From NCBI GenBank assembly GCA_001724995.1, contig MEFD01000018.1, forward strand, positions 1-64,000: a DNA stretch of 64,000 bases. Direction: 5' to 3'. The stretch is from Rubrivivax sp. SCN 71-131. Lineage in GTDB: Bacteria > Pseudomonadota > Gammaproteobacteria > Burkholderiales > Burkholderiaceae_C. Under the pieces are notes generated by a model. It was given only the letters and a program-made list of their open reading frames with translations, did not search any database and was not told where the DNA came from. The position numbers and the translations under genes are program-made. Every line of letters starts with the position of its first letter. The stretch's first letter is position 1. Shown one piece after another: positions 1 through 64,000 of this stretch.

Positions 1-95
1 CATTACGCCGATCACGCAGTGGATCCAATATGCCGACCCGCGACTGGCTCCTACATGCCGATCACCAACTGGCTCCTATACGGCGGTCGGTGACA
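1..95. mobile_element. End of an IS21-like element (tandem terminal repeats, partial)
   Basis: Imperfect 25-bp tandem repeats start at 18, 43 and 68, and a further partial copy occupies 1-17. Each unit reads roughly actggctccta followed by atgccgatcac. Recognisable IS110 transposase sequence begins only near position 99, and the repeat block ends in CA at 94-95. IS21-family elements carry several copies of a repeat at each end and terminate in CA, so the inference is that an IS21-like element inserted into the IS110 transposase and that the rest of it lies left of the window. No istA or istB sequence is visible, so the family assignment is tentative. Confidence 0.4.
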
Positions 96-938
96 CCGCT
101 GGCGGATGTCGTGTTCGGCGCGCGCCTTGCTGCCCGCGCGTGGCAGTTTGCCGATGTCTACGCTGGCGGCGCTGCGCGCATCCAGCAGCGCGTCGAGCTT
201 GGCGTCGCACTCGGCCAGATGCCGGCCGATGTCGTCGTACATCGCCAGCGCCTGCCTGAGCACGAACAGGTGCTCCTCGCGCCAGTTGCCCTCCAATGCC
301 CTGGCGATCTCGGCCTCGCTGGCCTTGACGCGCCGCTGACGATGCCGCGCCAGTTGCTTCGGGTCGCGTACCCCGGCCACGATGTCGCGCACGATGGCCT
401 GGCCGGTCTGCCCCATCACGTCACTGAGCACCTCGGTGAGCTGGATGTTCATCTGCACCAGCGCCTTTTGCATGCGCTGCACCCAGCTGGCCTGCTCGGT
501 TTGCAGCGCTTCCCGCTGGCGCGCCACCGCGCGCAGCACGCAGACCTCGGCACTCGGGCGCCAGGCTGCGCGTAGCAAGCCCAGGCTCATCAACTTCTGC
601 AGCCACTGGCAGTCCTGCACGTCGCTCTTGCGACCTGGCACGTATTTCAATTGCCGTGCGTCCACCAGCCAGACCTTCAGCCCGTGCTGCTCCAGCACCT
701 CGAACACCGGAATCCAGTACACGCCGGTGGACTCCACCGCCACCGTGTCCACGCCCAGGCTCACCAGCCAACTCGCCAGTGCCTTCAAGTCCTCGGTCAT
801 CGCCCCGACCTCGCGCACCGGCTCGCAACCGGCGCCTTCGGCCAGATGCCTCGGCACCGCCACCCAGTGGCTGGATGCCCCAATGTCGATGCCCGCCGCG
901 TTCGGGAACACCTCGTCTTCTCGCTTGCGTATTGCCAT
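51..938 (-). pseudogene. IS110-family transposase, 3'-truncated
   Basis: The N-terminal RuvC-like DEDD domain of an IS110 transposase is intact when started at the ATG at 938 (MAIRKREDEV). GIDIG (D18), VAVESTGVYW (E69) and KSDVQD (D106, D109) supply the expected acidic residues. A linker follows to about residue 280, ending near KARAEHDIRQ. The C-terminal Transposase_20 region with its catalytic serine is absent: after about position 99 the frame runs into the 25-bp repeats and stops at 51. Full-length relatives are about 340-400 aa and this fragment has about 280 native residues. It should be unable to recombine. The open frame continues upstream to 1196, but nothing there looks like transposase. 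Confidence 0.8.
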
Positions 939-1200
939 GCTCTGCCCCACCATCGTTGATGAACGGCAGCGCCATGCAAGGCGTCGATATCGACTCGATC
1001 TCTCAAACGGGATGCGGCTCTCACCGCTCACCACTGTCGCCGACGACCTGCGGACCATGCTCAGAAGCGGGCTCGCACCACGGCGTCCGATAACGCCGCG
1101 GGCTCGCACCAATGACGTGTCGGTCATGACGGCGCTGCCGTTCGCCTTGTAGCGCAGCAACACAACCGTTTCTTCGCGAACGCCGGGCGCCGTCATGGGC
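939..1200 (-). other. 5' non-coding end of the IS110 element (possible bridge-RNA region)
   Basis: About 260 bp lie between the transposase start and the 3' end of the receptor gene, with no credible gene. In the IS110 subgroup the non-coding end upstream of the transposase encodes the structured bridge RNA that pairs with donor and target DNA. The stretch holds a 13-bp direct repeat, cgggctcgcacca, at 1068-1080 and 1099-1111. A second 13-mer, atgctcagaagcg, at 1057-1069 recurs at 1206-1218 across the stop codon of the adjacent receptor gene. The exact element boundary and any RNA fold were not determined. Confidence 0.3.
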
Positions 1201-1209
1201 CTGGGATGC

Positions 1210-3537
1210 TCAGAAGCGCCAGCTTGCCGTCAGCTGCAGCAGGCGCCCTGCGCCCGGGACGTAGTGACCGGTGTAGATCGAATCGGCGTACAGCTTGTCG
1301 GTCACATTGGTCAGATTGAGCTTGAGCGTGACCTGCTCGGCCACCAGCTCGTACTCGGCCATCAAGTCGCCGGTGACGTAGCCGTCGGTCTTCCAGCCCG
1401 GGTTGCGATTGGGGGTCTGCGACGAGCGCATGTTCAGCCCCGCGCCCAGACGCAACTGCGGGTTGACCTGATAGGTGCTCCAGATCGTGCCTGAGTGCCT
1501 GGGCGTCAACGACGGCCGCGTCCCCTGCCCCTCGCTGCCGGCTACCCCCTTGTCGATGTTGGCCACCGGCAGCCACATGTACGAGAAAAACACCTCCCAG
1601 GCCGAAGTGATGCGACCGGCGATGTCGAAGTCCAGCCCCGCGACGTGCCGCTTGCCCGAGAGCGTCACCAGGTTGACGAGGGGGTCGGTGTTGCGCTCAT
1701 GCAGCTTGGTGGAGCGAAAGGCCGCGAAGCGGGCCGACAGCTTGCCGTCCTCGGCGTCGAGCTTGGCGCCGAGCTCGAGGTTGATGGCCTGCTCCGGCGG
1801 AATGTCGACGTTGGAGGCGGAGAGCGAGTAGGCGTCGCCCGAGGTGTTGAACGAGGTCGCCGCCGAGAAGTGGAAGGAGGCCAGCGGTGTCGGCTGGAAC
1901 AGCACGCCGAAGCGTTTGCTCCACTCCGAGACCTTCATGCGGTATCCCGCTGGGGTCACGGGGCCGGGGGCGTTGTTCGGAATCGCGTAGCTGTTGTAGT
2001 CACCGCTCAGGCGATCGAAGCGCAGGCCCAGGAGCAGCTTCCAGGTCGGCGCCACCTGGATCAGGTCCTGCGCGTAGACGCCGAAGCCCTCCGATACATA
2101 GTCGCTCGTGGTGCGCAGCGCGCGCACCGACTCGTCGACCCACGCCCGGTCGTTCGGGCTACCGATGGCGGTCGTCGGCTTGACCGGCACGACGCCACCC
2201 TGAGCCGCATTGCGTGCGCCGTAGACGGTCTTTTGCTCGCGCGCGAAGTCGGCGCCGGCGAGCACTTCGTGGCGCATGCCTGCGAGGCGGAACCTGCCGC
2301 TGTAGTCGCTCTGCGCGAACCAGGTGTCGAGGTCCTGGATCTTCAAGTGCGTGCCGCGCGTGAGCACCGTGTCGGGGCCGAAGTTCTCGAGCGAGGCCGC
2401 GATGCCGTCCGGCTGAGCGAGGGCGCGGGCGAGCCGGATGGCGCCGGCCCGTTGGTCGCGCTTGTACTGCCCGTGCCGAAGCTTGGCCGTGATCTCATGA
2501 TCGCGGTCGAAGCGGTGCGTGTGCGTCGCGGTGAGCGTGGCCGCCTCGCCGTGGTTGCGGTCGCTGGCCATGCCGTAGTAGGTGGCCGGGTCCAGCGGGA
2601 GCAGGGTGGTGTCGGCAGCCGGCGAGGTCGGCGTCGGACGGATCCACGGCATGCCGTAGTTCATGCCGTTGCGGTTGTCGAGGAAGTAGCCGCTCAGGCT
2701 GGTCTCGTCCTGCGTGCCGATGCCCAGGCGCGCCGTGGCCGCGAGGCCGCTCTTCTCGAGCGCGCTTCCGGCGCCGTTGTCGTCGGCCTTGGTGCGCATG
2801 GCGCCAAAGCGCAGCGCGCTCCCGCTGCCCAGGCGCAGGTTGAAGTCGCCGACCATGCGCCGGTAGGCATGGTTGCCGACGGTGAGGTCGAGCTGGTGCT
2901 CATCGATCGCGCGCGCCACCTTGCTGACCTGGTTCACCGCACCGCCGGTGGAGCCGCGGCCGAAGAGCATCGACGCCGAGCCGCGCAGCAGCTCCAGGCG
3001 GTCGTAGAAGAAGGTGTCGCGCTCGTAGAAGGCCGGGTCGCGCATGCCATCGACGAAGACGTCGCCCGTCCCCTGCAGCGGGAAGCCGCGCAGACGGATG
3101 TCCTCTTCACCCCCCTCCGGGGCGAGGAAAGTCACGCCCGCCGTGTTCTTCAGCACGTCCTTGAGGGTTTCGAGGTTGCGGTCGTCGATCAGGCGCTCGG
3201 TGACGACGGTGATCGACTGCGGGAGGTCACGCAGTTCCTGCTGCCCCTTGCCGATGCGCGTGCTCGTGGCCTGCACGCCCTCCTTGCCCTGGCGCTCGGC
3301 GCTGCCGCTGGCCTTGAGGACCGGCATCACCGTCTGCGGCTTGTCGTCGCCCTTGGCCTCGGCTGACGGAGCTGCCGCTGGCGCAGACGCAGACGCGGGC
3401 GAGGGCGAGGGCGAGGGCACCGTTGCCTGGGCCTGGGCCGGACCCTGAAGAAGCCCGCAACCGGCGGCCAGTGCGGCCAAGGGCAAGAGGCGGGGTGAGC
3501 GGTGCGCGCGGCGTCGGATTCGAGTGGAGTGCGTCAT
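1210..3537 (-). CDS. TonB-dependent siderophore receptor (catecholate type)
   Basis: A 775-aa outer-membrane receptor. Residues 1 to about 37 form a signal peptide (RLLPLAALAAGCGLLQGPAQAQA), followed by a low-complexity Ser/Pro/Ala linker. The plug domain (about 75-220) contains LRDLPQSITVVT, LKNTAGVTF, IRLRGFPLQGTGDVFVDG and GRGSTGGAVNQVSK, all typical of the Fiu/FhuE/FcuA siderophore group. A long beta barrel ends in the classic terminal Phe (TASWRF). It is the last gene of a leftward tonB-exbB-exbD-receptor operon, which carries its own energising complex. The Fur-box-like site ahead of tonB suggests iron repression. The substrate is probably a ferric catecholate; this is inferred from family resemblance only. 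The 3' end is intact although the IS110 element lies directly beyond it. Confidence 0.9.
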   Translation of the reverse strand: MTHSTRIRRRAHRSPRLLPLAALAAGCGLLQGPAQAQATVPSPSPSPASASAPAAAPSAEAKGDDKPQTVMPVLKASGSAERQGKEGVQATSTRIGKGQQELRDLPQSITVVTERLIDDRNLETLKDVLKNTAGVTFLAPEGGEEDIRLRGFPLQGTGDVFVDGMRDPAFYERDTFFYDRLELLRGSASMLFGRGSTGGAVNQVSKVARAIDEHQLDLTVGNHAYRRMVGDFNLRLGSGSALRFGAMRTKADDNGAGSALEKSGLAATARLGIGTQDETSLSGYFLDNRNGMNYGMPWIRPTPTSPAADTTLLPLDPATYYGMASDRNHGEAATLTATHTHRFDRDHEITAKLRHGQYKRDQRAGAIRLARALAQPDGIAASLENFGPDTVLTRGTHLKIQDLDTWFAQSDYSGRFRLAGMRHEVLAGADFAREQKTVYGARNAAQGGVVPVKPTTAIGSPNDRAWVDESVRALRTTSDYVSEGFGVYAQDLIQVAPTWKLLLGLRFDRLSGDYNSYAIPNNAPGPVTPAGYRMKVSEWSKRFGVLFQPTPLASFHFSAATSFNTSGDAYSLSASNVDIPPEQAINLELGAKLDAEDGKLSARFAAFRSTKLHERNTDPLVNLVTLSGKRHVAGLDFDIAGRITSAWEVFFSYMWLPVANIDKGVAGSEGQGTRPSLTPRHSGTIWSTYQVNPQLRLGAGLNMRSSQTPNRNPGWKTDGYVTGDLMAEYELVAEQVTLKLNLTNVTDKLYADSIYTGHYVPGAGRLLQLTASWRF

Positions 3538-3569
3538 GCGTTGGGGTCAGGTGAGGGAGCGGCCAGGGC

Positions 3570-3594
3570 GCCGCCGAGAGAGCCCGTCGGCGGC
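3570..3594. repeat. Inverted repeat between exbD and receptor gene
   Basis: A perfect 8-bp inverted repeat (gccgccga at 3570-3577, tcggcggc at 3587-3594) with a 9-nt loop lies in the 101-bp spacer between exbD and the receptor gene. It has no T run, so it is more likely an RNA-processing or stability hairpin, or chance in GC-rich DNA, than a terminator. Confidence 0.3.
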
Positions 3595-3638
3595 AGCACG
3601 GGCGATGAAAGGGCGCGCAAGCGGCGTGCGCGGCTTGC

Positions 3639-4058
3639 TCAGGGCTTGTCCGGCTCGCTGACGAAGCCGATCTTCGTGAGCCCGGCGCGCGAGGCGTCAG
3701 CCAGCGTCTGGGCGACCTCGCGGTAGGCCACCGCCTGGTCGGCACGCAGGTGCAGTTCGGGCAGCGGCTGCAGCTTGCCGGCCTGCACGAAGCGCTCGGC
3801 GGCCTGCTCGCGCGAGAGCGGCTCGCCGTTGTAGAAGCGCTGTCCTTGCGCGTCGATGGCGAACTCGATGCGTTCGGGCGGGAGCGGGTTGACCTCGGCG
3901 CTGGCCCTGGGCAGCTCCAGCTTGACGGCGTGGGTGAGCAGCGGCGCGGTGACGATGAAGATGACCAGCAGGACGAGCATGACGTCGATCAGCGGGACCA
4001 TGTTGATCTCGGAGACCGGCATCGCCTGCCGCTTGGTGTCGAAGGAGGCAAAGGCCAT
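3639..4058 (-). CDS. exbD: Biopolymer transport protein ExbD
   Basis: A 139-aa inner-membrane component of the TonB energising complex. There is a short cytoplasmic N-terminus, then one membrane helix (about 18-40) with the key acidic residue in MVPLIDVMLVLLVIFIV (the Asp of PLIDV), then a periplasmic domain. An AGGA ribosome-binding site sits about 8 nt before the ATG. The stop codon is 101 nt upstream of the receptor start, and the gene begins 19 nt after exbB. Together with ExbB it converts proton flow into TonB motion. Confidence 0.95.
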   Translation of the reverse strand: MAFASFDTKRQAMPVSEINMVPLIDVMLVLLVIFIVTAPLLTHAVKLELPRASAEVNPLPPERIEFAIDAQGQRFYNGEPLSREQAAERFVQAGKLQPLPELHLRADQAVAYREVAQTLADASRAGLTKIGFVSEPDKP

Positions 4059-4077
4059 AGCGGATCCTTGCGGTGGT

Positions 4078-4836
4078 TCAGGCGGCGGCGGTGTTCGAGG
4101 TGTCGATGCGGCGCAGCCGCGCGCCGCCTTCGGCCTGCGCGGCGGCGGCGCCGGGCGCCTCGCCGAGCGTCAGGAAGCTGTGCAACTCGTAGGCAAAGCC
4201 GTCGAGCTGCGCGGCCAGCACGCGGTTGGCGCGCGTGAAGGCGTTGTAGGCGACGACGGCGGGGATGGCCACCGCCAGGCCCAGGCCGGTCATGATCAGC
4301 GCCTCCCCGACGGGCCCGGCGACCTTGTCCAGCGTGCCGGCGCCGCTCATCCCGATGGCCACCAGCGCGTGATAGACACCCCACACGGTGCCGAAGAGGC
4401 CGACGAAGGGTGCGGTGGCGCCGACGGTGGCCATCAGCGTGAGGCCGCGCTCCATCTGCAGCGTTTCCTCGTCGAGCACCTTGCGCATCGTGCGCGTGAT
4501 GAACTCGCTTGCCGTGCCGGCGTCGGCCAGGCGCATGGCCCCGTGGCGGGCATGGTGCCCGCTGGCGTGCAGCGCGTGCGCCGCCAGGTGGGAGAACGGA
4601 TCGTGCGCGCCGTGGGTCTGCAGCTCGTGGCGCACCTGGTCCAGGGTGCCGGCGTTCCAGAACAGGTCGAGGAAGCGGTCGCCCCGCTTGCGCCGCCGCG
4701 CCTGCGCCAGCCCCTTGAGCGCCATCAGCACCCAGGTGGCGATCGACATCAGCAGCAAGACGACCAGCAGCGTGCGCCCGACGGCGTCGCTCTGGCTCAG
4801 GAAATGGCCCAGGCCCAGGGCGGTTTCGCTTTGCAT
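4078..4836 (-). CDS. exbB: ExbB / TolQ / MotA-type proton channel
   Basis: A 252-aa protein with three predicted membrane segments: about 18-40, about 130-155 (GLTLMATVGATAPFVGLFGTVWGVYHAL) and about 170-195 (ALIMTGLGLAVAIPAVVAYNAF). The TVGATAPFVGLFGTVWG stretch is the ExbB/TolQ signature, and a long cytoplasmic loop lies between helices 1 and 2. A GAGGAAAG ribosome-binding site precedes the ATG. It lies between tonB (38-nt gap) and exbD (19-nt gap), so ExbB rather than TolQ is the natural call. Confidence 0.95.
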   Translation of the reverse strand: MQSETALGLGHFLSQSDAVGRTLLVVLLLMSIATWVLMALKGLAQARRRKRGDRFLDLFWNAGTLDQVRHELQTHGAHDPFSHLAAHALHASGHHARHGAMRLADAGTASEFITRTMRKVLDEETLQMERGLTLMATVGATAPFVGLFGTVWGVYHALVAIGMSGAGTLDKVAGPVGEALIMTGLGLAVAIPAVVAYNAFTRANRVLAAQLDGFAYELHSFLTLGEAPGAAAAQAEGGARLRRIDTSNTAAA

Positions 4837-4874
4837 TCGGCTTTCCTCGCTTGTCGGCGTTCAACGACGCCCGG

Positions 4875-5606
4875 TCACTCGATCACGTACTGCAGCGGCG
4901 CGATCACGATCCACTCGATGGCCACGCCGCCATCGGTTTGCGGCTTGAAGCGCGCGCGCTTCATGGCCCACAGGGCCTGCTCGTCGAGCCGCGTGAAGCC
5001 CGAACTGCGATGCACGGTGACGTCCTTGGGCAGGCCGTCGGTGCCCACCCGTACGCGCAGGAGCACCAGACCCTCCTCGCCCATGCGGCGCGAGGCCAGC
5101 GGCAGCTCGATCGGCGGCGGCAGCAGGTAGGCGATGTTGCTGGCGGGGATGACGCGCGGCGGCGGCGGCGGCGCGGGCGGTGCCGGCGGCGCAACGGGGA
5201 CTGCAGGCGCCGGAGGTGACGTCGGCGCAATTTCGACGGGGATCGGCTGCGGCATTGGCGGCGTCGGCACAATGAACGGGGCCGGGGCCGGGGCCTGCGG
5301 CTGAGGCGGCGCGGCGATCACTGGCGGCGGACTCTGGGGTGCCGGCGGCCGCGGGCGCGGGGCCGGCGGGGGCGGCGGTTCCGCGTTCGGCCTTGGCGGC
5401 TCGAGTGTGATGAAGTCGAACACGATCGGCGCCACCTGGTGCACCGCCTCCTGCACCGCGGAGATCTGCAGCAGGCCCCACAGCGCGACCAGATGGCCGA
5501 GCGCCACCGCCGCGACGAGCAGTTGGCGCTCGCCCGCGTGCAAATCGCCGCCGCGGCGCGCAAGCGCCGGCAGCAGCGGATCCGGGTTCTCGGTTGACGC
5601 CTGCAT
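4875..5606 (-). CDS. tonB: Energy transducer TonB
   Basis: A 243-aa protein with a membrane anchor near 29-52 and a long Pro-rich periplasmic spacer (about 72-160) full of PPPP, APAP and PAPP runs. Its TonB C-terminal domain (about 165-243) contains ELPLASRRMGEEGLVLLRV and SSGFTRLDEQALWAMKRARF, ending in a strand with IEWIVIAPLQYVIE. It couples ExbBD to outer-membrane receptors, here presumably the siderophore receptor in the same operon. It is the first gene of the operon and has a Fur-box-like site 21 nt upstream of the ATG. No good ribosome-binding site is visible ahead of this ATG. Confidence 0.95.
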   Translation of the reverse strand: MQASTENPDPLLPALARRGGDLHAGERQLLVAAVALGHLVALWGLLQISAVQEAVHQVAPIVFDFITLEPPRPNAEPPPPPAPRPRPPAPQSPPPVIAAPPQPQAPAPAPFIVPTPPMPQPIPVEIAPTSPPAPAVPVAPPAPPAPPPPPRVIPASNIAYLLPPPIELPLASRRMGEEGLVLLRVRVGTDGLPKDVTVHRSSGFTRLDEQALWAMKRARFKPQTDGGVAIEWIVIAPLQYVIE

Positions 5607-5626
5607 TAGAGCAATGCTAGCGCAAA

Positions 5627-5641
5627 CGAGAATGATTCGCG
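5627..5641 (-). promoter_or_regulatory. Fur-box-like operator upstream of tonB
   Basis: cgagaatgattcgcg matches the 7-1-7 Fur consensus tGAtAATnATTaTCa at 10 of 14 specified positions. It lies 21 nt upstream of the tonB start, where it would overlap a promoter. The match is by eye, and the iron-uptake operon context supports it. Confidence 0.6.
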
Positions 5642-5788
5642 TATAGGAGTACGTTGTATTGAGCCGACAAGCACCGCAAGCGGGGGGCGTCGTTCGTCCC
5701 TTGCGCGGGGGCTCCGCCTGTCCCGAGGCCGAGGCGCTGCGGGCGCTACGCGGGCGCCGGCGGCCCGGGGACGCGGCCTTTCAGCCTT

Positions 5789-7849
5789 TCAGTCGTCCTC
5801 GCGAACCTGCCAGCCCTTGCTGAGCTCTTGCTGCACCGCCGGCGGCACCGCTTCGTAGTGCGAAAGGGCAATCGTGTAGCGGCCCTGGCCCGCGGTGAGG
5901 GCGTTCAGTCGCGACTGGTAGCTCGCCAGTTCGGACATCGGCGCCTGACCTTTGACCAGCACGCTGCCCAGGGCCAGGTTGTCCGTGCCGGTGACCATGC
6001 CGCGGCGCGAGGACAGGTCGCCGGTGATGTCGCCCATGGCCTGGTCGGGTGCGCCGATCTCGATCGTCACGATGGGCTCGAGCACGATTGGCCGCGCCTT
6101 GGCGATGGCGTCGAGGAAGGCCTTGCGCCCCGCCGTGGCGAAGGCGATCTCCTTGCTGTCGACGCTGTGATGCTTGCCGTCGTAGACGACGACGCGCACG
6201 TCGACCACGGGATAGCCGGCGATCGCGCCATGCGCGAGCACCTCGCGCACGCCCTTCTCGACCGCGGGGATGAACTGCCCCGGGATGGTGCCGCCCTTGA
6301 CTTCGTCGACGAACTCGAAGCCCGTCCCGCGCGGCAGCGGCTCGATGCGCAGGAAGACCTCGCCGAACTGTCCGGCGCCGCCGCTCTGCTTCTTGTGCCG
6401 ATGGTGGCCCTCGGCGCCGGCCGTGACGGTCTCGCGGTAGGCGATGCGCGGCGGCCGCGTGTCGACCTCGAACTTGTAGACCTCGCGCAGGCGGTCCAGC
6501 AGCACGCGCAGGTGCAGCTCGCCCAGGCCGTAGAGGATGGTCTCGTTGGTGCTGGCCACGTGCTCGAGCTTCAGGCACGGGTCTTCCTGCACCAGCCTGC
6601 CGACGATTTCGGACATGCGCTGCTCGTCACCGCGGCGCTTGGGCGCGATCGCCAGCCCGTACACCGGCACCGGGAAGGGCAGGGGCTTCAAGTGGATGTG
6701 GCTGTCCTCGGCGGCGTCGTGCAGCACCGCGTCGTAGTGGATGTCGTCGACCTTGGCCACCGCAACGATGTCCCCCGGCACCGCCTGCGCCACCTCGACA
6801 TGGTCCTTGCCCTGCAGCATGAAGAGGTGGCCGACCTTGAAGGGCTTGCGGCCGTCGCCGATGAAGAGCTGGCTCTCGCGGGTGACCGTGCCCTGGTGCA
6901 CACGGAAGATGCCCAGCTTGCCGACGTAGGGGTCGACGGCGACCTTGAACACCTGCGCCAGCACGTGCAGCGCAGGATCGGGCCGGGCGTGCATCAGCTG
7001 CGCGGCCTCGCCCTCACCGTTGAAGAAGTCCGGCGGGTTGCCTTCGCTCGGGTCCGGCAGCAGCTTGACGATCACGTCGAGCAGTTCGGTCACGCCCGCG
7101 CCGGTTTTCGCCGAGACGAAGCACACCGGGATCAGGTGGCCCTCGCGCAAGGCCTGCTCGAGCGGCGCGTGCAACTCGCCGGCGTCGACGTCCCCGTCGT
7201 TCAGGTAGCGGTCGACGAAGGCGGCATCCACTTCGACCACCTGCTCCACGAGCGCCTGGTGCGCCGCCTCGACGGCGCCGAAGTCGCTGTGGCCCTGGCG
7301 GTTGTAGAAGCAGTCGACGACCCTGCTCGCGCCGTCGTCGGGCAGGTTCAGCGGCAGGCACTCCTTGCCGAAGGTCTCCTGGATCTGGGCCAGCAGCGCC
7401 GCCAGCTTCTCCGGCGCGGCGTCGATGCGGTTGACGATGATCAGCCGGTCCAGCTGCTGCGAGGCCGCGTACTCCATCATGCGCTGGGCCATGGGCTCGA
7501 TGCCCGTGGCGGCGTTGATGACGATGGCCGCGGTCTCGACGGCCTCGAGCGCCGGCAGGCTCTGGCCGAGGAAGTCGCTGCCCCCCGGGGTGTCGATGAG
7601 GTGGATGCGCGCGCCCTCGTGCGCAAAGTGCACGATCGAGGCGCTCAGGGACTGCTGCATGCGCCGCTCGAGCAGGTCGTGGTCGCTCACGGTGCTGCCG
7701 CGCTCGATGCTGCCCATGGCACCGATGACGCCTGCGCGCTGCAGCAGCGCCTCGGTGAGAAGGGTCTTGCCGGCGGCTGCCGGACCGACGAGGGCCAGGG
7801 TGCGGATGGACTCGGTGCCGACGCTGGCACCGAAGGCTGGGCTTGGCAT
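5789..7849 (-). CDS. Elongation factor G-like GTPase
   Basis: A translation-factor GTPase with the full EF-G domain order (686 aa). It has a P-loop GPAAAGKTLL, G3 DTPGGSDF (EF-G normally DTPGHVDF), G4 NRID (normally NKxD) and SAKTGAGV, then domain II, domain III, domain IV with QFGEVFLRIEPLP and a C-terminal EF-G domain V. The divergent G motifs and lack of neighbouring rpsL/rpsG/tufA genes mark it as a paralogue, the EF-G-like group in many Proteobacteria, not housekeeping FusA. The ATG at 7849 was chosen because AGGAGA lies 8 nt upstream; a further 24 open codons run to 7921. Its role is unknown and may be stress or recycling related. Confidence 0.85.
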   Translation of the reverse strand: MPSPAFGASVGTESIRTLALVGPAAAGKTLLTEALLQRAGVIGAMGSIERGSTVSDHDLLERRMQQSLSASIVHFAHEGARIHLIDTPGGSDFLGQSLPALEAVETAAIVINAATGIEPMAQRMMEYAASQQLDRLIIVNRIDAAPEKLAALLAQIQETFGKECLPLNLPDDGASRVVDCFYNRQGHSDFGAVEAAHQALVEQVVEVDAAFVDRYLNDGDVDAGELHAPLEQALREGHLIPVCFVSAKTGAGVTELLDVIVKLLPDPSEGNPPDFFNGEGEAAQLMHARPDPALHVLAQVFKVAVDPYVGKLGIFRVHQGTVTRESQLFIGDGRKPFKVGHLFMLQGKDHVEVAQAVPGDIVAVAKVDDIHYDAVLHDAAEDSHIHLKPLPFPVPVYGLAIAPKRRGDEQRMSEIVGRLVQEDPCLKLEHVASTNETILYGLGELHLRVLLDRLREVYKFEVDTRPPRIAYRETVTAGAEGHHRHKKQSGGAGQFGEVFLRIEPLPRGTGFEFVDEVKGGTIPGQFIPAVEKGVREVLAHGAIAGYPVVDVRVVVYDGKHHSVDSKEIAFATAGRKAFLDAIAKARPIVLEPIVTIEIGAPDQAMGDITGDLSSRRGMVTGTDNLALGSVLVKGQAPMSELASYQSRLNALTAGQGRYTIALSHYEAVPPAVQQELSKGWQVREDD

Positions 7850-7998
7850 GGACGACTCTCCTGCGGCCCGCCGCGCGCCACCTGCGGGCTGTGTCGTTGA
7901 AGGACGTGATGCGGCTGCCACGGGCGCCGGGCCAGCGTACGCCTTTCATTCGCGGCCCACAACCGCGTCTGCCAGGGGACGCCGGCCTGTTTGTTTAA

Positions 7999-8023
7999 AG
8001 GCATTTCGCATGCCTCTTTTTTC
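7999..8023 (+). terminator. Small hairpin followed by T run (terminator-like)
   Basis: A perfect 6-bp inverted repeat, aggcat-ttcgc-atgcct (7999-8015), is followed directly by cttttttc on the + strand, which has the form of an intrinsic terminator. The upstream gene is on the other strand, so on + it could only stop stray transcripts or attenuate the binding-protein gene starting at 8069. The stem is weak. Confidence 0.3.
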
Positions 8024-8068
8024 GGCGACAATCACGAATGCGAATCGCTCGCGTATGGAGTGCACCTC

Positions 8069-9103
8069 ATGCCTGAAGTCTCAACCCGCCTCACGGCCGT
8101 GATCGGCCGACCGCGTCGTCGCGCGATCGTCCTCGGCGCCGCCGCCGTCGCCGCCGGCCTGCCGCTGGCCGGGCGCAGCGCGAGCCGCCGCGCCCGGCTG
8201 GTGCTGGCCGGGCCGATGGCGGCGGTGTCCTACCCGATGATGCTGCTGGCCGAGAACGGCGCGCTGGCGCCCTGGGCCGAACAGGTCGAGTTCGTCACCT
8301 GGAAGGACCCTGACCAGTTGCGGCTGCTGGCCCTCGAGGGCAAGGCCGATTTCGTGGCCATGCCGACCAACGTCGCCGCCAACCTCTTCAACCGCCGCGT
8401 GCGCCTGGCGCTGCTCAACGTCTCGACCTGGGGCATCCTGTGCGTGCTCTCGCGCCAGCCGGGGCCGATGACCCTGGCCGACCTGAAGGGCCAGGAGTTG
8501 CTCGTGCCCTTCCGCGGCGACATGCCCGACATCGTGCTGCAGCTGCTGGCCGCGCGCGAAGGCATCGACCTGCGCAAGGACATGAAGCTGCGCTACGTCG
8601 CTTCGCCGCTGGACGCCATGCAGATGCTGCTGCTGCGCCAGGCCGAGCATGCGCTGCTGGCCGAGCCGGCGGCCTCGATGGCGCTGCGCAAGACGCATTC
8701 CTTCCCGATGTCGGCGGTGGCGCCCGAGCTCTACCGCGCCATCGACCTCCAGGCCGAGTGGGGGCGCGTGCTGCATCGTGCGCCGCGGATGCCGCAGGCC
8801 GGCATCTGCGTGCTCGGCCGTGCCCTGGACGACGCCGCGCTGCGCCAGGGCTTCCAGAAGGCCTACGCCAAGGCACTGGGCGAGTGCGAAGCCGACCCCG
8901 ACGCCTGCGGCGCCGTCGTCGAGCGCCATGTGCCGCAGCTCAGCGCCGCCGCGGTGGCCGATGCGGTGCGCGCCGACGACGCGCATGTGCAGAGCGCGCG
9001 CGCCGCGCGCGCCGAGCTGCAGTTCTTCTTCCAGCAGTTGCTGGAGCGCCAGCCGGGACTCGTCGGCGGCGCCATGCCCGGCGACGCCTTCTTCGGCGAA
9101 TAG
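8069..9103 (+). CDS. ABC transporter substrate-binding protein (NitT/TauT type)
   Basis: A 344-aa periplasmic binding protein of the nitrate/sulfonate/bicarbonate type. It has an Arg-rich N-terminus and hydrophobic core (GRPRRRAIVLGAAAVAAGLPLAG) like a Tat-type signal. The type-2 periplasmic fold includes KADFVAMPTNVAANLFNRR, LADLKGQELLVPF and EPAASMALRK. The ATG at 8069 was preferred to the TTG at 7991 because GGAG lies 8 nt upstream. It is followed by a TonB-receptor remnant, permease, ATPase and nnrS on the same strand, which would form an import system. The ligand is unknown. The link to nnrS and a TonB receptor suggests a metal or metal complex, but this is a guess. Confidence 0.8.
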   Translation: MPEVSTRLTAVIGRPRRRAIVLGAAAVAAGLPLAGRSASRRARLVLAGPMAAVSYPMMLLAENGALAPWAEQVEFVTWKDPDQLRLLALEGKADFVAMPTNVAANLFNRRVRLALLNVSTWGILCVLSRQPGPMTLADLKGQELLVPFRGDMPDIVLQLLAAREGIDLRKDMKLRYVASPLDAMQMLLLRQAEHALLAEPAASMALRKTHSFPMSAVAPELYRAIDLQAEWGRVLHRAPRMPQAGICVLGRALDDAALRQGFQKAYAKALGECEADPDACGAVVERHVPQLSAAAVADAVRADDAHVQSARAARAELQFFFQQLLERQPGLVGGAMPGDAFFGE

Positions 9104-9135
9104 CCCTGCACGGCCCGTCGCGTCTCGTCGCCTGA

Positions 9136-9615
9136 GCCCGAACCGCCGCCGCCCTGGCCACGCTGATTCCCCAAGGCGCTGCCGTCGCCGCGCCGCAAGC
9201 CCGGATGCCCACCGTCACCGTCACCGTCACCGCCACGCGGGCCGAGCAGGAGGCGGCGGCGCTGCGCGCCTATCGTAGCCAAATCGACATCACCAACGCC
9301 GCCATCCGGCCCGAGAGTTCGCGCTCCTTCGAACTCGCCAGCGAGAGCCTGACGTGGCGCTCGGGGCCGTGGTCGGCACGCGTCGTTGCGCAGTACACCG
9401 GCGCGCAGACGTCGACTGGCGGCGCGGCGCTGACCGGCTACGCGCACGTCAATGCCAGCGTCGGCCACGAGCTGACGCTCGCCCCTGGCCGGCGGCGGCG
9501 GCTGCGCGCCGGCTTGGACAACCTGGGCAACGTGCGCCTGGCCGAGCAATTGCCCGAGTTCGGCTATGCCGAACGCGCGCGCCGCGCCTTCGTGCAGGCA
9601 CGCCTCCAGTTCTGA
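9136..9615 (+). pseudogene. TonB-dependent receptor remnant (internal deletion)
   Basis: The fragment joins the beginning and end of a receptor gene. In frame after a stop at 9133-9135 comes a signal-peptide-like stretch (ATLIPQGAAVAAPQAR). Next is a TonB-box-like TVTVTVTATRAEQEAA, and after about 25 residues the sequence is already the final part of a beta barrel (SFELASESLTWRSGPWSARV, LDNLGNV, terminal RLQF). A full receptor has 600-700 residues; the plug and most barrel strands are missing. An ATG at 9205 would allow a 136-aa product, which could not form a barrel. It sits inside the ABC importer operon, so a cognate outer-membrane receptor was probably once encoded here. Confidence 0.75.
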
Positions 9616-9618
9616 CCG

Positions 9619-10410
9619 ATGAGCCTGCTGCAGCGCTGGACCGCGGCGGTCGCCACCTACGCCTGGAGCGCCTGGGGGGCCATCGCCAGCCTGCTGGCGG
9701 CGCTGGCGCTGTGGGAGTGGGCCGCGGCGCAGCTCGGCCCGCTGGCGCTGCCCGACCCGCTGGCCGCGGGGCAGGCGCTGCTCGAGCTGATGCAGCGCGG
9801 CAGCCTGTGGCCCGATCTCGCGGCCACGGCGCGGCGCGCGCTCATCGGCCTCGCCCTGTCGATCGGCGCGGGCACGCTGCTGGGTATCGTCGCCGGGCTG
9901 TCGCCGACGGCGGCGCTGGCGTCGCGGCCGCTGGTGACGGTGATGCTGGGCACGCCGCCGATCGCCTGGCTGGTGCTGGCGCTGCTGTGGTTCGGCAGCG
10001 GCGACGGCACGCCGGTGTTCACCGTCTTCATCGCCACCGTGCCCATCGTCTTCGGCGCCGCCTTGCAGGGCACGCGTACGCTGGATGCGCAGCTGCGCGA
10101 CATGGCGCGCGCCTTCGGCCTGCCCTGGCCCATGACGCTGGCGCAGGTGTACGGCCCGCACGTGCTGTCCTACGTCTTCCCGGCCTGGATCACGGCGCTG
10201 GGCAGCGCCTGGAAAGTCGTCGTCATGGCCGAGCTGCTGGCCAGCCCCGACGGCGTCGGCGCCGCGCTGGCGATCGCGCGCTCGCAACTCGACACCGCCG
10301 CGGCGCTGGCCTGGACCGGCGCCGTCGTCGCCTCGCTGCTGCTGCTCGAGTACGCCGTGCTGGAGCCGATCAAGCGCGAGTTCGAGCGCTGGCGCCAGGA
10401 CCCCACCTAG
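9619..10410 (+). CDS. ABC transporter permease (SsuC/TauC-like)
   Basis: A 263-aa inner-membrane permease with about six helices (for example IASLLAALALWEWAAAQLG, LIGLALSIGAGTLLGIVAGL, VASLLLLEYAVL). The BPD_transp_1 EAA-like loop sits around LRDMARAFGLPWPMTLAQVY. It begins 3 nt after the receptor remnant stop and is followed 13 nt later by the ATPase. It forms the channel of the importer fed by the protein at 8069-9103. Confidence 0.88.
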   Translation: MSLLQRWTAAVATYAWSAWGAIASLLAALALWEWAAAQLGPLALPDPLAAGQALLELMQRGSLWPDLAATARRALIGLALSIGAGTLLGIVAGLSPTAALASRPLVTVMLGTPPIAWLVLALLWFGSGDGTPVFTVFIATVPIVFGAALQGTRTLDAQLRDMARAFGLPWPMTLAQVYGPHVLSYVFPAWITALGSAWKVVVMAELLASPDGVGAALAIARSQLDTAAALAWTGAVVASLLLLEYAVLEPIKREFERWRQDPT

Positions 10411-10423
10411 AGAGACACCACGC

Positions 10424-11173
10424 ATGCTCGAGATCCGCGGTCTGCACCACGCCTGGGGCGTCACCGAGGTGCTGCACGACGTCAGCCTGCACCTGCATGC
10501 CGGCGAACTGCTGGCCCTGGTCGGACCCTCGGGCTGCGGCAAGACGACGCTGCTGCACCTGGCCGCAGGCCTGCTGCCGCTGCAGAGCGGCCACATCCGG
10601 CGCGCGGTCACGCGCCCGGCGATGCTCTTTCAGCAACCGCGCCTGCTGCCCTGGCAGCGCACGATCGACAACATCGGCATCGGCCTGTGCGCGCAGGGGC
10701 TGGCACGCGCGCAGGCGCGCGAGCGCGCACGCCGCCTGGCCCACGAGCTCGGCCTTGACGACCGCGCGCTGCACGCCTACCCGCACGAGCTCTCCGGCGG
10801 CATGCAGAGCCGCGCCGCGCTGGCGCGCGCGCTGCTGCTGGAGCCGGCCCTGCTGCTGCTGGACGAGCCCTTCTCGGCCCTGGACGTGGGCCTGCGCGCA
10901 CAGCTGCATGCGCTGCTTCTGGACCACGTGCAGCGGCGGCGCACCGCGGTGCTGCTGATCACGCACGACCTGATGGAGGCCGTGCGTCTGGCCGACTCGG
11001 TGCTGGTGATGGCGCCGGCGCCGGGGCGGCTGGTCCATCGCCAGCCGCTGCAAGGGCTGCCGCTGGCACGGAACGACGCCGCCGTGCATCGCGCCGCGGC
11101 GGAGCTGCTGGCGGTGCCGGTGCTGCGCCAGGCCTTCGACCTGCCTCCCCTGGAGCCTGCATGCCCGGCCTGA
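10424..11173 (+). CDS. ABC transporter ATP-binding protein (SsuB/TauB-like)
   Basis: A 249-aa ATPase. It has Walker A GPSGCGKTTLL (about 35-45), Q-loop FQQPRLLPW, signature LSGGMQSR, Walker B LLLLDEPFSALD and an H-loop His in LLITHDLMEA. The arrangement is typical of NitT/TauT-family importers. The last 13 nt overlap the start of nnrS, indicating translational coupling and that the nnrS product belongs with the importer. Confidence 0.9.
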   Translation: MLEIRGLHHAWGVTEVLHDVSLHLHAGELLALVGPSGCGKTTLLHLAAGLLPLQSGHIRRAVTRPAMLFQQPRLLPWQRTIDNIGIGLCAQGLARAQARERARRLAHELGLDDRALHAYPHELSGGMQSRAALARALLLEPALLLLDEPFSALDVGLRAQLHALLLDHVQRRRTAVLLITHDLMEAVRLADSVLVMAPAPGRLVHRQPLQGLPLARNDAAVHRAAAELLAVPVLRQAFDLPPLEPACPA

Positions 11174-12393
11174 ACCACCCGCTGCAGCGCGAGCACGCGC
11201 TCTGGCAGTGTGCGCTGCGCCCCTTCTTCCTGGGCGCGCTGGCGGTGGCGCTGGCGGTGATGGCCGCCTGGCTGCTGGTGCTGGGCGCGGGCCCGGCGCT
11301 GCCCGCCGCGCTGCAGCCACGCTGGCACGGCCTGGGCCTGATGCTGGGCATGGGGCTGGCCGCGGTGGCCGGCTTCCTCTTCACCGCGGTGCCCGAGTTC
11401 ACGAGGTCGCCGGAGTTCGAGGAGGCCTGGCTGCGGCGGGGCTTCGCGCTCTGGTTGCCCTGCGCGCTGCTGCCCTGGCTGCCCTGGCCCTGGGCCGAGC
11501 CCGCCGCCGCGCTGCTGGGCGCGCTGTTCCTCGCCTGGCTCTCGCGCCGGGTGCTGCCGCGGTTGTGGCAGCAGGACGGGCGGCCGCACCTGGAGCTGAT
11601 GGTGGGCCTGCTGGCCTTGCAGCTGGCCCTGCTCGGACTGGCACAGGCGCTGGGGCGCGGGCGACTTGCCGGCCCCTGGCTCGATGCGCTGCTGCTGGCC
11701 TTCGCCGCGCTCACCATCCTGGCGCTGAGCCGCATCTCGATGCGCATCGTCAATCGCGCGCTCGACGCGCGCCGCGATGCCGGCCTGCCGGTGCCCGAGG
11801 ACCCCTACCTCGCGCGGCCGCCGCGGCGGCGCCTGGTGCTGGCGCTGCTCGCGGCCCAGGCCGCCGCCGGCGTGCTGCTGGGCGAACTGCCGCGCGTGCA
11901 AGGCTGGCTGGCGCTGGCCAGCGCCGCGGCCCTGGCGGCGCTGCTCACCGACTGGCACGTGGGGCGTGCGCTGCTGCGGCGCTGGCCGCTGGCGCTCTAC
12001 CTCGTCTGCGTCTCGCTGTGCGCCGGTTGTGCGCTCTGGGGCCTGGGCCTGCTCGGACTGGGCGGCGGCTGGATCAGTGCCGGGCGCCACCTGGTGGCCA
12101 TCGGCGGCTTCGCGCTGGCGATCTTCATGGTCATGGCCATCGCCGGGCGCACGCACGTCGGCGTTGCCCTGGACGAGCGGCCCTGGCTGCCGGCCGCGGC
12201 GGCGCTGCTGCTGGCCGCAGCGGCGCTGCGCGTGGCCGCGGCCCTGGGCGGGCCCTGGCAGACGCTGCTCGCTGCGGGGCTGGCCTGGATGCTGGCCTTC
12301 GGCTGGATGGCGGCCCACAGCCTGCCGCTATGGTGGCGCGCGCGCGGCGACGGCCAGCGCGGCTGCCAGGAGCCGCTGGACGGCGAGGGCTGA
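11161..12393 (+). CDS. nnrS: NnrS family haem/copper membrane protein
   Basis: A 410-aa polytopic protein with about 12 hydrophobic segments and the NnrS pattern: WQCALRPFFLGALAVAL at the N-terminus, a VAGFLFTAVPEF motif, AALTILALSRISMRIVN, and DWHVGRALLRR mid-protein. NnrS proteins contain haem and copper and are linked to nitric-oxide stress and denitrification in characterised bacteria. It is the last gene of the importer operon. No FNR/DNR-type TTGAT-N4-ATCAA site was seen before the operon. The physiological role here is inferred only from family. Confidence 0.85.
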   Translation: MPGLNHPLQREHALWQCALRPFFLGALAVALAVMAAWLLVLGAGPALPAALQPRWHGLGLMLGMGLAAVAGFLFTAVPEFTRSPEFEEAWLRRGFALWLPCALLPWLPWPWAEPAAALLGALFLAWLSRRVLPRLWQQDGRPHLELMVGLLALQLALLGLAQALGRGRLAGPWLDALLLAFAALTILALSRISMRIVNRALDARRDAGLPVPEDPYLARPPRRRLVLALLAAQAAAGVLLGELPRVQGWLALASAAALAALLTDWHVGRALLRRWPLALYLVCVSLCAGCALWGLGLLGLGGGWISAGRHLVAIGGFALAIFMVMAIAGRTHVGVALDERPWLPAAAALLLAAAALRVAAALGGPWQTLLAAGLAWMLAFGWMAAHSLPLWWRARGDGQRGCQEPLDGEG

Positions 12394-12436
12394 CCGGACT
12401 CGCGGCGCGCCTGGCGCCTGCCGGCGCTGCAGCGCA

Positions 12437-12778
12437 TCACGGCCCGGCGTCGGCTGCGGACTGGATTTCGGGCACGTCGACGATGGAGCCGTCCTTCATG
12501 CGGTAGGCGACACCGGCCTGCTGCCCGTCGCCACGGCCGATGGCGCCGCTGGCCTTGTAGCGCTCGATCTTCTCGCCCTGCTTCACCACGAGTTCCATGC
12601 TCGGCTTGCCGGCGTCGGTGATCACCGTCACGTCGCGCTTTGCGAACGGGCTGAGCAGCGGGTTCTGCGCCACCGTGATGAGCAGGGCGGCGATGACGAC
12701 GAGGAAGACGTCGATCAGGTTGACGACCGACAGGATCGGGGCGTCGGTCTCCGCCTCGTGCAGCAGCTTCAGCGCCAT
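12437..12778 (-). CDS. DUF2149 domain protein (ExbD-like), orphaned
   Basis: A 113-aa protein with one N-terminal membrane helix (ILSVVNLIDVFLVVIAALLITV, with an Asp as in ExbD) and a soluble tail containing GKPSMELVVKQGEKIERYK and GVAYRMKDGSIV, characteristic of DUF2149. Homologues usually sit downstream of a MotA/TolQ/ExbB-like channel and a CobN-like protein. Here the ATG overlaps a TGA of an upstream frame (TGATG), the coupling expected for a lost channel gene, but only unrecognisable sequence lies upstream. It is convergent with nnrS across 43 nt. It is probably non-functional without partners unless they are encoded elsewhere. Confidence 0.7.
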   Translation of the reverse strand: MALKLLHEAETDAPILSVVNLIDVFLVVIAALLITVAQNPLLSPFAKRDVTVITDAGKPSMELVVKQGEKIERYKASGAIGRGDGQQAGVAYRMKDGSIVDVPEIQSAADAGP

Positions 12779-13152
12779 CACGCGGCTCCCGCCGGGCGCG
12801 CCTGCGCCGCCGGCTCGCGTGCGTCGATCGGCTGCGGCTTGGCTGCCGACAGCCAGGCGTGCGGCACGCGCGCCAGCGCCGGCAGCCAAGCCGAACTTGC
12901 CGCGCAGCGCGCCAAGCCATGCGAGGCAGGGCAGGAACAGCGCGGGCGCGGGCCTGCCTGCCGTGCGGTCGACGTACGTCGACCGCGTAGTTCCTGCGCG
13001 ATGCCCATGATGTGTCCGCCATCCCGGCTCGCTACACTGCGCCCGATGGAAGGTGGCGTGCACGTTCGGCTCGCGACAGCCCTCGGGACGGGCGCAGCGG
13101 GGGCTTGGCTCGCGGCGACGTTGTGGATGCGATGTCCGTCGGAGCGCGCGCG
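12779..13152. other. 374-bp stretch with no intact gene; possible degraded channel-gene 3' end
   Basis: No convincing gene is present between DUF2149 and the histidine kinase. On the minus strand a frame ending at the TGA overlapping the DUF2149 start reads IMGIAQELRGRR, then a basic/Ala-rich tail. That could be the last part of the MotA/TolQ-like gene expected at this place, but the similarity is too weak to assert. The stretch also contains the 22-bp palindrome at 12965-12986 and must hold the promoter of the kinase gene. Confidence 0.4.
12965..12986. repeat. Perfect 22-bp palindrome
   Basis: The left arm gcggtcgacgt is followed immediately by its exact reverse complement acgtcgaccgc, centred at 12975/12976. 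It lies about 167 bp upstream of the kinase start. It could be a dimeric-regulator operator or a relic junction. Confidence 0.5.
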
Positions 13153-15699
<2,547 letters not shown>

Positions 15700-15734
15700 G
15701 TGCGGGTCCGTCCCCGCGGGGATCGCGCGGCCCG

Positions 15735-17683
<1,949 letters not shown>

Positions 17684-17687
17684 GGCG

Positions 17688-19052
17688 CTACTTCGCCGCC
17701 GCCGTCTGGTCGACGATCACCGCCAGGCCCTCGGCGAGGCCTGCGCCGCGAACCTCGGTGCGACGCCCGTCGGTGAGGCCACGCTGCACCTGCAGCGCCA
17801 CGGCCTTGCCCTCGCGCAGCACCCACAGCGTGCCGTCGGTGCCGTTGCCGTTGCCGCGCTCGCCCGTGGCCGCGCGGCGCGGCGTGGGAGGCGGCCGCGG
17901 GATCAGCTTGGAGACGAAGCTGCCGGCGGCGGGCGCGGCGCCGGCCGCCGCCGCATCGACGGGCGTGAAGCGCAGCGCGCTGTTGGGCACCAGCAGCACG
18001 CCCTCGTGCTCGACGGTGGCGATGATCGCGTTGGCCGTCATGCCCGGGCGCAGCGAGAGGTCGCCGTTGTCGACGTCGAGCTGCGTCGTGTAGGTGATGA
18101 CGTTGTCGGTCGTCGTCGAGCCGAAGGCCACGCGGGTGACGCGCGCCGGGTACTCGCGCCCGGGCTGCGCGGCGACGGTGAAGTGCGCGCGCTGCCCGAC
18201 CTTCAGCTGCGCGACGTCGGCTTCGTCGACGTTGACCGAGAGCTTCATCGCGCGCAGGTCCTCGGCCAGCGTGAGCAGCGTCACCGCCTGCAGCGAGGCC
18301 GCGACGGCGTTGCCAGGCTCGACGTTGCGGGCCAGCACGACGCCGTCGATGGGTGAGCGGATCGTCGCCTTGGCGAGACTGGTCTGGCTGGTCGAGAGCG
18401 CCGCCGCGGCCTGCGCCACGTTGGCTTCGGCGGCGGCCAGGTCGGCGACCGCGCGCGCGGTGCTCGCGCGTGCGCTGTCCAGCTCGGTCGCCGCCGGCAG
18501 CCGGCCGGCCGAGAGTCGGGCCGCTTCCTCCAGGCGCTGCAGGCGCGCGCGCACCTCCTGCTGCGTCGCGGCGGCCTGTGCGCGACGCGCGCGCGCGCCC
18601 TGCAGCTCGGCCTGCGCGCTGCGCACGGCGTCGCCGAGCCGGGCGCGGTCGAGCTCGACGAGGAGCTGGCCCCGCTTCACCGCGTCGTTGACGTCGACGA
18701 GCACGCGCGTCACCGTGCCCGAGAGTTCGCTGCCCACGGCGACCGAGCGCGTCGGCTGCAGCGTGCCGGTGGCGCCGACGGTGACGGCCAGCGCCCCGCG
18801 CGTGACCGCCTGTGTCACGTACTGCGGGGCGGCCTGCCGCGTCGCCTCGCGCTGCCACAGCCAGGCGCCCACGCCCAGCGCGGCCAGCGCCAGCAGGGCC
18901 AGCGCGGTCGAGCCGCGCCGCCACCACGGGCGCCGGGCTTCGGCGAGCAGGCCATGCAGGTCGGATGCGGCGTCTGCGGCGGCGGCGGGCACGGGTGCGG
19001 CAGCGGCAGCGGCAGCGGCAGCGTTCGGGGAGGGGGCGGATGGTTCGCTCAC
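17688..19052 (-). CDS. Efflux periplasmic adaptor (MacA/HlyD family)
   Basis: A 454-aa protein with a short cytoplasmic Ala-rich N-terminus, a membrane helix about 47-65 (TALALLALAALGVGAWLW), and lipoyl halves flanking a coiled-coil hairpin rich in Ala/Arg/Gln (about 130-240). The motif ATIRSPIDGVVLARNVEPG is diagnostic for the adaptor family; beta-barrel and membrane-proximal domains follow. Translation starts at GTG 19052, which overlaps the stop of the outer-membrane gene (GTGA). Compared with MacA it has an insertion near residues 360-410 rich in Ala, Pro, Arg and Gly. Confidence 0.9.
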   Translation of the reverse strand: MSEPSAPSPNAAAAAAAAAPVPAAAADAASDLHGLLAEARRPWWRRGSTALALLALAALGVGAWLWQREATRQAAPQYVTQAVTRGALAVTVGATGTLQPTRSVAVGSELSGTVTRVLVDVNDAVKRGQLLVELDRARLGDAVRSAQAELQGARARRAQAAATQQEVRARLQRLEEAARLSAGRLPAATELDSARASTARAVADLAAAEANVAQAAAALSTSQTSLAKATIRSPIDGVVLARNVEPGNAVAASLQAVTLLTLAEDLRAMKLSVNVDEADVAQLKVGQRAHFTVAAQPGREYPARVTRVAFGSTTTDNVITYTTQLDVDNGDLSLRPGMTANAIIATVEHEGVLLVPNSALRFTPVDAAAAGAAPAAGSFVSKLIPRPPPTPRRAATGERGNGNGTDGTLWVLREGKAVALQVQRGLTDGRRTEVRGAGLAEGLAVIVDQTAAAK

Positions 19053-20515
19053 GGGCGCGTGCTCCTCGCGTCGGGATCGGGGCGGCTCCAGCCGCCGCCC
19101 AGGGCCTTGTAGAGGCGGATGTGGCTGCCGGCGAGATCGGTGCGGGCGCCGACGAGGGACTCCGCAGCGGCGAGGGCGCTGCGCTCGGCATCGAGCAGGT
19201 TCAGGAAGTCGGTGAGGCCGGCGTCGAAGCCGATGCGCGCCAGGCGCAGCGCCTCGTCGGCGGCGCCGACGGCCTGCGCCAGGGCGTCCTCGCGCTGGCG
19301 CGCGCTGGCCAGCGCCGAGAGCGCGTCCTCGACGTCGCGGGTGGCCGCCAGCACCGCGGCCTTCCAGTCGATGCGTGCCGCCTCGAGCGCGGCCTGCTGC
19401 GCCTGCACGCGCGCCTGGCCGGCGCCGCCGTCGAGCAGCGTCCAGTCGATCGCCGCGGCGAGGCCGGCGAGCAGGGCGCCGCTGCCCCCCAGCGCCGACC
19501 AGGTGGCAGCCTGCAGGCCCAGGTTGCCGCTGAGGCGCAGCGTCGGCTTGCGCTCGGCCTCGCGCTGCGCCAGCGTGGCCAGCTGCGACTCGATGCGGTG
19601 CTGCGCCGCCTGCAGATCGAAGCGCCGCTGCAGCAGCTGTGCCGGCTGCGGCAGCGCGGGCAGCGCCGGGGCGCGCACCGCCTGCGCGGCGGGCCGCTGC
19701 TGCGCCCGTTCAAGCAACTCGGCGGCCTGGGCCGGGTTGCGTCCGGTGAGCAGGGCAAGGGCATTCGCGGCCTGGGCCTGCGTGTGCTGCAGCGCTGCCA
19801 GGCGCGCCTGCAGCCCCTGCACGGCGCTGCGCGCCTGCTCCGCTTCGAGCCCGCCGGCGAGCCCGCTGCGCTCGCGCAACTGCACCAGGGCCAGCGTCTG
19901 CTGCTGGCTGTCCAGACTGGCCGCCGCCGCCGCCCGCTGCGCGCGCGCGTCCTGCCATTGCAGGTAGGCCAGCCCGGTTTCGGCGGCCACCGCCAGCCGC
20001 GTGGCCTGCAGCATGGCCGCGGCAGTGTCGACGTCGGCTGCAGCCGCCGCCAGCGCGGCGTCGTTCGCGCCGAAGAGGTCGGCCTCCCAGCTCGCGTCCA
20101 GGCTCGCCCGCAGGCTGTTGACGCTGCGCCCGGCGCTGCGGCTGCGGCCGGCGCTTGCACCCAGCCCGAGGCTGGGTTGCTGCGTGGCGGCGCTGAGCTC
20201 GCGCAGGGCGCGCGCCCGGGCCAGGTTGCTGGCGGCCGCACGCAACTCGAGGTTGTGGGCCAGCGCCTCGTCGACCAGCGCCGGCAGCTGCGCGTCGTCG
20301 AAGCCCTGCCACCAGTCGCGCTGCGCCTTGGCGTCGGTCGCGGCTGCCGCAGGCAAGGCCTGAGCCCACCGCGCCGGCAGTTCCCGCGCCGCCTGCGGCG
20401 GCGGGTCGGGCCTGGTGGCCAACGGCGCGCAGCCTGCAACAAGGGCGATCAGTCCGGGCAGCACGAGCCGCGAAGTCCTCGGGCGCGCCGGTGGCAGGGC
20501 GGTCGATCGGTGCAT
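19049..20515 (-). CDS. Outer-membrane efflux lipoprotein (NodT/TolC family)
   Basis: An outer-membrane channel of the NodT branch. It has an N-terminal lipobox LIALVAGC, then two OEP repeats. Typical segments are ALPALVDEALAHNLELRAA..., DWWQGFDDAQL, LGLGASAGRSRSAGRS and ARIGFDAGLTDFLNLLDAE. The start is taken at the ATG at 20515 (MHRSTALPP), which places the signal peptide directly; an ATG at 20563 is also in frame. It is the first gene of the operon outer-membrane channel, adaptor, ATPase, permease, all overlapping or nearly so. The exported substrate is unknown. Confidence 0.88.
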   Translation of the reverse strand: MHRSTALPPARPRTSRLVLPGLIALVAGCAPLATRPDPPPQAARELPARWAQALPAAAATDAKAQRDWWQGFDDAQLPALVDEALAHNLELRAAASNLARARALRELSAATQQPSLGLGASAGRSRSAGRSVNSLRASLDASWEADLFGANDAALAAAAADVDTAAAMLQATRLAVAAETGLAYLQWQDARAQRAAAAASLDSQQQTLALVQLRERSGLAGGLEAEQARSAVQGLQARLAALQHTQAQAANALALLTGRNPAQAAELLERAQQRPAAQAVRAPALPALPQPAQLLQRRFDLQAAQHRIESQLATLAQREAERKPTLRLSGNLGLQAATWSALGGSGALLAGLAAAIDWTLLDGGAGQARVQAQQAALEAARIDWKAAVLAATRDVEDALSALASARQREDALAQAVGAADEALRLARIGFDAGLTDFLNLLDAERSALAAAESLVGARTDLAGSHIRLYKALGGGWSRPDPDARSTRP

Positions 20516-20621
20516 GTCCTCGGCGGTTTTACCGGCTCCCGGTGCCGGGCATGTGGCTGCCATGTAAAGAAGAAGCGGCGCCCCGCGGCTCGCCCCAGGG
20601 CGGGAAGCCGTTGCCGGGAGG

Positions 20622-21083
20622 TTACAGGAAGCGCTCGAGCAGGCGCCTGGACGGGCGATCGAGCGCGGCGAAGTCGCGCACGCGAAAGTGCAGGCCGTCG
20701 CGGGCGGCGATCAGCAGCCCACGCTCGCCCAGGCGGCGGATGTCCTCCTCGCCCTTGAGCACGAGCTGCGTTGCGCCGCGGTCGGTCTGCACCTGCCAGG
20801 TGCTGGGCGTGGAGAAGCTGCTCACCGCAAGCAGGCGGCGGATCTCGGGCACGAACTCGCGCCGGGCCAGCTCCTCCTCGACCAGCGCGCGCGGCGCGGC
20901 GGGCAGCGCCTGCGGCGCCTCCACCCAGGCGAGCTCGCGGCCGCGGGCGTCGAGCAGGGCCAGGCCCTCGTCCGGCGCGGTGAGCGGGAAGGCGCGCACC
21001 GGGACCACGCCGACATGCGCCGTACCGTCGGCGTCGGTGAGCACGAGACGGCCGAAGTCGTCACGATGCAGGCCGAAGTTCAT
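20622..21083 (-). CDS. Cyanophycin-associated DUF1854 protein
   Basis: A 153-aa soluble protein with the DUF1854 pattern: DDFGRLVLTDADGT, VGVVPVRAFPLTAPDEGLAL, ELAWVE, VEEELARREFVPEI and IRRLGERGLLIAARDGLHFRVRDF. Homologues are found beside cphA genes together with a dedicated ABC exporter-like protein, as here. The molecular function is not known. Its start overlaps the stop of the ABC transporter gene (ATGA), indicating coupled expression, and the pair is divergent from cphA'-cphA. Confidence 0.85.
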   Translation of the reverse strand: MNFGLHRDDFGRLVLTDADGTAHVGVVPVRAFPLTAPDEGLALLDARGRELAWVEAPQALPAAPRALVEEELARREFVPEIRRLLAVSSFSTPSTWQVQTDRGATQLVLKGEEDIRRLGERGLLIAARDGLHFRVRDFAALDRPSRRLLERFL

Positions 21084-23386
21084 GACTTCGCCGCCGAATG
21101 CACCGCCGCGTGCGCCTGGCCGGCGGCTTCGAGCTGGGCGCTGATGAGCGGCTCGCCGCCTTCGGCGCCCGAGTCGGCGGCGTCGATGCGGCGCGCCTGC
21201 GCCTCGTACAGCCGCCAGTAGGCGCCGCGGCCTTGCATCAGGTCGTCGTGCGGGCCGACCTCCACGATGCGGCCCGCGTCCATCACCACCAGGCGGTCGG
21301 CGCGGCGCAGCGTCGAGAGCCGGTGCGCGATGGCGATCGTCGTGCGGCCTTCGACCAGGTTGTCCAGCGCCTTCTGGATCTCCTTCTCGGTCTCGGTGTC
21401 GACGGCCGAGGTCGCCTCGTCAAGGATGAGGATGCGCGGGTCGATGAGGAGCGCGCGGGCGATCGAGATGCGCTGGCGCTCGCCGCCGGAGAGGCCCTGG
21501 CCGCGCTCGCCGACGAGCGAGTCGTAGCCTTGCGGCAGGCGCAGGATGAACTCGTGCGCGTGCGCCGCGCGCGCCGCGGCGACGATCTCGGCGCGGCTGG
21601 CCTGCGGCCGCCCGTAGGCGATGTTCTGCGCCACCGTGCCGAAGAAGAGGAAGGGCTCCTGCAGCACGAGGCCGATGTGGCGCCTGTAGTCGGCCACGCG
21701 CAGGCGCCGCAGGTCGATGCCGTCGACGAGGATGGCGCCGTCGCCGACGTCGTAGAAGCGGCAGATCAGGTTGGCCAGGGTGCTCTTGCCCGAGCCGCTG
21801 TGGCCGACGAGACCGATCATCTCGCCGGGGCGAATGACGAGGTCCAGGCCGCGAATGACGCTGCGGCTGCCGTAGCGAAAGCCGACGCCGCGCAGCTCGA
21901 TGCCGCCGGCCAGGCGCTCGATGGCCGCCGGCTCGGCCGGCTCGGGCACGTTGCTGTGGTGGTCGAGGATGTCGAAGATGCGCTTGGCGCCGGCCGCGGC
22001 CTTCTGCGTCACGCTGACGATGCGGCTCATCGAGTCCAGCCGCGTGTAGAAGCGCCCGATGTAGGCGATGAAGGCGGTGAGCACGCCCACCGTGACGCGG
22101 CCGCGGCTGACCTGCCAGATGCCGAAGGCCCAGACCACGAGCAGGCCGAGGTCGGTGAGCAGCGACACCGTCGGCGAGAACAGGCTCCAAGTCTTGTTGA
22201 GGCGGTCGTTGACCGCCAGGTTGAGGCGGTTGGCGTCGCGAAAACGCGCCGCCTCGCGCTGCTCCTGCGCGAAGGCCTTGACGACGCGGATGCCGGGGAT
22301 GGTGTCGGCGAGCACGTTGGTGACGTCGGCCCACACGCGGTCGATCTTCTCGAAACCGGTGCGCAGGCGGTCGCGCACGAGGTGGATCATCCAGGCGATG
22401 AAGGGCAGCGGCACCAGCGTGACCAGGCCGAGCTGGGGATCGATCGAGAACAGGATGGCCGCGGTCATGGCGATCATCAGCACGTCGGTGGCGAAGTCCA
22501 GCGCGTGCAGCGACAGGAAGACCGAGATGCGGTCGGTCTCCGAGCCGATGCGCGCCATCAGGTCGCCGGTGCGCTTGGCGCCGAAGTAGTCCAGGCTCAG
22601 GCCCAGCAGGTGCTCGAAGGCGGCGGTGCGCAGGTCGGCGGCGATGCGCTCGGACACCAGCGCCAGCAGCCAGGTGCGCGCCCAGCCCAGGCCCCAGGCG
22701 AGCAGTGCCGAGCCGAGCAGGCCGCCGAGCAGCAGCAGCACGTGGCCCGGATCGATGCGCTGCCCGCCCTGGAACGGAATCAGCACCTCGTCCATCAGCG
22801 GAATCGTCAGGTAGGGCGGCACCAGCGTCGCGGCGGTCGCCGCCAGCGTCAGCGCAAAGCCCAGGGCGAGCTGGCGCCGGTAGGGCCGGGCGAAGCGCAG
22901 CAGCCGCAGCAGCACCCAGGTCGAGGGCGGCCCCTGCGGCTCCTGCGGTTCCTGCACCGCGGCGCTGTCCGCGGCCACCTCCGCGGCCGCGGCGCCGCGG
23001 CCGGCCAGCCGCGTCTGCTGGCGCTCGAAGGCGGCCAGCAGCGCCAGGGCCTGCGCGTCGGCGGCGAGCGTGAAGCGCCATTGCGCCAGGCGCCGCGTCG
23101 CGTCGCAGAGTTCGAGCGCGCCGATCCCGCCGTGGTCGGCATGCAGAAGCCGCAGATCTGACGTCAAAGGCCAGGACTGCCAGGCGGAACCCGGCGCGCG
23201 CGCCCAGAGCCGGCGCTCCGTCAGCGCGAGGACGCCATGCGAAAAACGAAGATTCGCGTCGAGGTCAACCGCCAGCAGCGCCAGCACGTTTTCGCCGGCA
23301 GCGAGCGTCGCCTGCAGTTCGATGCGCGCGGCCTGGGCCGGTGCGGTGATCGTGGCAGCGTCGGGGTCGGCGTCGGAATGGGGCAT
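21080..23386 (-). CDS. Cyanophycin-associated ABC transporter (fused TMD-NBD)
   Basis: A 768-aa half-transporter. The N-terminal about 130 residues form a soluble domain (ENVLALLAVDLDANLRF, ALTERRLWARAPG), an extension not found in ordinary MsbA-like exporters. It is followed by a six-helix type-IV transmembrane domain (about 175-460) and an NBD with Walker [13 protein letters not shown], signature LSGGERQR, Walker B ILILDEATSAVD and an H-loop in IAIAHRLSTL. Its position next to DUF1854 and divergent from cphA'-cphA indicates a role in cyanophycin physiology, but no substrate is established. It probably works as a homodimer. Confidence 0.88.
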   Translation of the reverse strand: MPHSDADPDAATITAPAQAARIELQATLAAGENVLALLAVDLDANLRFSHGVLALTERRLWARAPGSAWQSWPLTSDLRLLHADHGGIGALELCDATRRLAQWRFTLAADAQALALLAAFERQQTRLAGRGAAAAEVAADSAAVQEPQEPQGPPSTWVLLRLLRFARPYRRQLALGFALTLAATAATLVPPYLTIPLMDEVLIPFQGGQRIDPGHVLLLLGGLLGSALLAWGLGWARTWLLALVSERIAADLRTAAFEHLLGLSLDYFGAKRTGDLMARIGSETDRISVFLSLHALDFATDVLMIAMTAAILFSIDPQLGLVTLVPLPFIAWMIHLVRDRLRTGFEKIDRVWADVTNVLADTIPGIRVVKAFAQEQREAARFRDANRLNLAVNDRLNKTWSLFSPTVSLLTDLGLLVVWAFGIWQVSRGRVTVGVLTAFIAYIGRFYTRLDSMSRIVSVTQKAAAGAKRIFDILDHHSNVPEPAEPAAIERLAGGIELRGVGFRYGSRSVIRGLDLVIRPGEMIGLVGHSGSGKSTLANLICRFYDVGDGAILVDGIDLRRLRVADYRRHIGLVLQEPFLFFGTVAQNIAYGRPQASRAEIVAAARAAHAHEFILRLPQGYDSLVGERGQGLSGGERQRISIARALLIDPRILILDEATSAVDTETEKEIQKALDNLVEGRTTIAIAHRLSTLRRADRLVVMDAGRIVEVGPHDDLMQGRGAYWRLYEAQARRIDAADSGAEGGEPLISAQLEAAGQAHAAVHSAAKS

Positions 23387-23486
23387 GGCGGTCGATGTCG
23401 GCGCGACACCGGGGCGGCGCGATTTTGTCCCAAGCCCTGCCGCTCGCCACGCGCGCCCCTTCTTCCCTCGTCCCTGCCCCGTCCCC

Positions 23487-23528
23487 CCGCTCCTCCTTCC
23501 CCGCTCCTCCTTCCCCGCTCCTCCTTCC
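23487..23528 (+). repeat. Three perfect 14-bp tandem repeats in the cphA' leader
   Basis: ccgctcctccttcc occurs three times head to tail at 23487-23500, 23501-23514 and 23515-23528, ending 17 nt before the cphA' ATG. It makes a polypyrimidine tract in the 158-bp divergent promoter region. The cphA' start lacks an obvious ribosome-binding site. Copy-number change by slippage could alter leader length or promoter spacing. Confidence 0.85.
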
Positions 23529-23545
23529 CGACAAGCCCCCTCACG

Positions 23546-25774
23546 ATGGACCGGATCCCCGACATCCAGCTGCTGCGCATCACCTACTTGCGCGGGCCGA
23601 ACCTATGGACCTACCGCTCCGCGCTCGAGACCTGGCTGGACCTCGGGGTGCTGGAGGACCGGCCCTCCAACACGCTGCCCGGGCTGACGGAGCGCCTTTG
23701 CGCCTGGTTGCCGGCGCTGGCCGAGCACCACTGCGGCGTCGGTGAGCGCGGCGGCTTCCTGCAGCGGCTGCAGGAGGGCACCTGGTGCGGCCATGTGCTG
23801 GAGCACGTGGTGATCGAGCTGCTCAACCTCGCCGGCATGCCCACCGGCTTCGGCCAGACGCGCAGCACCAGCCGGCGCGGCGTCTACCGCATGGTCTTTC
23901 GCGCACGCGACGAGCAGGTGGCGCGCACCGCGCTTGGCCAGGGCCACCGGCTGCTGATGAGCGCGATCAACGACGAGCCCTTCGACGTCGCCGCCGCGGT
24001 GGCGGCGGTGCGCGAGAAGCTCGACCGCTGCTACCTGGGGCCGAGCACCGCGGCGATCGTCGCCGCGGCCAGCGACCGGCGCATCCCGCACCTGCGGCTC
24101 AACGACGGCAACCTGGTGCAGCTGGGCCACGGCAAGCGCCAGCGCCGCATCTGGACGGCAGAGACCGACCTCACGAGCGCGATCGCCGAGGGCATCGCCG
24201 GCGACAAGGACCTGACCAAGCGGCTGCTCGCCTCGGTCGGCGTGCCGGTGCCCGAGGGCGAGGTGGTCGAGCGCGTCGAGGACGCCTGGGCGGCGGCGCA
24301 GGCGATCGGCCTGCCGGTGGTCGTCAAGCCGCGCGACGGCAACCACGGCCGCGGCGTCACGCTCGAGCTCGGGACGCAGGCCGAGGTCGAGGCGGCGTGG
24401 ACGCTGGCCTGCCGCCACGGCAGCGAGGTCGTCGTCGAGCGCCAGGTGCGCGGCGACGAGCACCGCCTGCTCGTCGTTGGCGGCGAAGTGGTCGCCGCCG
24501 CGCGCGGCGAGGCGGCCTGGATCACCGGCGATGGCCGGCGCACGGTGCGCGAGCTGATCGACCTGCAGCTCAACAGCGACCCGCGCCGCGGCCTCTCCGA
24601 GGATCACCCGCTCTCGCGCATCCTGATCGAGGAGGACGACGTCGTGCAGGCCGACCTGCAGCGCCGGGGCCTGACGGCCGACAGCGTGCCGGCCGCCGGG
24701 CGCCGCGTGCTGATCCAGCGTAACGGCAACGTCTCGATCGACTGCACCGACGAGGTCCACCCCGAGGTCGCGCACCACGTCGCGCTGGCCGCGCGCACCG
24801 TCGGCCTGGACATCGCCGGCATCGACCTGGTGGCCGAGGACATCGGCCGGCCGCTGCGCGAGCAGGGCGGCGCGGTGATCGAGGTCAACGCCGGCCCGGG
24901 CTTGCTGATGCACCTGCGCCCGGCCGAGGGCAAGCCGCGGCCGGTGGGCCGCGCGATCATCGACCACCTGTTCCACGATCCGGCCGACGACGGCCGCATC
25001 GCCATCGTCGGCGTCGCCGGCACGCGCGACACCGCGCGCATCGCGCGCCTGGTCGCGTGGATCCTGCAGCTCGGCGGACGCCAGGTCGGGCTGGCCTGCC
25101 GCGAGGGCCTGTTCCTCGGCCGCCGCCGCGTCGAGGCGGGCGACTGCACCGACTGGGCCGCGGGGCAGCGGCTGCTCATCAACCGCAGCGTCGAGGCCGC
25201 GGTGTTCGAGAACGGCGCAGCGGCCATGCTGCGCGACGGCCTGCCCTACGACCGCTGCGCCGTCGGCGCGGTCACCGACCTGGACGGCGTGGCCGATCTT
25301 GCCGAGCACGACGTGCAGGACGTCGACCAGCTGCTCAAGGTGCTGCGCACGCAGGTCGACGTGGTGCTGCCCGACGGCGTCGCGGTGCTGAATGCTGAGG
25401 ATCCGCGCATCGTCGGCCTGGGCGCGCTGTGCGACGGCAGCGTGCTGCTCTACGGCGCCGACGCGGCCCATCCCGAGATCGTGCGCCACCGCGCCGCCGG
25501 CGGCCGCGCCGTGTCCTGGAGCGACGACGGCTGCGTGCTCTGCGAAGGCGCGAGCACGAGCCTGCTGCCGCGCCTGCAGCGGCACGATGCCGTGGTGCAG
25601 TCGCTGGCGCCCGAAACCCTGCTGGCCGCGGTCGCCGCGGCCTGGGCGATGGGCGTCGAGGCCGACCTGATCGCCGTCGGCGTGCAGACCTTCGAGCCGC
25701 AAGTCGGCACCCACCCGGCCGCGGCTGCGCCCTGGAGCGCGCCCATGCCTTCCGAAGACCGCAAGAACGACTGA
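23546..25774 (+). CDS. Cyanophycin synthetase-like protein CphA'
   Basis: A 742-aa paralogue of cyanophycin synthetase, with the N-terminal domain (LLRITYLRGPNLWTYRSALE), an ATP-grasp domain (about 210-475; KDLTKRLLASVGVPVPEGE, PVVVKPRDGNHGRGV, VIEVNAGPGLLMHL) and a shortened Mur-ligase-like region. At the P-loop (about 488-500) the sequence is GVAGTRDTARIARL instead of GTNGKTT, so the nucleotide-binding Lys is missing. The C-terminal Mur-ligase domain found in CphA is largely absent. Only the ATP-grasp half is likely active, recalling CphA2-type enzymes that polymerise beta-Asp-Arg dipeptides, though that is inference. It overlaps cphA at TGATG. The ATG at 23546 is the only plausible start. 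Confidence 0.85.
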   Translation: MDRIPDIQLLRITYLRGPNLWTYRSALETWLDLGVLEDRPSNTLPGLTERLCAWLPALAEHHCGVGERGGFLQRLQEGTWCGHVLEHVVIELLNLAGMPTGFGQTRSTSRRGVYRMVFRARDEQVARTALGQGHRLLMSAINDEPFDVAAAVAAVREKLDRCYLGPSTAAIVAAASDRRIPHLRLNDGNLVQLGHGKRQRRIWTAETDLTSAIAEGIAGDKDLTKRLLASVGVPVPEGEVVERVEDAWAAAQAIGLPVVVKPRDGNHGRGVTLELGTQAEVEAAWTLACRHGSEVVVERQVRGDEHRLLVVGGEVVAAARGEAAWITGDGRRTVRELIDLQLNSDPRRGLSEDHPLSRILIEEDDVVQADLQRRGLTADSVPAAGRRVLIQRNGNVSIDCTDEVHPEVAHHVALAARTVGLDIAGIDLVAEDIGRPLREQGGAVIEVNAGPGLLMHLRPAEGKPRPVGRAIIDHLFHDPADDGRIAIVGVAGTRDTARIARLVAWILQLGGRQVGLACREGLFLGRRRVEAGDCTDWAAGQRLLINRSVEAAVFENGAAAMLRDGLPYDRCAVGAVTDLDGVADLAEHDVQDVDQLLKVLRTQVDVVLPDGVAVLNAEDPRIVGLGALCDGSVLLYGADAAHPEIVRHRAAGGRAVSWSDDGCVLCEGASTSLLPRLQRHDAVVQSLAPETLLAAVAAAWAMGVEADLIAVGVQTFEPQVGTHPAAAAPWSAPMPSEDRKND

Positions 25775-28359
25775 TGGAACTGATCCGCATCCGGGCCCTG
25801 CGCGGGCCCAACCTGTGGAGCCGCGAGACGGCGATCGAGGCGATCGTGCGCTGCGAGCCCGAGGAGCTGGACATCGCCGGCCTGCCCGGCTTCGAGGACC
25901 GCCTGCGCGTGCTCTACCCGGGCATCGGCGAGCGCTGGCCGCTGGAGACCGAACGCCTGAACCTCGCGCAGGTGCTGCAGGTCGCCGCGCTGTCGCTGCA
26001 GACGCAGGCCGGCTGCCCGGTCAGCTACAGCCGCACCGCGGCCACCGTCGACCCCGGGGAGTTCCAGGTCGTCGTCGAGTACAGCGAGGAAAAGGTCGGG
26101 CGGCTTGCGCTGCAGCAGGCCGAGGCCCTGCTGCGGGCCGCGGTCGACGGCGGCGGTTTCGACGCCGCGGCGGCGCTGGCCGGCCTGCGCGAGCTCGACG
26201 AGGACGTTCGCCTGGGCCCCTCGACCGGCGCCATCGTCGACGCGGCGCGGGCGCGCGGCATCCCCTTCCGGCGCCTGACCGAAGGCAGCATGGTGCAGTT
26301 CGGCTGGGGCGCGAAGCAGCGGCGCATCCAGGCCGCCGAGATCGACAGCACCAGCGCCGTCGCCGAATCGATCGCGCAGGACAAGGACCTGACGAAGACG
26401 CTGCTGCAGGCCGCCGGCGTTCCGGTGCCGATCGGCCATCCGGTGCGCGACGCGGACGAGGCCTGGGCCGTGGCGCAGCGCATCGGCCTGCCGGTGGTGG
26501 TGAAGCCGCAGCACGGCAACCAGGGTAAGGGCGTGACGGTGAACATCGTCTCGCGCGACCAGCTCGAGCCGGCCTTCAGGGCGGCCTCCGAGATCGGCGA
26601 GGTGATGGTCGAGAAGTACCTGAGCGGCGGCGACTATCGCCTGCTCGTCGTCGGCCACAAGCTCGTCGCCGCGGCGCGGCGCGACCCGCCGCTGGTGATC
26701 GGCGACGGCGCGGCCACGGTGCGCGAACTGGTCGAGCGCGTCAACGCCGACCCGCGCCGGGGCGACGGGCACGCCAGCCCGCTGACGCGCATCCGCATCG
26801 ACGACATCGCCGTCGAGCGCCTGCGCGCCCAGGGCCTGACGCCGGATTCGGTGCCGGCGGTCGGGCAGATCGTGATCCTGCGCAACAACGCCAACCTGAG
26901 CACCGGCGGCATCGCCACCGACGTGACCGACGACGTGCACCGCGAGGTCGCGGCGCGTGCGGTCGCCGCGGCGCAGATGATCGGCCTGCACATCTGCGGC
27001 GTCGACGTCGTCTGCGAGAGCGTGATGCGCCCGCTCGAGGACCAGGGCGGCGGCATCGTCGAGGTCAACGCCGCGCCCGGGCTGCGCATGCACATCGCGC
27101 CGTCCTACGGCAAGGCGCGGCGCGTCGGCGAGGCGATCGTCGAGCACCTGTTCGGCCATTCCGACGACGGCCGCGTGCCGACGGTGGCCGTCACCGGGAC
27201 CAACGGCAAGACCACGGTGACGCGGCTCATCGCCCACCTGCTGGCCACCAGCGGCCTGCGCGTGGGCATGACCAACACCGACGGCGCCTTCGTCGAGGGC
27301 CGGCCGATCGACAGCGGCGACTGCAGCGGCCCGCGCAGCGCGCGCAACGTGCTTGCGCACCCGCATGTCGACGCCGCCGTCTTCGAGACCGCGCGCGGCG
27401 GCATCCTGCGCGAAGGCCTGGGCTTCGACCGCTGTTCGGTGGCCGTGGTCACCAACCTCGGCGAGGGCGACCACCTGGGCCTGAACTACATCCGTACCGT
27501 CGAGGACCTGATGGTCCTCAAGCGCGTGATCGTGCGCAACGTCGCGCCCGACGGCTTTGCCGTGCTCAACGCCGCCGACCCGCGGGTGGTCGCGATGGCG
27601 GTGGCCTGCCCGGGGGCGATCTGCCACTTCGCCGCGGATCGCCACCATCCGGTGATGGCCGCGCATCGGGCGCGCGGCGGCCGCGTCGTCTACGTCGAAG
27701 GCCACGCGATCGTCGCCGCGGAGGGCTCGTGGCGCGAGCGGCTGCCGCTGGCCCACGTGCCGCTGACGCGCGGCGGCGCGATCGGCTTCCAGGTCGAGAA
27801 CGCCATGGCCGCGGTCGGCGCCGCCTGGTGCCTGGGGCTGGACTGGGACGCCATCCGCCGCGGCCTGGAGAGCTTCGACAGCGACGCCGAGACCACGCCC
27901 GGCCGCTTCAACGTGATGGAGTACCGCGGCGCCACGCTGATCGCCGACTACGGCCACAACCCCGACGCGATGCGCGCGCTGGTCGGCGCCGTGCAGGCGC
28001 TGCCGGCGCGGCGGCGCGTGGTCGTCATCAGCGGTGCCGGCGACCGGCGCGACCAGGACCTGCGCGAGCAGACGGTGATCCTGGGCGCGGCCTTCGACGA
28101 GGTCATCCTCTACCAGGACGCCGCGCAGCGCGGCCGGGCCGACGGCGAGGTGACCGCGCTGCTGCGCGAGGGCCTGCAGGGCGCGGCGCGCACGCGCGAG
28201 ATTTTCGAAGTCCACGGCGAATTCGCCGCCATCGACACCGCGCTGCAGCGCCTGCAGGGCGGCGACCTCTGCCTCGTGCTGGTCGACCAGGTGCAGGAAG
28301 CGCTGGCGCACCTGGCACGGCGCATCGAGGAGGCCGGGCCGGTGGCGGAGACGGCCTGA
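25774..28359 (+). CDS. cphA: Cyanophycin synthetase
   Basis: An 861-aa enzyme that makes the storage polymer multi-L-arginyl-poly-L-aspartate from Asp and Arg with ATP. It has an N-terminal domain (1 to about 160), ATP-grasp (about 215-470; DKDLTKTLLQAAGVPVPIG, PVVVKPQHGNQGKGVTV, IVEVNAAPGLRMHI), then a full Mur-ligase-like module with intact P-loop GTNGKTTVTRL (about 475), ETARGGILREGLGFDRC, and a C-terminal domain with ADYGHNPDAM and GDRRDQDL. Length is near the family norm of about 870. It is translationally coupled to cphA' by TGATG. No cyanophycinase gene is in the window. Confidence 0.95.
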   Translation: MELIRIRALRGPNLWSRETAIEAIVRCEPEELDIAGLPGFEDRLRVLYPGIGERWPLETERLNLAQVLQVAALSLQTQAGCPVSYSRTAATVDPGEFQVVVEYSEEKVGRLALQQAEALLRAAVDGGGFDAAAALAGLRELDEDVRLGPSTGAIVDAARARGIPFRRLTEGSMVQFGWGAKQRRIQAAEIDSTSAVAESIAQDKDLTKTLLQAAGVPVPIGHPVRDADEAWAVAQRIGLPVVVKPQHGNQGKGVTVNIVSRDQLEPAFRAASEIGEVMVEKYLSGGDYRLLVVGHKLVAAARRDPPLVIGDGAATVRELVERVNADPRRGDGHASPLTRIRIDDIAVERLRAQGLTPDSVPAVGQIVILRNNANLSTGGIATDVTDDVHREVAARAVAAAQMIGLHICGVDVVCESVMRPLEDQGGGIVEVNAAPGLRMHIAPSYGKARRVGEAIVEHLFGHSDDGRVPTVAVTGTNGKTTVTRLIAHLLATSGLRVGMTNTDGAFVEGRPIDSGDCSGPRSARNVLAHPHVDAAVFETARGGILREGLGFDRCSVAVVTNLGEGDHLGLNYIRTVEDLMVLKRVIVRNVAPDGFAVLNAADPRVVAMAVACPGAICHFAADRHHPVMAAHRARGGRVVYVEGHAIVAAEGSWRERLPLAHVPLTRGGAIGFQVENAMAAVGAAWCLGLDWDAIRRGLESFDSDAETTPGRFNVMEYRGATLIADYGHNPDAMRALVGAVQALPARRRVVVISGAGDRRDQDLREQTVILGAAFDEVILYQDAAQRGRADGEVTALLREGLQGAARTREIFEVHGEFAAIDTALQRLQGGDLCLVLVDQVQEALAHLARRIEEAGPVAETA

Positions 28360-28455
28360 GCGGGCTTCGTTCTTCGTTCCGCAACGACAGTGTTCGCACG
28401 CGATGAGGATGGCTGCGCCGCAGCCGAAGGCCGTCGCTTTTCTTAGAATGCACCG

Positions 28456-28698
28456 ATGCCTGTAGTCTTCCGCTACGAGGGTTTTCGCTTCTTCTTCTAC
28501 TCAAACGAAGGCAGCCCGCGCGAGCCCGTGCATGTGCATGTTCGAGCCTCTGGCAGCGAAGCAAAGCTTTGGCTCGAACCGGAGATTCGGGTGGCGAGCA
28601 GTTCCGGATTCGATGCCGGAACCCTTCGTGAGCTGGTCGCTGTGGCATCGAGCCGTCGCGAAGAGATCGAAAGGGCGTGGCATGAGTACTTCAGCTAG
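28456..28698 (+). CDS. DUF4160 domain protein
   Basis: An 80-aa protein with the DUF4160 pattern: PVVFRYEGFRFFFYSNEG, EPVHVHVRASGSEAKLWLEP and ELVAVASSRREEIERAWHEYF. It is followed by a DUF2442 protein overlapping by 17 nt. Such pairs are widespread, mobile-looking two-gene units that have been suggested to be toxin-antitoxin-like; the biochemical function is not established. A tagaat sequence just before the start may be a -10 box. Confidence 0.85.
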   Translation: MPVVFRYEGFRFFFYSNEGSPREPVHVHVRASGSEAKLWLEPEIRVASSSGFDAGTLRELVAVASSRREEIERAWHEYFS

Positions 28699-28933
28699 GG
28701 CTGTGCGGTTCGACGACGATTGCATGTGGGTCGAACTCGACGATGGCCGCGTGATCGGCGTGCCGCTTGCGTGGTTTCCGCGCCTTCTGGCGGCGACGCC
28801 GGATCAGCGCGGGGGCTTCGAACTCAGTCCTCGTGGCATCCACTGGGACGCCTTGGACGAAGACATTTCGGTTGACGGCCTGCTTGCCGGACAGGGCGAC
28901 ATCACTCGGGCAGGGTTCGTCACCTCGGCGTGA
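28682..28933 (+). CDS. DUF2442 domain protein
   Basis: An 83-aa protein with DUF2442 features: ARAVRFDDDCMWVELDDGRVIGVPLAW, FPRLLAATPDQRGGFEL and IHWDALDEDISVDGLL. It starts inside the DUF4160 gene (17-nt overlap), so the two are translated together. This is the probable partner, possibly the antitoxin-like half, of the upstream protein. Its codon use is less GC-extreme than its neighbours, consistent with a transferred module. Confidence 0.85.
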   Translation: MSTSARAVRFDDDCMWVELDDGRVIGVPLAWFPRLLAATPDQRGGFELSPRGIHWDALDEDISVDGLLAGQGDITRAGFVTSA

Positions 28934-28970
28934 TCGCCGCCTCTTGGCGCAGGCCGGGAGGCTGCGGCAT

Positions 28971-30626
28971 TCACGGCGCGATCTTGCGCTTGAGCGCGCG
29001 TGCCACCGGCGGCGGCAGGCTGGGCAGCGACTTCAGCAGCCACGGCAGGACCTTGCGCTTGGCGCCGGCCAGCGACTCGGGGACCATCGCCTCGATCAGG
29101 TGCGGGCCGGGTTGCGCGAGCGCGTATTCCAGCGCCTGGCAGAAGTCCTCGGCGGTGCTCGCGCGCACCGCGTGCACGCCCATGCCCTGCGCGAGCTGCG
29201 CGAAGTTCGGCACCGGCGCGTTCAGCTCGAACTGCGCCCGGGCCTTGGGGCTTGCCGCGCTCGCGCCGACGCGTTCGAGCTCCACGTTGAGCACCGAGTA
29301 GCTCGCGTTGTTGAAGATGATGGCGACGACGTGCAGCTGCTCGCGCGCCATCGTCCACAGGGCCTGGATCGTGTACATCGCGCTGCCGTCGCCGATCAGC
29401 GCGAGCACCGGCCGGTCGGGGCAGGCGATCGCCGCGCCGACCGCGTTCGGCAGGCCCTGGCCGATCGCCCCGCCGGTGAGCGTGAGCAGGTCGTGCCGGG
29501 GCGCGCCTTGCGTCATCACGCCCAGCATCAGGCCGGAGGTGATCGCCTCGTCGATGACGATCGCGTTCTCGGGCAGCAGGTGGCCCACGGCCTTGCAGAC
29601 CTTGGGGGCGGTGAGTGCGCCGCGCGGGCGATCCGGGCGCCGCGCGGGCGCCACGGGTGCTTCGCTGCGCTCGGCGCCCAGTGCCCGTTCGAGCTTGGCA
29701 AGGCTTGCTGCAGCGTCCTGCTCGGGGCTGCAGAGCGTGTGCACCGTGCAGCCCTCGGGGACGAGGTCGCTTGGCTTGCCCGGATAGGCGAAGAAGGAGA
29801 CCGGCGACTTCGCGTCGACAAGCACCAGCCGCTGCGCGCCGGCCAGCTGCACGCCCGCGAGTTCGGCCAGGTAGGCCACGCGCTCGACGGCCGGCAGGCC
29901 CGCGCCGCGCTCCATGCGCGTCGGGAAGACCTCCGCCAGAAGCTGCACCCCGGCGTGCGCGGCGATGCGCGCTGCCGAGCGCATCGCACCTTCGCGCAGC
30001 GCGTGGCCGCCCAGCAGCAGCACGGTCCTGCCGCCGCCGCGGAGGGCGTCGGCGATCGCCTGCACCGTCTCGTCGCTGGCCGCTGCGGATGCGGGCGGCG
30101 GTGGCGGCGCGCAGGGCTTGCCGCCTTCGCCCCAGGAGACGTCGGCCGGCAGGATCAGCGTCGCGACCTGCCCGGGCAGGCCGCGCGCGGCGCGCAGCGC
30201 GGCCACGGCGTCCTCGCACAGCGCCGCGGTGCTGCGGCTCGTGCGCACGAAGCCGGGCGAGACGTTGCGCGCGACGGTCTCGATGTCGGACTGCAGCTGG
30301 GCGTCGTGCTTGACGTGATGGGTCGCATGGTCGCCGACGATGTTGAGCACCGGCACCTTGCCCTTGCGCGCGTTGTGCAGGTTGGCCAGCCCGTTGCCCA
30401 GACCGCAGCCCAGGTGCAGCAGCGTCGCCGCCGGCTTGCCCGCCATGCGCGCATAGCCGTCGGCCGCACCTGTGGCCACGCCCTCGAAGAGCGCGAGCAC
30501 CGCGCGCATGCGCGGCTCGGCATCGAGTGCGGCGACGAAGTGCATCTCGCTCGTGCCGGGGTTGGTGAAGCAGACCTCGACGCCGGCATCGGCCAGCGTC
30601 TTCATCAGGGCGTGGGCGCCGTTCAT
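28971..30626 (-). CDS. Thiamine-diphosphate enzyme (acetolactate synthase large-subunit-like)
   Basis: A 551-aa ThDP enzyme with the usual three domains. The N-terminal Pyr domain has catalytic Glu in ALFEGVATGAADGYARM. The central domain is followed by a C-terminal PP domain with the ThDP motif beginning GDGSAMYTIQALWTMAREQ and ending NNASYSVLN. The start at 30626 has GAGGG about 8 nt upstream. No small regulatory subunit lies nearby, and the neighbours are two flavoproteins, so biosynthetic IlvB function is unlikely. A benzoylformate decarboxylase, oxalyl-CoA decarboxylase or 2-oxoacid carboligase role is possible. It is the last gene of a leftward cluster. Confidence 0.8.
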   Translation of the reverse strand: MNGAHALMKTLADAGVEVCFTNPGTSEMHFVAALDAEPRMRAVLALFEGVATGAADGYARMAGKPAATLLHLGCGLGNGLANLHNARKGKVPVLNIVGDHATHHVKHDAQLQSDIETVARNVSPGFVRTSRSTAALCEDAVAALRAARGLPGQVATLILPADVSWGEGGKPCAPPPPPASAAASDETVQAIADALRGGGRTVLLLGGHALREGAMRSAARIAAHAGVQLLAEVFPTRMERGAGLPAVERVAYLAELAGVQLAGAQRLVLVDAKSPVSFFAYPGKPSDLVPEGCTVHTLCSPEQDAAASLAKLERALGAERSEAPVAPARRPDRPRGALTAPKVCKAVGHLLPENAIVIDEAITSGLMLGVMTQGAPRHDLLTLTGGAIGQGLPNAVGAAIACPDRPVLALIGDGSAMYTIQALWTMAREQLHVVAIIFNNASYSVLNVELERVGASAASPKARAQFELNAPVPNFAQLAQGMGVHAVRASTAEDFCQALEYALAQPGPHLIEAMVPESLAGAKRKVLPWLLKSLPSLPPPVARALKRKIAP

Positions 30627-30655
30627 GGGGATTCCCTCGTTCGCTTCGGCTTCGT

Positions 30656-32278
30656 TCACCGCCAGTCCTCGCGCAGCATCGCCGCGCCCTTCTCGCCGAC
30701 CATGTAGCTCGGCGCCGTGGTGTTGCCGCTCGGGATCGTCGGGAAGATCGAGCTGTCGATCACGCGCAGGCCGGTCACGCCGTGCACGCGCAGCCGCGCG
30801 TCGACGACGCTGTCCGCGGCGCTTGGCCCCATGCGGCAGCTGCCCGTCGGGTGGTAGTTGGTGCCGGCGACATGGCGACAGAACGCGGCGAAGTCGTCGT
30901 CGCTCCCGCAGTGCGCGGTGCGCAGGTCGGCCGCAACGAGGCGGCGCATCGTCGGCGTGTCGTAGACCTGCAGCACGCGGCGCACGCCTTGCACCATCGT
31001 CGCGATGTCCTCGGGGTGCGAGAAGTAGCGGAAGTCGATGGCCGGCGCGTCCTCCCAGCGGGGGCTGGCCAGGCGCACGCTGCCGCGGCTCCTGGGGTGC
31101 AGCAGCAGCACGTGCGTGGACATGCCGTGCCGGGCGTAGGCCTTGCGGCCGTGGTCCATCGCCAGCGCGACGACGAACTCGTACTGGATGTCGGGCACCG
31201 GCGATTCGGGCGACAGGCGCATGAAGCCGGTGACTTCGGCGAAGTTGGTCGTCGCCATGCCGCGGCGCTCGCGCCGCCAGCGGCCGATCGCACGCCAGAG
31301 GCTGCGCGCGGCGGTCGGCGAGATGCCGACCAGATCCGGGTCGCCGGGGATGTGGTGGCCGAGGATCACGTCGAGGTGGTCCTGCAGGTGCTCGCCGACC
31401 GCGGGCAGGTCGGCAACGACGGGGATGCCCAGGCGCTGCAGCGCCGCTCCTGGGCCCACGCCCGAGAGCTGCAGCAGCTTGGCCGAGAGCAGGCCGCCGC
31501 TGGCGACGATGACCTCCTTGCGCGCGCGGATCTCGCGCCGCTGCCCGCGCTGCACGACCTCGACGCCGACCGCGCGCCGGCCTTCGAAGAGCACGCGCGT
31601 GGCCGGGCTGTCGCACTGCAGCTGCAGGTTCGGCCGTCTTCCCAGGTGCGGCAGGATGTAGGCTTGGCCCGCGTGGTGGCGTTCGCCGCCCTTCATCATC
31701 ACCTGCGTCGGGCGAAAGCCTTCCTGCGTGGCGCCGTTCAAGTCCGGGTTGTAGGGCCAGCCGGCTTCCTCGCAGGCCTGGCGCAGCGTCGCGTGCCAGG
31801 GGTTGTCGGTGCGCAGTTCCTCGACCCACACCGGCCCGTGCTTGCCGTGGAAGGGGTCGTCGTCGGCCTTGAAGGTCTGGTTGTTCTCGCTCTGCCGGAA
31901 GTAGGGCAGCACCTCGCGCCAGTTCCAGCCCGGGTTGCCGGCCGCGGCCCAGCCGTCGTAGTCCCGCGGGTTGCCGCGCATGTACATCAGCATGTTGAGC
32001 GCGGTGCCCCCGCCCAGGCCGCGCCCGAGCGGATGGTAGGCGCGCCGGCCGTTTAGCCCCGCTTCGGTGCTGCTGAAGCCCCAGTTGTAGCGGCTTTGCC
32101 GGATGCCGTAGACGAGCGAGCCAAGCGCCGCGTTGCGGCCGAGCAGGCCCGTGCGGTGGCCGGGACCGGCTTCGAGCAGCAGCACCTGGTGGCGCGCGTC
32201 TTCGCACAGGCGCCCGGCGACCGCGCAGCCGGCCGGGCCGGCGCCGACGACGATGAAGTCGTGCGTTTCCAGGCCCAC
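30656..32278 (-). CDS. GMC-family FAD oxidoreductase (choline dehydrogenase-like)
   Basis: A 540-aa flavoprotein. The N-terminal dinucleotide fold is FIVVGAGPAGCAVAGRL, followed by GMC signature 1 (PLGRGLGGGTALNMLMYMRG), signature 2 (ASGGLLSAKLLQLSGVGP), and a C-terminal GTNYHPTGSCRMGP with catalytic His, then SIFPTIPSGNTTAPSYMVGEKGA. It oxidises a primary alcohol or related substrate to aldehyde or acid; the substrate is not predictable. It is 29 nt upstream of the ThDP gene and 3 nt downstream of the other flavoprotein. The aldehyde or oxoacid product could feed the ThDP enzyme. Confidence 0.9.
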   Translation of the reverse strand: MGLETHDFIVVGAGPAGCAVAGRLCEDARHQVLLLEAGPGHRTGLLGRNAALGSLVYGIRQSRYNWGFSSTEAGLNGRRAYHPLGRGLGGGTALNMLMYMRGNPRDYDGWAAAGNPGWNWREVLPYFRQSENNQTFKADDDPFHGKHGPVWVEELRTDNPWHATLRQACEEAGWPYNPDLNGATQEGFRPTQVMMKGGERHHAGQAYILPHLGRRPNLQLQCDSPATRVLFEGRRAVGVEVVQRGQRREIRARKEVIVASGGLLSAKLLQLSGVGPGAALQRLGIPVVADLPAVGEHLQDHLDVILGHHIPGDPDLVGISPTAARSLWRAIGRWRRERRGMATTNFAEVTGFMRLSPESPVPDIQYEFVVALAMDHGRKAYARHGMSTHVLLLHPRSRGSVRLASPRWEDAPAIDFRYFSHPEDIATMVQGVRRVLQVYDTPTMRRLVAADLRTAHCGSDDDFAAFCRHVAGTNYHPTGSCRMGPSAADSVVDARLRVHGVTGLRVIDSSIFPTIPSGNTTAPSYMVGEKGAAMLREDWR

Positions 32279-32281
32279 GGC

Positions 32282-33892
32282 TCAGGTCCCGTGGACGATG
32301 TGCCGGGCCGCGGCCTGCGCGGTGAGGATGCAGCCCGGCAGGAAAGCGCCCTCGAGCGAGCGCCTGCCGCTGGCGCCGCCGCCGCCGAAGCCCGCGGCTT
32401 CGCCGACGCCGTAGAGGCCGGCGATCGGCTGCCCGTTCACGCCGAGCACGCGGCTTTGCAGGTCGGTCTGCAGCCCGCCCAGGCTCTTGCGGGTGATGAG
32501 CTGCATGTGGATCGCGATGAAGGGGCCCGCGCCCTTCTTCTGCAGCGGCGCGGGCTTGCAGGTGCGCAGGCGATCCGGCCCCCACTGCCGTGCGTGCAGG
32601 ATGCGGCGGATCTGGTCGTCGTTCTCGAGCTTGTGGCCGTGGGCGAAGTTGGCGTCGAAGGCGTCGGCGGTGGCCTGCAGCTGCGTGGCACTCACGTCCT
32701 GCGAGCAGGTGAGCGCGTTCATCTTCGTCGCGAGTTCGCCGAGCGTGTCGGCGACGAGGAAGTGCGGGCTCTGGCTCTGCATCTGCCGCACGAGGCGGTG
32801 GTTGCCCAGCAGCGTCTCCTTGAGGAAAGCCGGGAACTGCCGGTCGCGGATGCGCGGGTTGTGCTCGGCGCCCGAGATCGCGAACTCCCTGGCCGCGATG
32901 CGCCAGTTCAGCAGGTGCCAGGTCCAGGGCTTCTCCTGTGCTGCGACCTGCTGGCACAGCCAGTGGGTGTCGAAGCCGGTGACCAGCGGCTGCGGGCCGA
33001 TGCGCTGCCCGCGGTGGTTCAGCCACAGCGCCGACTTGCAGGGGATCGTCGACAGGCCGTGGCCGGGAAAATGCGGGAAGGGATGCGGAAAGCCCGCCGC
33101 GTAGTTCCACATCTCGCCGGTGTGCGTGAGCTGCGCCCCGAGTTCCGCCGCGGCGGCGCGGTGCAGGCGGCCGTCGGCGTAGGGATGCGCACCGTTGAGC
33201 AGGGTCTGCGGCATGGGACGCCCGGCGGGCCAGTTGCGCCGCGTCTCCTCGTGGCCGCCGTTGATGCCGCCCATCGCGAGCACGATGGCGTCGGCGGCAA
33301 GCGGCAGCTCGCGCCCGCTGTCCTCGTCGACGGCCAGCGCCCCGGCGAGCTGACCGCCGCGGTGTTCGAGCCGCGTCACGCGGTGGCGGTGCAGCAGCGT
33401 CAGGCGCCCGCCGCTGCCGGCCGCGCGCAGCCGCTCGATCAGCCGCAGTGTCATGAAGCGCGAGGTGCCCCAGACGATGTGGTAGCGCGGCAGGCTGTTG
33501 CCGTCGCCGTTCATGCCGCGCTCGACCCAGTTCACGGCCGGCATGAAGCTGATGCCTTCCTTGGCCAGCCAGTCGTAGACGCCGGCGCGCGAGTGTTCGG
33601 CGTAGTGGCGCGCCCAGGCCTGCGGCCAGCGGTCGTCGCCTGCGAGCTCGCCGAAGCGCAGCCAGTCGGCCAGCGCGCGCTCGGGCGTGTCCGGGATCTT
33701 CATCTTCGCCTGCAGCGGCGTGCCCACCAGCGCCATGCCGCCGAAGGCCCAGAGCGCGAGGCCACCGAAGCGCTCCGGGCTGTCGCGATCGACCAGCGTT
33801 ACACGCTTGCCTGCGCGCAGCAGCTCGAGCGCGGTGACGATGCCTGCAATGCCGCCGCCGATGACGAGAACATCTGCCTGTGCGTCGGTCAT
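32282..33892 (-). CDS. FAD-binding dehydrogenase (fumarate reductase/KsdD flavoprotein family)
   Basis: A 536-aa protein with N-terminal Rossmann motif DVLVIGGGIAGIVTALELL, an internal GINGGHEE segment and the C-terminal GLYGVGEAAGFGGGGASGRRSLEG typical of FAD_binding_2 proteins annotated as FAD-binding dehydrogenases. No haem-binding CxxCH is present, so it is not a flavocytochrome. It is the first gene of the three-gene cluster and probably removes hydrogens from a C-C bond of an unknown substrate. Confidence 0.85.
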   Translation of the reverse strand: MTDAQADVLVIGGGIAGIVTALELLRAGKRVTLVDRDSPERFGGLALWAFGGMALVGTPLQAKMKIPDTPERALADWLRFGELAGDDRWPQAWARHYAEHSRAGVYDWLAKEGISFMPAVNWVERGMNGDGNSLPRYHIVWGTSRFMTLRLIERLRAAGSGGRLTLLHRHRVTRLEHRGGQLAGALAVDEDSGRELPLAADAIVLAMGGINGGHEETRRNWPAGRPMPQTLLNGAHPYADGRLHRAAAAELGAQLTHTGEMWNYAAGFPHPFPHFPGHGLSTIPCKSALWLNHRGQRIGPQPLVTGFDTHWLCQQVAAQEKPWTWHLLNWRIAAREFAISGAEHNPRIRDRQFPAFLKETLLGNHRLVRQMQSQSPHFLVADTLGELATKMNALTCSQDVSATQLQATADAFDANFAHGHKLENDDQIRRILHARQWGPDRLRTCKPAPLQKKGAGPFIAIHMQLITRKSLGGLQTDLQSRVLGVNGQPIAGLYGVGEAAGFGGGGASGRRSLEGAFLPGCILTAQAAARHIVHGT

Positions 33893-33964
33893 CCGCCTGG
33901 TACTCGCTTCTGCTGAGTCGAGCGTGGTTCGGCGTGCATCCGAGCCTTGGGACGGGGCGCCGCG

Positions 33965-35455
33965 CTACTGGAACGCCACCTCGGCGAAGCTGCGCAGCTT
34001 GCGGCTGTGCAATCGTCCCGGGCGCTCCTGGCGCAGCAGCTCGATGGCGCGCAGGCCGATGCGCAGGTGCTGGTCGACGCGCTCGCGGTAGAACTGGTTC
34101 GCCATGCCGGGCAGCTTGATCTCGCCGTGCAGCGGCTTGTCGCTGACGCACAGCAGCGTGCCGTAGGGCACGCGAAAGCGAAAGCCGTTCGCCGCGATCG
34201 TCGCGCTCTCCATGTCGAGCGCGATGGCGCGGCTCTGGCTGAAGCGGCGCTCGGGCGAGCTGACCCCCAGGCTCGGCAGCAGCTCCCAGTTGCGGTTGTC
34301 GGTGCTGGCCACGGTGCCGGTGCGCATGATCTTCTTCAGCTCGTAGCCCGAGAGCTGCGTCACGTCGGCCACCGCCTGCTCGAGCGCCAGCTGCACCTCG
34401 GCCAGCGGCGGGATCGGCACCCACAGCGGCAGCTCCTCGTCGAGCACGTGGTCCTCGCGCACGTAGCCGTGGGCGAGCACGTAGTCGCCCAGCTGCTGCG
34501 TGTTGCGCAGCCCGGCGCAGTGGCCGAGCATCAGCCAGGCGTGCGGGCGCAGCACGGCGATGTGGTCGGTGATCGTCTTCGCGTTCGCCGGCCCGATGCC
34601 GATGTTGACCATCGTGATGCCGGCGGCGTTCTCGCGCACCAGGTGGTAGGCGGGCATCTGCGGCAGCCGCGCCGGCACGCTGCCCTGGGCCTCGCCGCCC
34701 GGCGCCTGCCCTGCGCCGCGGCGCGTGACGATGTTGCCCGGCTCGACGAAGGCGTCGTATCCGCTGCCTGCGTCCTGCACCATCTGCCGGCCCAGGCGGA
34801 TGAACTCGTCGATGTAGAACTGGTAGTTCGTGAAGAGCACGAAGTTCTGGAAGTGCTCGGGCGCGGTGCCGGTGTAGTGGCGCAGGCGGTGCAGCGAGTA
34901 GTCCACGCGCGGCGCGGTGAAGAGCGCCAGCGGCTCGGGCTCGCCGCGGCGAGATTGGTGCGTGCCGTTGGCGATGCCGTCGTCCATCGCCGCGAGGTCG
35001 GGCAGGTCGAAGACGTCGCGCAGCTGCAGCCGGCGCTCGGGGCCGAGGCTGCCCTCGAGGTGATCCTGCCCGGCGAGGCTGAAGTGCACCGGGATCGCCT
35101 GCGTGCTGGTGCCGACCTCGAGCGCCACGCCGTGGTTCTTCAACAGCAGCGCGAACTGCTCGCGGTAGTAGCGTCCGAGCAGGTCAGGGCGGGTGAGCGT
35201 GGTCTCGTAGGTGCCCGGGCGGGCGACGAAGCCGTAGGCCAAGCGCGAATCGGCGCGCGCGACGGTGCTCGTGTGCACGCGCACGAAGGGGTAGCAGGCA
35301 CGCACATGCTCGCCCACGTCCTCGCCGGCGACGAAGCGCTGCAGTGCCTCGCGCAGATGCGTGACGCTGGCCTCGTAGATGCGCTGTACCTGGGCCAGCG
35401 CGGCCTCGGGTTCGGTGAATCGGGCCGGGGCGATGAACAGGGGGAGCGAATGCAT
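33965..35455 (-). CDS. amn: AMP nucleosidase
   Basis: A 496-aa enzyme hydrolysing AMP to adenine and ribose 5-phosphate (E. coli Amn is 484 aa). The N-terminal regulatory domain is followed by a phosphorylase-like catalytic domain with ITMVNIGIGPANAKTITDH, PHAWLMLGHCAGLRNTQQLGDYVLAHGYVRED and ALDMESATIAANGFRFRVPYGT. It ends in GEIKLPGMANQFYRERVDQHLRIG. The whole length agrees with the family. The gene stands alone, 72 nt upstream of the flavoprotein gene, and sets adenylate and purine salvage levels. Confidence 0.95.
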   Translation of the reverse strand: MHSLPLFIAPARFTEPEAALAQVQRIYEASVTHLREALQRFVAGEDVGEHVRACYPFVRVHTSTVARADSRLAYGFVARPGTYETTLTRPDLLGRYYREQFALLLKNHGVALEVGTSTQAIPVHFSLAGQDHLEGSLGPERRLQLRDVFDLPDLAAMDDGIANGTHQSRRGEPEPLALFTAPRVDYSLHRLRHYTGTAPEHFQNFVLFTNYQFYIDEFIRLGRQMVQDAGSGYDAFVEPGNIVTRRGAGQAPGGEAQGSVPARLPQMPAYHLVRENAAGITMVNIGIGPANAKTITDHIAVLRPHAWLMLGHCAGLRNTQQLGDYVLAHGYVREDHVLDEELPLWVPIPPLAEVQLALEQAVADVTQLSGYELKKIMRTGTVASTDNRNWELLPSLGVSSPERRFSQSRAIALDMESATIAANGFRFRVPYGTLLCVSDKPLHGEIKLPGMANQFYRERVDQHLRIGLRAIELLRQERPGRLHSRKLRSFAEVAFQ

Positions 35456-35524
35456 GCGGGCGCTATTGTGGGGTGCGGTGCGACGGCGCGTCTGGACGCA
35501 GGTCCTGGCGCAGGCGCCGCAGGC

Positions 35525-35920
35525 TCAGCCGCCGGGCAGGCGAAGGTCGCGCCACAGGGCGACGCTGCCGATGCCCAGCAGCGTCAGGGCGATGCTGCCG
35601 CTGACGTGGACCGCAATCGTGCCGAGGGCCCAGGCGATGCGGCCGGCCATCAGCTGCGTCACCACCTCGGCCGAGAACGCCGAGAAGGTGGTCAGCCCGC
35701 CGAGGAATCCGGTGACGATGAAGAGTCGCCACTCCGGCGGCAATCCGGGATGGCTGCCGAAGAACGCGATCGCCACGCCGATGAGATAGCCGCCCAGCAG
35801 GTTGGCCGCGAGCGTCCCGGGCAGCAGCGTGGGGAAGAGGGTGTTGAGCTGGTTGCCGAGCACCCAGCGCAGCAGGGCGCCGAGGGTGGCCCCGATGCCG
35901 ATGGCCATGACGGGAAACAC
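35525..35920 (-). CDS. crcB: Fluoride efflux channel CrcB (Fluc)
   Basis: A 131-aa four-helix membrane protein that forms dual-topology dimers and exports fluoride. Family motifs are [45 protein letters not shown] and a C-terminal hydrophobic segment. The GTG at 35920 was chosen because AAAGGA lies 5 nt upstream; the in-frame ATG at 35908 is 12 nt further. The leader contains hairpins but no convincing fluoride riboswitch. Confidence 0.93.
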
Positions 35921-36197
35921 GAGCGTCCTTTCTGCGCGGGCAGTGCAAGACTGCGGGCAACGGCGCGTCCTCGTGCGGACCGACCGCAGGCAACATCGGC
36001 CGGCTGCGGATGCCTGCGCCTCGAGGCGAATGCCGCCTTCGCGAAAAAACTGTAGCACGCGGAGCGCGCGCCTGCGCCTGCCAGCTCGTGAAGGCATCAT
36101 GCCGGCGCACGCGCCGGCGCCACAATGCGCGCGGCCGCCGGTGCGGCGGCGGCAGGGGCCGGGCGCGCATGGATGATGAAACCCGGGCAGTGGTGCG

Positions 36198-36989
36198 ATG
36201 AAGCGGCGGGGGCGAATGGCGAGGCGAACGAAAGGGCGGGCGCGGGCCTGCGTGGCGGCACTGGTGCTGACCCAGGGTCTGGGCGGCATGGCGCTGGCCG
36301 AGCCGCTGCGTCTGAGCCTCGATGCGCTTGCCGACCCGGGTCCGGCAAGCACCGCGACGTCGGGCGCGCAGGCGGCGCGCTTCGTCGCGGCGGGCCCAGG
36401 CGCGGCGGCGCCGGCCGCCGACGCGAGCGAAGCGGCAGCAGCGGCCAGATCCGATGGCGAACGCGAGTTCGTGCCTTCGCTTGCGCTGCCGCGGCGCGAG
36501 GCCGGCGGCGAATTCGCCCTGCCGCGGCCGGATGAATCGAAGGGGCAGCTGCGCCTGCTTGGCGGCGACGGCGCCACGACGGTGCCGCCGTCGGTGCCCG
36601 AACAGCGCCCCTTGGGAGACTTCGGCCGGCGTGACGCGGGCCACGAGCCGGCCGCGGGCGGCCGCGCCGCCGCCGAAGCGCGCGTCGGCGAGAGTGGCGA
36701 GAGCGGCAGCGCGGCCGAGGATCGCCTCGCGCCGCAGCCCGGCACCGCGGCGGCGGAAGATGCCTTCGATGCGCCGCGCGATGCGTCCGAAGCCGCTGCC
36801 GCTGCGGCCCCGCCCGCGACCATGGACGGCGCGCGTGGCGAGCCGAGTCACGAGCGGATGATCGTCGTCTTCATCGTCGTGCCGCTGGTGCTGGCGGCGA
36901 TGCTCATGCTCTGGCGGCTGGACCGCGGCGGGAGCCATCGCCGTCGCCGCAGTGAGGGCCGGCGCGGCGCGCGGGTGCGCTCGCGCTGA
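36198..36989 (+). CDS. Hypothetical exported protein with C-terminal membrane anchor
   Basis: A 263-aa protein I do not recognise. It has a basic N-terminus, a hydrophobic stretch about 18-34 ending at ALA, then a long Ala/Gly/Glu/Arg-rich low-complexity region (about 35-215). One strong membrane helix follows ([19 protein letters not shown], about 219-238), with a very basic tail ([16 protein letters not shown]). The topology predicted is periplasmic disordered stalk with a short cytoplasmic tail. An in-frame ATG at 36216 with GGGGG upstream is an alternative start. It faces mnmA tail to tail with no gap, on the opposite strand to both neighbours. Existence of the protein is plausible but unproven. 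Confidence 0.5.
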
Positions 36990-38078
36990 TCAGCCGGTGG
37001 CGTGGATGACGCCGCCGCCCAGACAGCGCTCGCCGTCGTAGAGCACGGCGGACTGCCCGGGCGTCACCGCCCACTGCGGCGCGTCGAAGTGCAGGGCGAA
37101 GCCGGAGGGCATCGTCTCGAAGCGGCATTCGGCGTCGCTCTGGCGGTAGCGCGTCTTGGCCGCCAGGCGCGCCTGCGGCGGCGGCGCGCCGGCGATCCAG
37201 CTGCAATCGTCGGCGCCAAGCGTGCGCGACAGCAGCCAGGGATGGTCGTGCCCCTGCACGACGACGAGCGCGTTGCGCGCGAGGTCCTTGCGCGCGACGT
37301 ACCAGGGCGCGTGCGCGCCGCCGCCGCTCTTCATGCCGCCCAGCCCCAGGCCCTGGCGCTGGCCGAGGGTGTAGAACGACAGGCCGACATGGCGGCCGAT
37401 CTCGCGCCCGCGCTCGTCCAGCATCGGGCCCGGCTCGTGGCGAAGGTAGCGATTGAGAAATTCGCGGAACGGCCGCTCGCCGATGAAGCAGATGCCGGTC
37501 GAATCCTTGCGCGCGGCGTTGGGCAGGCCGAGCTCGGCGGCGAGGCGCCGCACCTCGGTCTTCCTCATTTCGCCCAGGGGAAAGAGCGTGCGCGCGAGCT
37601 GCGCCTGCGTCAGGCGGTGCAGGAAGTAGCTCTGGTCCTTGGCCGCGTCCAGCCCCTTCAGCAGGGCGTGACGGCCATCGAGCTCGCGCACGCGGGCGTA
37701 GTGGCCGGTGGCGATCTTCTCGGCGCCCAGGCGCAGCGCGTGGTCGAGAAAGGCCTTGAACTTGATCTCCGCGTTGCACAGCACGTCCGGGTTGGGCGTG
37801 CGCCCGGCGTGGTACTCGCGCAGGAACTCGGCGAAGACGCGATCCTTGTACTCGGCGGCGAAGTTGACGTGCTCGAGCTCGATGCCGAGCACGTCAGCGA
37901 CCGCGGCGGCATCGACGAAGTCGACGTTGGACGCGCAGTACTCGGTGTCGTCGTCATCCTCCCAGTTCTTCATGAAGATGCCGAGCACCTCGTGCCCCTG
38001 CTGTTTCAGCAGATGCGCGGCGACGGCGGAATCGACGCCGCCCGAGAGCCCGACGACGATGCGCGACTTGGCGGACAT
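36990..38078 (-). CDS. mnmA: tRNA-specific 2-thiouridylase MnmA
   Basis: A 362-aa enzyme that thiolates U34 of tRNA-Lys, -Glu and -Gln using sulfur relayed by IscS/Tus proteins. The PP-loop is [12 protein letters not shown] (about 10-21), the first catalytic Cys is C101 in [14 protein letters not shown], the second is in [13 protein letters not shown], and the C-terminal beta domain ends GGGVIHATG. The start at 38078 (MSAKSRI) puts the PP-loop at the usual position; the open frame extends upstream without similarity. TusA encoded at 55204-55431 could in principle serve the sulfur relay, but that copy looks tied to sulfur oxidation. Confidence 0.96.
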
Positions 38079-38129
38079 GGCGCGGATTATCCCGGCGGGC
38101 CGTCTCGAGCGGTCGCGTACCATCGCGTC

Positions 38130-38528
38130 ATGCTGGAATCGTCGCTGCTCGAGCGTGTTCGCACCGTGCTGACCGCGCTGCCGGAGATCGAACTCGCCTT
38201 CGTGTTCGGTTCCGCCGCGAAGGGGCGCCTGCGGGTCGACAGCGACCTGGACGTGGCGGTGCAGACGCGCGAGCCTCTCGATGCGGCAGCCAAGTTCGCG
38301 TTGATCGGCGATCTCGCATTGGCAACCGGACGCGCCGTGGACTTGATCGAACTCGGCAGCGCCGGAACGGCGCTGCTGGGCCAGATCCTGAATCATGGGC
38401 AACGCGTGCTCGGAAGCGAGGCCGAGCACGCGCGCCTGCTGACGCGCTACCTGATCGACGTCGCCGACTTCATGCCTTGCGTCGAGCGCCTACAGCGAGA
38501 GCGGCGGCGCGCATGGATCGGGCGCTGA
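38130..38528 (+). CDS. mntA: MNT-domain nucleotidyltransferase antitoxin (type VII TA)
   Basis: A 132-aa minimal nucleotidyltransferase with the motif GS-x10-DxD ([15 protein letters not shown]) and downstream DLIEL. Characterised MntA antitoxins inactivate the partner HEPN RNase by adding AMP groups to a Tyr near its active site. The gene overlaps the following HEPN gene by 16 nt, the usual order and coupling. The antitoxin is intact, whereas the toxin gene is frameshifted. Confidence 0.85.
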
Positions 38529-38928
38529 TCGAGCGCAAGCTCGAACTCTTGCGCGGGCAGGTGGCGCGGGTTCGTGGCAGCGTCCGCCCACCGCGCAGGC
38601 CCTCGCTGGCGATGCCGATCTTCAGGATGTCCTCGTGCTCAACCTCAGCCGGGCGGTGCAAAGCTGCGTCGACATCGGCGCGCACATGCTCGTGGACAGC
38701 GGACAACCCCCTCCGGCCACCATGGGCGAGACCTTCGATCGCATGGCAGCGGCGCAGTTCATCGATGCCGATCTCGCGCTGCGACTGCGTCGGGCGGTGG
38801 GCTTCCGCAATCTTGCGGTGCACGCCTACGAGATTATCGACTGGTCGCTCGTGCACCTGCTGAGCGGGGCGCCGCTTGGGGACTTCGATCGTTTCGCCGC
38901 CGCCGTGATGCGTTCGATCGACGGCTGA
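38513..38928 (+). pseudogene. HEPN-domain RNase toxin (DUF86 type), frameshifted
   Basis: The N-terminal part ([20 protein letters not shown], from ATG 38513) and the remainder (TAQALAGDADLQDVLVLNLS through the stop at 38928) lie in different frames. Restoring one base near 38575-38590 would join them into about 138 aa, the usual HEPN length. The active-site motif RNLAVHAY (Rx4HxY, with the Tyr that MntA modifies) is preserved in the second part. A new start inside (38635) would give a protein lacking the first helix. It is therefore probably an inactivated toxin, or a sequencing error. Confidence 0.8.
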
Positions 38929-38940
38929 GCGCGGCGCGCC

Positions 38941-39677
<737 letters not shown>

Positions 39678-39681
<4 letters not shown>

Positions 39682-40784
39682 GAACGCCTCAGCCCGGTGT
39701 TGAGGTGCCCCTCCAGCCAGCGGCTGTAGCGTGACATCGCGAAGCAGGCGACGAAGTAGATCGCCGCGGCGAAGAGCTGGCCCTCGAGGAAGAACTTGCG
39801 CCAGTCGGCGTCGCCCAGCGCCAGCTGCACCGCGCCGGTGAGGTCGTAGAGGCTGACGATGGTCACCAGCGAGGTGTCCTTAAAGGCGCCGATGAAGGTG
39901 TTGACGATCGCCGGCACCACCATGCGCAGCGCCTGCGGCAGCACGATCTTGCGCTGCATCTGCCAGTAGGTCAGGCCCAGCGCCTGCGCCGCCTCGACCT
40001 GCCCCTTGGGAATGGCCTGCAGGCCGCCGCGGATGACTTCGGCGAGGTAGGCCGCGGCGAACAGCGTCATGCCGATGAGCACGCGCAGCAGCACGTCCAT
40101 GCGCCCGCCGGGCATGAACAGCGGCAGCACGAACGAGGCCATGAAGAGCACGCTGATCAGCGGCACGCCGCGGATCAGCTCGACGTAGAGCACGCACAGC
40201 GTGCGGATCGCCGGCAGCTCGGACTGCCGCCCGAGCGCCACCAGCACCGCCAGCGGGAAGGCGATCGCCAGGCTCACGGCCGAGAGCATCAGCGTCAGCG
40301 GCAGCCCGCCCCAGCGGTCGGTCTCGACCGAGGACAGCCCGAGCATGTCGCCGCGCATGAGCACGTAGAAGCCACCAAGCGCGACCGCCCACAGCACCGG
40401 CAGCGCGGCGTTCCAGAAGCGGCGCATGCCGCTGGCGACCAGCGCCGCCACCAGCAGCAGGCAGGCCAGCAGCGGGCGCCACTGCTCGGCGTAGGGGTAG
40501 CGGCCGAAGACGATCAGGCGCCCCTTTTCCGCCACCACGCCCCAGCAGGCGCCGCTGCCGTAGGCGGCGCGGCAGGCGTCGTTGTCGGCACCGTAGACGG
40601 CGTTCACCAGGCCCCAGGAAAGCAGCGGCGGCAGCACCAGCGCCAGCAGCGCCAGCAGCGCGAGGGTGAGCGCGCTGTTCAGCGGGCCGTCGAAGAGATG
40701 GCTGCGCAGCCAGGCCAGCGCGCCAAGCTGCCGCTGCGGCGGCGGCCGGCTGGCGATCGGCGTGAAGGCCTGCTCGACGGACAT
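39678..40784 (-). CDS. aapM: General L-amino-acid ABC transporter permease AapM
   Basis: A 368-aa permease. As in AapM of rhizobia it is longer than ordinary amino-acid permeases because of an N-terminal extension with two or three helices ([21 protein letters not shown]) before the conserved core. The core contains [41 protein letters not shown] and the EAA loop [26 protein letters not shown]. It lies between aapQ (4-nt gap) and aapP (overlap). Confidence 0.92.
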
Positions 40785-40788
40785 CGCC

Positions 40789-41961
40789 TCAGCGCTCCTT
40801 GATGCGCACGCGGCGGTTGTAGAAGTTCATGAAGAGCGAGGTCAGCAGCGACAGCGTGAGGTAGCAGGCCATCATCACCGCGATGCACTCGAGCGCGCGC
40901 CCGGTCTGGTTGAGCGCGGTGGCGGCGATCGAGATCAGGTCCGGGTAGCCCACGGCCACCGCCAGCGAGGAGTTCTTGGTCAGGTTCAGGTACTGGCTGG
41001 TGAGCGGCGGGATGATGACGCGCAGCGCCTGAGGCAGCTGCACGAGGCGCAGCTCCTGCGTGCGCGACAGGCCCAGCGCCGCGCTCGCCTCGTGCTGCCC
41101 GTAGGGCACGGACTGGATGCCCGCACGCACGATCTCGGCGATGTAGGCCGCGGTGTAGATCACGAGGCCCAGCAGCACGGTCAGGTACTCGGGCGTCACC
41201 GCGCCGCCGTCGACGACGGTGATCGCCGTCTTCTCGGGCATGTCGAGTCCGCTGGGCATGCCGCCGGCGACCCAGCCGAGCAGCGCGGCGGCGACCAGCA
41301 GCGCGAGCCCCGGCATCAGCACCGGCAGGCGGCGCCCGGTGGCGTGAAAGCGCGCGCGCGCCGTGCGCGCCCAGGCCCAGACACCGAGGGCGCCCAGAAC
41401 GAGCCCCGCCAGCGTGCCCCAGTGCCCGGGCGCCCACAGCGGGACCGGGAACTGCAGGCCGTTCTTGCTCAGCCACAGGCCCGGCAGCGGGTGCAGCGCC
41501 GCGTCGACGGCAGGCAGCAGTTCAGTGAGGACGAAGTACCAGATGAAAAGCTGCAGCAGCAGCGGCACGTTGCGGAACAGCTCGACGAAGGCGCCGCAGA
41601 GGCCCTTCACGAGCACGTTGCGCGAGAGCCGCCCGATGCCCACCAGCGTGCCCAGCAGCGTGGCGCCGACGATGCCGACGATGGCCACGCGCAGCGTGTT
41701 CGAAAGCCCGACGGCGTAGGCCTTGGCGTAGCTCTCGGACGAGTCGAATGGCAGCAGCGTCTCGCCGATGGAGAAGCCCGCGGTTTCCAGGAAGAAGCCG
41801 AAGCCGCTCTGGATGCCGCGGCCGCGCATGTTCTGCAGCGTGTTGTGCAGCAGGTAGCCGACCGCGGCCGCCAGCAACAGCAGGGCCAGGACCTGGTAGA
41901 CCACGCCGCGAAACTCCTGGCTGCGCCAGGTGAGGCGGCGGATCCGGGGCGGCGGGCGCAT
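40789..41961 (-). CDS. aapQ: General L-amino-acid ABC transporter permease AapQ
   Basis: A permease of about 390 aa with first helix VLALLLLAAAVGYLLHNTL and NMRGRGIQSGFGFFLETAGFSI, then SNTLRVAIVGIVGATLLGTLVGIGRLS, FRNVPLLLQLFIWYF and the cytoplasmic EAA loop YGQHEASAALGLSRTQELRLVQLPQALRVI. ATG 41961 (MRPPPRI) was preferred to the TTG at 41979, which begins only 4 nt after the upstream stop. It pairs with AapM to form the heterodimeric channel. Confidence 0.92.
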   Translation of the reverse strand: MRPPPRIRRLTWRSQEFRGVVYQVLALLLLAAAVGYLLHNTLQNMRGRGIQSGFGFFLETAGFSIGETLLPFDSSESYAKAYAVGLSNTLRVAIVGIVGATLLGTLVGIGRLSRNVLVKGLCGAFVELFRNVPLLLQLFIWYFVLTELLPAVDAALHPLPGLWLSKNGLQFPVPLWAPGHWGTLAGLVLGALGVWAWARTARARFHATGRRLPVLMPGLALLVAAALLGWVAGGMPSGLDMPEKTAITVVDGGAVTPEYLTVLLGLVIYTAAYIAEIVRAGIQSVPYGQHEASAALGLSRTQELRLVQLPQALRVIIPPLTSQYLNLTKNSSLAVAVGYPDLISIAATALNQTGRALECIAVMMACYLTLSLLTSLFMNFYNRRVRIKER

Positions 41962-41983
41962 GGCCCCGTCGCGGCTCAAGGGG

Positions 41984-43018
41984 TCAGCGCACCGGCGGGG
42001 CGTACATGAAGCCGCCGTGGTTCCACAGGTTGTTGGCGCCGCGCGGCAGCTTCAGCGCGCTCTTGGGGCCGACGTTGCGCTCGAAGATCTCGCCGTAGTT
42101 GCCCACCGCCTTGATGGCGCGATAGGCCCAGTCCTTGTCCAGGCCGAGCAGCTTGCCGCTGTCCTCCGAAGTGCCCAGGATGCGCTGTACGACGGGATCC
42201 TTGCTCTCGGCCTTGAGCTTGTCGACGTTGGCCTGCGTGATGCCGTACTCCTCGGCCTCGATGAGCGCGAACACCACCCACTTGACGATGGCGAAGAACT
42301 CGTCGTCGCCGCGGCGCACCGAGGGGCCCAGCGGCTCCTTGCTGATCAGTTCGGGCAGGATCACGTGGTCGTCGGGATTGCCGGCTTCCTTGTTGCGGAC
42401 GCTGGCCAGCCCCGAGGCGTCGGTCGTGTAGGCCTGGCAGCGGCCGGCGAAGTAGGCCTTGTTCGTCGCCTCCTGCGAGTCGAAGACCACCGGCTTCAGG
42501 TTCAGGTTGTTGGCCTTGGAGTAGTCGGTGAGGTTCTTCTCCGTCGTGGTGCCGCTCTGCACGCAGACGGTGGCGCCCTTGAGCTGCTTGGCGCTTGCCA
42601 CGTTCAGCTTCCTTGGCACCATGAAGCCCTGGCCGTCGTAGTAGGTGACGGCGGCGAAGTGCAGGCCCAGCGACGCGTCGCGCGTGAGCGTCCACGTGGT
42701 GTTGCGCGACAGCACGTCGATCTCGCCGGACTGCAGCACGGCAAAGCGCTGCGAGGCGTTGAGCGGCACCCACTTGACCTTGCTCGCGTCGCCGACGACG
42801 GTGGCGGCGATGGCCTTGCAGACGTCGACGTCGAGTCCGGACCAGTTGCCCTGGCTGTCGGCGGAGGCAAAGCCCGGCAGGCTCGGATTGACGCCGCAGA
42901 TGAGCTGGTCGCGCTGCTTGATGGCGTCCAGCGCCTTGCCGGCGTGCGCCGGAACGGCGGTCATCGTCGCGGCGGCGACCAGCGTGGCCAGCGCCAGGCG
43001 GTTCAAGGTCTTGGTCAT
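41984..43018 (-). CDS. aapJ: General L-amino-acid ABC transporter binding protein AapJ
   Basis: A 344-aa periplasmic binding protein. Its signal peptide ends near AVPAHA (about residue 26) and the SBP_bac_3 fold follows: LICGVNPSLPGFASADSQGNWSGLDVDVCKAIA, LNASQRFAVLQSGEIDVLSRNTTWT, GTTTEKNLTDY and AGRCQAYTTDASGLAS. In characterised Aap systems it binds many L-amino acids. It is first in the operon and the 118 nt upstream contain the presumed promoter; no regulator site was recognised. Confidence 0.94.
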   Translation of the reverse strand: MTKTLNRLALATLVAAATMTAVPAHAGKALDAIKQRDQLICGVNPSLPGFASADSQGNWSGLDVDVCKAIAATVVGDASKVKWVPLNASQRFAVLQSGEIDVLSRNTTWTLTRDASLGLHFAAVTYYDGQGFMVPRKLNVASAKQLKGATVCVQSGTTTEKNLTDYSKANNLNLKPVVFDSQEATNKAYFAGRCQAYTTDASGLASVRNKEAGNPDDHVILPELISKEPLGPSVRRGDDEFFAIVKWVVFALIEAEEYGITQANVDKLKAESKDPVVQRILGTSEDSGKLLGLDKDWAYRAIKAVGNYGEIFERNVGPKSALKLPRGANNLWNHGGFMYAPPVR

Positions 43019-43136
43019 GGTCGGGTCTCCCGGGGTCTGGTTGCAGGACGGCGCCGCGGGGCGCCCTGGGCGCGGCACGGTAAAGACAATCGCGGTGCCG
43101 GGCAACTGTGCAAACCCGGGGTTGTGCTGCGTCGGC

Positions 43137-43649
43137 TCAGCGCTCCTGATCGGGCCGTGGCGGGCGCAGGCTTGCCGGCGTGACGACGGCCTGCAGCGGA
43201 TAGCGCACACCCGCGGCATGGTCTTCGATGCAGCGCAGGACGAGCGGGCTGCGGTGGCGCGATGCGCTCGCGCGCACCTCGGCCAGCGTCATCCACAGCG
43301 TGCGTTCGATGCCGGCATCCAGCGCGCGGCCGGCGATCGGCTCGTCCGCCATCCCGGCGTAGGCCAGGCGCAGGTAAGTCACGTCGGGCGTCGCCCCGTC
43401 GCCGCCCTCCGGGCCCTGCAGGCGCGCCAGATACACGCCCACCAGCGCCTGCGGCACGAAGACGCGGGCGCTCTCCTCGAGCGCCTCGCGCACCACGGCT
43501 TCCTCGGGCGTCTCGCCTCGTTCGAGGTGGCCGGCCGGATTGTTCAGGCGCAGACCTTCTGGCGTTTGTTCTTCGACAAGGAGATAGCGCCCCTGCGACT
43601 CGATGATCGCGGCGACGGTGACGCGGGGGGTCCAGCGCTCGGTGCTCAT
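43137..43649 (-). CDS. Nudix hydrolase (NudJ-like)
   Basis: A 170-aa Nudix protein. The Nudix box is GHLERGETPEEAVVREALEE, followed by SARVF, the variant of the G-x5-E-x7-REUxEE pattern seen in NudJ/thiamine-pyrophosphate phosphatases, where the late Gly is replaced. The N-terminus TPRVTVAAIIESQGRYLLVEEQT is typical of the same group. It probably removes phosphate from (d)NTPs or thiamine pyrophosphates. It stands alone between aapJ and pntA. Confidence 0.88.
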   Translation of the reverse strand: MSTERWTPRVTVAAIIESQGRYLLVEEQTPEGLRLNNPAGHLERGETPEEAVVREALEESARVFVPQALVGVYLARLQGPEGGDGATPDVTYLRLAYAGMADEPIAGRALDAGIERTLWMTLAEVRASASRHRSPLVLRCIEDHAAGVRYPLQAVVTPASLRPPRPDQER

Positions 43650-43824
43650 GGGGCACCATTGTGGCCCTGGGCGCGCGGCGCCGGCGGGACCCACGGTGGT
43701 GGCACCCGGGACGCGTGCGCTTGTGTTGTGTGTAAGCTTGCGCGGCTGAGGGGAATGGGCGCCCGGCAACGCCGGCGGGCCGGCCGCATCACGACGAATC
43801 GACAACGAAACCGAGGAGAAGCGA

Positions 43825-45408
43825 GTGCGCATTGGAGTGCCAAGAGAAACGCTGGCCGGCGAGAAGCGCGTCGCGACCGTGCCGGAAGTGGTGGCCAAGC
43901 TCGTGAAGCTGGGCTTCACGGTGGCGGTGCAGGGTGGGGCGGGCGAGGCCGCCAATTTCAGCGACGAAAGCTATCGCGAGGCCGGGGCCGAGGTGCTGGG
44001 CAGTGCCGAGGATCTCTGGTCGACGTCGGACATCGTCTTCAAGGTGCGCCCGCCGACCCCCGAAGAGGTCGCACTGCTGCGCACCGGGGGCATGCTCATC
44101 GGCTTCGTCTGGCCGGCGCAGAACCCCGAGCTGATGCAGCAGCTCGCCGCCAAGGGCGCGACCGTGCTGGCCATCGACAGCCTGCCGCGCCAGCTCTCGC
44201 GCGCACAGAAGATGGACGCGCTGACCTCGATGGCCGGGGTGAGCGGCTACCGCGCGGTGATCGAGGCGGCCAACGCCTTCGGCCGCCTCTTCAACGGCCA
44301 GGTCACGGCCGCAGGCAAGATCCCGCCGGCCAAGGTCTTCATCGCCGGGGCAGGGGTGGCGGGTCTCGCGGCCATCGGCACCGCAGCCAACATGGGCGCC
44401 ATCGTGCGCGCCAACGACACGCGCGCGGAGGTCGCCGACCAGGTGGTTTCGCTCGGCGGCGAGTTCGTCAAGGTCGACTACGAGGAAGAGGGCGCGGGCG
44501 GCGGTGGCTACGCCAAGGTCATGAGCGCGGGCTTCCAGGCGGCGCAGCGCGAGATGTACGCGCAGCAGGCCAAGGAAGCCGACATCATCATCACGACCGC
44601 GCTCATCCCCGGCAAGCCCGCGCCCAGGCTCATCACCGCCGAGATGGTGCGGAGCATGAAGCCCGGCAGCGTGATCGTCGACATGGCCGCCGAGCAGGGC
44701 GGCAACTGCGAACTCACGGTGCCCGGCGAGGTTGCCGTGCGTCACGGCGTGACGATCGTCGGCTACACCGACCTCGTCAGCCGCATGGCGCGCCAGAGCT
44801 CGACGCTCTACTCCAACAACCTGCTGCGCCTGGCCGAGGAGCTGTGCAAGGCCAAGGACGGCGTGGCGCTCGTCAACATGGAGGACGACGCCATCCGCGG
44901 CCTCACGGTGATCAAGGAGGGCACGGTCACCTGGCCGCCGCCGCCGCTGCAGATGGCCGCGCCGCCGCCGAAGCCGAAGGCGGCCGTGCCGGCACCCGCG
45001 GCCAAGGGTCACGGGCACGGCGCCGGTGCGCCCATGCCGGCCGGCACGCTGGCGATCGTCTTCGGCGTGGGGGCGCTGCTCTTCCTCTTCGTCGGGCTGT
45101 ACGCGCCCGCGGCCTTCCTCGCGCACTTCACGGTCTTCGTGCTCGCCTGCTTCATCGGCTACATGGTGGTGTGGAACGTCATGCCTTCGCTGCACACGCC
45201 GCTGATGAGCGTGACCAACGCGATCTCCTCGATCATCGCCATCGGCGCGCTGATCCAGATCGCGCCGCCGCTGGACGCGGCCGGTGCCGCCGACCGCTCG
45301 AACACGCTCATCCTGGCGCTGGCCGTGTTCGCGCTCGCGCTCACCGCCATCAACATGATCGGCGGCTTCGCGGTCACCCAGCGCATGCTGGCGATGTTCC
45401 GCAAGTGA
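43825..45408 (+). CDS. pntA: NAD(P) transhydrogenase subunit alpha
   Basis: A 527-aa subunit of the proton-translocating transhydrogenase, which reduces NADP+ with NADH using the proton gradient. The start is GTG ([20 protein letters not shown]) with GAGGAG upstream. The NAD-binding domain I has [22 protein letters not shown] and the catalytic GYTDLVSRM region. A Pro/Ala/Lys linker (about 375-405) leads to four C-terminal membrane helices, so the alpha1 and alpha2 parts found separately in some bacteria are fused here. pntB follows after 13 nt. Confidence 0.96.
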
Positions 45409-45421
45409 CGGGGAGACGGAC

Positions 45422-46840
45422 ATGACCGAAAGCCTCGTCACCGTCGCCTACATCGGCGCCACCATCCTCTTCATCCTCAGCCTGGGCGGGCTCTCGCACC
45501 CCGAGAGCGCGCGCCGCGGCAACCTCTTCGGCATCATCGGCATGACGATCGCGGTGCTGGCCACCGTGTTCGGGCCGCGCGTCACGCCTGCGGGCTGGAG
45601 CTGGATCGTCGGCGCGCTCGTCGTCGGCGGCGCCATCGGCCTCTACGCTGCGCGCACGGTGAAGATGACGCAGATGCCCGAGCTGGTCGCGCTGATGCAC
45701 AGCCTGGTGGGTCTGGCCGCCTGCCTGGTCGGTTTCGCCAGCTACGTCGACACCTCGACGGTGTTCCCGACCGCGGCCGAGAAGGCCATCCACGAAGTCG
45801 AGATCTACGTCGGCATCCTCATCGGCGCGATCACCTTCTCGGGCTCGCTGATCGCCTTCGGCAAGCTCTCGGGCAAGATCGGCGGCAAGCCGCTGCTGCT
45901 GCCGGCGCGCCACTGGATCAACCTGCTGGGCCTGCTCGTCGTCATCTGGTTCGGGCGCGAGTTCCTGCGCGCCGAGGGCATTGCCGCGGGCATGACGCCG
46001 CTCATCGTGATGACGGTGGTCGCGCTGCTCTTTGGCATCCACATGGTGATGGCCATCGGCGGCGCCGACATGCCGGTGGTGGTGTCGATGCTCAACAGCT
46101 ACTCCGGCTGGGCCGCCGCGGCCACCGGCTTCATGCTCAGCAACGACCTGCTCATCGTCACCGGGGCGCTGGTGGGCTCGTCGGGCGCGATCCTCTCCTA
46201 CATCATGTGCCGCGCGATGAACCGCAACTTCATCAGCGTCATCGCCGGGGGCTTCGGCTCCGGCGGCGGCGCGCCCGCGGCCTCCTCGGGCGCTGCGGCG
46301 CAGCCGGCCGGCGAGGTGGTGGCGGTCAGCGCCGCCGACACCGCCGAACAGCTGCGCGAGGCCAAGAACGTCATCATCGTGCCGGGCTACGGCATGGCGG
46401 TGGCGCAGGCGCAGCACACGGTGTTCGAGATCACCAAGCTGCTGCGCGAGAAGGGCGTCAACGTGCGCTTCGGCATCCACCCGGTGGCCGGGCGCATGCC
46501 CGGGCACATGAACGTGCTGCTGGCCGAGGCCAAGGTGCCCTACGACGTCGTGCTCGAGATGGACGAGATCAACGGGGACTTCCCGGACACCGACGTGGCG
46601 ATGGTCATCGGCGCCAACGACATCGTGAACCCGGCGGCACAGGACGACCCGACGAGTCCGATCGCCGGCATGCCGGTGCTGGAGGTCTGGAAGGCGCGCA
46701 CCTCGATCGTCATGAAGCGCTCGATGGCCTCGGGCTACGCGGGCGTGGACAACCCGCTCTTCTACAAGGACAACAACCGCATGCTCTTCGGCGACGCGAA
46801 GAAGATGCTGGACGAGGTGCTGGCGGCGCTGCGGGCCTGA
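45422..46840 (+). CDS. pntB: NAD(P) transhydrogenase subunit beta
   Basis: A 472-aa protein with eight or nine N-terminal membrane helices (domain II) and the soluble NADP(H)-binding domain III (from about 305). The soluble domain shows [56 protein letters not shown] and [17 protein letters not shown], all classic PntB sequences. It partners with PntA, supplies NADPH (for example for biosynthesis), and is followed by a strong hairpin at 46861-46885. Confidence 0.97.
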
Positions 46841-46860
46841 AAGCCTTCGCGCTGTCGCAA

Positions 46861-46885
46861 GAAGGGCCGGCTCCGCCGGCCCTTC
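46861..46885 (+). terminator. Hairpin terminator after pntB
   Basis: A perfect 11-bp inverted repeat, gaagggccggc / gccggcccttc, with a 3-nt loop lies 20 nt after the pntB stop. The following gtcattctcc is only modestly T-rich, as is common in GC-rich genomes. It probably ends the pntAB transcript. Confidence 0.7.
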
Positions 46886-47081
46886 GTCATTCTCCGAGCC
46901 CGGCAACGCCGACCTCGTCTCGCACCGATTCGATGGCCCGGGCGTGACTTGCGCCACGCCCGGGCGGCGCCAACGGCGCGCTTGCCCGCCGGATTGACGA
47001 TGCGCCGCGGCCGGGGTCGGGCCCAGCATGCGCTGCAGGTCGGTGCCCGTCTACGCGGCGCCGGCGAACGCAGGAGGCAAC

Positions 47082-47627
47082 GTGCCGGCTCTCAATCCCC
47101 TGACTCACTGGAGACGGTCGCGCGGCGACGGTCGTTCCCCGCGCTGGGCCTTCGGCGCGATGGCGCAGTCCGCGGCCGCCGACCTGGCGGCCATCGGCGC
47201 GCAGGAGGCCTGCTGGCTGCAGCGCGTGCTGCTGTCCTGCTTCGGCCTGACGGTCTGCGCGCGCGAGCGGCTGCCCGCGGTCTGCGGACTTGCCGACCTG
47301 GCCGCCGAGCTGGCGTCGCGGGATCTCACGCTGCACGCCTGCCGCCTGCGCGACGTGTGCGAACTGCGCCGGGGGGACGTGATCCGGCTCGACGCGGTGC
47401 GCGCGGCACGCCTGTGCGCGGCATTGGAGGGCGAGGGCCTGGCGGTGGTCGTCGATGACGGGGCGCAGTGGCTGCGCCTGCGTGCGGCCAGCAGTGACCA
47501 GCTTCTCACCTGCGCGCGCTCGACCCTGCGCGGCCTGCGGGATTCGCCGATGCTGCGCGTCGTGCCGGTCGCGTGCAGGGGCGACGAGGATTCGAGCTGG
47601 GACGCTGCCTGGAGCGACCTGCGCTGA
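47082..47627 (+). CDS. Hypothetical protein
   Basis: A 181-aa soluble protein from GTG 47082, chosen because AGGAGG sits only 4 nt before it; the in-frame ATGs at 47028 and 47160 lack such a site. Its composition is coding-like. A Cys-rich central part reads ACWLQRVLLSCFGLTVCARERL, then HACRLRDVCELRRGDVIRLDA, and the end is acidic (DEDSSWDAAWSDLR). No family is recognised with confidence. It lies alone between the pnt terminator and fadD. Confidence 0.55.
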   Translation: MPALNPLTHWRRSRGDGRSPRWAFGAMAQSAAADLAAIGAQEACWLQRVLLSCFGLTVCARERLPAVCGLADLAAELASRDLTLHACRLRDVCELRRGDVIRLDAVRAARLCAALEGEGLAVVVDDGAQWLRLRAASSDQLLTCARSTLRGLRDSPMLRVVPVACRGDEDSSWDAAWSDLR

Positions 47628-47707
47628 ACGCCCGCGGTCCTTGCTTCCCCTGATATCGGGCCCCTGGGGTCCGGTCCAGAATGAGCGCAGGGGTGGACGG
47701 AGCGTTC

Positions 47708-49375
47708 ATGAAGAAGATCTGGCTCGAGCATTACCCGGCCGGGGTGCCGGCCGAGATCGATGCCGATCACTATCCGTCGCTCAGCGCCATGCTCGAGGAG
47801 AGCTTTCGCACCTACCGCGACCGCAGCGCCTACCTCTTTATGGGGCGCGCATTCAGTTTCGGCCAGGTCGACGAGCTCTCGCGCGCGTTTGCCGCCTACC
47901 TGCAGGCCAGCGGGCTGCAGGCCGGCGACCGCGTCGCGGTGATGATGCCCAACGTGCCGCAGTATCCGGTGGCGGTGGCGGGCATCCTGCGCGCGGGCAT
48001 GGTCGTCGTCAACGTCAACCCGCTCTACACGCCGCGCGAGCTCGAGCACCAGCTCAAGGACTCGGGCGCCAAGGCGATCGTCATCCTCGAGAACTTCGCG
48101 GCGACGCTGCAGCAGGTGGCGCACAGCGTGCCGGCGAAGACGGTCATCGTCGCGGCGATGGGCGACCTGCTCGGCACGGTGAAGGGCGCGATCGTCAACC
48201 ACGTCGTGCGCCGCGTGCGCAAGCTGGTGCCGCCCTGGAAGCTGCCCGGCGCGCTGCGCTTCAACGCCGCGCTGGCCAAGGGGCGGGGCAAGGCACACAA
48301 GCCGGTGGCCGTGAGTGCGCGGGACATCGCGGTGCTGCAGTACACCGGCGGCACGACCGGCGTCAGCAAGGGCGCGGTGCTGCTGCACCGCAACCTCATG
48401 GCCAACGTGCTGCAGTCGGAAGCCTGGTACCAGCCGGCACTCGGCAAGGTCCCGGCGGGCGAGCCGATCGTCACCGTCTGCGCCTTGCCGCTCTATCACA
48501 TCTTCGGCTTCACGGCCTGCATGCTGCTGGGCCTGCGCATGGGCGGCTGCAACATCCTGCTGCCCAACGCGCGCGACTTTGCCGCGGTGCTGCAGGAACT
48601 CGCCCGGCAGCGCTTTCACAGCTTCCCGGCGGTGAACACGCTCTTCAACGCACTGGCGCACCACCCGGACTTCGACAAGGTCGACTGGTCGCACCTGAAG
48701 ATCAGCGTGGGCGGCGGCATGGCGGTGCAGCAGGCCACGGCGCGGCTGTGGCTCGAGAAGACCGGCTGTCCGATCTGCGAGGGCTACGGCCTGTCGGAGA
48801 CCAGCCCCTCGGTCACCTGCAACCGCGTCGACAGCACCGCCTACAGCGGCAACATCGGCATGCCGCTGCCGAGCACCGAGATCGCCGTGCTCGATGACGA
48901 CGGCGTGGAGCTGCCGCTGGGCGAGGCCGGCGAGCTCGCCGTGCGCGGCCCGCAGGTGATGGCCGGCTACTGGCAGCGCCCCGACGAGACGGCCAAGGTG
49001 ATGACGGCCGAGGGCTTCTTTCGCACCGGCGACATCGGTGTGGCCGACGAGCAGGGCAGTTTCCGCATCGTCGACCGCAAGAAGGACATGATCCTCGTGA
49101 GCGGCTTCAACGTCTACCCCAACGAGGTCGAGGACGTGCTGACGCAGATGCCCGGCGTGCTCGAGTGCGCGGCCATCGGCGTGCCCGACGAGCGCGCCGG
49201 CGAGCTGGTGAAGGTCGTCGTCGTGCGCAAGGACGCCTCGATCACCGAGGCCGACATCCGCGCCTACTGCGAGGCCAACCTCACCGGCTACAAGCGGCCC
49301 AAGGTGATCGAGTTCCGCGACGAGCTGCCCAAGACGCCGGTCGGCAAGGTGCTGCGGCGCGCGCTGCGCGGCTGA
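47708..49375 (+). CDS. fadD: Long-chain fatty-acid-CoA ligase
   Basis: A 555-aa AMP-forming ligase close in length to E. coli FadD (561). It has the AMP-binding P-loop YTGGTTGVSKGAVLLHRN, the GYGLSETSP motif, the hinge DRKKDMILVSGFNVYPNEVE and the catalytic Lys in LPKTPVGKVLRRALRG. It activates fatty acids to acyl-CoA for beta-oxidation or lipid synthesis. GGAG precedes ATG 47708. It is followed 4 nt later by a MaoC-like hydratase gene, suggesting a two-gene operon for acyl-CoA metabolism. Confidence 0.95.
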   Translation: MKKIWLEHYPAGVPAEIDADHYPSLSAMLEESFRTYRDRSAYLFMGRAFSFGQVDELSRAFAAYLQASGLQAGDRVAVMMPNVPQYPVAVAGILRAGMVVVNVNPLYTPRELEHQLKDSGAKAIVILENFAATLQQVAHSVPAKTVIVAAMGDLLGTVKGAIVNHVVRRVRKLVPPWKLPGALRFNAALAKGRGKAHKPVAVSARDIAVLQYTGGTTGVSKGAVLLHRNLMANVLQSEAWYQPALGKVPAGEPIVTVCALPLYHIFGFTACMLLGLRMGGCNILLPNARDFAAVLQELARQRFHSFPAVNTLFNALAHHPDFDKVDWSHLKISVGGGMAVQQATARLWLEKTGCPICEGYGLSETSPSVTCNRVDSTAYSGNIGMPLPSTEIAVLDDDGVELPLGEAGELAVRGPQVMAGYWQRPDETAKVMTAEGFFRTGDIGVADEQGSFRIVDRKKDMILVSGFNVYPNEVEDVLTQMPGVLECAAIGVPDERAGELVKVVVVRKDASITEADIRAYCEANLTGYKRPKVIEFRDELPKTPVGKVLRRALRG

Positions 49376-49379
49376 GCGG

Positions 49380-50222
49380 ATGAGCGGCATCCAGCTCGAA
49401 TTCCTGCGCACATGGATCGGGAAGGAGACGATCAGCGAGGACGTGCTGTCGTCGCGCCACGCGCGCCTGATGGGGGCCACCTTGGGGCTGCCGCAGGATG
49501 CCCTCGTCGATGGTGCCGAACTGCCCCCGTTGTGGCACTGGCTGTATTTTCTGGAGGGCTTGCCTGCGGGTGAACTGGGCCCTGACGGGCATCCCGCTCG
49601 CGGCGGCTTCCTGCCGCCCGTGCCGCTTCCCAACCGCATGTGGGCCGGAGGCCGTCTGGAGTTTCATGCGCCGCTGGCCCTGGGCCGCAGCGTGCGCAAG
49701 CGCTCCGCAGTCCGTTCGATCGGGCACAAGCGCGGACGCAGCGGCGATCTGGTGTTCGTCACGGTGCGGCACGAGATCCTCGATGGCGACCGGATCGCGA
49801 TCACCGAAGACCACGACATCGTCTACAAGGAGACCACCCCGCCGCATGCAGCGTCCGAGGCCCCCGTGGCCGGACCGCAAGCCAGCCACAGCGAGCGGTT
49901 CGAGGCCACGTCGACGATGCTGTTCCGGTACTCGGCACTGACCTTCAATGGCCACCGCATCCACTACGACCAGGACTACTGCCGCCATGTGGAAGGCTAC
50001 GCGAACCTGGTCATCCATGGCCCGCTGCAAGCCACGCTGCTGGCGAATATGGCCGCCCGTCTGGGCCAGAAGCCGCTGCGCCATTTCCACTACCGCGGGT
50101 TGCGACCCAGCGTGCTGGGCACGTCGCTCACGGTCAACGCAGCCCCAACGGTCGACGGGCTGTCCCTGTGGACCGCGCAGCCGGACGGCAGCGTGTCCAT
50201 GCAGGCCGAGGCGACGTTCTAG
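49380..50222 (+). CDS. MaoC-like acyl-CoA hydratase (HTD2 / mesaconyl-C4-CoA hydratase type)
   Basis: A 280-aa double-hotdog protein. The N-terminal FAS1-like hotdog contains LPPLWHWLYFLEGLP, GGFLPPVPLPNRMWAGGRLEFH and ITEDHDIVYKE. The C-terminal catalytic hotdog contains FRYSALTFNGHRIHYDQDYCRHVEGYANLVIHGPLQATLL, with the hydratase Asp/His pair region (HYDQDY, IHGPLQ). Related enzymes hydrate mesaconyl-C4-CoA or itaconyl-CoA, or act as 3-hydroxyacyl dehydratases. It follows fadD by 4 nt, so it probably acts on a CoA thioester made by that ligase. The precise substrate is uncertain. Confidence 0.85.
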   Translation: MSGIQLEFLRTWIGKETISEDVLSSRHARLMGATLGLPQDALVDGAELPPLWHWLYFLEGLPAGELGPDGHPARGGFLPPVPLPNRMWAGGRLEFHAPLALGRSVRKRSAVRSIGHKRGRSGDLVFVTVRHEILDGDRIAITEDHDIVYKETTPPHAASEAPVAGPQASHSERFEATSTMLFRYSALTFNGHRIHYDQDYCRHVEGYANLVIHGPLQATLLANMAARLGQKPLRHFHYRGLRPSVLGTSLTVNAAPTVDGLSLWTAQPDGSVSMQAEATF

Positions 50223-50340
50223 CCGACGATCGGTTGTCAGGCCTTGCGGGGCGTCCTCCAGGACGCGGCCTGCGCCACGCAGTCTCCCGTAGCGGGGCTG
50301 CAGCAGCCGCGGTTCGCGGTCCTGCCTGGGGCGACGCCGC

Positions 50341-51711
50341 TCACACCCATTCGAAGTCCGCCGTGAAGTGGCGCAGGAAGCGCGGCTGGCGCGTGATGCG
50401 CACGCCGCGGATCGAGGCCGCCTTCGCCTTCACCTCGGCGATGACCTCGGCGGCGTAGTCGAAGTGCGACTGCGTGTACATGCGCCGCGGGAAGGCCAGG
50501 CGCACCAGTTCCATGCTGTGGTAGGTCTCGCTGCCGTCGTCCTGCCGCTTGCCGAACATCACCGAGCCGACCTCGACGCCGCGGATGCCGCCTTCGAGAT
50601 AGAGCGCGTTGCACAGCGCCCAGGCCGGGTAGTGCTCGACGGGCATCGCGGGCAGCACGGTGCGCGCGTCGATGTAGACGGCGTGCCCGCCCGTCGGGCG
50701 CACGAAGCCCACGCCGGCTTCGTCCAGGCGCTCGCCGAGGTATTCGGCGGTGCGCAGGCGGTAGCGCAGGTAGTCCTCGTCGATGCCCTCCTCCAGCCCG
50801 ACGGCCAGGGCCTCGAGGTCGCGCCCGGCCATGCCGCCGTAGGTCGGGAAGCCCTCCATCATGATGAGGCCGTTCCTCGCCGCCTCCAGCCAGCGCTCGT
50901 CGCGCAGCACGATGAAGCCGCCGATGTTGACCATGCCGTCCTTCTTCGCGCTCATGGTCGCGGCGTCGGCGTACGAGAACATCTCCTGCGCGATCGCCTT
51001 GATCGACTTGTTCTCGTAGCCGGGCTCGCGCATCTTGATGAACATGGCGTTCTCGGCGAAGCGGCAGACGTCCATCACGAAGGGCTTGCCGTGGCGGTGC
51101 AGCAGGGCGGCGCAGTCGCGGATGTTGGCCATCGACACCGGCTGGCCGCCGCCGGTGTTGTTGGTGACGGTGAGCATGCCGAAGGGGATGCGCGCGCCTT
51201 CCTGCTGCAGCAGTGCCTCCAGCCGCGCCAAGTCGATGTTGCCCTTGAACGGGTGCACGAGCTCGGGCTGCAGGCCTTCGGGCACGACCAGGTCCAGCGC
51301 CTGCACGCCCAGGTATTCGAGATTCGCCCGCGTGGTGTCGAAGTGGCAGTTGTTGGGCACCCGGTCGCCGGCCTTGCAGGCGGCGGTGAAGAGCACCTTC
51401 TCCGCCGCGCGCCCCTGGTGCGTGGGGATGAAGTGCGTCATGCCGGTGAGGTCCTGGATCACGCGCTCGAGGCGGTAGAAGCTGCGTGCGCCGGCGTAGC
51501 TCTCGTCGCCCTCCATGATCGCGCCCCATTGGCGGCTTGACATCGCGCCGGTGCCCGAGTCGGTCAGCCAGTCGATCAGCACGTCTTCGGCGCGCAGCTT
51601 GAAGACGTTGAGCTGCGCGGCCTGCAGCATGCGCTCGCGCTCGGCGCGGGTGGTGACGTGGATGGGCTCGACGCTCTTGATGCGAAAGGGTTCGATCAGG
51701 GTCTTGGGCAT
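50341..51711 (-). CDS. tnaA: Tryptophanase
   Basis: A 456-aa PLP beta-eliminating lyase, which would produce indole, pyruvate and ammonia from tryptophan. The PLP Lys lies in ADAATMSAKKDGM. Tryptophanase and tyrosine phenol-lyase are close relatives. Two positions argue for tryptophanase: HFDTT (the TnaA Asp; Thr in the phenol-lyase) and LRHFTA near the C-terminus (His, where the phenol-lyase has LRFFTA). The EVGSVMFGK segment is also TnaA-like. There is no tnaC leader or tnaB permease next to it. It is convergent with the hydratase gene and divergent from rsmE. Confidence 0.88.
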   Translation of the reverse strand: MPKTLIEPFRIKSVEPIHVTTRAERERMLQAAQLNVFKLRAEDVLIDWLTDSGTGAMSSRQWGAIMEGDESYAGARSFYRLERVIQDLTGMTHFIPTHQGRAAEKVLFTAACKAGDRVPNNCHFDTTRANLEYLGVQALDLVVPEGLQPELVHPFKGNIDLARLEALLQQEGARIPFGMLTVTNNTGGGQPVSMANIRDCAALLHRHGKPFVMDVCRFAENAMFIKMREPGYENKSIKAIAQEMFSYADAATMSAKKDGMVNIGGFIVLRDERWLEAARNGLIMMEGFPTYGGMAGRDLEALAVGLEEGIDEDYLRYRLRTAEYLGERLDEAGVGFVRPTGGHAVYIDARTVLPAMPVEHYPAWALCNALYLEGGIRGVEVGSVMFGKRQDDGSETYHSMELVRLAFPRRMYTQSHFDYAAEVIAEVKAKAASIRGVRITRQPRFLRHFTADFEWV

Positions 51712-51814
51712 GGTCTCGGGGAGTGGGGTTTCGATCAAGGCCGCGAACTTACGCCGGTCGGTGCGTGCGTGGTGTCGGTCTTTTCCAACAACGAGGTCGC
51801 GACAATCGCCCGTC

Positions 51815-52522
51815 ATGTTGCGCCTCTTCGTCGATGCTGCGCTCGTGGCCGGACGGATCGTCGACCTGCCCGCCGGGCCGGCGCGCCACGTGCAGGTGCG
51901 CCGCCTGCAGCCCGGTGAAGCGCTCGTGCTCTTCGACGGCCGCGGTGGCGAGTGGCGGGCGCGCGTGCACGCGATCGGTCGGCAGGCGGTGCAGGTCGAG
52001 CCGATGGCGCACGAGGCGGCCGAGCGCGAGCTGGTCCCCGCGGTGACGCTGATCGTTGGCATGCCTGCCAACGAGCGCATGGACTGGCTGGTCGAGAAGG
52101 CGACCGAACTCGGCGCCGCGGCGCTGCAGCCGGCGACCTGCGAGCGCTCGGTGCTGCGCCTCGAGGGCGAGCGCGCCGCGCGCCGCCGCGCGCACTGGCA
52201 GGCGCTGGCGGTGGCCGCGGCCGAGCAGTGCGGACGCACGCGCGTGCCGCAGGTGCATGCGGTGCGCGACCTTGGCGAGATCCTGCCCAGCTGCGCGCCG
52301 GACGCACGGCGCTGGCTGCTCAGCCCCGTCGCGCAGGCCGCGCCGCAGCGACCGACGGACAAGGGTCCGCTCATCGTCCTGAGCGGTCCCGAAGGCGGCC
52401 TGGCGCCGGCCGAGGAGGCGGCGGCGCGTGCCGCGGGCTTCGAGGCGGTCGGTCTGGGCCCGCGCGTGCTGCGCGCCGAGACCGCGCCGCTGGCGCTGCT
52501 GGCCTGGCTGGGGCTGCCCTGA
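51815..52522 (+). CDS. rsmE: 16S rRNA (uracil(1498)-N3)-methyltransferase
   Basis: A 235-aa SPOUT methyltransferase methylating U1498 of 16S rRNA. The N-terminal PUA-like domain (RHVQVRRLQPGEALVLFDGRGGEW) is followed by the knotted SAM-binding domain: MDWLVEKATELGAAALQPATCERS, AAEQCGRTRVPQV, LIVLSGPEGGLAPAEE and LGPRVLRAETAPLALLAWL. It overlaps the amidase gene at TGATG. Confidence 0.95.
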   Translation: MLRLFVDAALVAGRIVDLPAGPARHVQVRRLQPGEALVLFDGRGGEWRARVHAIGRQAVQVEPMAHEAAERELVPAVTLIVGMPANERMDWLVEKATELGAAALQPATCERSVLRLEGERAARRRAHWQALAVAAAEQCGRTRVPQVHAVRDLGEILPSCAPDARRWLLSPVAQAAPQRPTDKGPLIVLSGPEGGLAPAEEAAARAAGFEAVGLGPRVLRAETAPLALLAWLGLP

Positions 52523-54066
52523 TGCGGCACGACGAATACCTGCGCCACGACGCCACCGCGCTCGCCGCCCTCGTGCGCGCGGGCGAAGTTTCGGCCGCCG
52601 AGCTGCTGGAGCTGGCGCTGGCCCGGGCCAGCGCCGTGCAGCCGCGCATCAACGCCCTCGTGCGCGCGATGGAGGAGCAGGCGCGGGCGCAGATCGCCGC
52701 GGGCCTGCAGGGGCCGCTGGCCGGCGTTCCCTTCCTGCTCAAGGACAGCCTGCAGGACTACGCCGGCGTGCCCACCGGCCACGGCAGCCGTGCGCTGCGG
52801 CATTGGGTGCCGACCGGGCATGCGGCGACGACGCGCCGCTTCCTGGACGCCGGCCTGGTCGTCTTCGGCAAGACCAACCTGCCGGAGTTCGGACTCAAGG
52901 GGGTGAGCGACTCGGCCTTTCACGGCCCGGTCAGCAACCCCTGGGACCTCACGCGCAACGCCGGCGGATCGAGTGGCGGCGCGGCGGCGGCGGTGGCCGC
53001 GGGCGTGCTGCCGATGGCCGCGGGCAGCGATGGCGGTGGCTCGCTGCGCATCCCGGCGGCGTTCTGCGGCCTGTTCACGCTCAAGCCTTCGCGCGGCCGC
53101 ATTTCCGAGGCGCCGGCCTTCGGCGAGGTCTGGTTCGGTGCCTGCACCCACGGCGTGCTCGCGCGCAGCGTGCGCGACAGCGCGCTGGCGCTGGACGTGC
53201 TGTGCGCGAGCGAGCCCGGCGACCCCTTCGTCGGTGGCGCGCCTGCGCAGCCCTTCGTGCAGGCGCTTGCGCAGCCGCCCGGGCGCCTGCGCATCGGCTA
53301 TGCCACCGTGTCACCGATCGGCACGCCGGTGGCGGCGGATGCCGTGGCCGCGCTCGAGGCGGCCGTGGCGCTGCTGCGCAGCCTCGGCCACGAGGTCGAG
53401 CCGGCGGCACCGGTGATCGACGGCCACGCGCTGGCGCGCGCCTACCTCACGATGTACCTCGGGCAGACGGCGAGCGATGTCGACGCGGCACGGCGCCTGG
53501 GTGCCGGCAAGCGCGAGTTCGAGCGGCTCACGCGGGCGCTGGCGGTGCTGGGCCACGGCGTCTCGGCGGCGACGCTGTGCCGCGAGCTGCTGCGCTGGAA
53601 CGACTTCGCGCGTGCGCTCGGCGCCTTCCACCAGCGCTTTGATCTCTACCTGACGCCGACGACCGCCGACACCGCGCCGCGGCACGGCCAATCCGACCTG
53701 CCGCCGGCGCTGGCGCTGGCGCTCGAGGGACTGATCCGCAGCGGCCTGCTGCGCTTGCTGGCGAGCACGCGGGTCGTAGCCCGGGTCGTCGACGCCATCG
53801 CCCGCGACAACCTCGCCCCGGTGCCCTTCACGCAACTGGCCAACCTCACCGGCGCGCCGGCGATGAGCGTGCCGCTGGGCCGTGGCGGCGACGGCCTGCC
53901 GCTGGGCATCCAGTTCGTCGGCCGCATGGGCGACGAGGCGACGCTGCTGCGCCTGGCGGCGCAGCTGGAGCAGGCCGCGCCCTGGTTCGAACGTCTGCCG
54001 GCACTGGCGCGGGAGGACGCCGCTACGATGGCGCATGCGCCCCGGCCCGGCCCGGGCCGGGCCTGA
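52522..54066 (+). CDS. Amidase-signature family hydrolase
   Basis: A 514-aa amidase with the Ser-cisSer-Lys triad: K74 in PFLLKDSLQD, S150 in the GGSSGG motif, and S174 in GSDGGGSLRIPA. Family length and the C-terminal GLPLGIQFVGRMGDEATLLRLAAQLE are normal. Substrate specificity cannot be read from sequence; it is not a GatA because gatB and gatC are missing. It is coupled to rsmE by TGATG and followed 19 nt later by the Usp gene. Confidence 0.9.
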   Translation: MRHDEYLRHDATALAALVRAGEVSAAELLELALARASAVQPRINALVRAMEEQARAQIAAGLQGPLAGVPFLLKDSLQDYAGVPTGHGSRALRHWVPTGHAATTRRFLDAGLVVFGKTNLPEFGLKGVSDSAFHGPVSNPWDLTRNAGGSSGGAAAAVAAGVLPMAAGSDGGGSLRIPAAFCGLFTLKPSRGRISEAPAFGEVWFGACTHGVLARSVRDSALALDVLCASEPGDPFVGGAPAQPFVQALAQPPGRLRIGYATVSPIGTPVAADAVAALEAAVALLRSLGHEVEPAAPVIDGHALARAYLTMYLGQTASDVDAARRLGAGKREFERLTRALAVLGHGVSAATLCRELLRWNDFARALGAFHQRFDLYLTPTTADTAPRHGQSDLPPALALALEGLIRSGLLRLLASTRVVARVVDAIARDNLAPVPFTQLANLTGAPAMSVPLGRGGDGLPLGIQFVGRMGDEATLLRLAAQLEQAAPWFERLPALAREDAATMAHAPRPGPGRA

Positions 54067-54085
54067 TGACGCGAGGGCACTGACG

Positions 54086-54907
54086 ATGGCGCATCCTTTC
54101 GAGCGACTGCTGCTGGCCACCGAGCACAGCGTCTACGACGGCGGCGCGGAGACGCTGGCGCTGGCCCTGGCGCGTGCCTGGGCGCTGCCGCTGCAGGCCG
54201 TGCTGCCGGTGCATGGCAACCCGGAGTTCGAGGCCGTGGCGCCGCAGCTCGCCGCGCGCGCCGATGACCAGGCGGCCGAGCGCCGCGAGAGCCTGCTGGC
54301 CATGGCGCGGGCGCAGTCCCTGCCGCTGTCGGTGCTGACGCGCCATGGGCCGGAGGTCTTCGAGACCGTGGTGCAGGTCGCGCGCGAGGTCGGGGCCGAC
54401 CTGATCGTGATCCGGCGCCGCGGCCGGCGCGGGCTGCTGGCCAACCTGATGGTGGGCGAGATGGTCGGCAAGGTCGTCGCCCAGGCCCCGTGCAGCGTGC
54501 TCATCGCTGCGCGCGGGGCCCGCCTGTGGCAGCGCGGCGTGCTCGTGGGCGTGCACCCGGAGCATCCGCAGATGCAGGCCGTCGAACGGGCGGCGGCGAT
54601 CGCCGCCGCGGGCGCGCTGCCGCTGCACGTCCTGTGCGTCGTCGAAGACCTGGCGCGGCACCCGCAGGCCGAACAGGTCCTGGCTGCGGCGCTGGCACGG
54701 GCACGAAGCGCCTGCGCCGACGCCCGCGGCGCGGTGCGGCAAGGTCGCCCGCACGAGGTGCTGATGCAGCACGCGCGCGAGTGTGGCGACGATCTGCTGG
54801 TGCTGGCGCGCGGCGCGAGCGGCCGCTTCTGGAGCCCCGGCACCGCGCAAAAGGTGGCGGGCCTGGCCGAGTGCCCGGTGCTCGTGGAGGTCGCTGCCGC
54901 CGCGTAG
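54086..54907 (+). CDS. Tandem-domain universal stress protein
   Basis: A 273-aa protein with two UspA-like domains. The first (5 to about 148) has ERLLLATEHSVYDGGAETLALALARA and ends in the family pattern VVAQAPCSVLIA. The second (about 150-273) has GVLVGVHPEHPQMQAVERAAAIA and ends VAGLAECPVLVEV. The Gly-rich ATP-loop G2xG9G(S/T) is not clearly intact: domain 1 has RRRGRRGLLANLMVGEMVGKVVA. Its function is a general stress adaptor role, not more precisely known. Confidence 0.88.
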   Translation: MAHPFERLLLATEHSVYDGGAETLALALARAWALPLQAVLPVHGNPEFEAVAPQLAARADDQAAERRESLLAMARAQSLPLSVLTRHGPEVFETVVQVAREVGADLIVIRRRGRRGLLANLMVGEMVGKVVAQAPCSVLIAARGARLWQRGVLVGVHPEHPQMQAVERAAAIAAAGALPLHVLCVVEDLARHPQAEQVLAAALARARSACADARGAVRQGRPHEVLMQHARECGDDLLVLARGASGRFWSPGTAQKVAGLAECPVLVEVAAAA

Positions 54908-55095
54908 CGGCAGCGCCCGACCGGTGGGCACAATCGAGCCCGCGACGACGCGGCAGGGGTGCTGCGGGGACGGGCGGTGCAGGCTGCTGACCGCGCACGA
55001 CGTTCTGCCGCGCCGACGCGGTGCCGGTGCCACGCGCCGGGCTCGCCCGCGGCGCGGGGCCCCGGGTGCCGGGCCTACCGGACGTGCCGGGCGTG

Positions 55096-55139
55096 CACTA
55101 CCCGGATGGGCTATCACCCCTTACCCGTCGCGGGAATAG
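55096..55139 (+). promoter_or_regulatory. Shared dsr-region element, copy A (tusA operon leader)
   Basis: 55096-55128 reads CACTACCCG, then ATGGG, TATCA and finally ACCCGT. It matches the reverse complement of 62141-62173 at 28 of 33 positions with no gaps. Similarity continues through an ACCCG-N3-CGGG inverted repeat to 55139 (about 35 of 44). The 33-bp core ends 75 nt before the tusA start, in a 296-bp spacer (54908-55203) that otherwise holds nothing recognisable. It is best read as a promoter/operator unit. The regulator is unknown. Confidence 0.75.
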
Positions 55140-55203
55140 ACGCCGTCCGGGCCGCGGGGGGTAATGAAGCTTGTTGCAGGCGCTTGGACGCCAGGAGATG
55201 TGC

Positions 55204-55431
55204 ATGGACTTCGACAAGGAATTCGACGCCTCGGGCCTGGCCTGCCCCTTGCCCATCGTGAAGACGAAGAAGTCGCTGGCCGACATGGCCCCGGGGCAGG
55301 TGCTGCGCGTGCTGGCCACCGACCCGGGCTCGGTGTGCGACATGGCGGCCTTCGCCGAGCAGACCGGCCACGCGCTGCTGTCCTCGGGCGAGGAAGGCGG
55401 CAAGTACGTCTTCTTCCTGAAGAAGGCCTGA
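55204..55431 (+). CDS. tusA: TusA-family sulfur carrier protein
   Basis: A 75-aa sulfur carrier. The active Cys lies in the signature ASGLACPLPIVKTKKSLADM, followed by GQVLRVLATDPGSVCDM and the C-terminal GGKYVFFLKK. The ATG at 55204 follows AGGAG by about 8 nt; the in-frame ATG at 55198 would overlap the ribosome-binding region. TusA receives persulfide and, in sulfur oxidisers, passes it toward DsrE-type proteins and the Dsr system. Here dsrE2 follows 6 nt later and dsrAB lie 7 kb away under the same putative control element. Confidence 0.95.
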   Translation: MDFDKEFDASGLACPLPIVKTKKSLADMAPGQVLRVLATDPGSVCDMAAFAEQTGHALLSSGEEGGKYVFFLKKA

Positions 55432-55437
55432 CCCGCC

Positions 55438-55908
55438 ATGGCTGCCAAGAAGATGGCGATCATCGCCACCAAGGGCGCGCTGGACATGGCCTACCCGCCG
55501 CTCATCCTGGCCTCCACCGCCGCGGCGCTGGGCTGGGAGGTGCAGGTGTTCTTCACCTTCTACGGGCTGCAGCTTCTGCGCAAGGACTTGAGCGGCATCG
55601 CCATCAGCCCGCTGGCCAATCCGGCGATGCCGATGCCGATGCCGATGCCGGTGGTGGTGTCGGTGCTGCCGGGCATGCAGGCGATGGCGACCTCGATGAT
55701 GAAGGCCAAGATGAAGAAGAAGGGCGTGGCCTCGCTCGAGGAACTGCGTGACCTGTGCCAGGAGGCCGACGTCAAGTTCATCGCCTGCCAGATGACGGTG
55801 GACCTGTTCGAGTTCCAGAAGAGCGACTTCATCGACGGCATCGAATACGGCGGGGCCGCGACCTTCCTGAAGTTCGCCGGCGAGACCGACGTCTGCCTGT
55901 TCATCTAG
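55438..55908 (+). CDS. dsrE2: DsrE2-family sulfurtransferase-like protein
   Basis: A 156-aa DsrE/F-like protein with KKMAIIATKGALDMAYPPLILASTAAALG, WEVQVFFTFYGLQLLRKDL and ADVKFIACQMTVDLFEF (conserved Cys). A Met/Pro-alternating stretch (PAMPMPMPMP) precedes VVVSVLPGMQAMATSMMK, a feature of the membrane-associated DsrE2 subgroup. Characterised relatives handle persulfide together with TusA and rhodanese in sulfur oxidisers. The DNA under the Met/Pro run is an (atgccg)4 repeat at 55627-55650. Confidence 0.92.
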   Translation: MAAKKMAIIATKGALDMAYPPLILASTAAALGWEVQVFFTFYGLQLLRKDLSGIAISPLANPAMPMPMPMPVVVSVLPGMQAMATSMMKAKMKKKGVASLEELRDLCQEADVKFIACQMTVDLFEFQKSDFIDGIEYGGAATFLKFAGETDVCLFI

Positions 55909-55968
55909 GCGTGCGCCGCGCGCGGGCGCGCTGGCGGTGAGGCGCGGGCATCGGCAGGAGGAGACGGC

Positions 55969-57090
55969 ATGAGTGCAGGGGCGATGGATCCGGCGACCCT
56001 GGTCGTCGGCGGCGGGTTTGCGATCGCATTCGTCTTCGGCTTCGTGGCCTCGAGGTCGAACTTCTGCACCATGGGCGCGCTGTCCGACATCGTCAACATG
56101 GGCCACTGGAGCCGCATGCGCATGTGGCTGCTGGCCATCGCGGTGGCGGTGGCCGGCACGACGGCGCTGCGCTGGGGCGCGCAGGTCGACCTGGCCAAGG
56201 CGGTGCCGATGCGGCCCTCGCTGTCGTGGCTGTCGCTGCTCGTCGGCGGCTTCCTCTTCGGCGTGGGCATGACGCTGGCCGGCGGCTGTGCCAACAAGAA
56301 CCTGCTGCGCCTGGGCGGCGGCAGCGTGCGCTCGCTGGTGGTGCTGGTCTTCATGGGCATCGCCGCGTACATGACGCTCAAGGGCCTGTTCGCGCAGTGG
56401 CGCGCGTCGTGGCTGGACCCGGTGCGGGTGGACCTGGGGGCCCTGGGATGGAGCGACCAGAGCCTTGCCACGGCCGCCGCGCGCGGCCTCGGGCTGGAGC
56501 CGCGGTTGGCGCTGCTGGCCGTGGCCGCGGTGCTGGTGCTGGCGCTGCTGGCCTTCGTCTTTAAGGACGCGCGCTTTCGCGCCAACCGCGTGCAGGTGCT
56601 GGCCGGCGTGGCGCTGGGCGCCACCATCGTCGCCGGCTGGTACCTGACCGGACACCTCGGTTTCGGCGAAAGCCCGGAGACGCTCGAGGAGGTCTATTTC
56701 GCCACCAACACGCGCACGCTCGAGTCGCTGAGCCTGGTGGCGCCGGTGGCCTATTCGCTGGAGCTGCTGATGCTGTGGACCGACAAGTCGCTGCGCATGA
56801 GCTTCGGCATCGCCTCGGTGGTGGGCATGGTCGCCGGCGCGCTGACCGACGCGCTGAAGGCCGGCAAGTTTCGCTGGGAAGGGTTTGCCTCCATGGCCGA
56901 CCTGCGCAACCAGCTCGTGGGTGGGGTTCTGATGGGCTTCGGCGGCGTCACGGCGCTGGGCTGCACGGTGGGGCAGGGCCTGTCGGGGCTGTCGACGCTG
57001 GCTCTGGGTTCGTTCATCGCGGTGGGGGCCATCGTCGCCGGCTCCATCGCCACACTGAGGGTGATGCTATGGAACGCCGAACGCGCCTGA
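55969..57090 (+). CDS. YeeE/YedE family sulfur-compound transporter
   Basis: A 373-aa membrane protein of the sulfur-transport family (PF04143) with about nine or ten helices in two halves. The conserved Cys motifs are SRSNFCTMGALSDIV, GMTLAGGCANKNLLR and TALGCTVGQGLSG, which line the permeation path in the thiosulfate transporter YeeE. An AGGAGGAG ribosome-binding site precedes the ATG. In this operon it probably imports thiosulfate or another sulfane-sulfur compound destined for TusA/DsrE2. The next gene starts 22 nt before its end. Confidence 0.92.
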   Translation: MSAGAMDPATLVVGGGFAIAFVFGFVASRSNFCTMGALSDIVNMGHWSRMRMWLLAIAVAVAGTTALRWGAQVDLAKAVPMRPSLSWLSLLVGGFLFGVGMTLAGGCANKNLLRLGGGSVRSLVVLVFMGIAAYMTLKGLFAQWRASWLDPVRVDLGALGWSDQSLATAAARGLGLEPRLALLAVAAVLVLALLAFVFKDARFRANRVQVLAGVALGATIVAGWYLTGHLGFGESPETLEEVYFATNTRTLESLSLVAPVAYSLELLMLWTDKSLRMSFGIASVVGMVAGALTDALKAGKFRWEGFASMADLRNQLVGGVLMGFGGVTALGCTVGQGLSGLSTLALGSFIAVGAIVAGSIATLRVMLWNAERA

Positions 57091-57692
57091 TTCCCCTGGG
57101 TCGCCGGCAGCGGCCGGCGGTGCCCGCTCTTGCCGCCTTGGCCGCGCTGGCCGTGCTCTCCGGCTGCGCCAGTGCGCCGCCGCCGGACAAGGCGTGGCAG
57201 GGCCAGGCGCGCCAGGTCGCCACCGCCGTGCCGCCCAAGCTGCTGGCGGTGCTGCAGGCCGAGATCGCGCGTGGCGGCCCGGCCGGCGCGGTCGAGGTCT
57301 GCCGCGACAAGGCGCCGGCGATGGCGCGCGCGGCGTCGGCCGAGAGCGGCTGGACGATCCGGCGCGTGAGCCTGCGCAACCGCAATCCGAAGGCCGTTCC
57401 CGACGACTGGGAGCGCGGCGTGCTGGAGGACTTCGACCGCCGCGCGGCCGCCGGCGAGCCGGCGGCAACGCTCGAGCGCGCCGAGATCGTCAGCGAGGGC
57501 GGCCGCAGCGTGCAGCGCTACATGCGCGCGCTGCCGACGCAGGAGTTCTGCACGCAATGCCACGGCACGCCGGATCGCATCAGCCCGGCGGTGGCGGCCA
57601 AGCTGGCGCAGACCTACCCGCAGGATCGCGCCACCGGCTACCAGGTGGGCCAGATCCGTGGCGCCATGACGCTGCAGCGGCCCGCTCCCTGA
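57069..57692 (+). CDS. DUF3365 (Tll0287-like) haem-binding lipoprotein
   Basis: A 207-aa exported protein. The lipobox LAVLSGC ends the signal sequence (about residue 33), then comes a DUF3365/Tll0287-like domain with VEVCRDKAPAMARAASAESGW, RRVSLRNRNPKAVPDDWE and a c-type haem motif CTQCH in LPTQEFCTQCHGTPDRISP. It ends TGYQVGQIRGAMTLQRP. Such domains sense redox or small molecules or carry electrons in the periplasm. Its start overlaps yedE, so it is part of the tusA operon. It may be an electron-transfer or sensing partner for sulfur oxidation. Confidence 0.85.
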   Translation: MERRTRLIPLGRRQRPAVPALAALAALAVLSGCASAPPPDKAWQGQARQVATAVPPKLLAVLQAEIARGGPAGAVEVCRDKAPAMARAASAESGWTIRRVSLRNRNPKAVPDDWERGVLEDFDRRAAAGEPAATLERAEIVSEGGRSVQRYMRALPTQEFCTQCHGTPDRISPAVAAKLAQTYPQDRATGYQVGQIRGAMTLQRPAP

Positions 57693-57744
57693 AGCGCGGG
57701 CCACGGGCCTGCGCCGCCCGGGGGCCGGTTGCGGACCCCGCGGC

Positions 57745-58116
57745 TCAGAGATAGGACTTGCCGAGCCGGCGCTGCCCCGGCACGGCCTTCTGGATGACGA
57801 CGCCACGCACGGCGGCGAGGTCGGTCAGCGGCAGGTCCGGGGCGTCGCCGCGGGCGTCGTTGAGGGCGTGCAGCACCCAGGCCTCGCCATGCCGCAGCAA
57901 CTGGCGCAGCAGCCAGCCCTCGCCGTGGCGGGCGAGCACGAAGCGGCCATCGCCGACGGCGCCGTCGGGCTCGATGATGACGATCTCGCCGTGCCTGAAC
58001 TCGGGGGCCATGTCGTCGCCGAGCACGCGCAGCGCGAAGGACTCGCCGCCGCTGCAGCCGGCGCCGTCGTCGGCCGATGCGGAGGCGATGGGGCGGATGG
58101 GCCGGATGGGAATCAT
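57745..58116 (-). CDS. S24/LexA-like domain protein, catalytic Ser replaced
   Basis: A 123-aa protein consisting only of an S24 peptidase-like beta domain with no helix-turn-helix. The family motif GDSM-P appears as GDDMAPEFRHGEIVIIEPDG, so the nucleophilic Ser is Asp. The segment FVLARHGEGWLLRQLL occupies the place where the general-base Lys normally lies and shows no obvious Lys. It therefore looks non-proteolytic, perhaps a binding or regulatory domain. It is the last gene of the leftward operon and overlaps the preceding flavoprotein gene by 4 nt. Confidence 0.7.
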   Translation of the reverse strand: MIPIRPIRPIASASADDGAGCSGGESFALRVLGDDMAPEFRHGEIVIIEPDGAVGDGRFVLARHGEGWLLRQLLRHGEAWVLHALNDARGDAPDLPLTDLAAVRGVVIQKAVPGQRRLGKSYL

Positions 58117-59564
58117 GGCGTGATCTGCGTGTGGCGCTGCGCCGCGGGCACCCCGGCGGCGGCGAGTGCCTGCACCAGCGTGTCGACGAAGGCCCGCGGG
58201 CCGGCGATGTAGTAGGCGCAGTCGATGTCGAAGAGGTCGGCGCGCATCGCCGCGGCCATCTGCGCGGCGCCGATGGCGGCGTCGTCGTGGCTGGAGAGCG
58301 TGCATTCGAAGCTGTCCAATGCCTGCGACCAGGCGCGGCACTGGTTGGCCTGGAAGTGGCCATCGGCTCGCGTGGCCAGCCAGAACAGCGAGATCGAGGT
58401 CGAGTCGTCCAGCGACAGGGCATGCTCGATCAGGCTCTTCACAGGGGCGAAGGCGGTGTCGCAGGCGGCGAAGACGAGCGGGCGTGCGTCCTCCTCGGCG
58501 AGCGTGAAGCGCCCGCTCGGGCCCCACAGCGTGATGCTGTCGCCCACCGCGATCTCTCCGGCGAAGAGCCGCGCCGCCACCGCGTCGCCGGCGTCGCGCG
58601 GGATGTAGAAGTGCAGGTTGCGGTCGTCGCAGGGGCAGCTGGCGATGGGGTGCAGCGCCTGCGCCTCCTCGACCTCGCCCTTGTCCTGGCCGCGCGGCGG
58701 CAGGGCCAGGGTCAGCGACTGTCCGGCGAGGAAGCGCAGGCGGCGGCTGGGCGGCGTCTGCAGGTGCAGCAGCAGCGTGTCGGGGGCCAGCGGGCGCAGC
58801 GCGCGCACCTGGGCCACCAGCTGCTGCGGCGGGATGTCATCGGGGCCGCCGGCCTCCAGCGCCTCCAGCGTCAGTTCGGCGCTGGCCGCGGTGTGCGCGC
58901 AGGCCAGTACGTAGCCCTGGCCCTTCTCGGCCTCGGACAGTGCGTAGTCGGTGTGCTGCGTGCGTGCCACCTCGCCGGCGGTGACGCGCAGCTTGCACAT
59001 GCCGCAACTGCCGTCGCCGCAGCCGTAGTTGAGCTGCAGGCCGGCGCGCATGCCGGCCTGCAGCAGCGTGTCGTGACCCTCGACCAGGAAGCGGTGGCCG
59101 CTCGGGCGCAGCGTGACCTGCGCCGACACCACCTCGAGCATGTCGTCCATCGCGTCCAGGGCATCGACGGCTTCGGTGGCCAGGACCCGTGCCAGCCCTT
59201 CGCCCAGCCGGTGCAGCAGGGCGCGCAAGCGGGCGTCGGCGCCGCCGGCCTCGTCGTCCAGGCGGCGCAGTTCGTCGCGCAGTGCGATCACCAGCGCGTG
59301 GTAGCGCTGCAGGTGGCGCTGCGCGTCGGCCAGGTCCTGGCTCTGGCGGAAAAGGCGCCGCGCCAGCACCTCGCGGCCGGGCAGGGCCTGCTCGCGCAGG
59401 CGGTCATCTTCCGGCCGTGCCTGCGGATACAGGCGCAGCAGCGCGTCGGTGCGGATCAGGCCGTCGCTGAGCGCGAGCTCGCCCGCGCGCACGCGCTGCT
59501 GCAGCACGCCGCGCGGCACGCCCAGCAGCTGCGCGGCGCGCCCGAGGCTGATCCACTGCGCCAT
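58113..59564 (-). CDS. HTH-2Fe-2S-flavoreductase fusion protein
   Basis: A 483-aa three-part protein. Residues 1-50 resemble a MerR-like helix-turn-helix (WISLGRAAQLLGVPRGVLQQRV). About 60-145 is helical. About 150-235 is a plant-type ferredoxin with C182, C187 and C190 in YGCGDGSCGMC and C222 in VLACAHT. About 245-483 is an FAD/NAD(P)H reductase (HPIASCPCDDRNLHFYI; PLVFAACDTAFAPVKSLIEHAL). The reductase half should pass electrons from NAD(P)H to the iron-sulfur centre, probably for the TauD-like neighbour or another partner. The DNA-binding-like N-terminus is unusual and may instead be a protein-interaction domain. It starts 9 nt after the TauD gene. Confidence 0.82.
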   Translation of the reverse strand: MAQWISLGRAAQLLGVPRGVLQQRVRAGELALSDGLIRTDALLRLYPQARPEDDRLREQALPGREVLARRLFRQSQDLADAQRHLQRYHALVIALRDELRRLDDEAGGADARLRALLHRLGEGLARVLATEAVDALDAMDDMLEVVSAQVTLRPSGHRFLVEGHDTLLQAGMRAGLQLNYGCGDGSCGMCKLRVTAGEVARTQHTDYALSEAEKGQGYVLACAHTAASAELTLEALEAGGPDDIPPQQLVAQVRALRPLAPDTLLLHLQTPPSRRLRFLAGQSLTLALPPRGQDKGEVEEAQALHPIASCPCDDRNLHFYIPRDAGDAVAARLFAGEIAVGDSITLWGPSGRFTLAEEDARPLVFAACDTAFAPVKSLIEHALSLDDSTSISLFWLATRADGHFQANQCRAWSQALDSFECTLSSHDDAAIGAAQMAAAMRADLFDIDCAYYIAGPRAFVDTLVQALAAAGVPAAQRHTQITP

Positions 59565-59573
59565 GCCGCACCT

Positions 59574-60500
59574 TCAGTCCGGCGCCACCCGGTCGAGGAA
59601 GCGGGCGCGATACAGCAGGCGTGGCCGCGCCGGGTCGTCGACGAACGGGCTGCGGTCGTGCAGCACGTTGTGCCCGACCAGGCCCATGCCGGCCTCCAGC
59701 CGCACCTGCAGCAGGCCCGGCAGGCCGTGCTCGAGCAGCGCCGCCAGCCGCGCGGCGGCGCGCTGCACCTCGGCGTCGGGGTGCCACTCGATGCTGCGCG
59801 TGCGCGCGGTGTAGCGCAGGTGCAGCGCCCCCCGCCCGACGCTGAAGACCGGCCCGGACTGCGCCGGTCGCGCGATGCCCTCGTCGCCCGTGCGCGCGGG
59901 AATCGTCATCGCGTCGGGCCGCATCAGCGCGCGCATCAGCGTCGGCGATTCGTCGCGCAGCGCGATGTAGAGCAGTTCGGGGTCCAGCAGCCGATTGATG
60001 CCGCCGCGTGCCGCCGGGCGCACGACGTGCAGGACCATGCCCTGGATGCGCCGCGCCGGCGGGTTGTAGTAGCCGTCGGTGTGCCAGCGCAGGCCCTGGC
60101 ATGTGTAGGGGATGAAGCTGCCCCCGCCTGCGGCGCCGTGCGTGTGGGCACTGACCTCGATGCGGCTGATGCCGTCCTCCCCGGCCAGCCCGTTGGCGTC
60201 CAGCCGCCGCAGTCCGAGCGCGGCACCCAGCGCCAGCGGCAGCGCCGGATCCTCGGCGCGGAGCGGCGAGCGGTAGATCGCCACGTTGGCGCGGGCGATG
60301 GCCCCGAGCAGGGCGCGGCGCTCGGCGGGCGTGGGCGCGCGCGGGTCGGCGACGTCGACGGTGATCGCCGCCGCATCGGCGGGCCGCTGCTGCAGCTTGC
60401 CGTCGCGCCAGCGCGCGTAGGCGGCGTCGTCGGCGAGGTCAAAGGGTGTGCCCGCGCGTCGCCCTGCCGCCGCGGCGTCGAGATGCAGCCGCGCGTTCAT
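59574..60500 (-). CDS. TauD/TfdA-like Fe(II) dioxygenase
   Basis: A 308-aa double-stranded beta-helix oxygenase. Iron ligands are H140 and D142 in GLRWHTDGYYNPP and the distal H282 in GHNVLHDRSPF; an Arg in RLLYRARF could bind 2-oxoglutarate. Its family cleaves sulfonates, hydroxylates side chains or modifies other substrates. Within an operon beside dsrAB and a ferredoxin reductase it could release sulfite from an organosulfonate or modify an RNA or protein factor; neither is shown. It is separated by 6 nt from the upstream hypothetical gene. Confidence 0.85.
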   Translation of the reverse strand: MNARLHLDAAAAGRRAGTPFDLADDAAYARWRDGKLQQRPADAAAITVDVADPRAPTPAERRALLGAIARANVAIYRSPLRAEDPALPLALGAALGLRRLDANGLAGEDGISRIEVSAHTHGAAGGGSFIPYTCQGLRWHTDGYYNPPARRIQGMVLHVVRPAARGGINRLLDPELLYIALRDESPTLMRALMRPDAMTIPARTGDEGIARPAQSGPVFSVGRGALHLRYTARTRSIEWHPDAEVQRAAARLAALLEHGLPGLLQVRLEAGMGLVGHNVLHDRSPFVDDPARPRLLYRARFLDRVAPD

Positions 60501-60506
60501 CGCGCC

Positions 60507-61139
60507 TCAATCCCCGCTCGTTGCCCCGCGCCGCGGGCGCTGCGGGCCTGCCGGGTCGAGCAGGCTGCGCATCGAGCGCTGCACGATGGCCAGCGCCTCG
60601 GGCGCCTGCACGGCCATGATCTGGTCCAGCACCCAGAGCCGGTCCTTCTCGGGCAGCGTGGGCTCGAGGCGCGCGCCCAGGTAGCGCACGAAGCCGAAGT
60701 CGGGATGGAACAGGCCTTGCGCCTGCGCCGGCGGCGAGGGGTCGGCGCCGAACTCGGCGTAGTGGCCGACCACCTCGTTCACGAGATCGATGAAGGGCCG
60801 GGTCTGCGCGGGCGTCCCGGCGGCTGGCGCGCCCAGCAGGCTGTCCTCGTTGTCCTGCAGCGTGCGCGCGACGTGGCCGACCAGCGCCACGGTGAAGGCG
60901 TGGCGTTCGTCGGCACCCAGGCGCTGGTAGGCGATGCGGTCGGTGACGGCGATCAGGAACACCAGCAGCTCGCGCAGGAAGGCGAAGTAGGGCGCACCGG
61001 CGTCGATGTCGAAGTCGGCGCCGCGCATGCGCTCGAGCACCTGGCGCGCGGCGCGCCAGAGGATGAAGGCCATCGCGCTGGCCTGCTCGGCCGGGCTGCG
61101 CGGCGCATCGCCCTTGAACCACTGGTTCTTGACGCGCAT
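60507..61139 (-). CDS. Conserved-looking hypothetical protein of the dsr-linked operon
   Basis: A 210-aa, probably soluble, largely helical protein I do not recognise. Notable segments are MRVKNQWFKGDAPRSPAEQASAMAFI, YFAFLRELLVFLIAVTDRIAYQRL, FTVALVGHVARTLQDNED, FIDLVNEVVGHYAEFG and FHPDFGFVRYLGARLEP. It contains no Cys, so it is not a sulfur carrier. It lies between the Cas6-like gene (65-nt gap) and the TauD gene (6-nt gap) in the leftward operon. The start at ATG 61139 has no clear ribosome-binding site. Confidence 0.65.
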   Translation of the reverse strand: MRVKNQWFKGDAPRSPAEQASAMAFILWRAARQVLERMRGADFDIDAGAPYFAFLRELLVFLIAVTDRIAYQRLGADERHAFTVALVGHVARTLQDNEDSLLGAPAAGTPAQTRPFIDLVNEVVGHYAEFGADPSPPAQAQGLFHPDFGFVRYLGARLEPTLPEKDRLWVLDQIMAVQAPEALAIVQRSMRSLLDPAGPQRPRRGATSGD

Positions 61140-61204
61140 CGCGGGCAGGAGGGGCGGCGTGGTCACGGCGGGGTGCGGGAAGATCGGTGGGCGGTCGGGG
61201 CGGC

Positions 61205-61843
61205 TCAGGCGGGCGCGCCCACCGCGGCGGCCGAGCGGTGGGGCACGAAGAGCCCGCAGCCCAGGCGGCGGTGCGGGCCCAGGCCGAGGTCCTGCAGGCG
61301 CAGCGATTGGGCAGCCGAGAGCCCGTCGAGCATCAGGCTGTGGCCCTGCAGTCGTCCCGACTCCAGCCGCTGCGGCCGGCCGCAGATCGGGCGGCACGGC
61401 AGGCCCAGGCGGTCCAGCTCGTGCTCGACCTGTTGCATGAAGGCGGCCTCGTCGACGCCGGCCTCGAGCGCCACCAGGTGGGCGTAGAGCGTGCCCCAGG
61501 GCCGCAGCTCGCGCGCGTGCAGAGCACCCACGCAGAGCGCATGGCCGCCGATGTCCAGCGTCTGCCCGGTGAGTGCGGCAGCGTCGGCGGCGCGCGCGCG
61601 CGGCAGGCGCAGCACGAGGCGCGTGCGCTGCGCCAGCAGCGCCTGCGCGGCGCCGCCGGCGGGTGCATCGGCCACGTTCAGGCGGTGCACGCCGGCGCCC
61701 GGCGCACCGGCCAGCCAGGGCAGCGCGGCCTCGAGCGCGGCGGCCAGCAGCACGCGGTGCTCGTGCGGCAGTTGGCGGCCCCGCAGGACGAAGACGAGGT
61801 CGACCATCGATGGGGCGGCGCCGTCGTCGTGCTGCGCGTTCAT
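61205..61843 (-). CDS. Cas6-like protein (Cmx6/type I-MYXAN group), no CRISPR nearby
   Basis: A 212-aa protein resembling the Cas6/Cmx6 endoribonuclease family. Its features are MVDLVFVLRGRQLPHEH, LPWLAGAPGAGVHRLNV, RTRLVLRLPRARAADAAAL, an RRM-like beta pattern, and a C-terminal Gly-rich loop DLGLGPHRRLGCGLFVPHR (about 185-203) like the hallmark RNA-binding loop of Cas6. An N-terminal His pair (H27, H29) could hold a catalytic residue. An alternative start at residue 13 is possible. No CRISPR repeats, cas1, cas2 or effector genes are in the window; instead it sits in an operon beside dsrAB. The family call is from recalled sequence pattern, not a search. Confidence 0.65.
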   Translation of the reverse strand: MNAQHDDGAAPSMVDLVFVLRGRQLPHEHRVLLAAALEAALPWLAGAPGAGVHRLNVADAPAGGAAQALLAQRTRLVLRLPRARAADAAALTGQTLDIGGHALCVGALHARELRPWGTLYAHLVALEAGVDEAAFMQQVEHELDRLGLPCRPICGRPQRLESGRLQGHSLMLDGLSAAQSLRLQDLGLGPHRRLGCGLFVPHRSAAAVGAPA

Positions 61844-61868
61844 GGCCGTCTTCCCGGCGTTCGCGGCC

Positions 61869-62081
61869 TCAGCGCGGTTGCCGCCGTGCCCAGTCCAGCA
61901 GCGCCTGCCCCCAGGCCTCGGCGGTGAGGGGGTCGATGTCGAAGATGGTGAAGCGGCTGCCTTCGCGGATGCGCGTACGCAGCAGGCTCATGCCGCCGGC
62001 GGCGAAGTCGACCTGCTGCAGCTCGATCTCCTGCTTGCCCAGCGGTGAGCGCAATTGCGTCAAGGGGGTGAGTTGCGTCAT
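61869..62081 (-). CDS. Small hypothetical protein, first gene of dsr-linked operon
   Basis: A 70-aa protein from ATG 62081 (MTQLTPLTQLRSPLGKQEIEL). It continues with QQVDFAAGGMSLLRTRIREGSRFTIFDIDPLTAEAWGQALLDWA. It is soluble and beta-rich, with no Cys and no recognised family. It is 25 nt upstream of the Cas6-like gene and directly downstream of copy B of the shared element, so it should be the first translated product of the operon. A frame extension to 62105 adds eight residues. Confidence 0.65.
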   Translation of the reverse strand: MTQLTPLTQLRSPLGKQEIELQQVDFAAGGMSLLRTRIREGSRFTIFDIDPLTAEAWGQALLDWARRQPR

Positions 62082-62129
62082 GTCACGCCGTGTCCAGGCC
62101 GGCATTGAGCGTGAGCGCCCTGGCGCCGT

Positions 62130-62173
62130 CCATACCCGGTACGGGTGAGCGTTGATAACCCATTCGGGTAGTG
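62130..62173 (-). promoter_or_regulatory. Shared dsr-region element, copy B
   Basis: Read on the minus strand, 62173-62141 gives CACTACCCG, ATGGG, TATCA and ACCCGT with the same spacing as copy A upstream of tusA (28 of 33 identical). An adjoining ACCCG-N3-CGGGT inverted repeat lies at 62134-62146. The 33-bp core ends about 59 nt from the start of the 70-aa gene, facing the leftward operon. It lies in the 235-bp divergent spacer with dsrA, so a bound regulator could control both directions. Confidence 0.75.
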
Positions 62174-62198
62174 GCGTGCCACCCCTTCCGGTCTATCG

Positions 62199-62214
62199 TG
62201 ACTAGCCACCCGGG
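62199..62214 (-). promoter_or_regulatory. Partial third copy of the shared element
   Basis: On the minus strand CCCGGGTGGCTAGTCA resembles the 16-bp core of copies A and B (CCCGGATGGGCTATCA and CCCGAATGGGTTATCA) at about 12-13 of 16 positions. It contains the palindrome ACCCGGGT and lies about 100 bp before the dsrA start. It may be a second operator serving dsrA. Confidence 0.4.
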
Positions 62215-62316
62215 TGATGGCGTCGTCGTCGCCCCGCAGCCAGCATTCGAACCCTGACGACGCGGCCGGCACCCGACGCGGTGCGGCAGCCGCCCAGCCA
62301 CCAGGAGACTCACGGC

Positions 62317-63630
62317 ATGGCCAAGAAACCGTACGACACGCCGAATCTCGACCAGCTCGAGGCCGGCCCCTGGCCGAGCTTCGTCACCGGCCTCAAGCGC
62401 CTGGCACAGGACAAGGACTACGTCGTCGACCTGCTGGGCACGCTCGAGACCAGCTACCGCACCAAGAAGGGCTACTGGAAGGGCGGCACGGTGGGCGTGT
62501 TCGGCTACGGCGGCGGCGTCATCCCGCGCTTCACCGAACTGAAGCACGAGGACGGCACGCCGGTCTACCCCGATGCCGCCGAATTCCACACCCTGCGCGT
62601 GCAGCCGCCCCCGGGCATGCACTACACGACCGACGTGCTGCGCAAGATGTGCGACATCTGGGAGCGTCACGGCTCGGGGCTGATCGCCTTTCACGGCCAG
62701 AGCGGAGACATCATGTTCCAGGGCGCCAGGACCGACAAGGTGCAGGCCGCCTTCGACGAGATCAACGAGCTCGGCTTCGACCTCGGCGGTGCCGGCCCCG
62801 CGGTGCGCACCAGCATGAGCTGCGTCGGTGCCGCGCGCTGCGAGCAGAGCTGCTTCGACGAGGGGCGCGCGCATCGGCAGGTGATCAACACCTTCACCGA
62901 CGACATCCACCGCCCGGCGCTGCCCTACAAGTTCAAGTTCAAGTTCAGCGGCTGCGCCAACGACTGCATGAACTCCATCCAGCGCGCCGACATGGCCGTC
63001 ATCGGCACCTGGCGCGACAACATGCGCAGCGACGAGGCGCTGGCGCGCCGGTGGTTCGAGCGGCACGGCATGAACGAGCTGGTGAACGACGTCGTCACGC
63101 GCTGCCCGACCAAGGCCATCCTGCTGAAGGAAGTGAAGGATCTGCGCGGCGACGGCCACCTCACCACCGTGAAGGTCAGCGACACGCACGCCCTGGAGAT
63201 CGACAACAAGGACTGCGTGCGCTGCATGCACTGCATCAACGTGATGACGGGTGCGCTCGCGCACGGCACCGACACCGGCGCCACCATCCTCATCGGCGGC
63301 AAGCGCACGCTCAAGATCGGCGACCTGATGGGCACCGTGGTCGTGCCCTTCCTGCCGCTGAAGACCGACGCGGACTACGAGGCGCTGGTCGACCTCGGGC
63401 GCAGGGTGATCGACTTCTTCGCCGAGAACGCGCTCGAGCACGAGCGCACCGGCGAGATGATCGAGCGCATCGGCCTCGTCAACTTCCTCGAGGGCGTGGG
63501 CCTCGAAGTCGACCCGCACATGGTGTCCAGCCCGCGCACCAACCCCTACGTGCGCACCGACGGCTGGGACGAGGAAGTCGCCAAGCTCGAGGCCAGGAAG
63601 CTGGCCGCCACGCAGGCCGGCACGGCCTGA
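62317..63630 (+). CDS. dsrA: Dissimilatory-type sulfite reductase alpha subunit (reverse type likely)
   Basis: A 437-aa siroheme/[4Fe-4S] enzyme subunit. Cofactor Cys motifs are MSCVGAARCEQSC and FSGCANDC, and an inserted ferredoxin domain has DCVRCMHCINVM with another Cys in TRCPTKAI. N-terminal features GGGVIPRF and LRVQPPPGMHYTTDVLRKMCD are DsrA-like. In sulfur oxidisers it works in reverse, converting persulfide sulfur to sulfite. The direction is inferred from the betaproteobacterial context and from tusA/dsrE2. AGGAG (62303-62307) precedes the ATG by 9 nt. dsrB follows after 20 nt. Confidence 0.94.
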   Translation: MAKKPYDTPNLDQLEAGPWPSFVTGLKRLAQDKDYVVDLLGTLETSYRTKKGYWKGGTVGVFGYGGGVIPRFTELKHEDGTPVYPDAAEFHTLRVQPPPGMHYTTDVLRKMCDIWERHGSGLIAFHGQSGDIMFQGARTDKVQAAFDEINELGFDLGGAGPAVRTSMSCVGAARCEQSCFDEGRAHRQVINTFTDDIHRPALPYKFKFKFSGCANDCMNSIQRADMAVIGTWRDNMRSDEALARRWFERHGMNELVNDVVTRCPTKAILLKEVKDLRGDGHLTTVKVSDTHALEIDNKDCVRCMHCINVMTGALAHGTDTGATILIGGKRTLKIGDLMGTVVVPFLPLKTDADYEALVDLGRRVIDFFAENALEHERTGEMIERIGLVNFLEGVGLEVDPHMVSSPRTNPYVRTDGWDEEVAKLEARKLAATQAGTA

Positions 63631-63650
63631 ACGACGCGAAGGACGCAGCC

Positions 63651-64000
63651 ATGGCCCAACGCACCCCGATCGAGAGCGGCGCACCGGACAACAAGCCGTT
63701 CCTGCACCCGACGCTGCTGAAGAACTACGGCAACTGGAGATACCACGATCGACCGCGCCCGGGTGTGCTGCACCATGTCGCGCACGGCGGCGACGAGGTC
63801 TGGACCGTGCGCGCGGGCACGCAGCGGCAGATGGACGTGCACACCGTGCGCCGGCTGTGCGACATCGCCGACACCTACGCCGACGGGCACGTGCGCTTCA
63901 CCATCCGCAGCAACATCGAGTTCATGGTCGCCGACCAGGCCAAGGTGGCGCCGCTGGTCGAGGCGCTCACGCGCGGCGGCTTTCCGGTCGGCGGCACCGG
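63651..64000 (+). CDS. dsrB: Dissimilatory-type sulfite reductase beta subunit (partial, runs off window)
   Basis: The first 116 codons only, cut by the window edge. The N-terminus is DsrB-like: ESGAPDNKPFLHPTLLKNYGNWRYHDRPRPGVLHHVAHGG, then VWTVRAGTQRQMDVHTVRRLCDIADTYADGHVRFTIRSNIEF. It forms the alpha2beta2 enzyme with DsrA. The rest of the dsr cluster (expected dsrE, F, H, C, M, K) should lie to the right. Confidence 0.92.
   Translation, partial: MAQRTPIESGAPDNKPFLHPTLLKNYGNWRYHDRPRPGVLHHVAHGGDEVWTVRAGTQRQMDVHTVRRLCDIADTYADGHVRFTIRSNIEFMVADQAKVAPLVEALTRGGFPVGGT

Follow-up and report, generated by a model that had tools for sequence, protein, structure and literature searches.

The operators of Escherichia coli NarL are inverted heptamers in a 7-2-7 spacing, and dsr regulation in Allochromatium vinosum was reportedly studied by Grimm et al. 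in 2010. The NarL heptamer is given as TACYYMT in PMC4886647. Two-component control of sulfur-oxidation genes is described for Acidithiobacillus caldus, by RsrS-RsrR and TspS-TspR (PMC6335251). In Hyphomicrobium denitrificans, genes of sulfur transfer and oxidation are described as controlled by SoxR and sHdrR, and narQL transcripts are reported to fall in mutants (PMC12423496). Among the open-access papers searched, titles and opening lines of abstracts named no regulator for the reverse-Dsr pathway of the bacteria considered here.

The window analysed here is a 64-kb stretch of DNA from Rubrivivax sp. SCN 71-131. An earlier note had described a 33-bp element present twice in it, at 55096-55128 (+) and 62141-62173 (-), and the pair was confirmed with 28 of 33 positions identical. 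The similarity was claimed to extend further through an ACCCG-N3-CGGG repeat; the repeat was found as claimed, and the pair can be aligned over 46 bp with 35 shared bases. The distances to the start codons were likewise correct, at 75 nt (tusA, 55204) and 59 nt (DUF6967 gene, 62081), as was the convergent arrangement of the tusA and DUF6967/Cas6-like operons. The 33-mer did not hold up as the natural unit, which is instead about 46 bp long and comprises two sites plus a -35, followed by a -10. The pair by itself is not enough to uphold the view that such a match would rarely arise by chance. Independent bases would give an expected 0.15 ungapped inverted pairs with 28 or more of 33 positions matching, and the window has them at five separate places, of which this pair is one (the count covers inverted pairs). 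The other four lie inside predicted ORFs. The element is considered non-random because it is conserved before orthologous operons in relatives. Coordinates are collected in the table.

Coordinates of the features, numbered along the window unless a contig is given.
Feature	Position	Strand	Basis or remark
Copy 1, facing tusA	55099..55142	+	pattern match; kept before tusA/dsrE2 in 18/19 non-own loci
Copy 1 site 1, TACCC-GGAT-GGGCTA	55099-55113	+	
Copy 1 site 2, ACCC-GTCGC-GGG	55123-55134	+	
Copy 1 -35-like TAGACG	55137-55142	+	
tusA promoter -10-like GGTAAT	55160..55165	+	17 bp past TAGACG; TAAT block conserved in tusA alignment; own sequence
tusA (PF01206)	55204..55431	+	Pfam 2.6e-23
dsrE2-type gene (PF13686)	55438..55908	+	Pfam 2.6e-54
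Membrane gene in tusA operon	55969..57090	+	ORF; product presumably YeeE/YedE-like
Remaining accessory operon: protein without Pfam match, TauD-like, ferredoxin/reductase, S24-peptidase-like	57745..61133	-	ORFs, Pfam; start codons as predicted in the ORFs
Cas6-family gene (PF09559)	61205..61843	-	Pfam 7.6e-53
DUF6967 gene (PF22295), accessory operon gene one	61869..62081	-	Pfam 1.2e-29
-10-like CTCAAT	62104..62109	-	17 bp past TGGACG; same place in 27 element-bearing regions; own sequence
Copy 2, facing DUF6967/Cas6-like operon	62127..62170	-	pattern match; element in 27/28 intergenic regions, own included
Copy 2 -35-like TGGACG	62132-62127	-	
Copy 2 site 2, ACCC-GTACC-GGG	62146-62135	-	
Copy 2 site 1, TACCC-GAAT-GGGTTA	62170-62156	-	
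Third, weaker element, facing dsrA	62180..62246	+	GGTCTATC anchor in 20/28 loci
dsrA-facing element, CACCCCTTCCGGTCTATC then CTAGCCACCCGGGTGATGG	62180-62197 (CACCCCTTCCGGTCTATC)	+	
dsrA-facing -35-like TGGCGT	62218-62223	+	by eye
dsrA-facing -10-like CAGCAT	62241-62246	+	by eye
dsrA	62317..63630	+	ORF
NarL-type response regulator, same dsr cluster	contig C18:76025-76693		behind GAF-type histidine kinase
GAF-type histidine kinase	contig C18, about 76687-77904		

Each copy comprises two tandem ACCC-N4/5-GGG sites 23-24 bp apart, with centres at about -68 and -44. Weak sigma70-like -35 and -10 hexamers, spaced by 17-18 bp, follow immediately. The two ACCC sites are likely docking places for protein ahead of a promoter. 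The element would be the regulatory part of a promoter of the sigma70 type, with putative operators ACCC-N4-GGG near -68 and ACCC-N5-GGG near -44 followed by a weak -35 (TAGACG/TGGACG) and, 17-18 bp from it, a weak -10 (GCTAAT/CTCAAT). Copies of this predicted arrangement stand before tusA and before the DUF6967/Cas6-like operon, with a weaker one before dsrA and a degenerate one before soeA of the same contig.

Relatives were searched with a pattern of 23 fixed bases, allowing up to three mismatches. It occurred twice in the own genome. In the genus, searched at both spacings, 34/81 genomes had it; in the family, searched at spacing 23, it was present in 33/399 genomes belonging to 17 of 141 genera. 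The reversed-pattern control gave 1, 0 and 3 matches. Of the 61 family sites listed, 43 went into a weight matrix. With a looser pattern, the element pointed at tusA, or at the dsrE2 that follows it, in 18 of the 19 non-own loci, L019 being the exception. Before the DUF6967/Cas6-like operon the single exception was L118 (genome G063), and L086 and L124 carried weak versions. Among 130 site sequences, 129 faced few genes (tusA 55, DUF6967-Cas6-like 31, soeA 29, others 14), at a median of 80 bp between site and gene match; 86 of the 129 thus concern TusA or DUF6967 of the original operons, the 29 SoeA and 14 other cases having been obtained with references added after these genes were seen behind sites. 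Identical sites were counted once, and a few places among the 130 were counted twice (both strands or both spacings). The tusA alignment was made without L019, and its 18-sequence column counts without L025 (a Cas6-like copy) and L006. Homologs of the Cas6-like protein (E<=1e-5) and of dsrA (E<=1e-40) were present in 33/81 and 32/81 genomes of the genus. In the manner of a regulon operator, the element is kept upstream of orthologous operons and absent at random places. Neither of the results that the earlier note had named as refuting came out: at this stringency the own genome has just two copies, both at promoters, and relatives keep both. On this comparative evidence the repeat belongs to a predicted conserved gene switch that precedes genes of sulfur oxidation in many relatives.

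The earlier note had placed dsrAB only perhaps under the same control. This suggestion gained ground, as dsrA has its own weaker, partly conserved version of the element. A weight matrix scored a double site before dsrA in L089, L091 and L100, and none before dsrA in the own genome. A degenerate version was recognised by eye at the soeA promoter of the own contig, and a degenerate soeA version likewise in L284. As had been proposed, the comparison points to a common regulator of sulfur trafficking, of the accessory operon and perhaps of dsrAB, with a binder that is predicted.

The likeliest binder, for which the earlier note had given no name, is the NarL-type response regulator whose gene lies behind that of a GAF histidine kinase in the dsr cluster. 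Its receiver (PF00072, 2.2e-27) and GerE/LuxR-type HTH (PF00196, 1e-20) place it in the NarL/FixJ family, and its best PDB match was E. coli NarL (E=1.3e-44). The regulator was found in 31/34 motif-positive and 0/47 motif-negative genomes of the genus, and in 32/33 and 4/366 of the family sample. It was not detected in three motif-positive genomes (G021, G022 and G029); in G029 the kinase lies at a contig end. In the family sample the motif/regulator table is identical to the motif/dsrA table. The three come as a set, and their co-occurrence therefore does not point to the regulator in particular. Two cultured relatives, Ramlibacter lithotrophicus RBP-1 (L243) and Ideonella aquatica 4Y11 (L241), have both the regulator and the element. 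A site lay 1.0-2.1 kb upstream of the regulator in 20/75 regulator loci, against 0/75 reversed controls (75 of 80 loci were used, those with too little upstream DNA being dropped). A kinase gene in divergent orientation was the usual arrangement there, and the genes faced varied (soeA, sat, CMD-Rieske, a 4Fe-4S gene). In the own genome the kinase gene has no site next to it. At 59/80 regulator loci the examined stretch contained no site; target genes were rarely included in such stretches, and as regards the site around regulators outside the family these loci are largely uninformative because the targets lie outside them. The recognition residues K-L-R were present in all 21 motif-bearing regulator loci and also in 43 of the 59 others.

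Binding by some other transcription factor, with its gene at a different place in the genome and the two-component genes no more than travelling with the dsr island, is considered rather unlikely. It would suit the co-occurrence as a package and the many regulators that have the same recognition residues with no nearby sites, but the site repeatedly adjoins the kinase gene while the genes that it faces vary, and in G063 motif and regulator were both not found at the thresholds used, yet dsrA and the Cas6-like gene are kept. The LysR-type regulator of this cluster, whose gene adjoins sat (contig C18:78099-79070), is an improbable binder. Two sites so placed would fit a LysR protein as well, and the gene is somewhat commoner with the motif (18/34 motif-positive vs 8/47 motif-negative genomes, Fisher 0.0014), but it was not found (E<=1e-80) in 16/34 motif-positive genomes and was found in 8 motif-free ones. 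The LysR rule is T-N11-A, and the sites here are instead GC-rich ACCC...GGG repeats. As a common binder, LysR was disfavoured by its distribution across genomes.

There is little to suggest that the element serves a repressor and not an activator, for instance a sulfane-sulfur repressor of the ArsR type like those of Hyphomicrobium: site 2 does reach the -35, and SoxR and sHdrR, which are known to regulate sulfur oxidation, are described as ArsR repressors (PMC12423496), but the sites lie upstream of a weak -35/-10, as is typical of activator sites, and no ArsR gene was recognised by eye in 40 kb. That the CCC-N4-GGG sites serve a sigma54-type activator like the Acidithiobacillus protein TspR is hardly credible. 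The core resembles the published TspR site TGTCCCAAATGGGACA (PMC6335251), but the conserved blocks downstream look like -35 and -10 hexamers spaced by 17-18 bp, the sites run right up to the -35, and a conserved sigma54 -24/-12 block was not noticed when the alignments were viewed. A dispersed repeat or chance similarity has a negligible probability. The four other inverted matches in the window speak for it; against it, the 3.9-Mb assembly contains no third match to the 46-mer (35 shared bases) when as many as three mismatches are allowed, both genome copies lie at promoters, relatives in 17 genera carry the element and the reversed pattern is almost silent. It was rejected on the conservation before orthologous operons.

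The NarL-type regulator is retained as candidate: binding of its phosphorylated dimers to the promoter-upstream element, with recruitment of RNA polymerase and switching on of sulfur oxidation as one regulon, is considered probable. Most likely two dimers would bind each element. The kinase (406 aa, start codon assumed) matched the Pfam families GAF, HisKA_3 and HATPase_c only, and no membrane segment was seen in it by eye. Its GAF domain, which includes C97, C100 and C118, has conserved Cys among 78 of 98 kinase matches, those not spanning about residues 60-390 having been dropped. A sulfur or redox signal may be read through conserved cysteines of the kinase; we infer this, the binder and its activating role alike. 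A wider reading is possible but on balance doubtful, namely that the cytoplasmic route of sulfur oxidation (TusA/DsrE2, rDsr, Soe, sulfite export and, in some genomes, Sat plus SoxY) has as its master activator a NarL-type two-component system that once controlled respiration and was put to a new use, in at least 17 genera of one family, that the cysteine cluster of the soluble GAF kinase reads sulfane sulfur or redox state, and that the Cas6-family protein was drawn into the regulon. If true, there would be a short, exact and testable operator with a predicted regulator and gene list, and shared control would tie the poorly understood DUF6967, Cas6-family, TauD-like and CMD-Rieske proteins to sulfur oxidation.

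The proposed system resembles NarX-NarL and NarQ-NarP in its response-regulator family and in a similar, NarL-like recognition helix (TVKLHVRHIL vs TVKVHVKHML of NarL, phmmer alignment), and part of the half-sites fit TACYYMT. Among left half-sites from other genera, TACCCAT, which fits, was the most frequent (15/43), and full left-half matches numbered 15/43 in the family and 4/31 in the genus, TACCC being fixed by the search pattern. The heptamer is absent from the own copies (TACCCGG, TACCCGA), and as an argument for NarL-type binding it is weak. The spacing also departs from 7-2-7, with CCC-N4-GGG and CCC-N5-GGG instead of CCC-N6-GGG. NarX and NarQ are membrane kinases with a periplasmic nitrate sensor, whereas the GAF-HisKA_3-HATPase kinase here has no recognised sensor domain and does not belong with them; the sites here are tandem ACCC-N4/5-GGG and the genes faced are those of sulfur oxidation. 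Two-component control of sulfur-oxidation genes, as proposed here, is shared with RsrS-RsrR and TspS-TspR of A. caldus. RsrS/RsrR is EnvZ/OmpR-like and TspS/TspR sigma54-dependent, whereas the proposed system is NarL-type, and their targets are tetH and sox rather than rDsr, TusA and Soe. Control of sulfur-transfer and oxidation genes is likewise common to SoxR and sHdrR, but these are one-component repressors of a different DNA-binding family and govern sHdr, where the system proposed here would govern rDsr.

The two 33-bp copies of the element were identical at 28 of 33 positions, as the earlier note had described, and their alignment could be extended to a 46-mer. The flanking genes and the distances to the first genes also matched that description. 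The note had judged from the window alone that chance would rarely produce such a pair. This judgement fails, because the window has inverted matches of at least 28/33 in five separate places, including the copy 1/copy 2 pair (0.15 expected for independent bases), and the pair by itself is therefore not significant. Many copies genome-wide were not observed: the 35 common bases of the 46-mer, used as a pattern with up to 3 mismatches, matched the 3.9-Mb assembly at these two places only.

Positions of the element copies and associated genes
Feature	Position	Strand	Remarks
Copy 1	55096-55128	+	faces tusA
Copy 2	62141-62173	-	faces DUF6967/Cas6-like operon
Weaker copy, own genome	62180-62246	+	faces dsrA; below weight-matrix scoring
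S24-peptidase-like protein	57745-58110	-	PF00717, 8.6e-13; end of Cas6-like operon
Cas6-family protein	61205-61843	-	PF09559, 7.6e-53
NarL-type response regulator	C18:76025-76693		dsr cluster of own contig
CMD-Rieske gene, relative	L086:17053-17697		Pfam; preceded by element
CMD-Rieske gene, relative	L190:3746-4372		preceded by element; FadL-like gene (by eye) follows

The 81 genus genomes were first searched with a looser 28-bp pattern, the reversed pattern serving as control. Matches were obtained in 20 genomes, our own included (control, 0). Conservation upstream of the orthologous operons was present at tusA, where the element faced tusA, or dsrE2 behind it, in 18 of 19 non-own loci (sole exception, L019). 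Aligned tusA upstream regions shared, in order, TACCCggATGGGcTAt, a variable stretch, TC(A/C)CCCgT-GCGGGaATAGACg, 17-18 unconserved bp and GCTAAT. It was likewise present at DUF6967: the DUF6967/Cas6-like operon and dsrA were located in relatives' stretches, and the element faced DUF6967 in 27 of the 28 intergenic regions compared, own included, with weak versions in L086 and L124. These promoters mostly had TGGACG at -35, and they had CTCAAT at -10. The two sites there are mostly 24 bp apart in relatives, so the first search found only tusA copies elsewhere; in our genome the distance is 23 bp at both the DUF6967 and tusA promoters. The lone region without an element facing DUF6967, L118, belongs to genome G063, which has dsrA (75% identity) and a neighbouring Cas6-like gene and lacks both motif and regulator. 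Either its dsr cluster has a different origin or the sequence is a contaminant (listed contamination, 7%).

A regulon pattern of 23 fixed bases (up to 3 mismatches) was then run on the genus at both spacings. At spacing 23 there were 36 sites in 31/81 genomes (1 with the reversed pattern), and at spacing 24 there were 43 sites in 29/81 (0 reversed), making 34/81 genomes motif-positive when united. Spacing 23 in a family sample of 399 genomes gave 61 sites in 33 genomes from 17/141 genera (control, 3). Many of the genomes compared were fragmentary. Pooled loci, some collected via dsrA, Cas6-like or regulator queries and others by pattern alone, comprised 130 distinct site sequences. A reference gene was faced within 337 bp by 129 of these: TusA (55), DUF6967 (31), SoeA (29), TauE (5), CMD-Rieske (3), Sat (2), kinase (2), SoxY (1) and SulP (1). 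The starting reference set comprised TusA and DUF6967 alone, which account for 86 sites; it was widened to SoeA and the genes of the other 14 sites after these had been noticed behind the element. For the 130th sequence, the available stretch breaks off in what is apparently the start of SoeA.

The unit pairs an ACCC-N4-GGG inverted repeat with an ACCC-N5-GGG one at a distance of 23-24 bp. In a composite sequence with an 18-bp spacer and the -10 hexamer at -12 to -7, site centres lie at -68 and -44.5 (each one less with a 17-bp spacer), and the second site directly adjoins the -35. This layout suggests an activator-dependent promoter. Facing dsrA, 20/28 loci retained the anchor GGTCTATC, which was usually followed by a CTACCC-N5-GGG-like sequence and a -35-like/-10-like pair 17 bp apart (by eye). 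A weight matrix scored this double site at 20.3, 10.9 and 18.0 in loci L089, L091 and L100 respectively, with no reversed control above 5. The soeA promoter of our own contig carries a degenerate copy (by eye). These data support an operator for sulfur oxidation that is conserved, shared between operons and placed at sigma70-like promoters, with predicted binding and activation.

The Cas6-family gene was present in all 32 dsrA-bearing genomes of the 81, plus one more. Cas1 had no match in 19 of these 33 and a strong match in 10, including our own (on another contig). Aligned homologs conserve the C-terminal segment G.G.hR..GCG.FVPH, and the protein is possibly a Cas6 working outside CRISPR. 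Pfam reported no DNA-binding family for the scanned stretch containing the S24-peptidase-like gene. Many dsrA matches of relatives contained one stop (mostly TGA) within the match, which probably marks where a shorter protein genuinely ends.

The dsr cluster of our contig contains genes for a rhodanese, the NarL-type regulator, a histidine kinase (GAF, HisKA_3, HATPase_c) and a LysR protein, together with a sat-like gene (named by eye). The response regulator occurred in 31/34 motif-positive and 0/47 motif-negative genus genomes, against 18/34 and 8/47 for the LysR gene, and in 32/33 motif-positive and 4/366 motif-negative genomes of the family sample. Motif and dsrA co-occurred exactly as strongly in that sample; motif, regulator and dsrA travel as a package, and co-occurrence therefore cannot name the binder. 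Site position is a stronger hint. An element lay 1.0-2.1 kb upstream of the regulator in 20/75 regulator-bearing loci (reversed control, 0/75), the kinase gene being mostly divergent and the site facing soeA, sat, CMD-Rieske or a 4Fe-4S gene. No element adjoins the kinase gene in our genome, and 59/80 regulator loci had no site in stretches that seldom include the target genes; 43 of those 59 have the same K-L-R recognition residues. The single regulator proposed earlier for these operons is supported, and the NarL-type two-component system is its likely but unproven identity.

Cysteines occupy four positions of the kinase GAF domain, in 73, 78, 78 and 56 of 79 aligned kinases. Because Fe-S clusters are among the possible ligands of GAF domains (PMC8199190), the signal might, as a guess, be redox or sulfane sulfur. 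Two-component control of tetH and sox is reported in Acidithiobacillus (PMC6335251), and ArsR repressors in Hyphomicrobium (PMC12423496). Titles and abstract openings of the open-access papers found yielded no NarL-type system tied to dsr, tusA or soe. The top PDB match of the regulator was E. coli NarL (E=1.3e-44), with recognition helices TVKLHVRHIL and TVKVHVKHML, respectively. NarL operators are arranged 7-2-7, from which the site spacing of the element differs. The published NarL heptamer is TACYYMT (PMC4886647); TACCCAT was the most frequent left half-site in other genera (15/43) but not in our own genus (4/31), TACCC being preset by the pattern.
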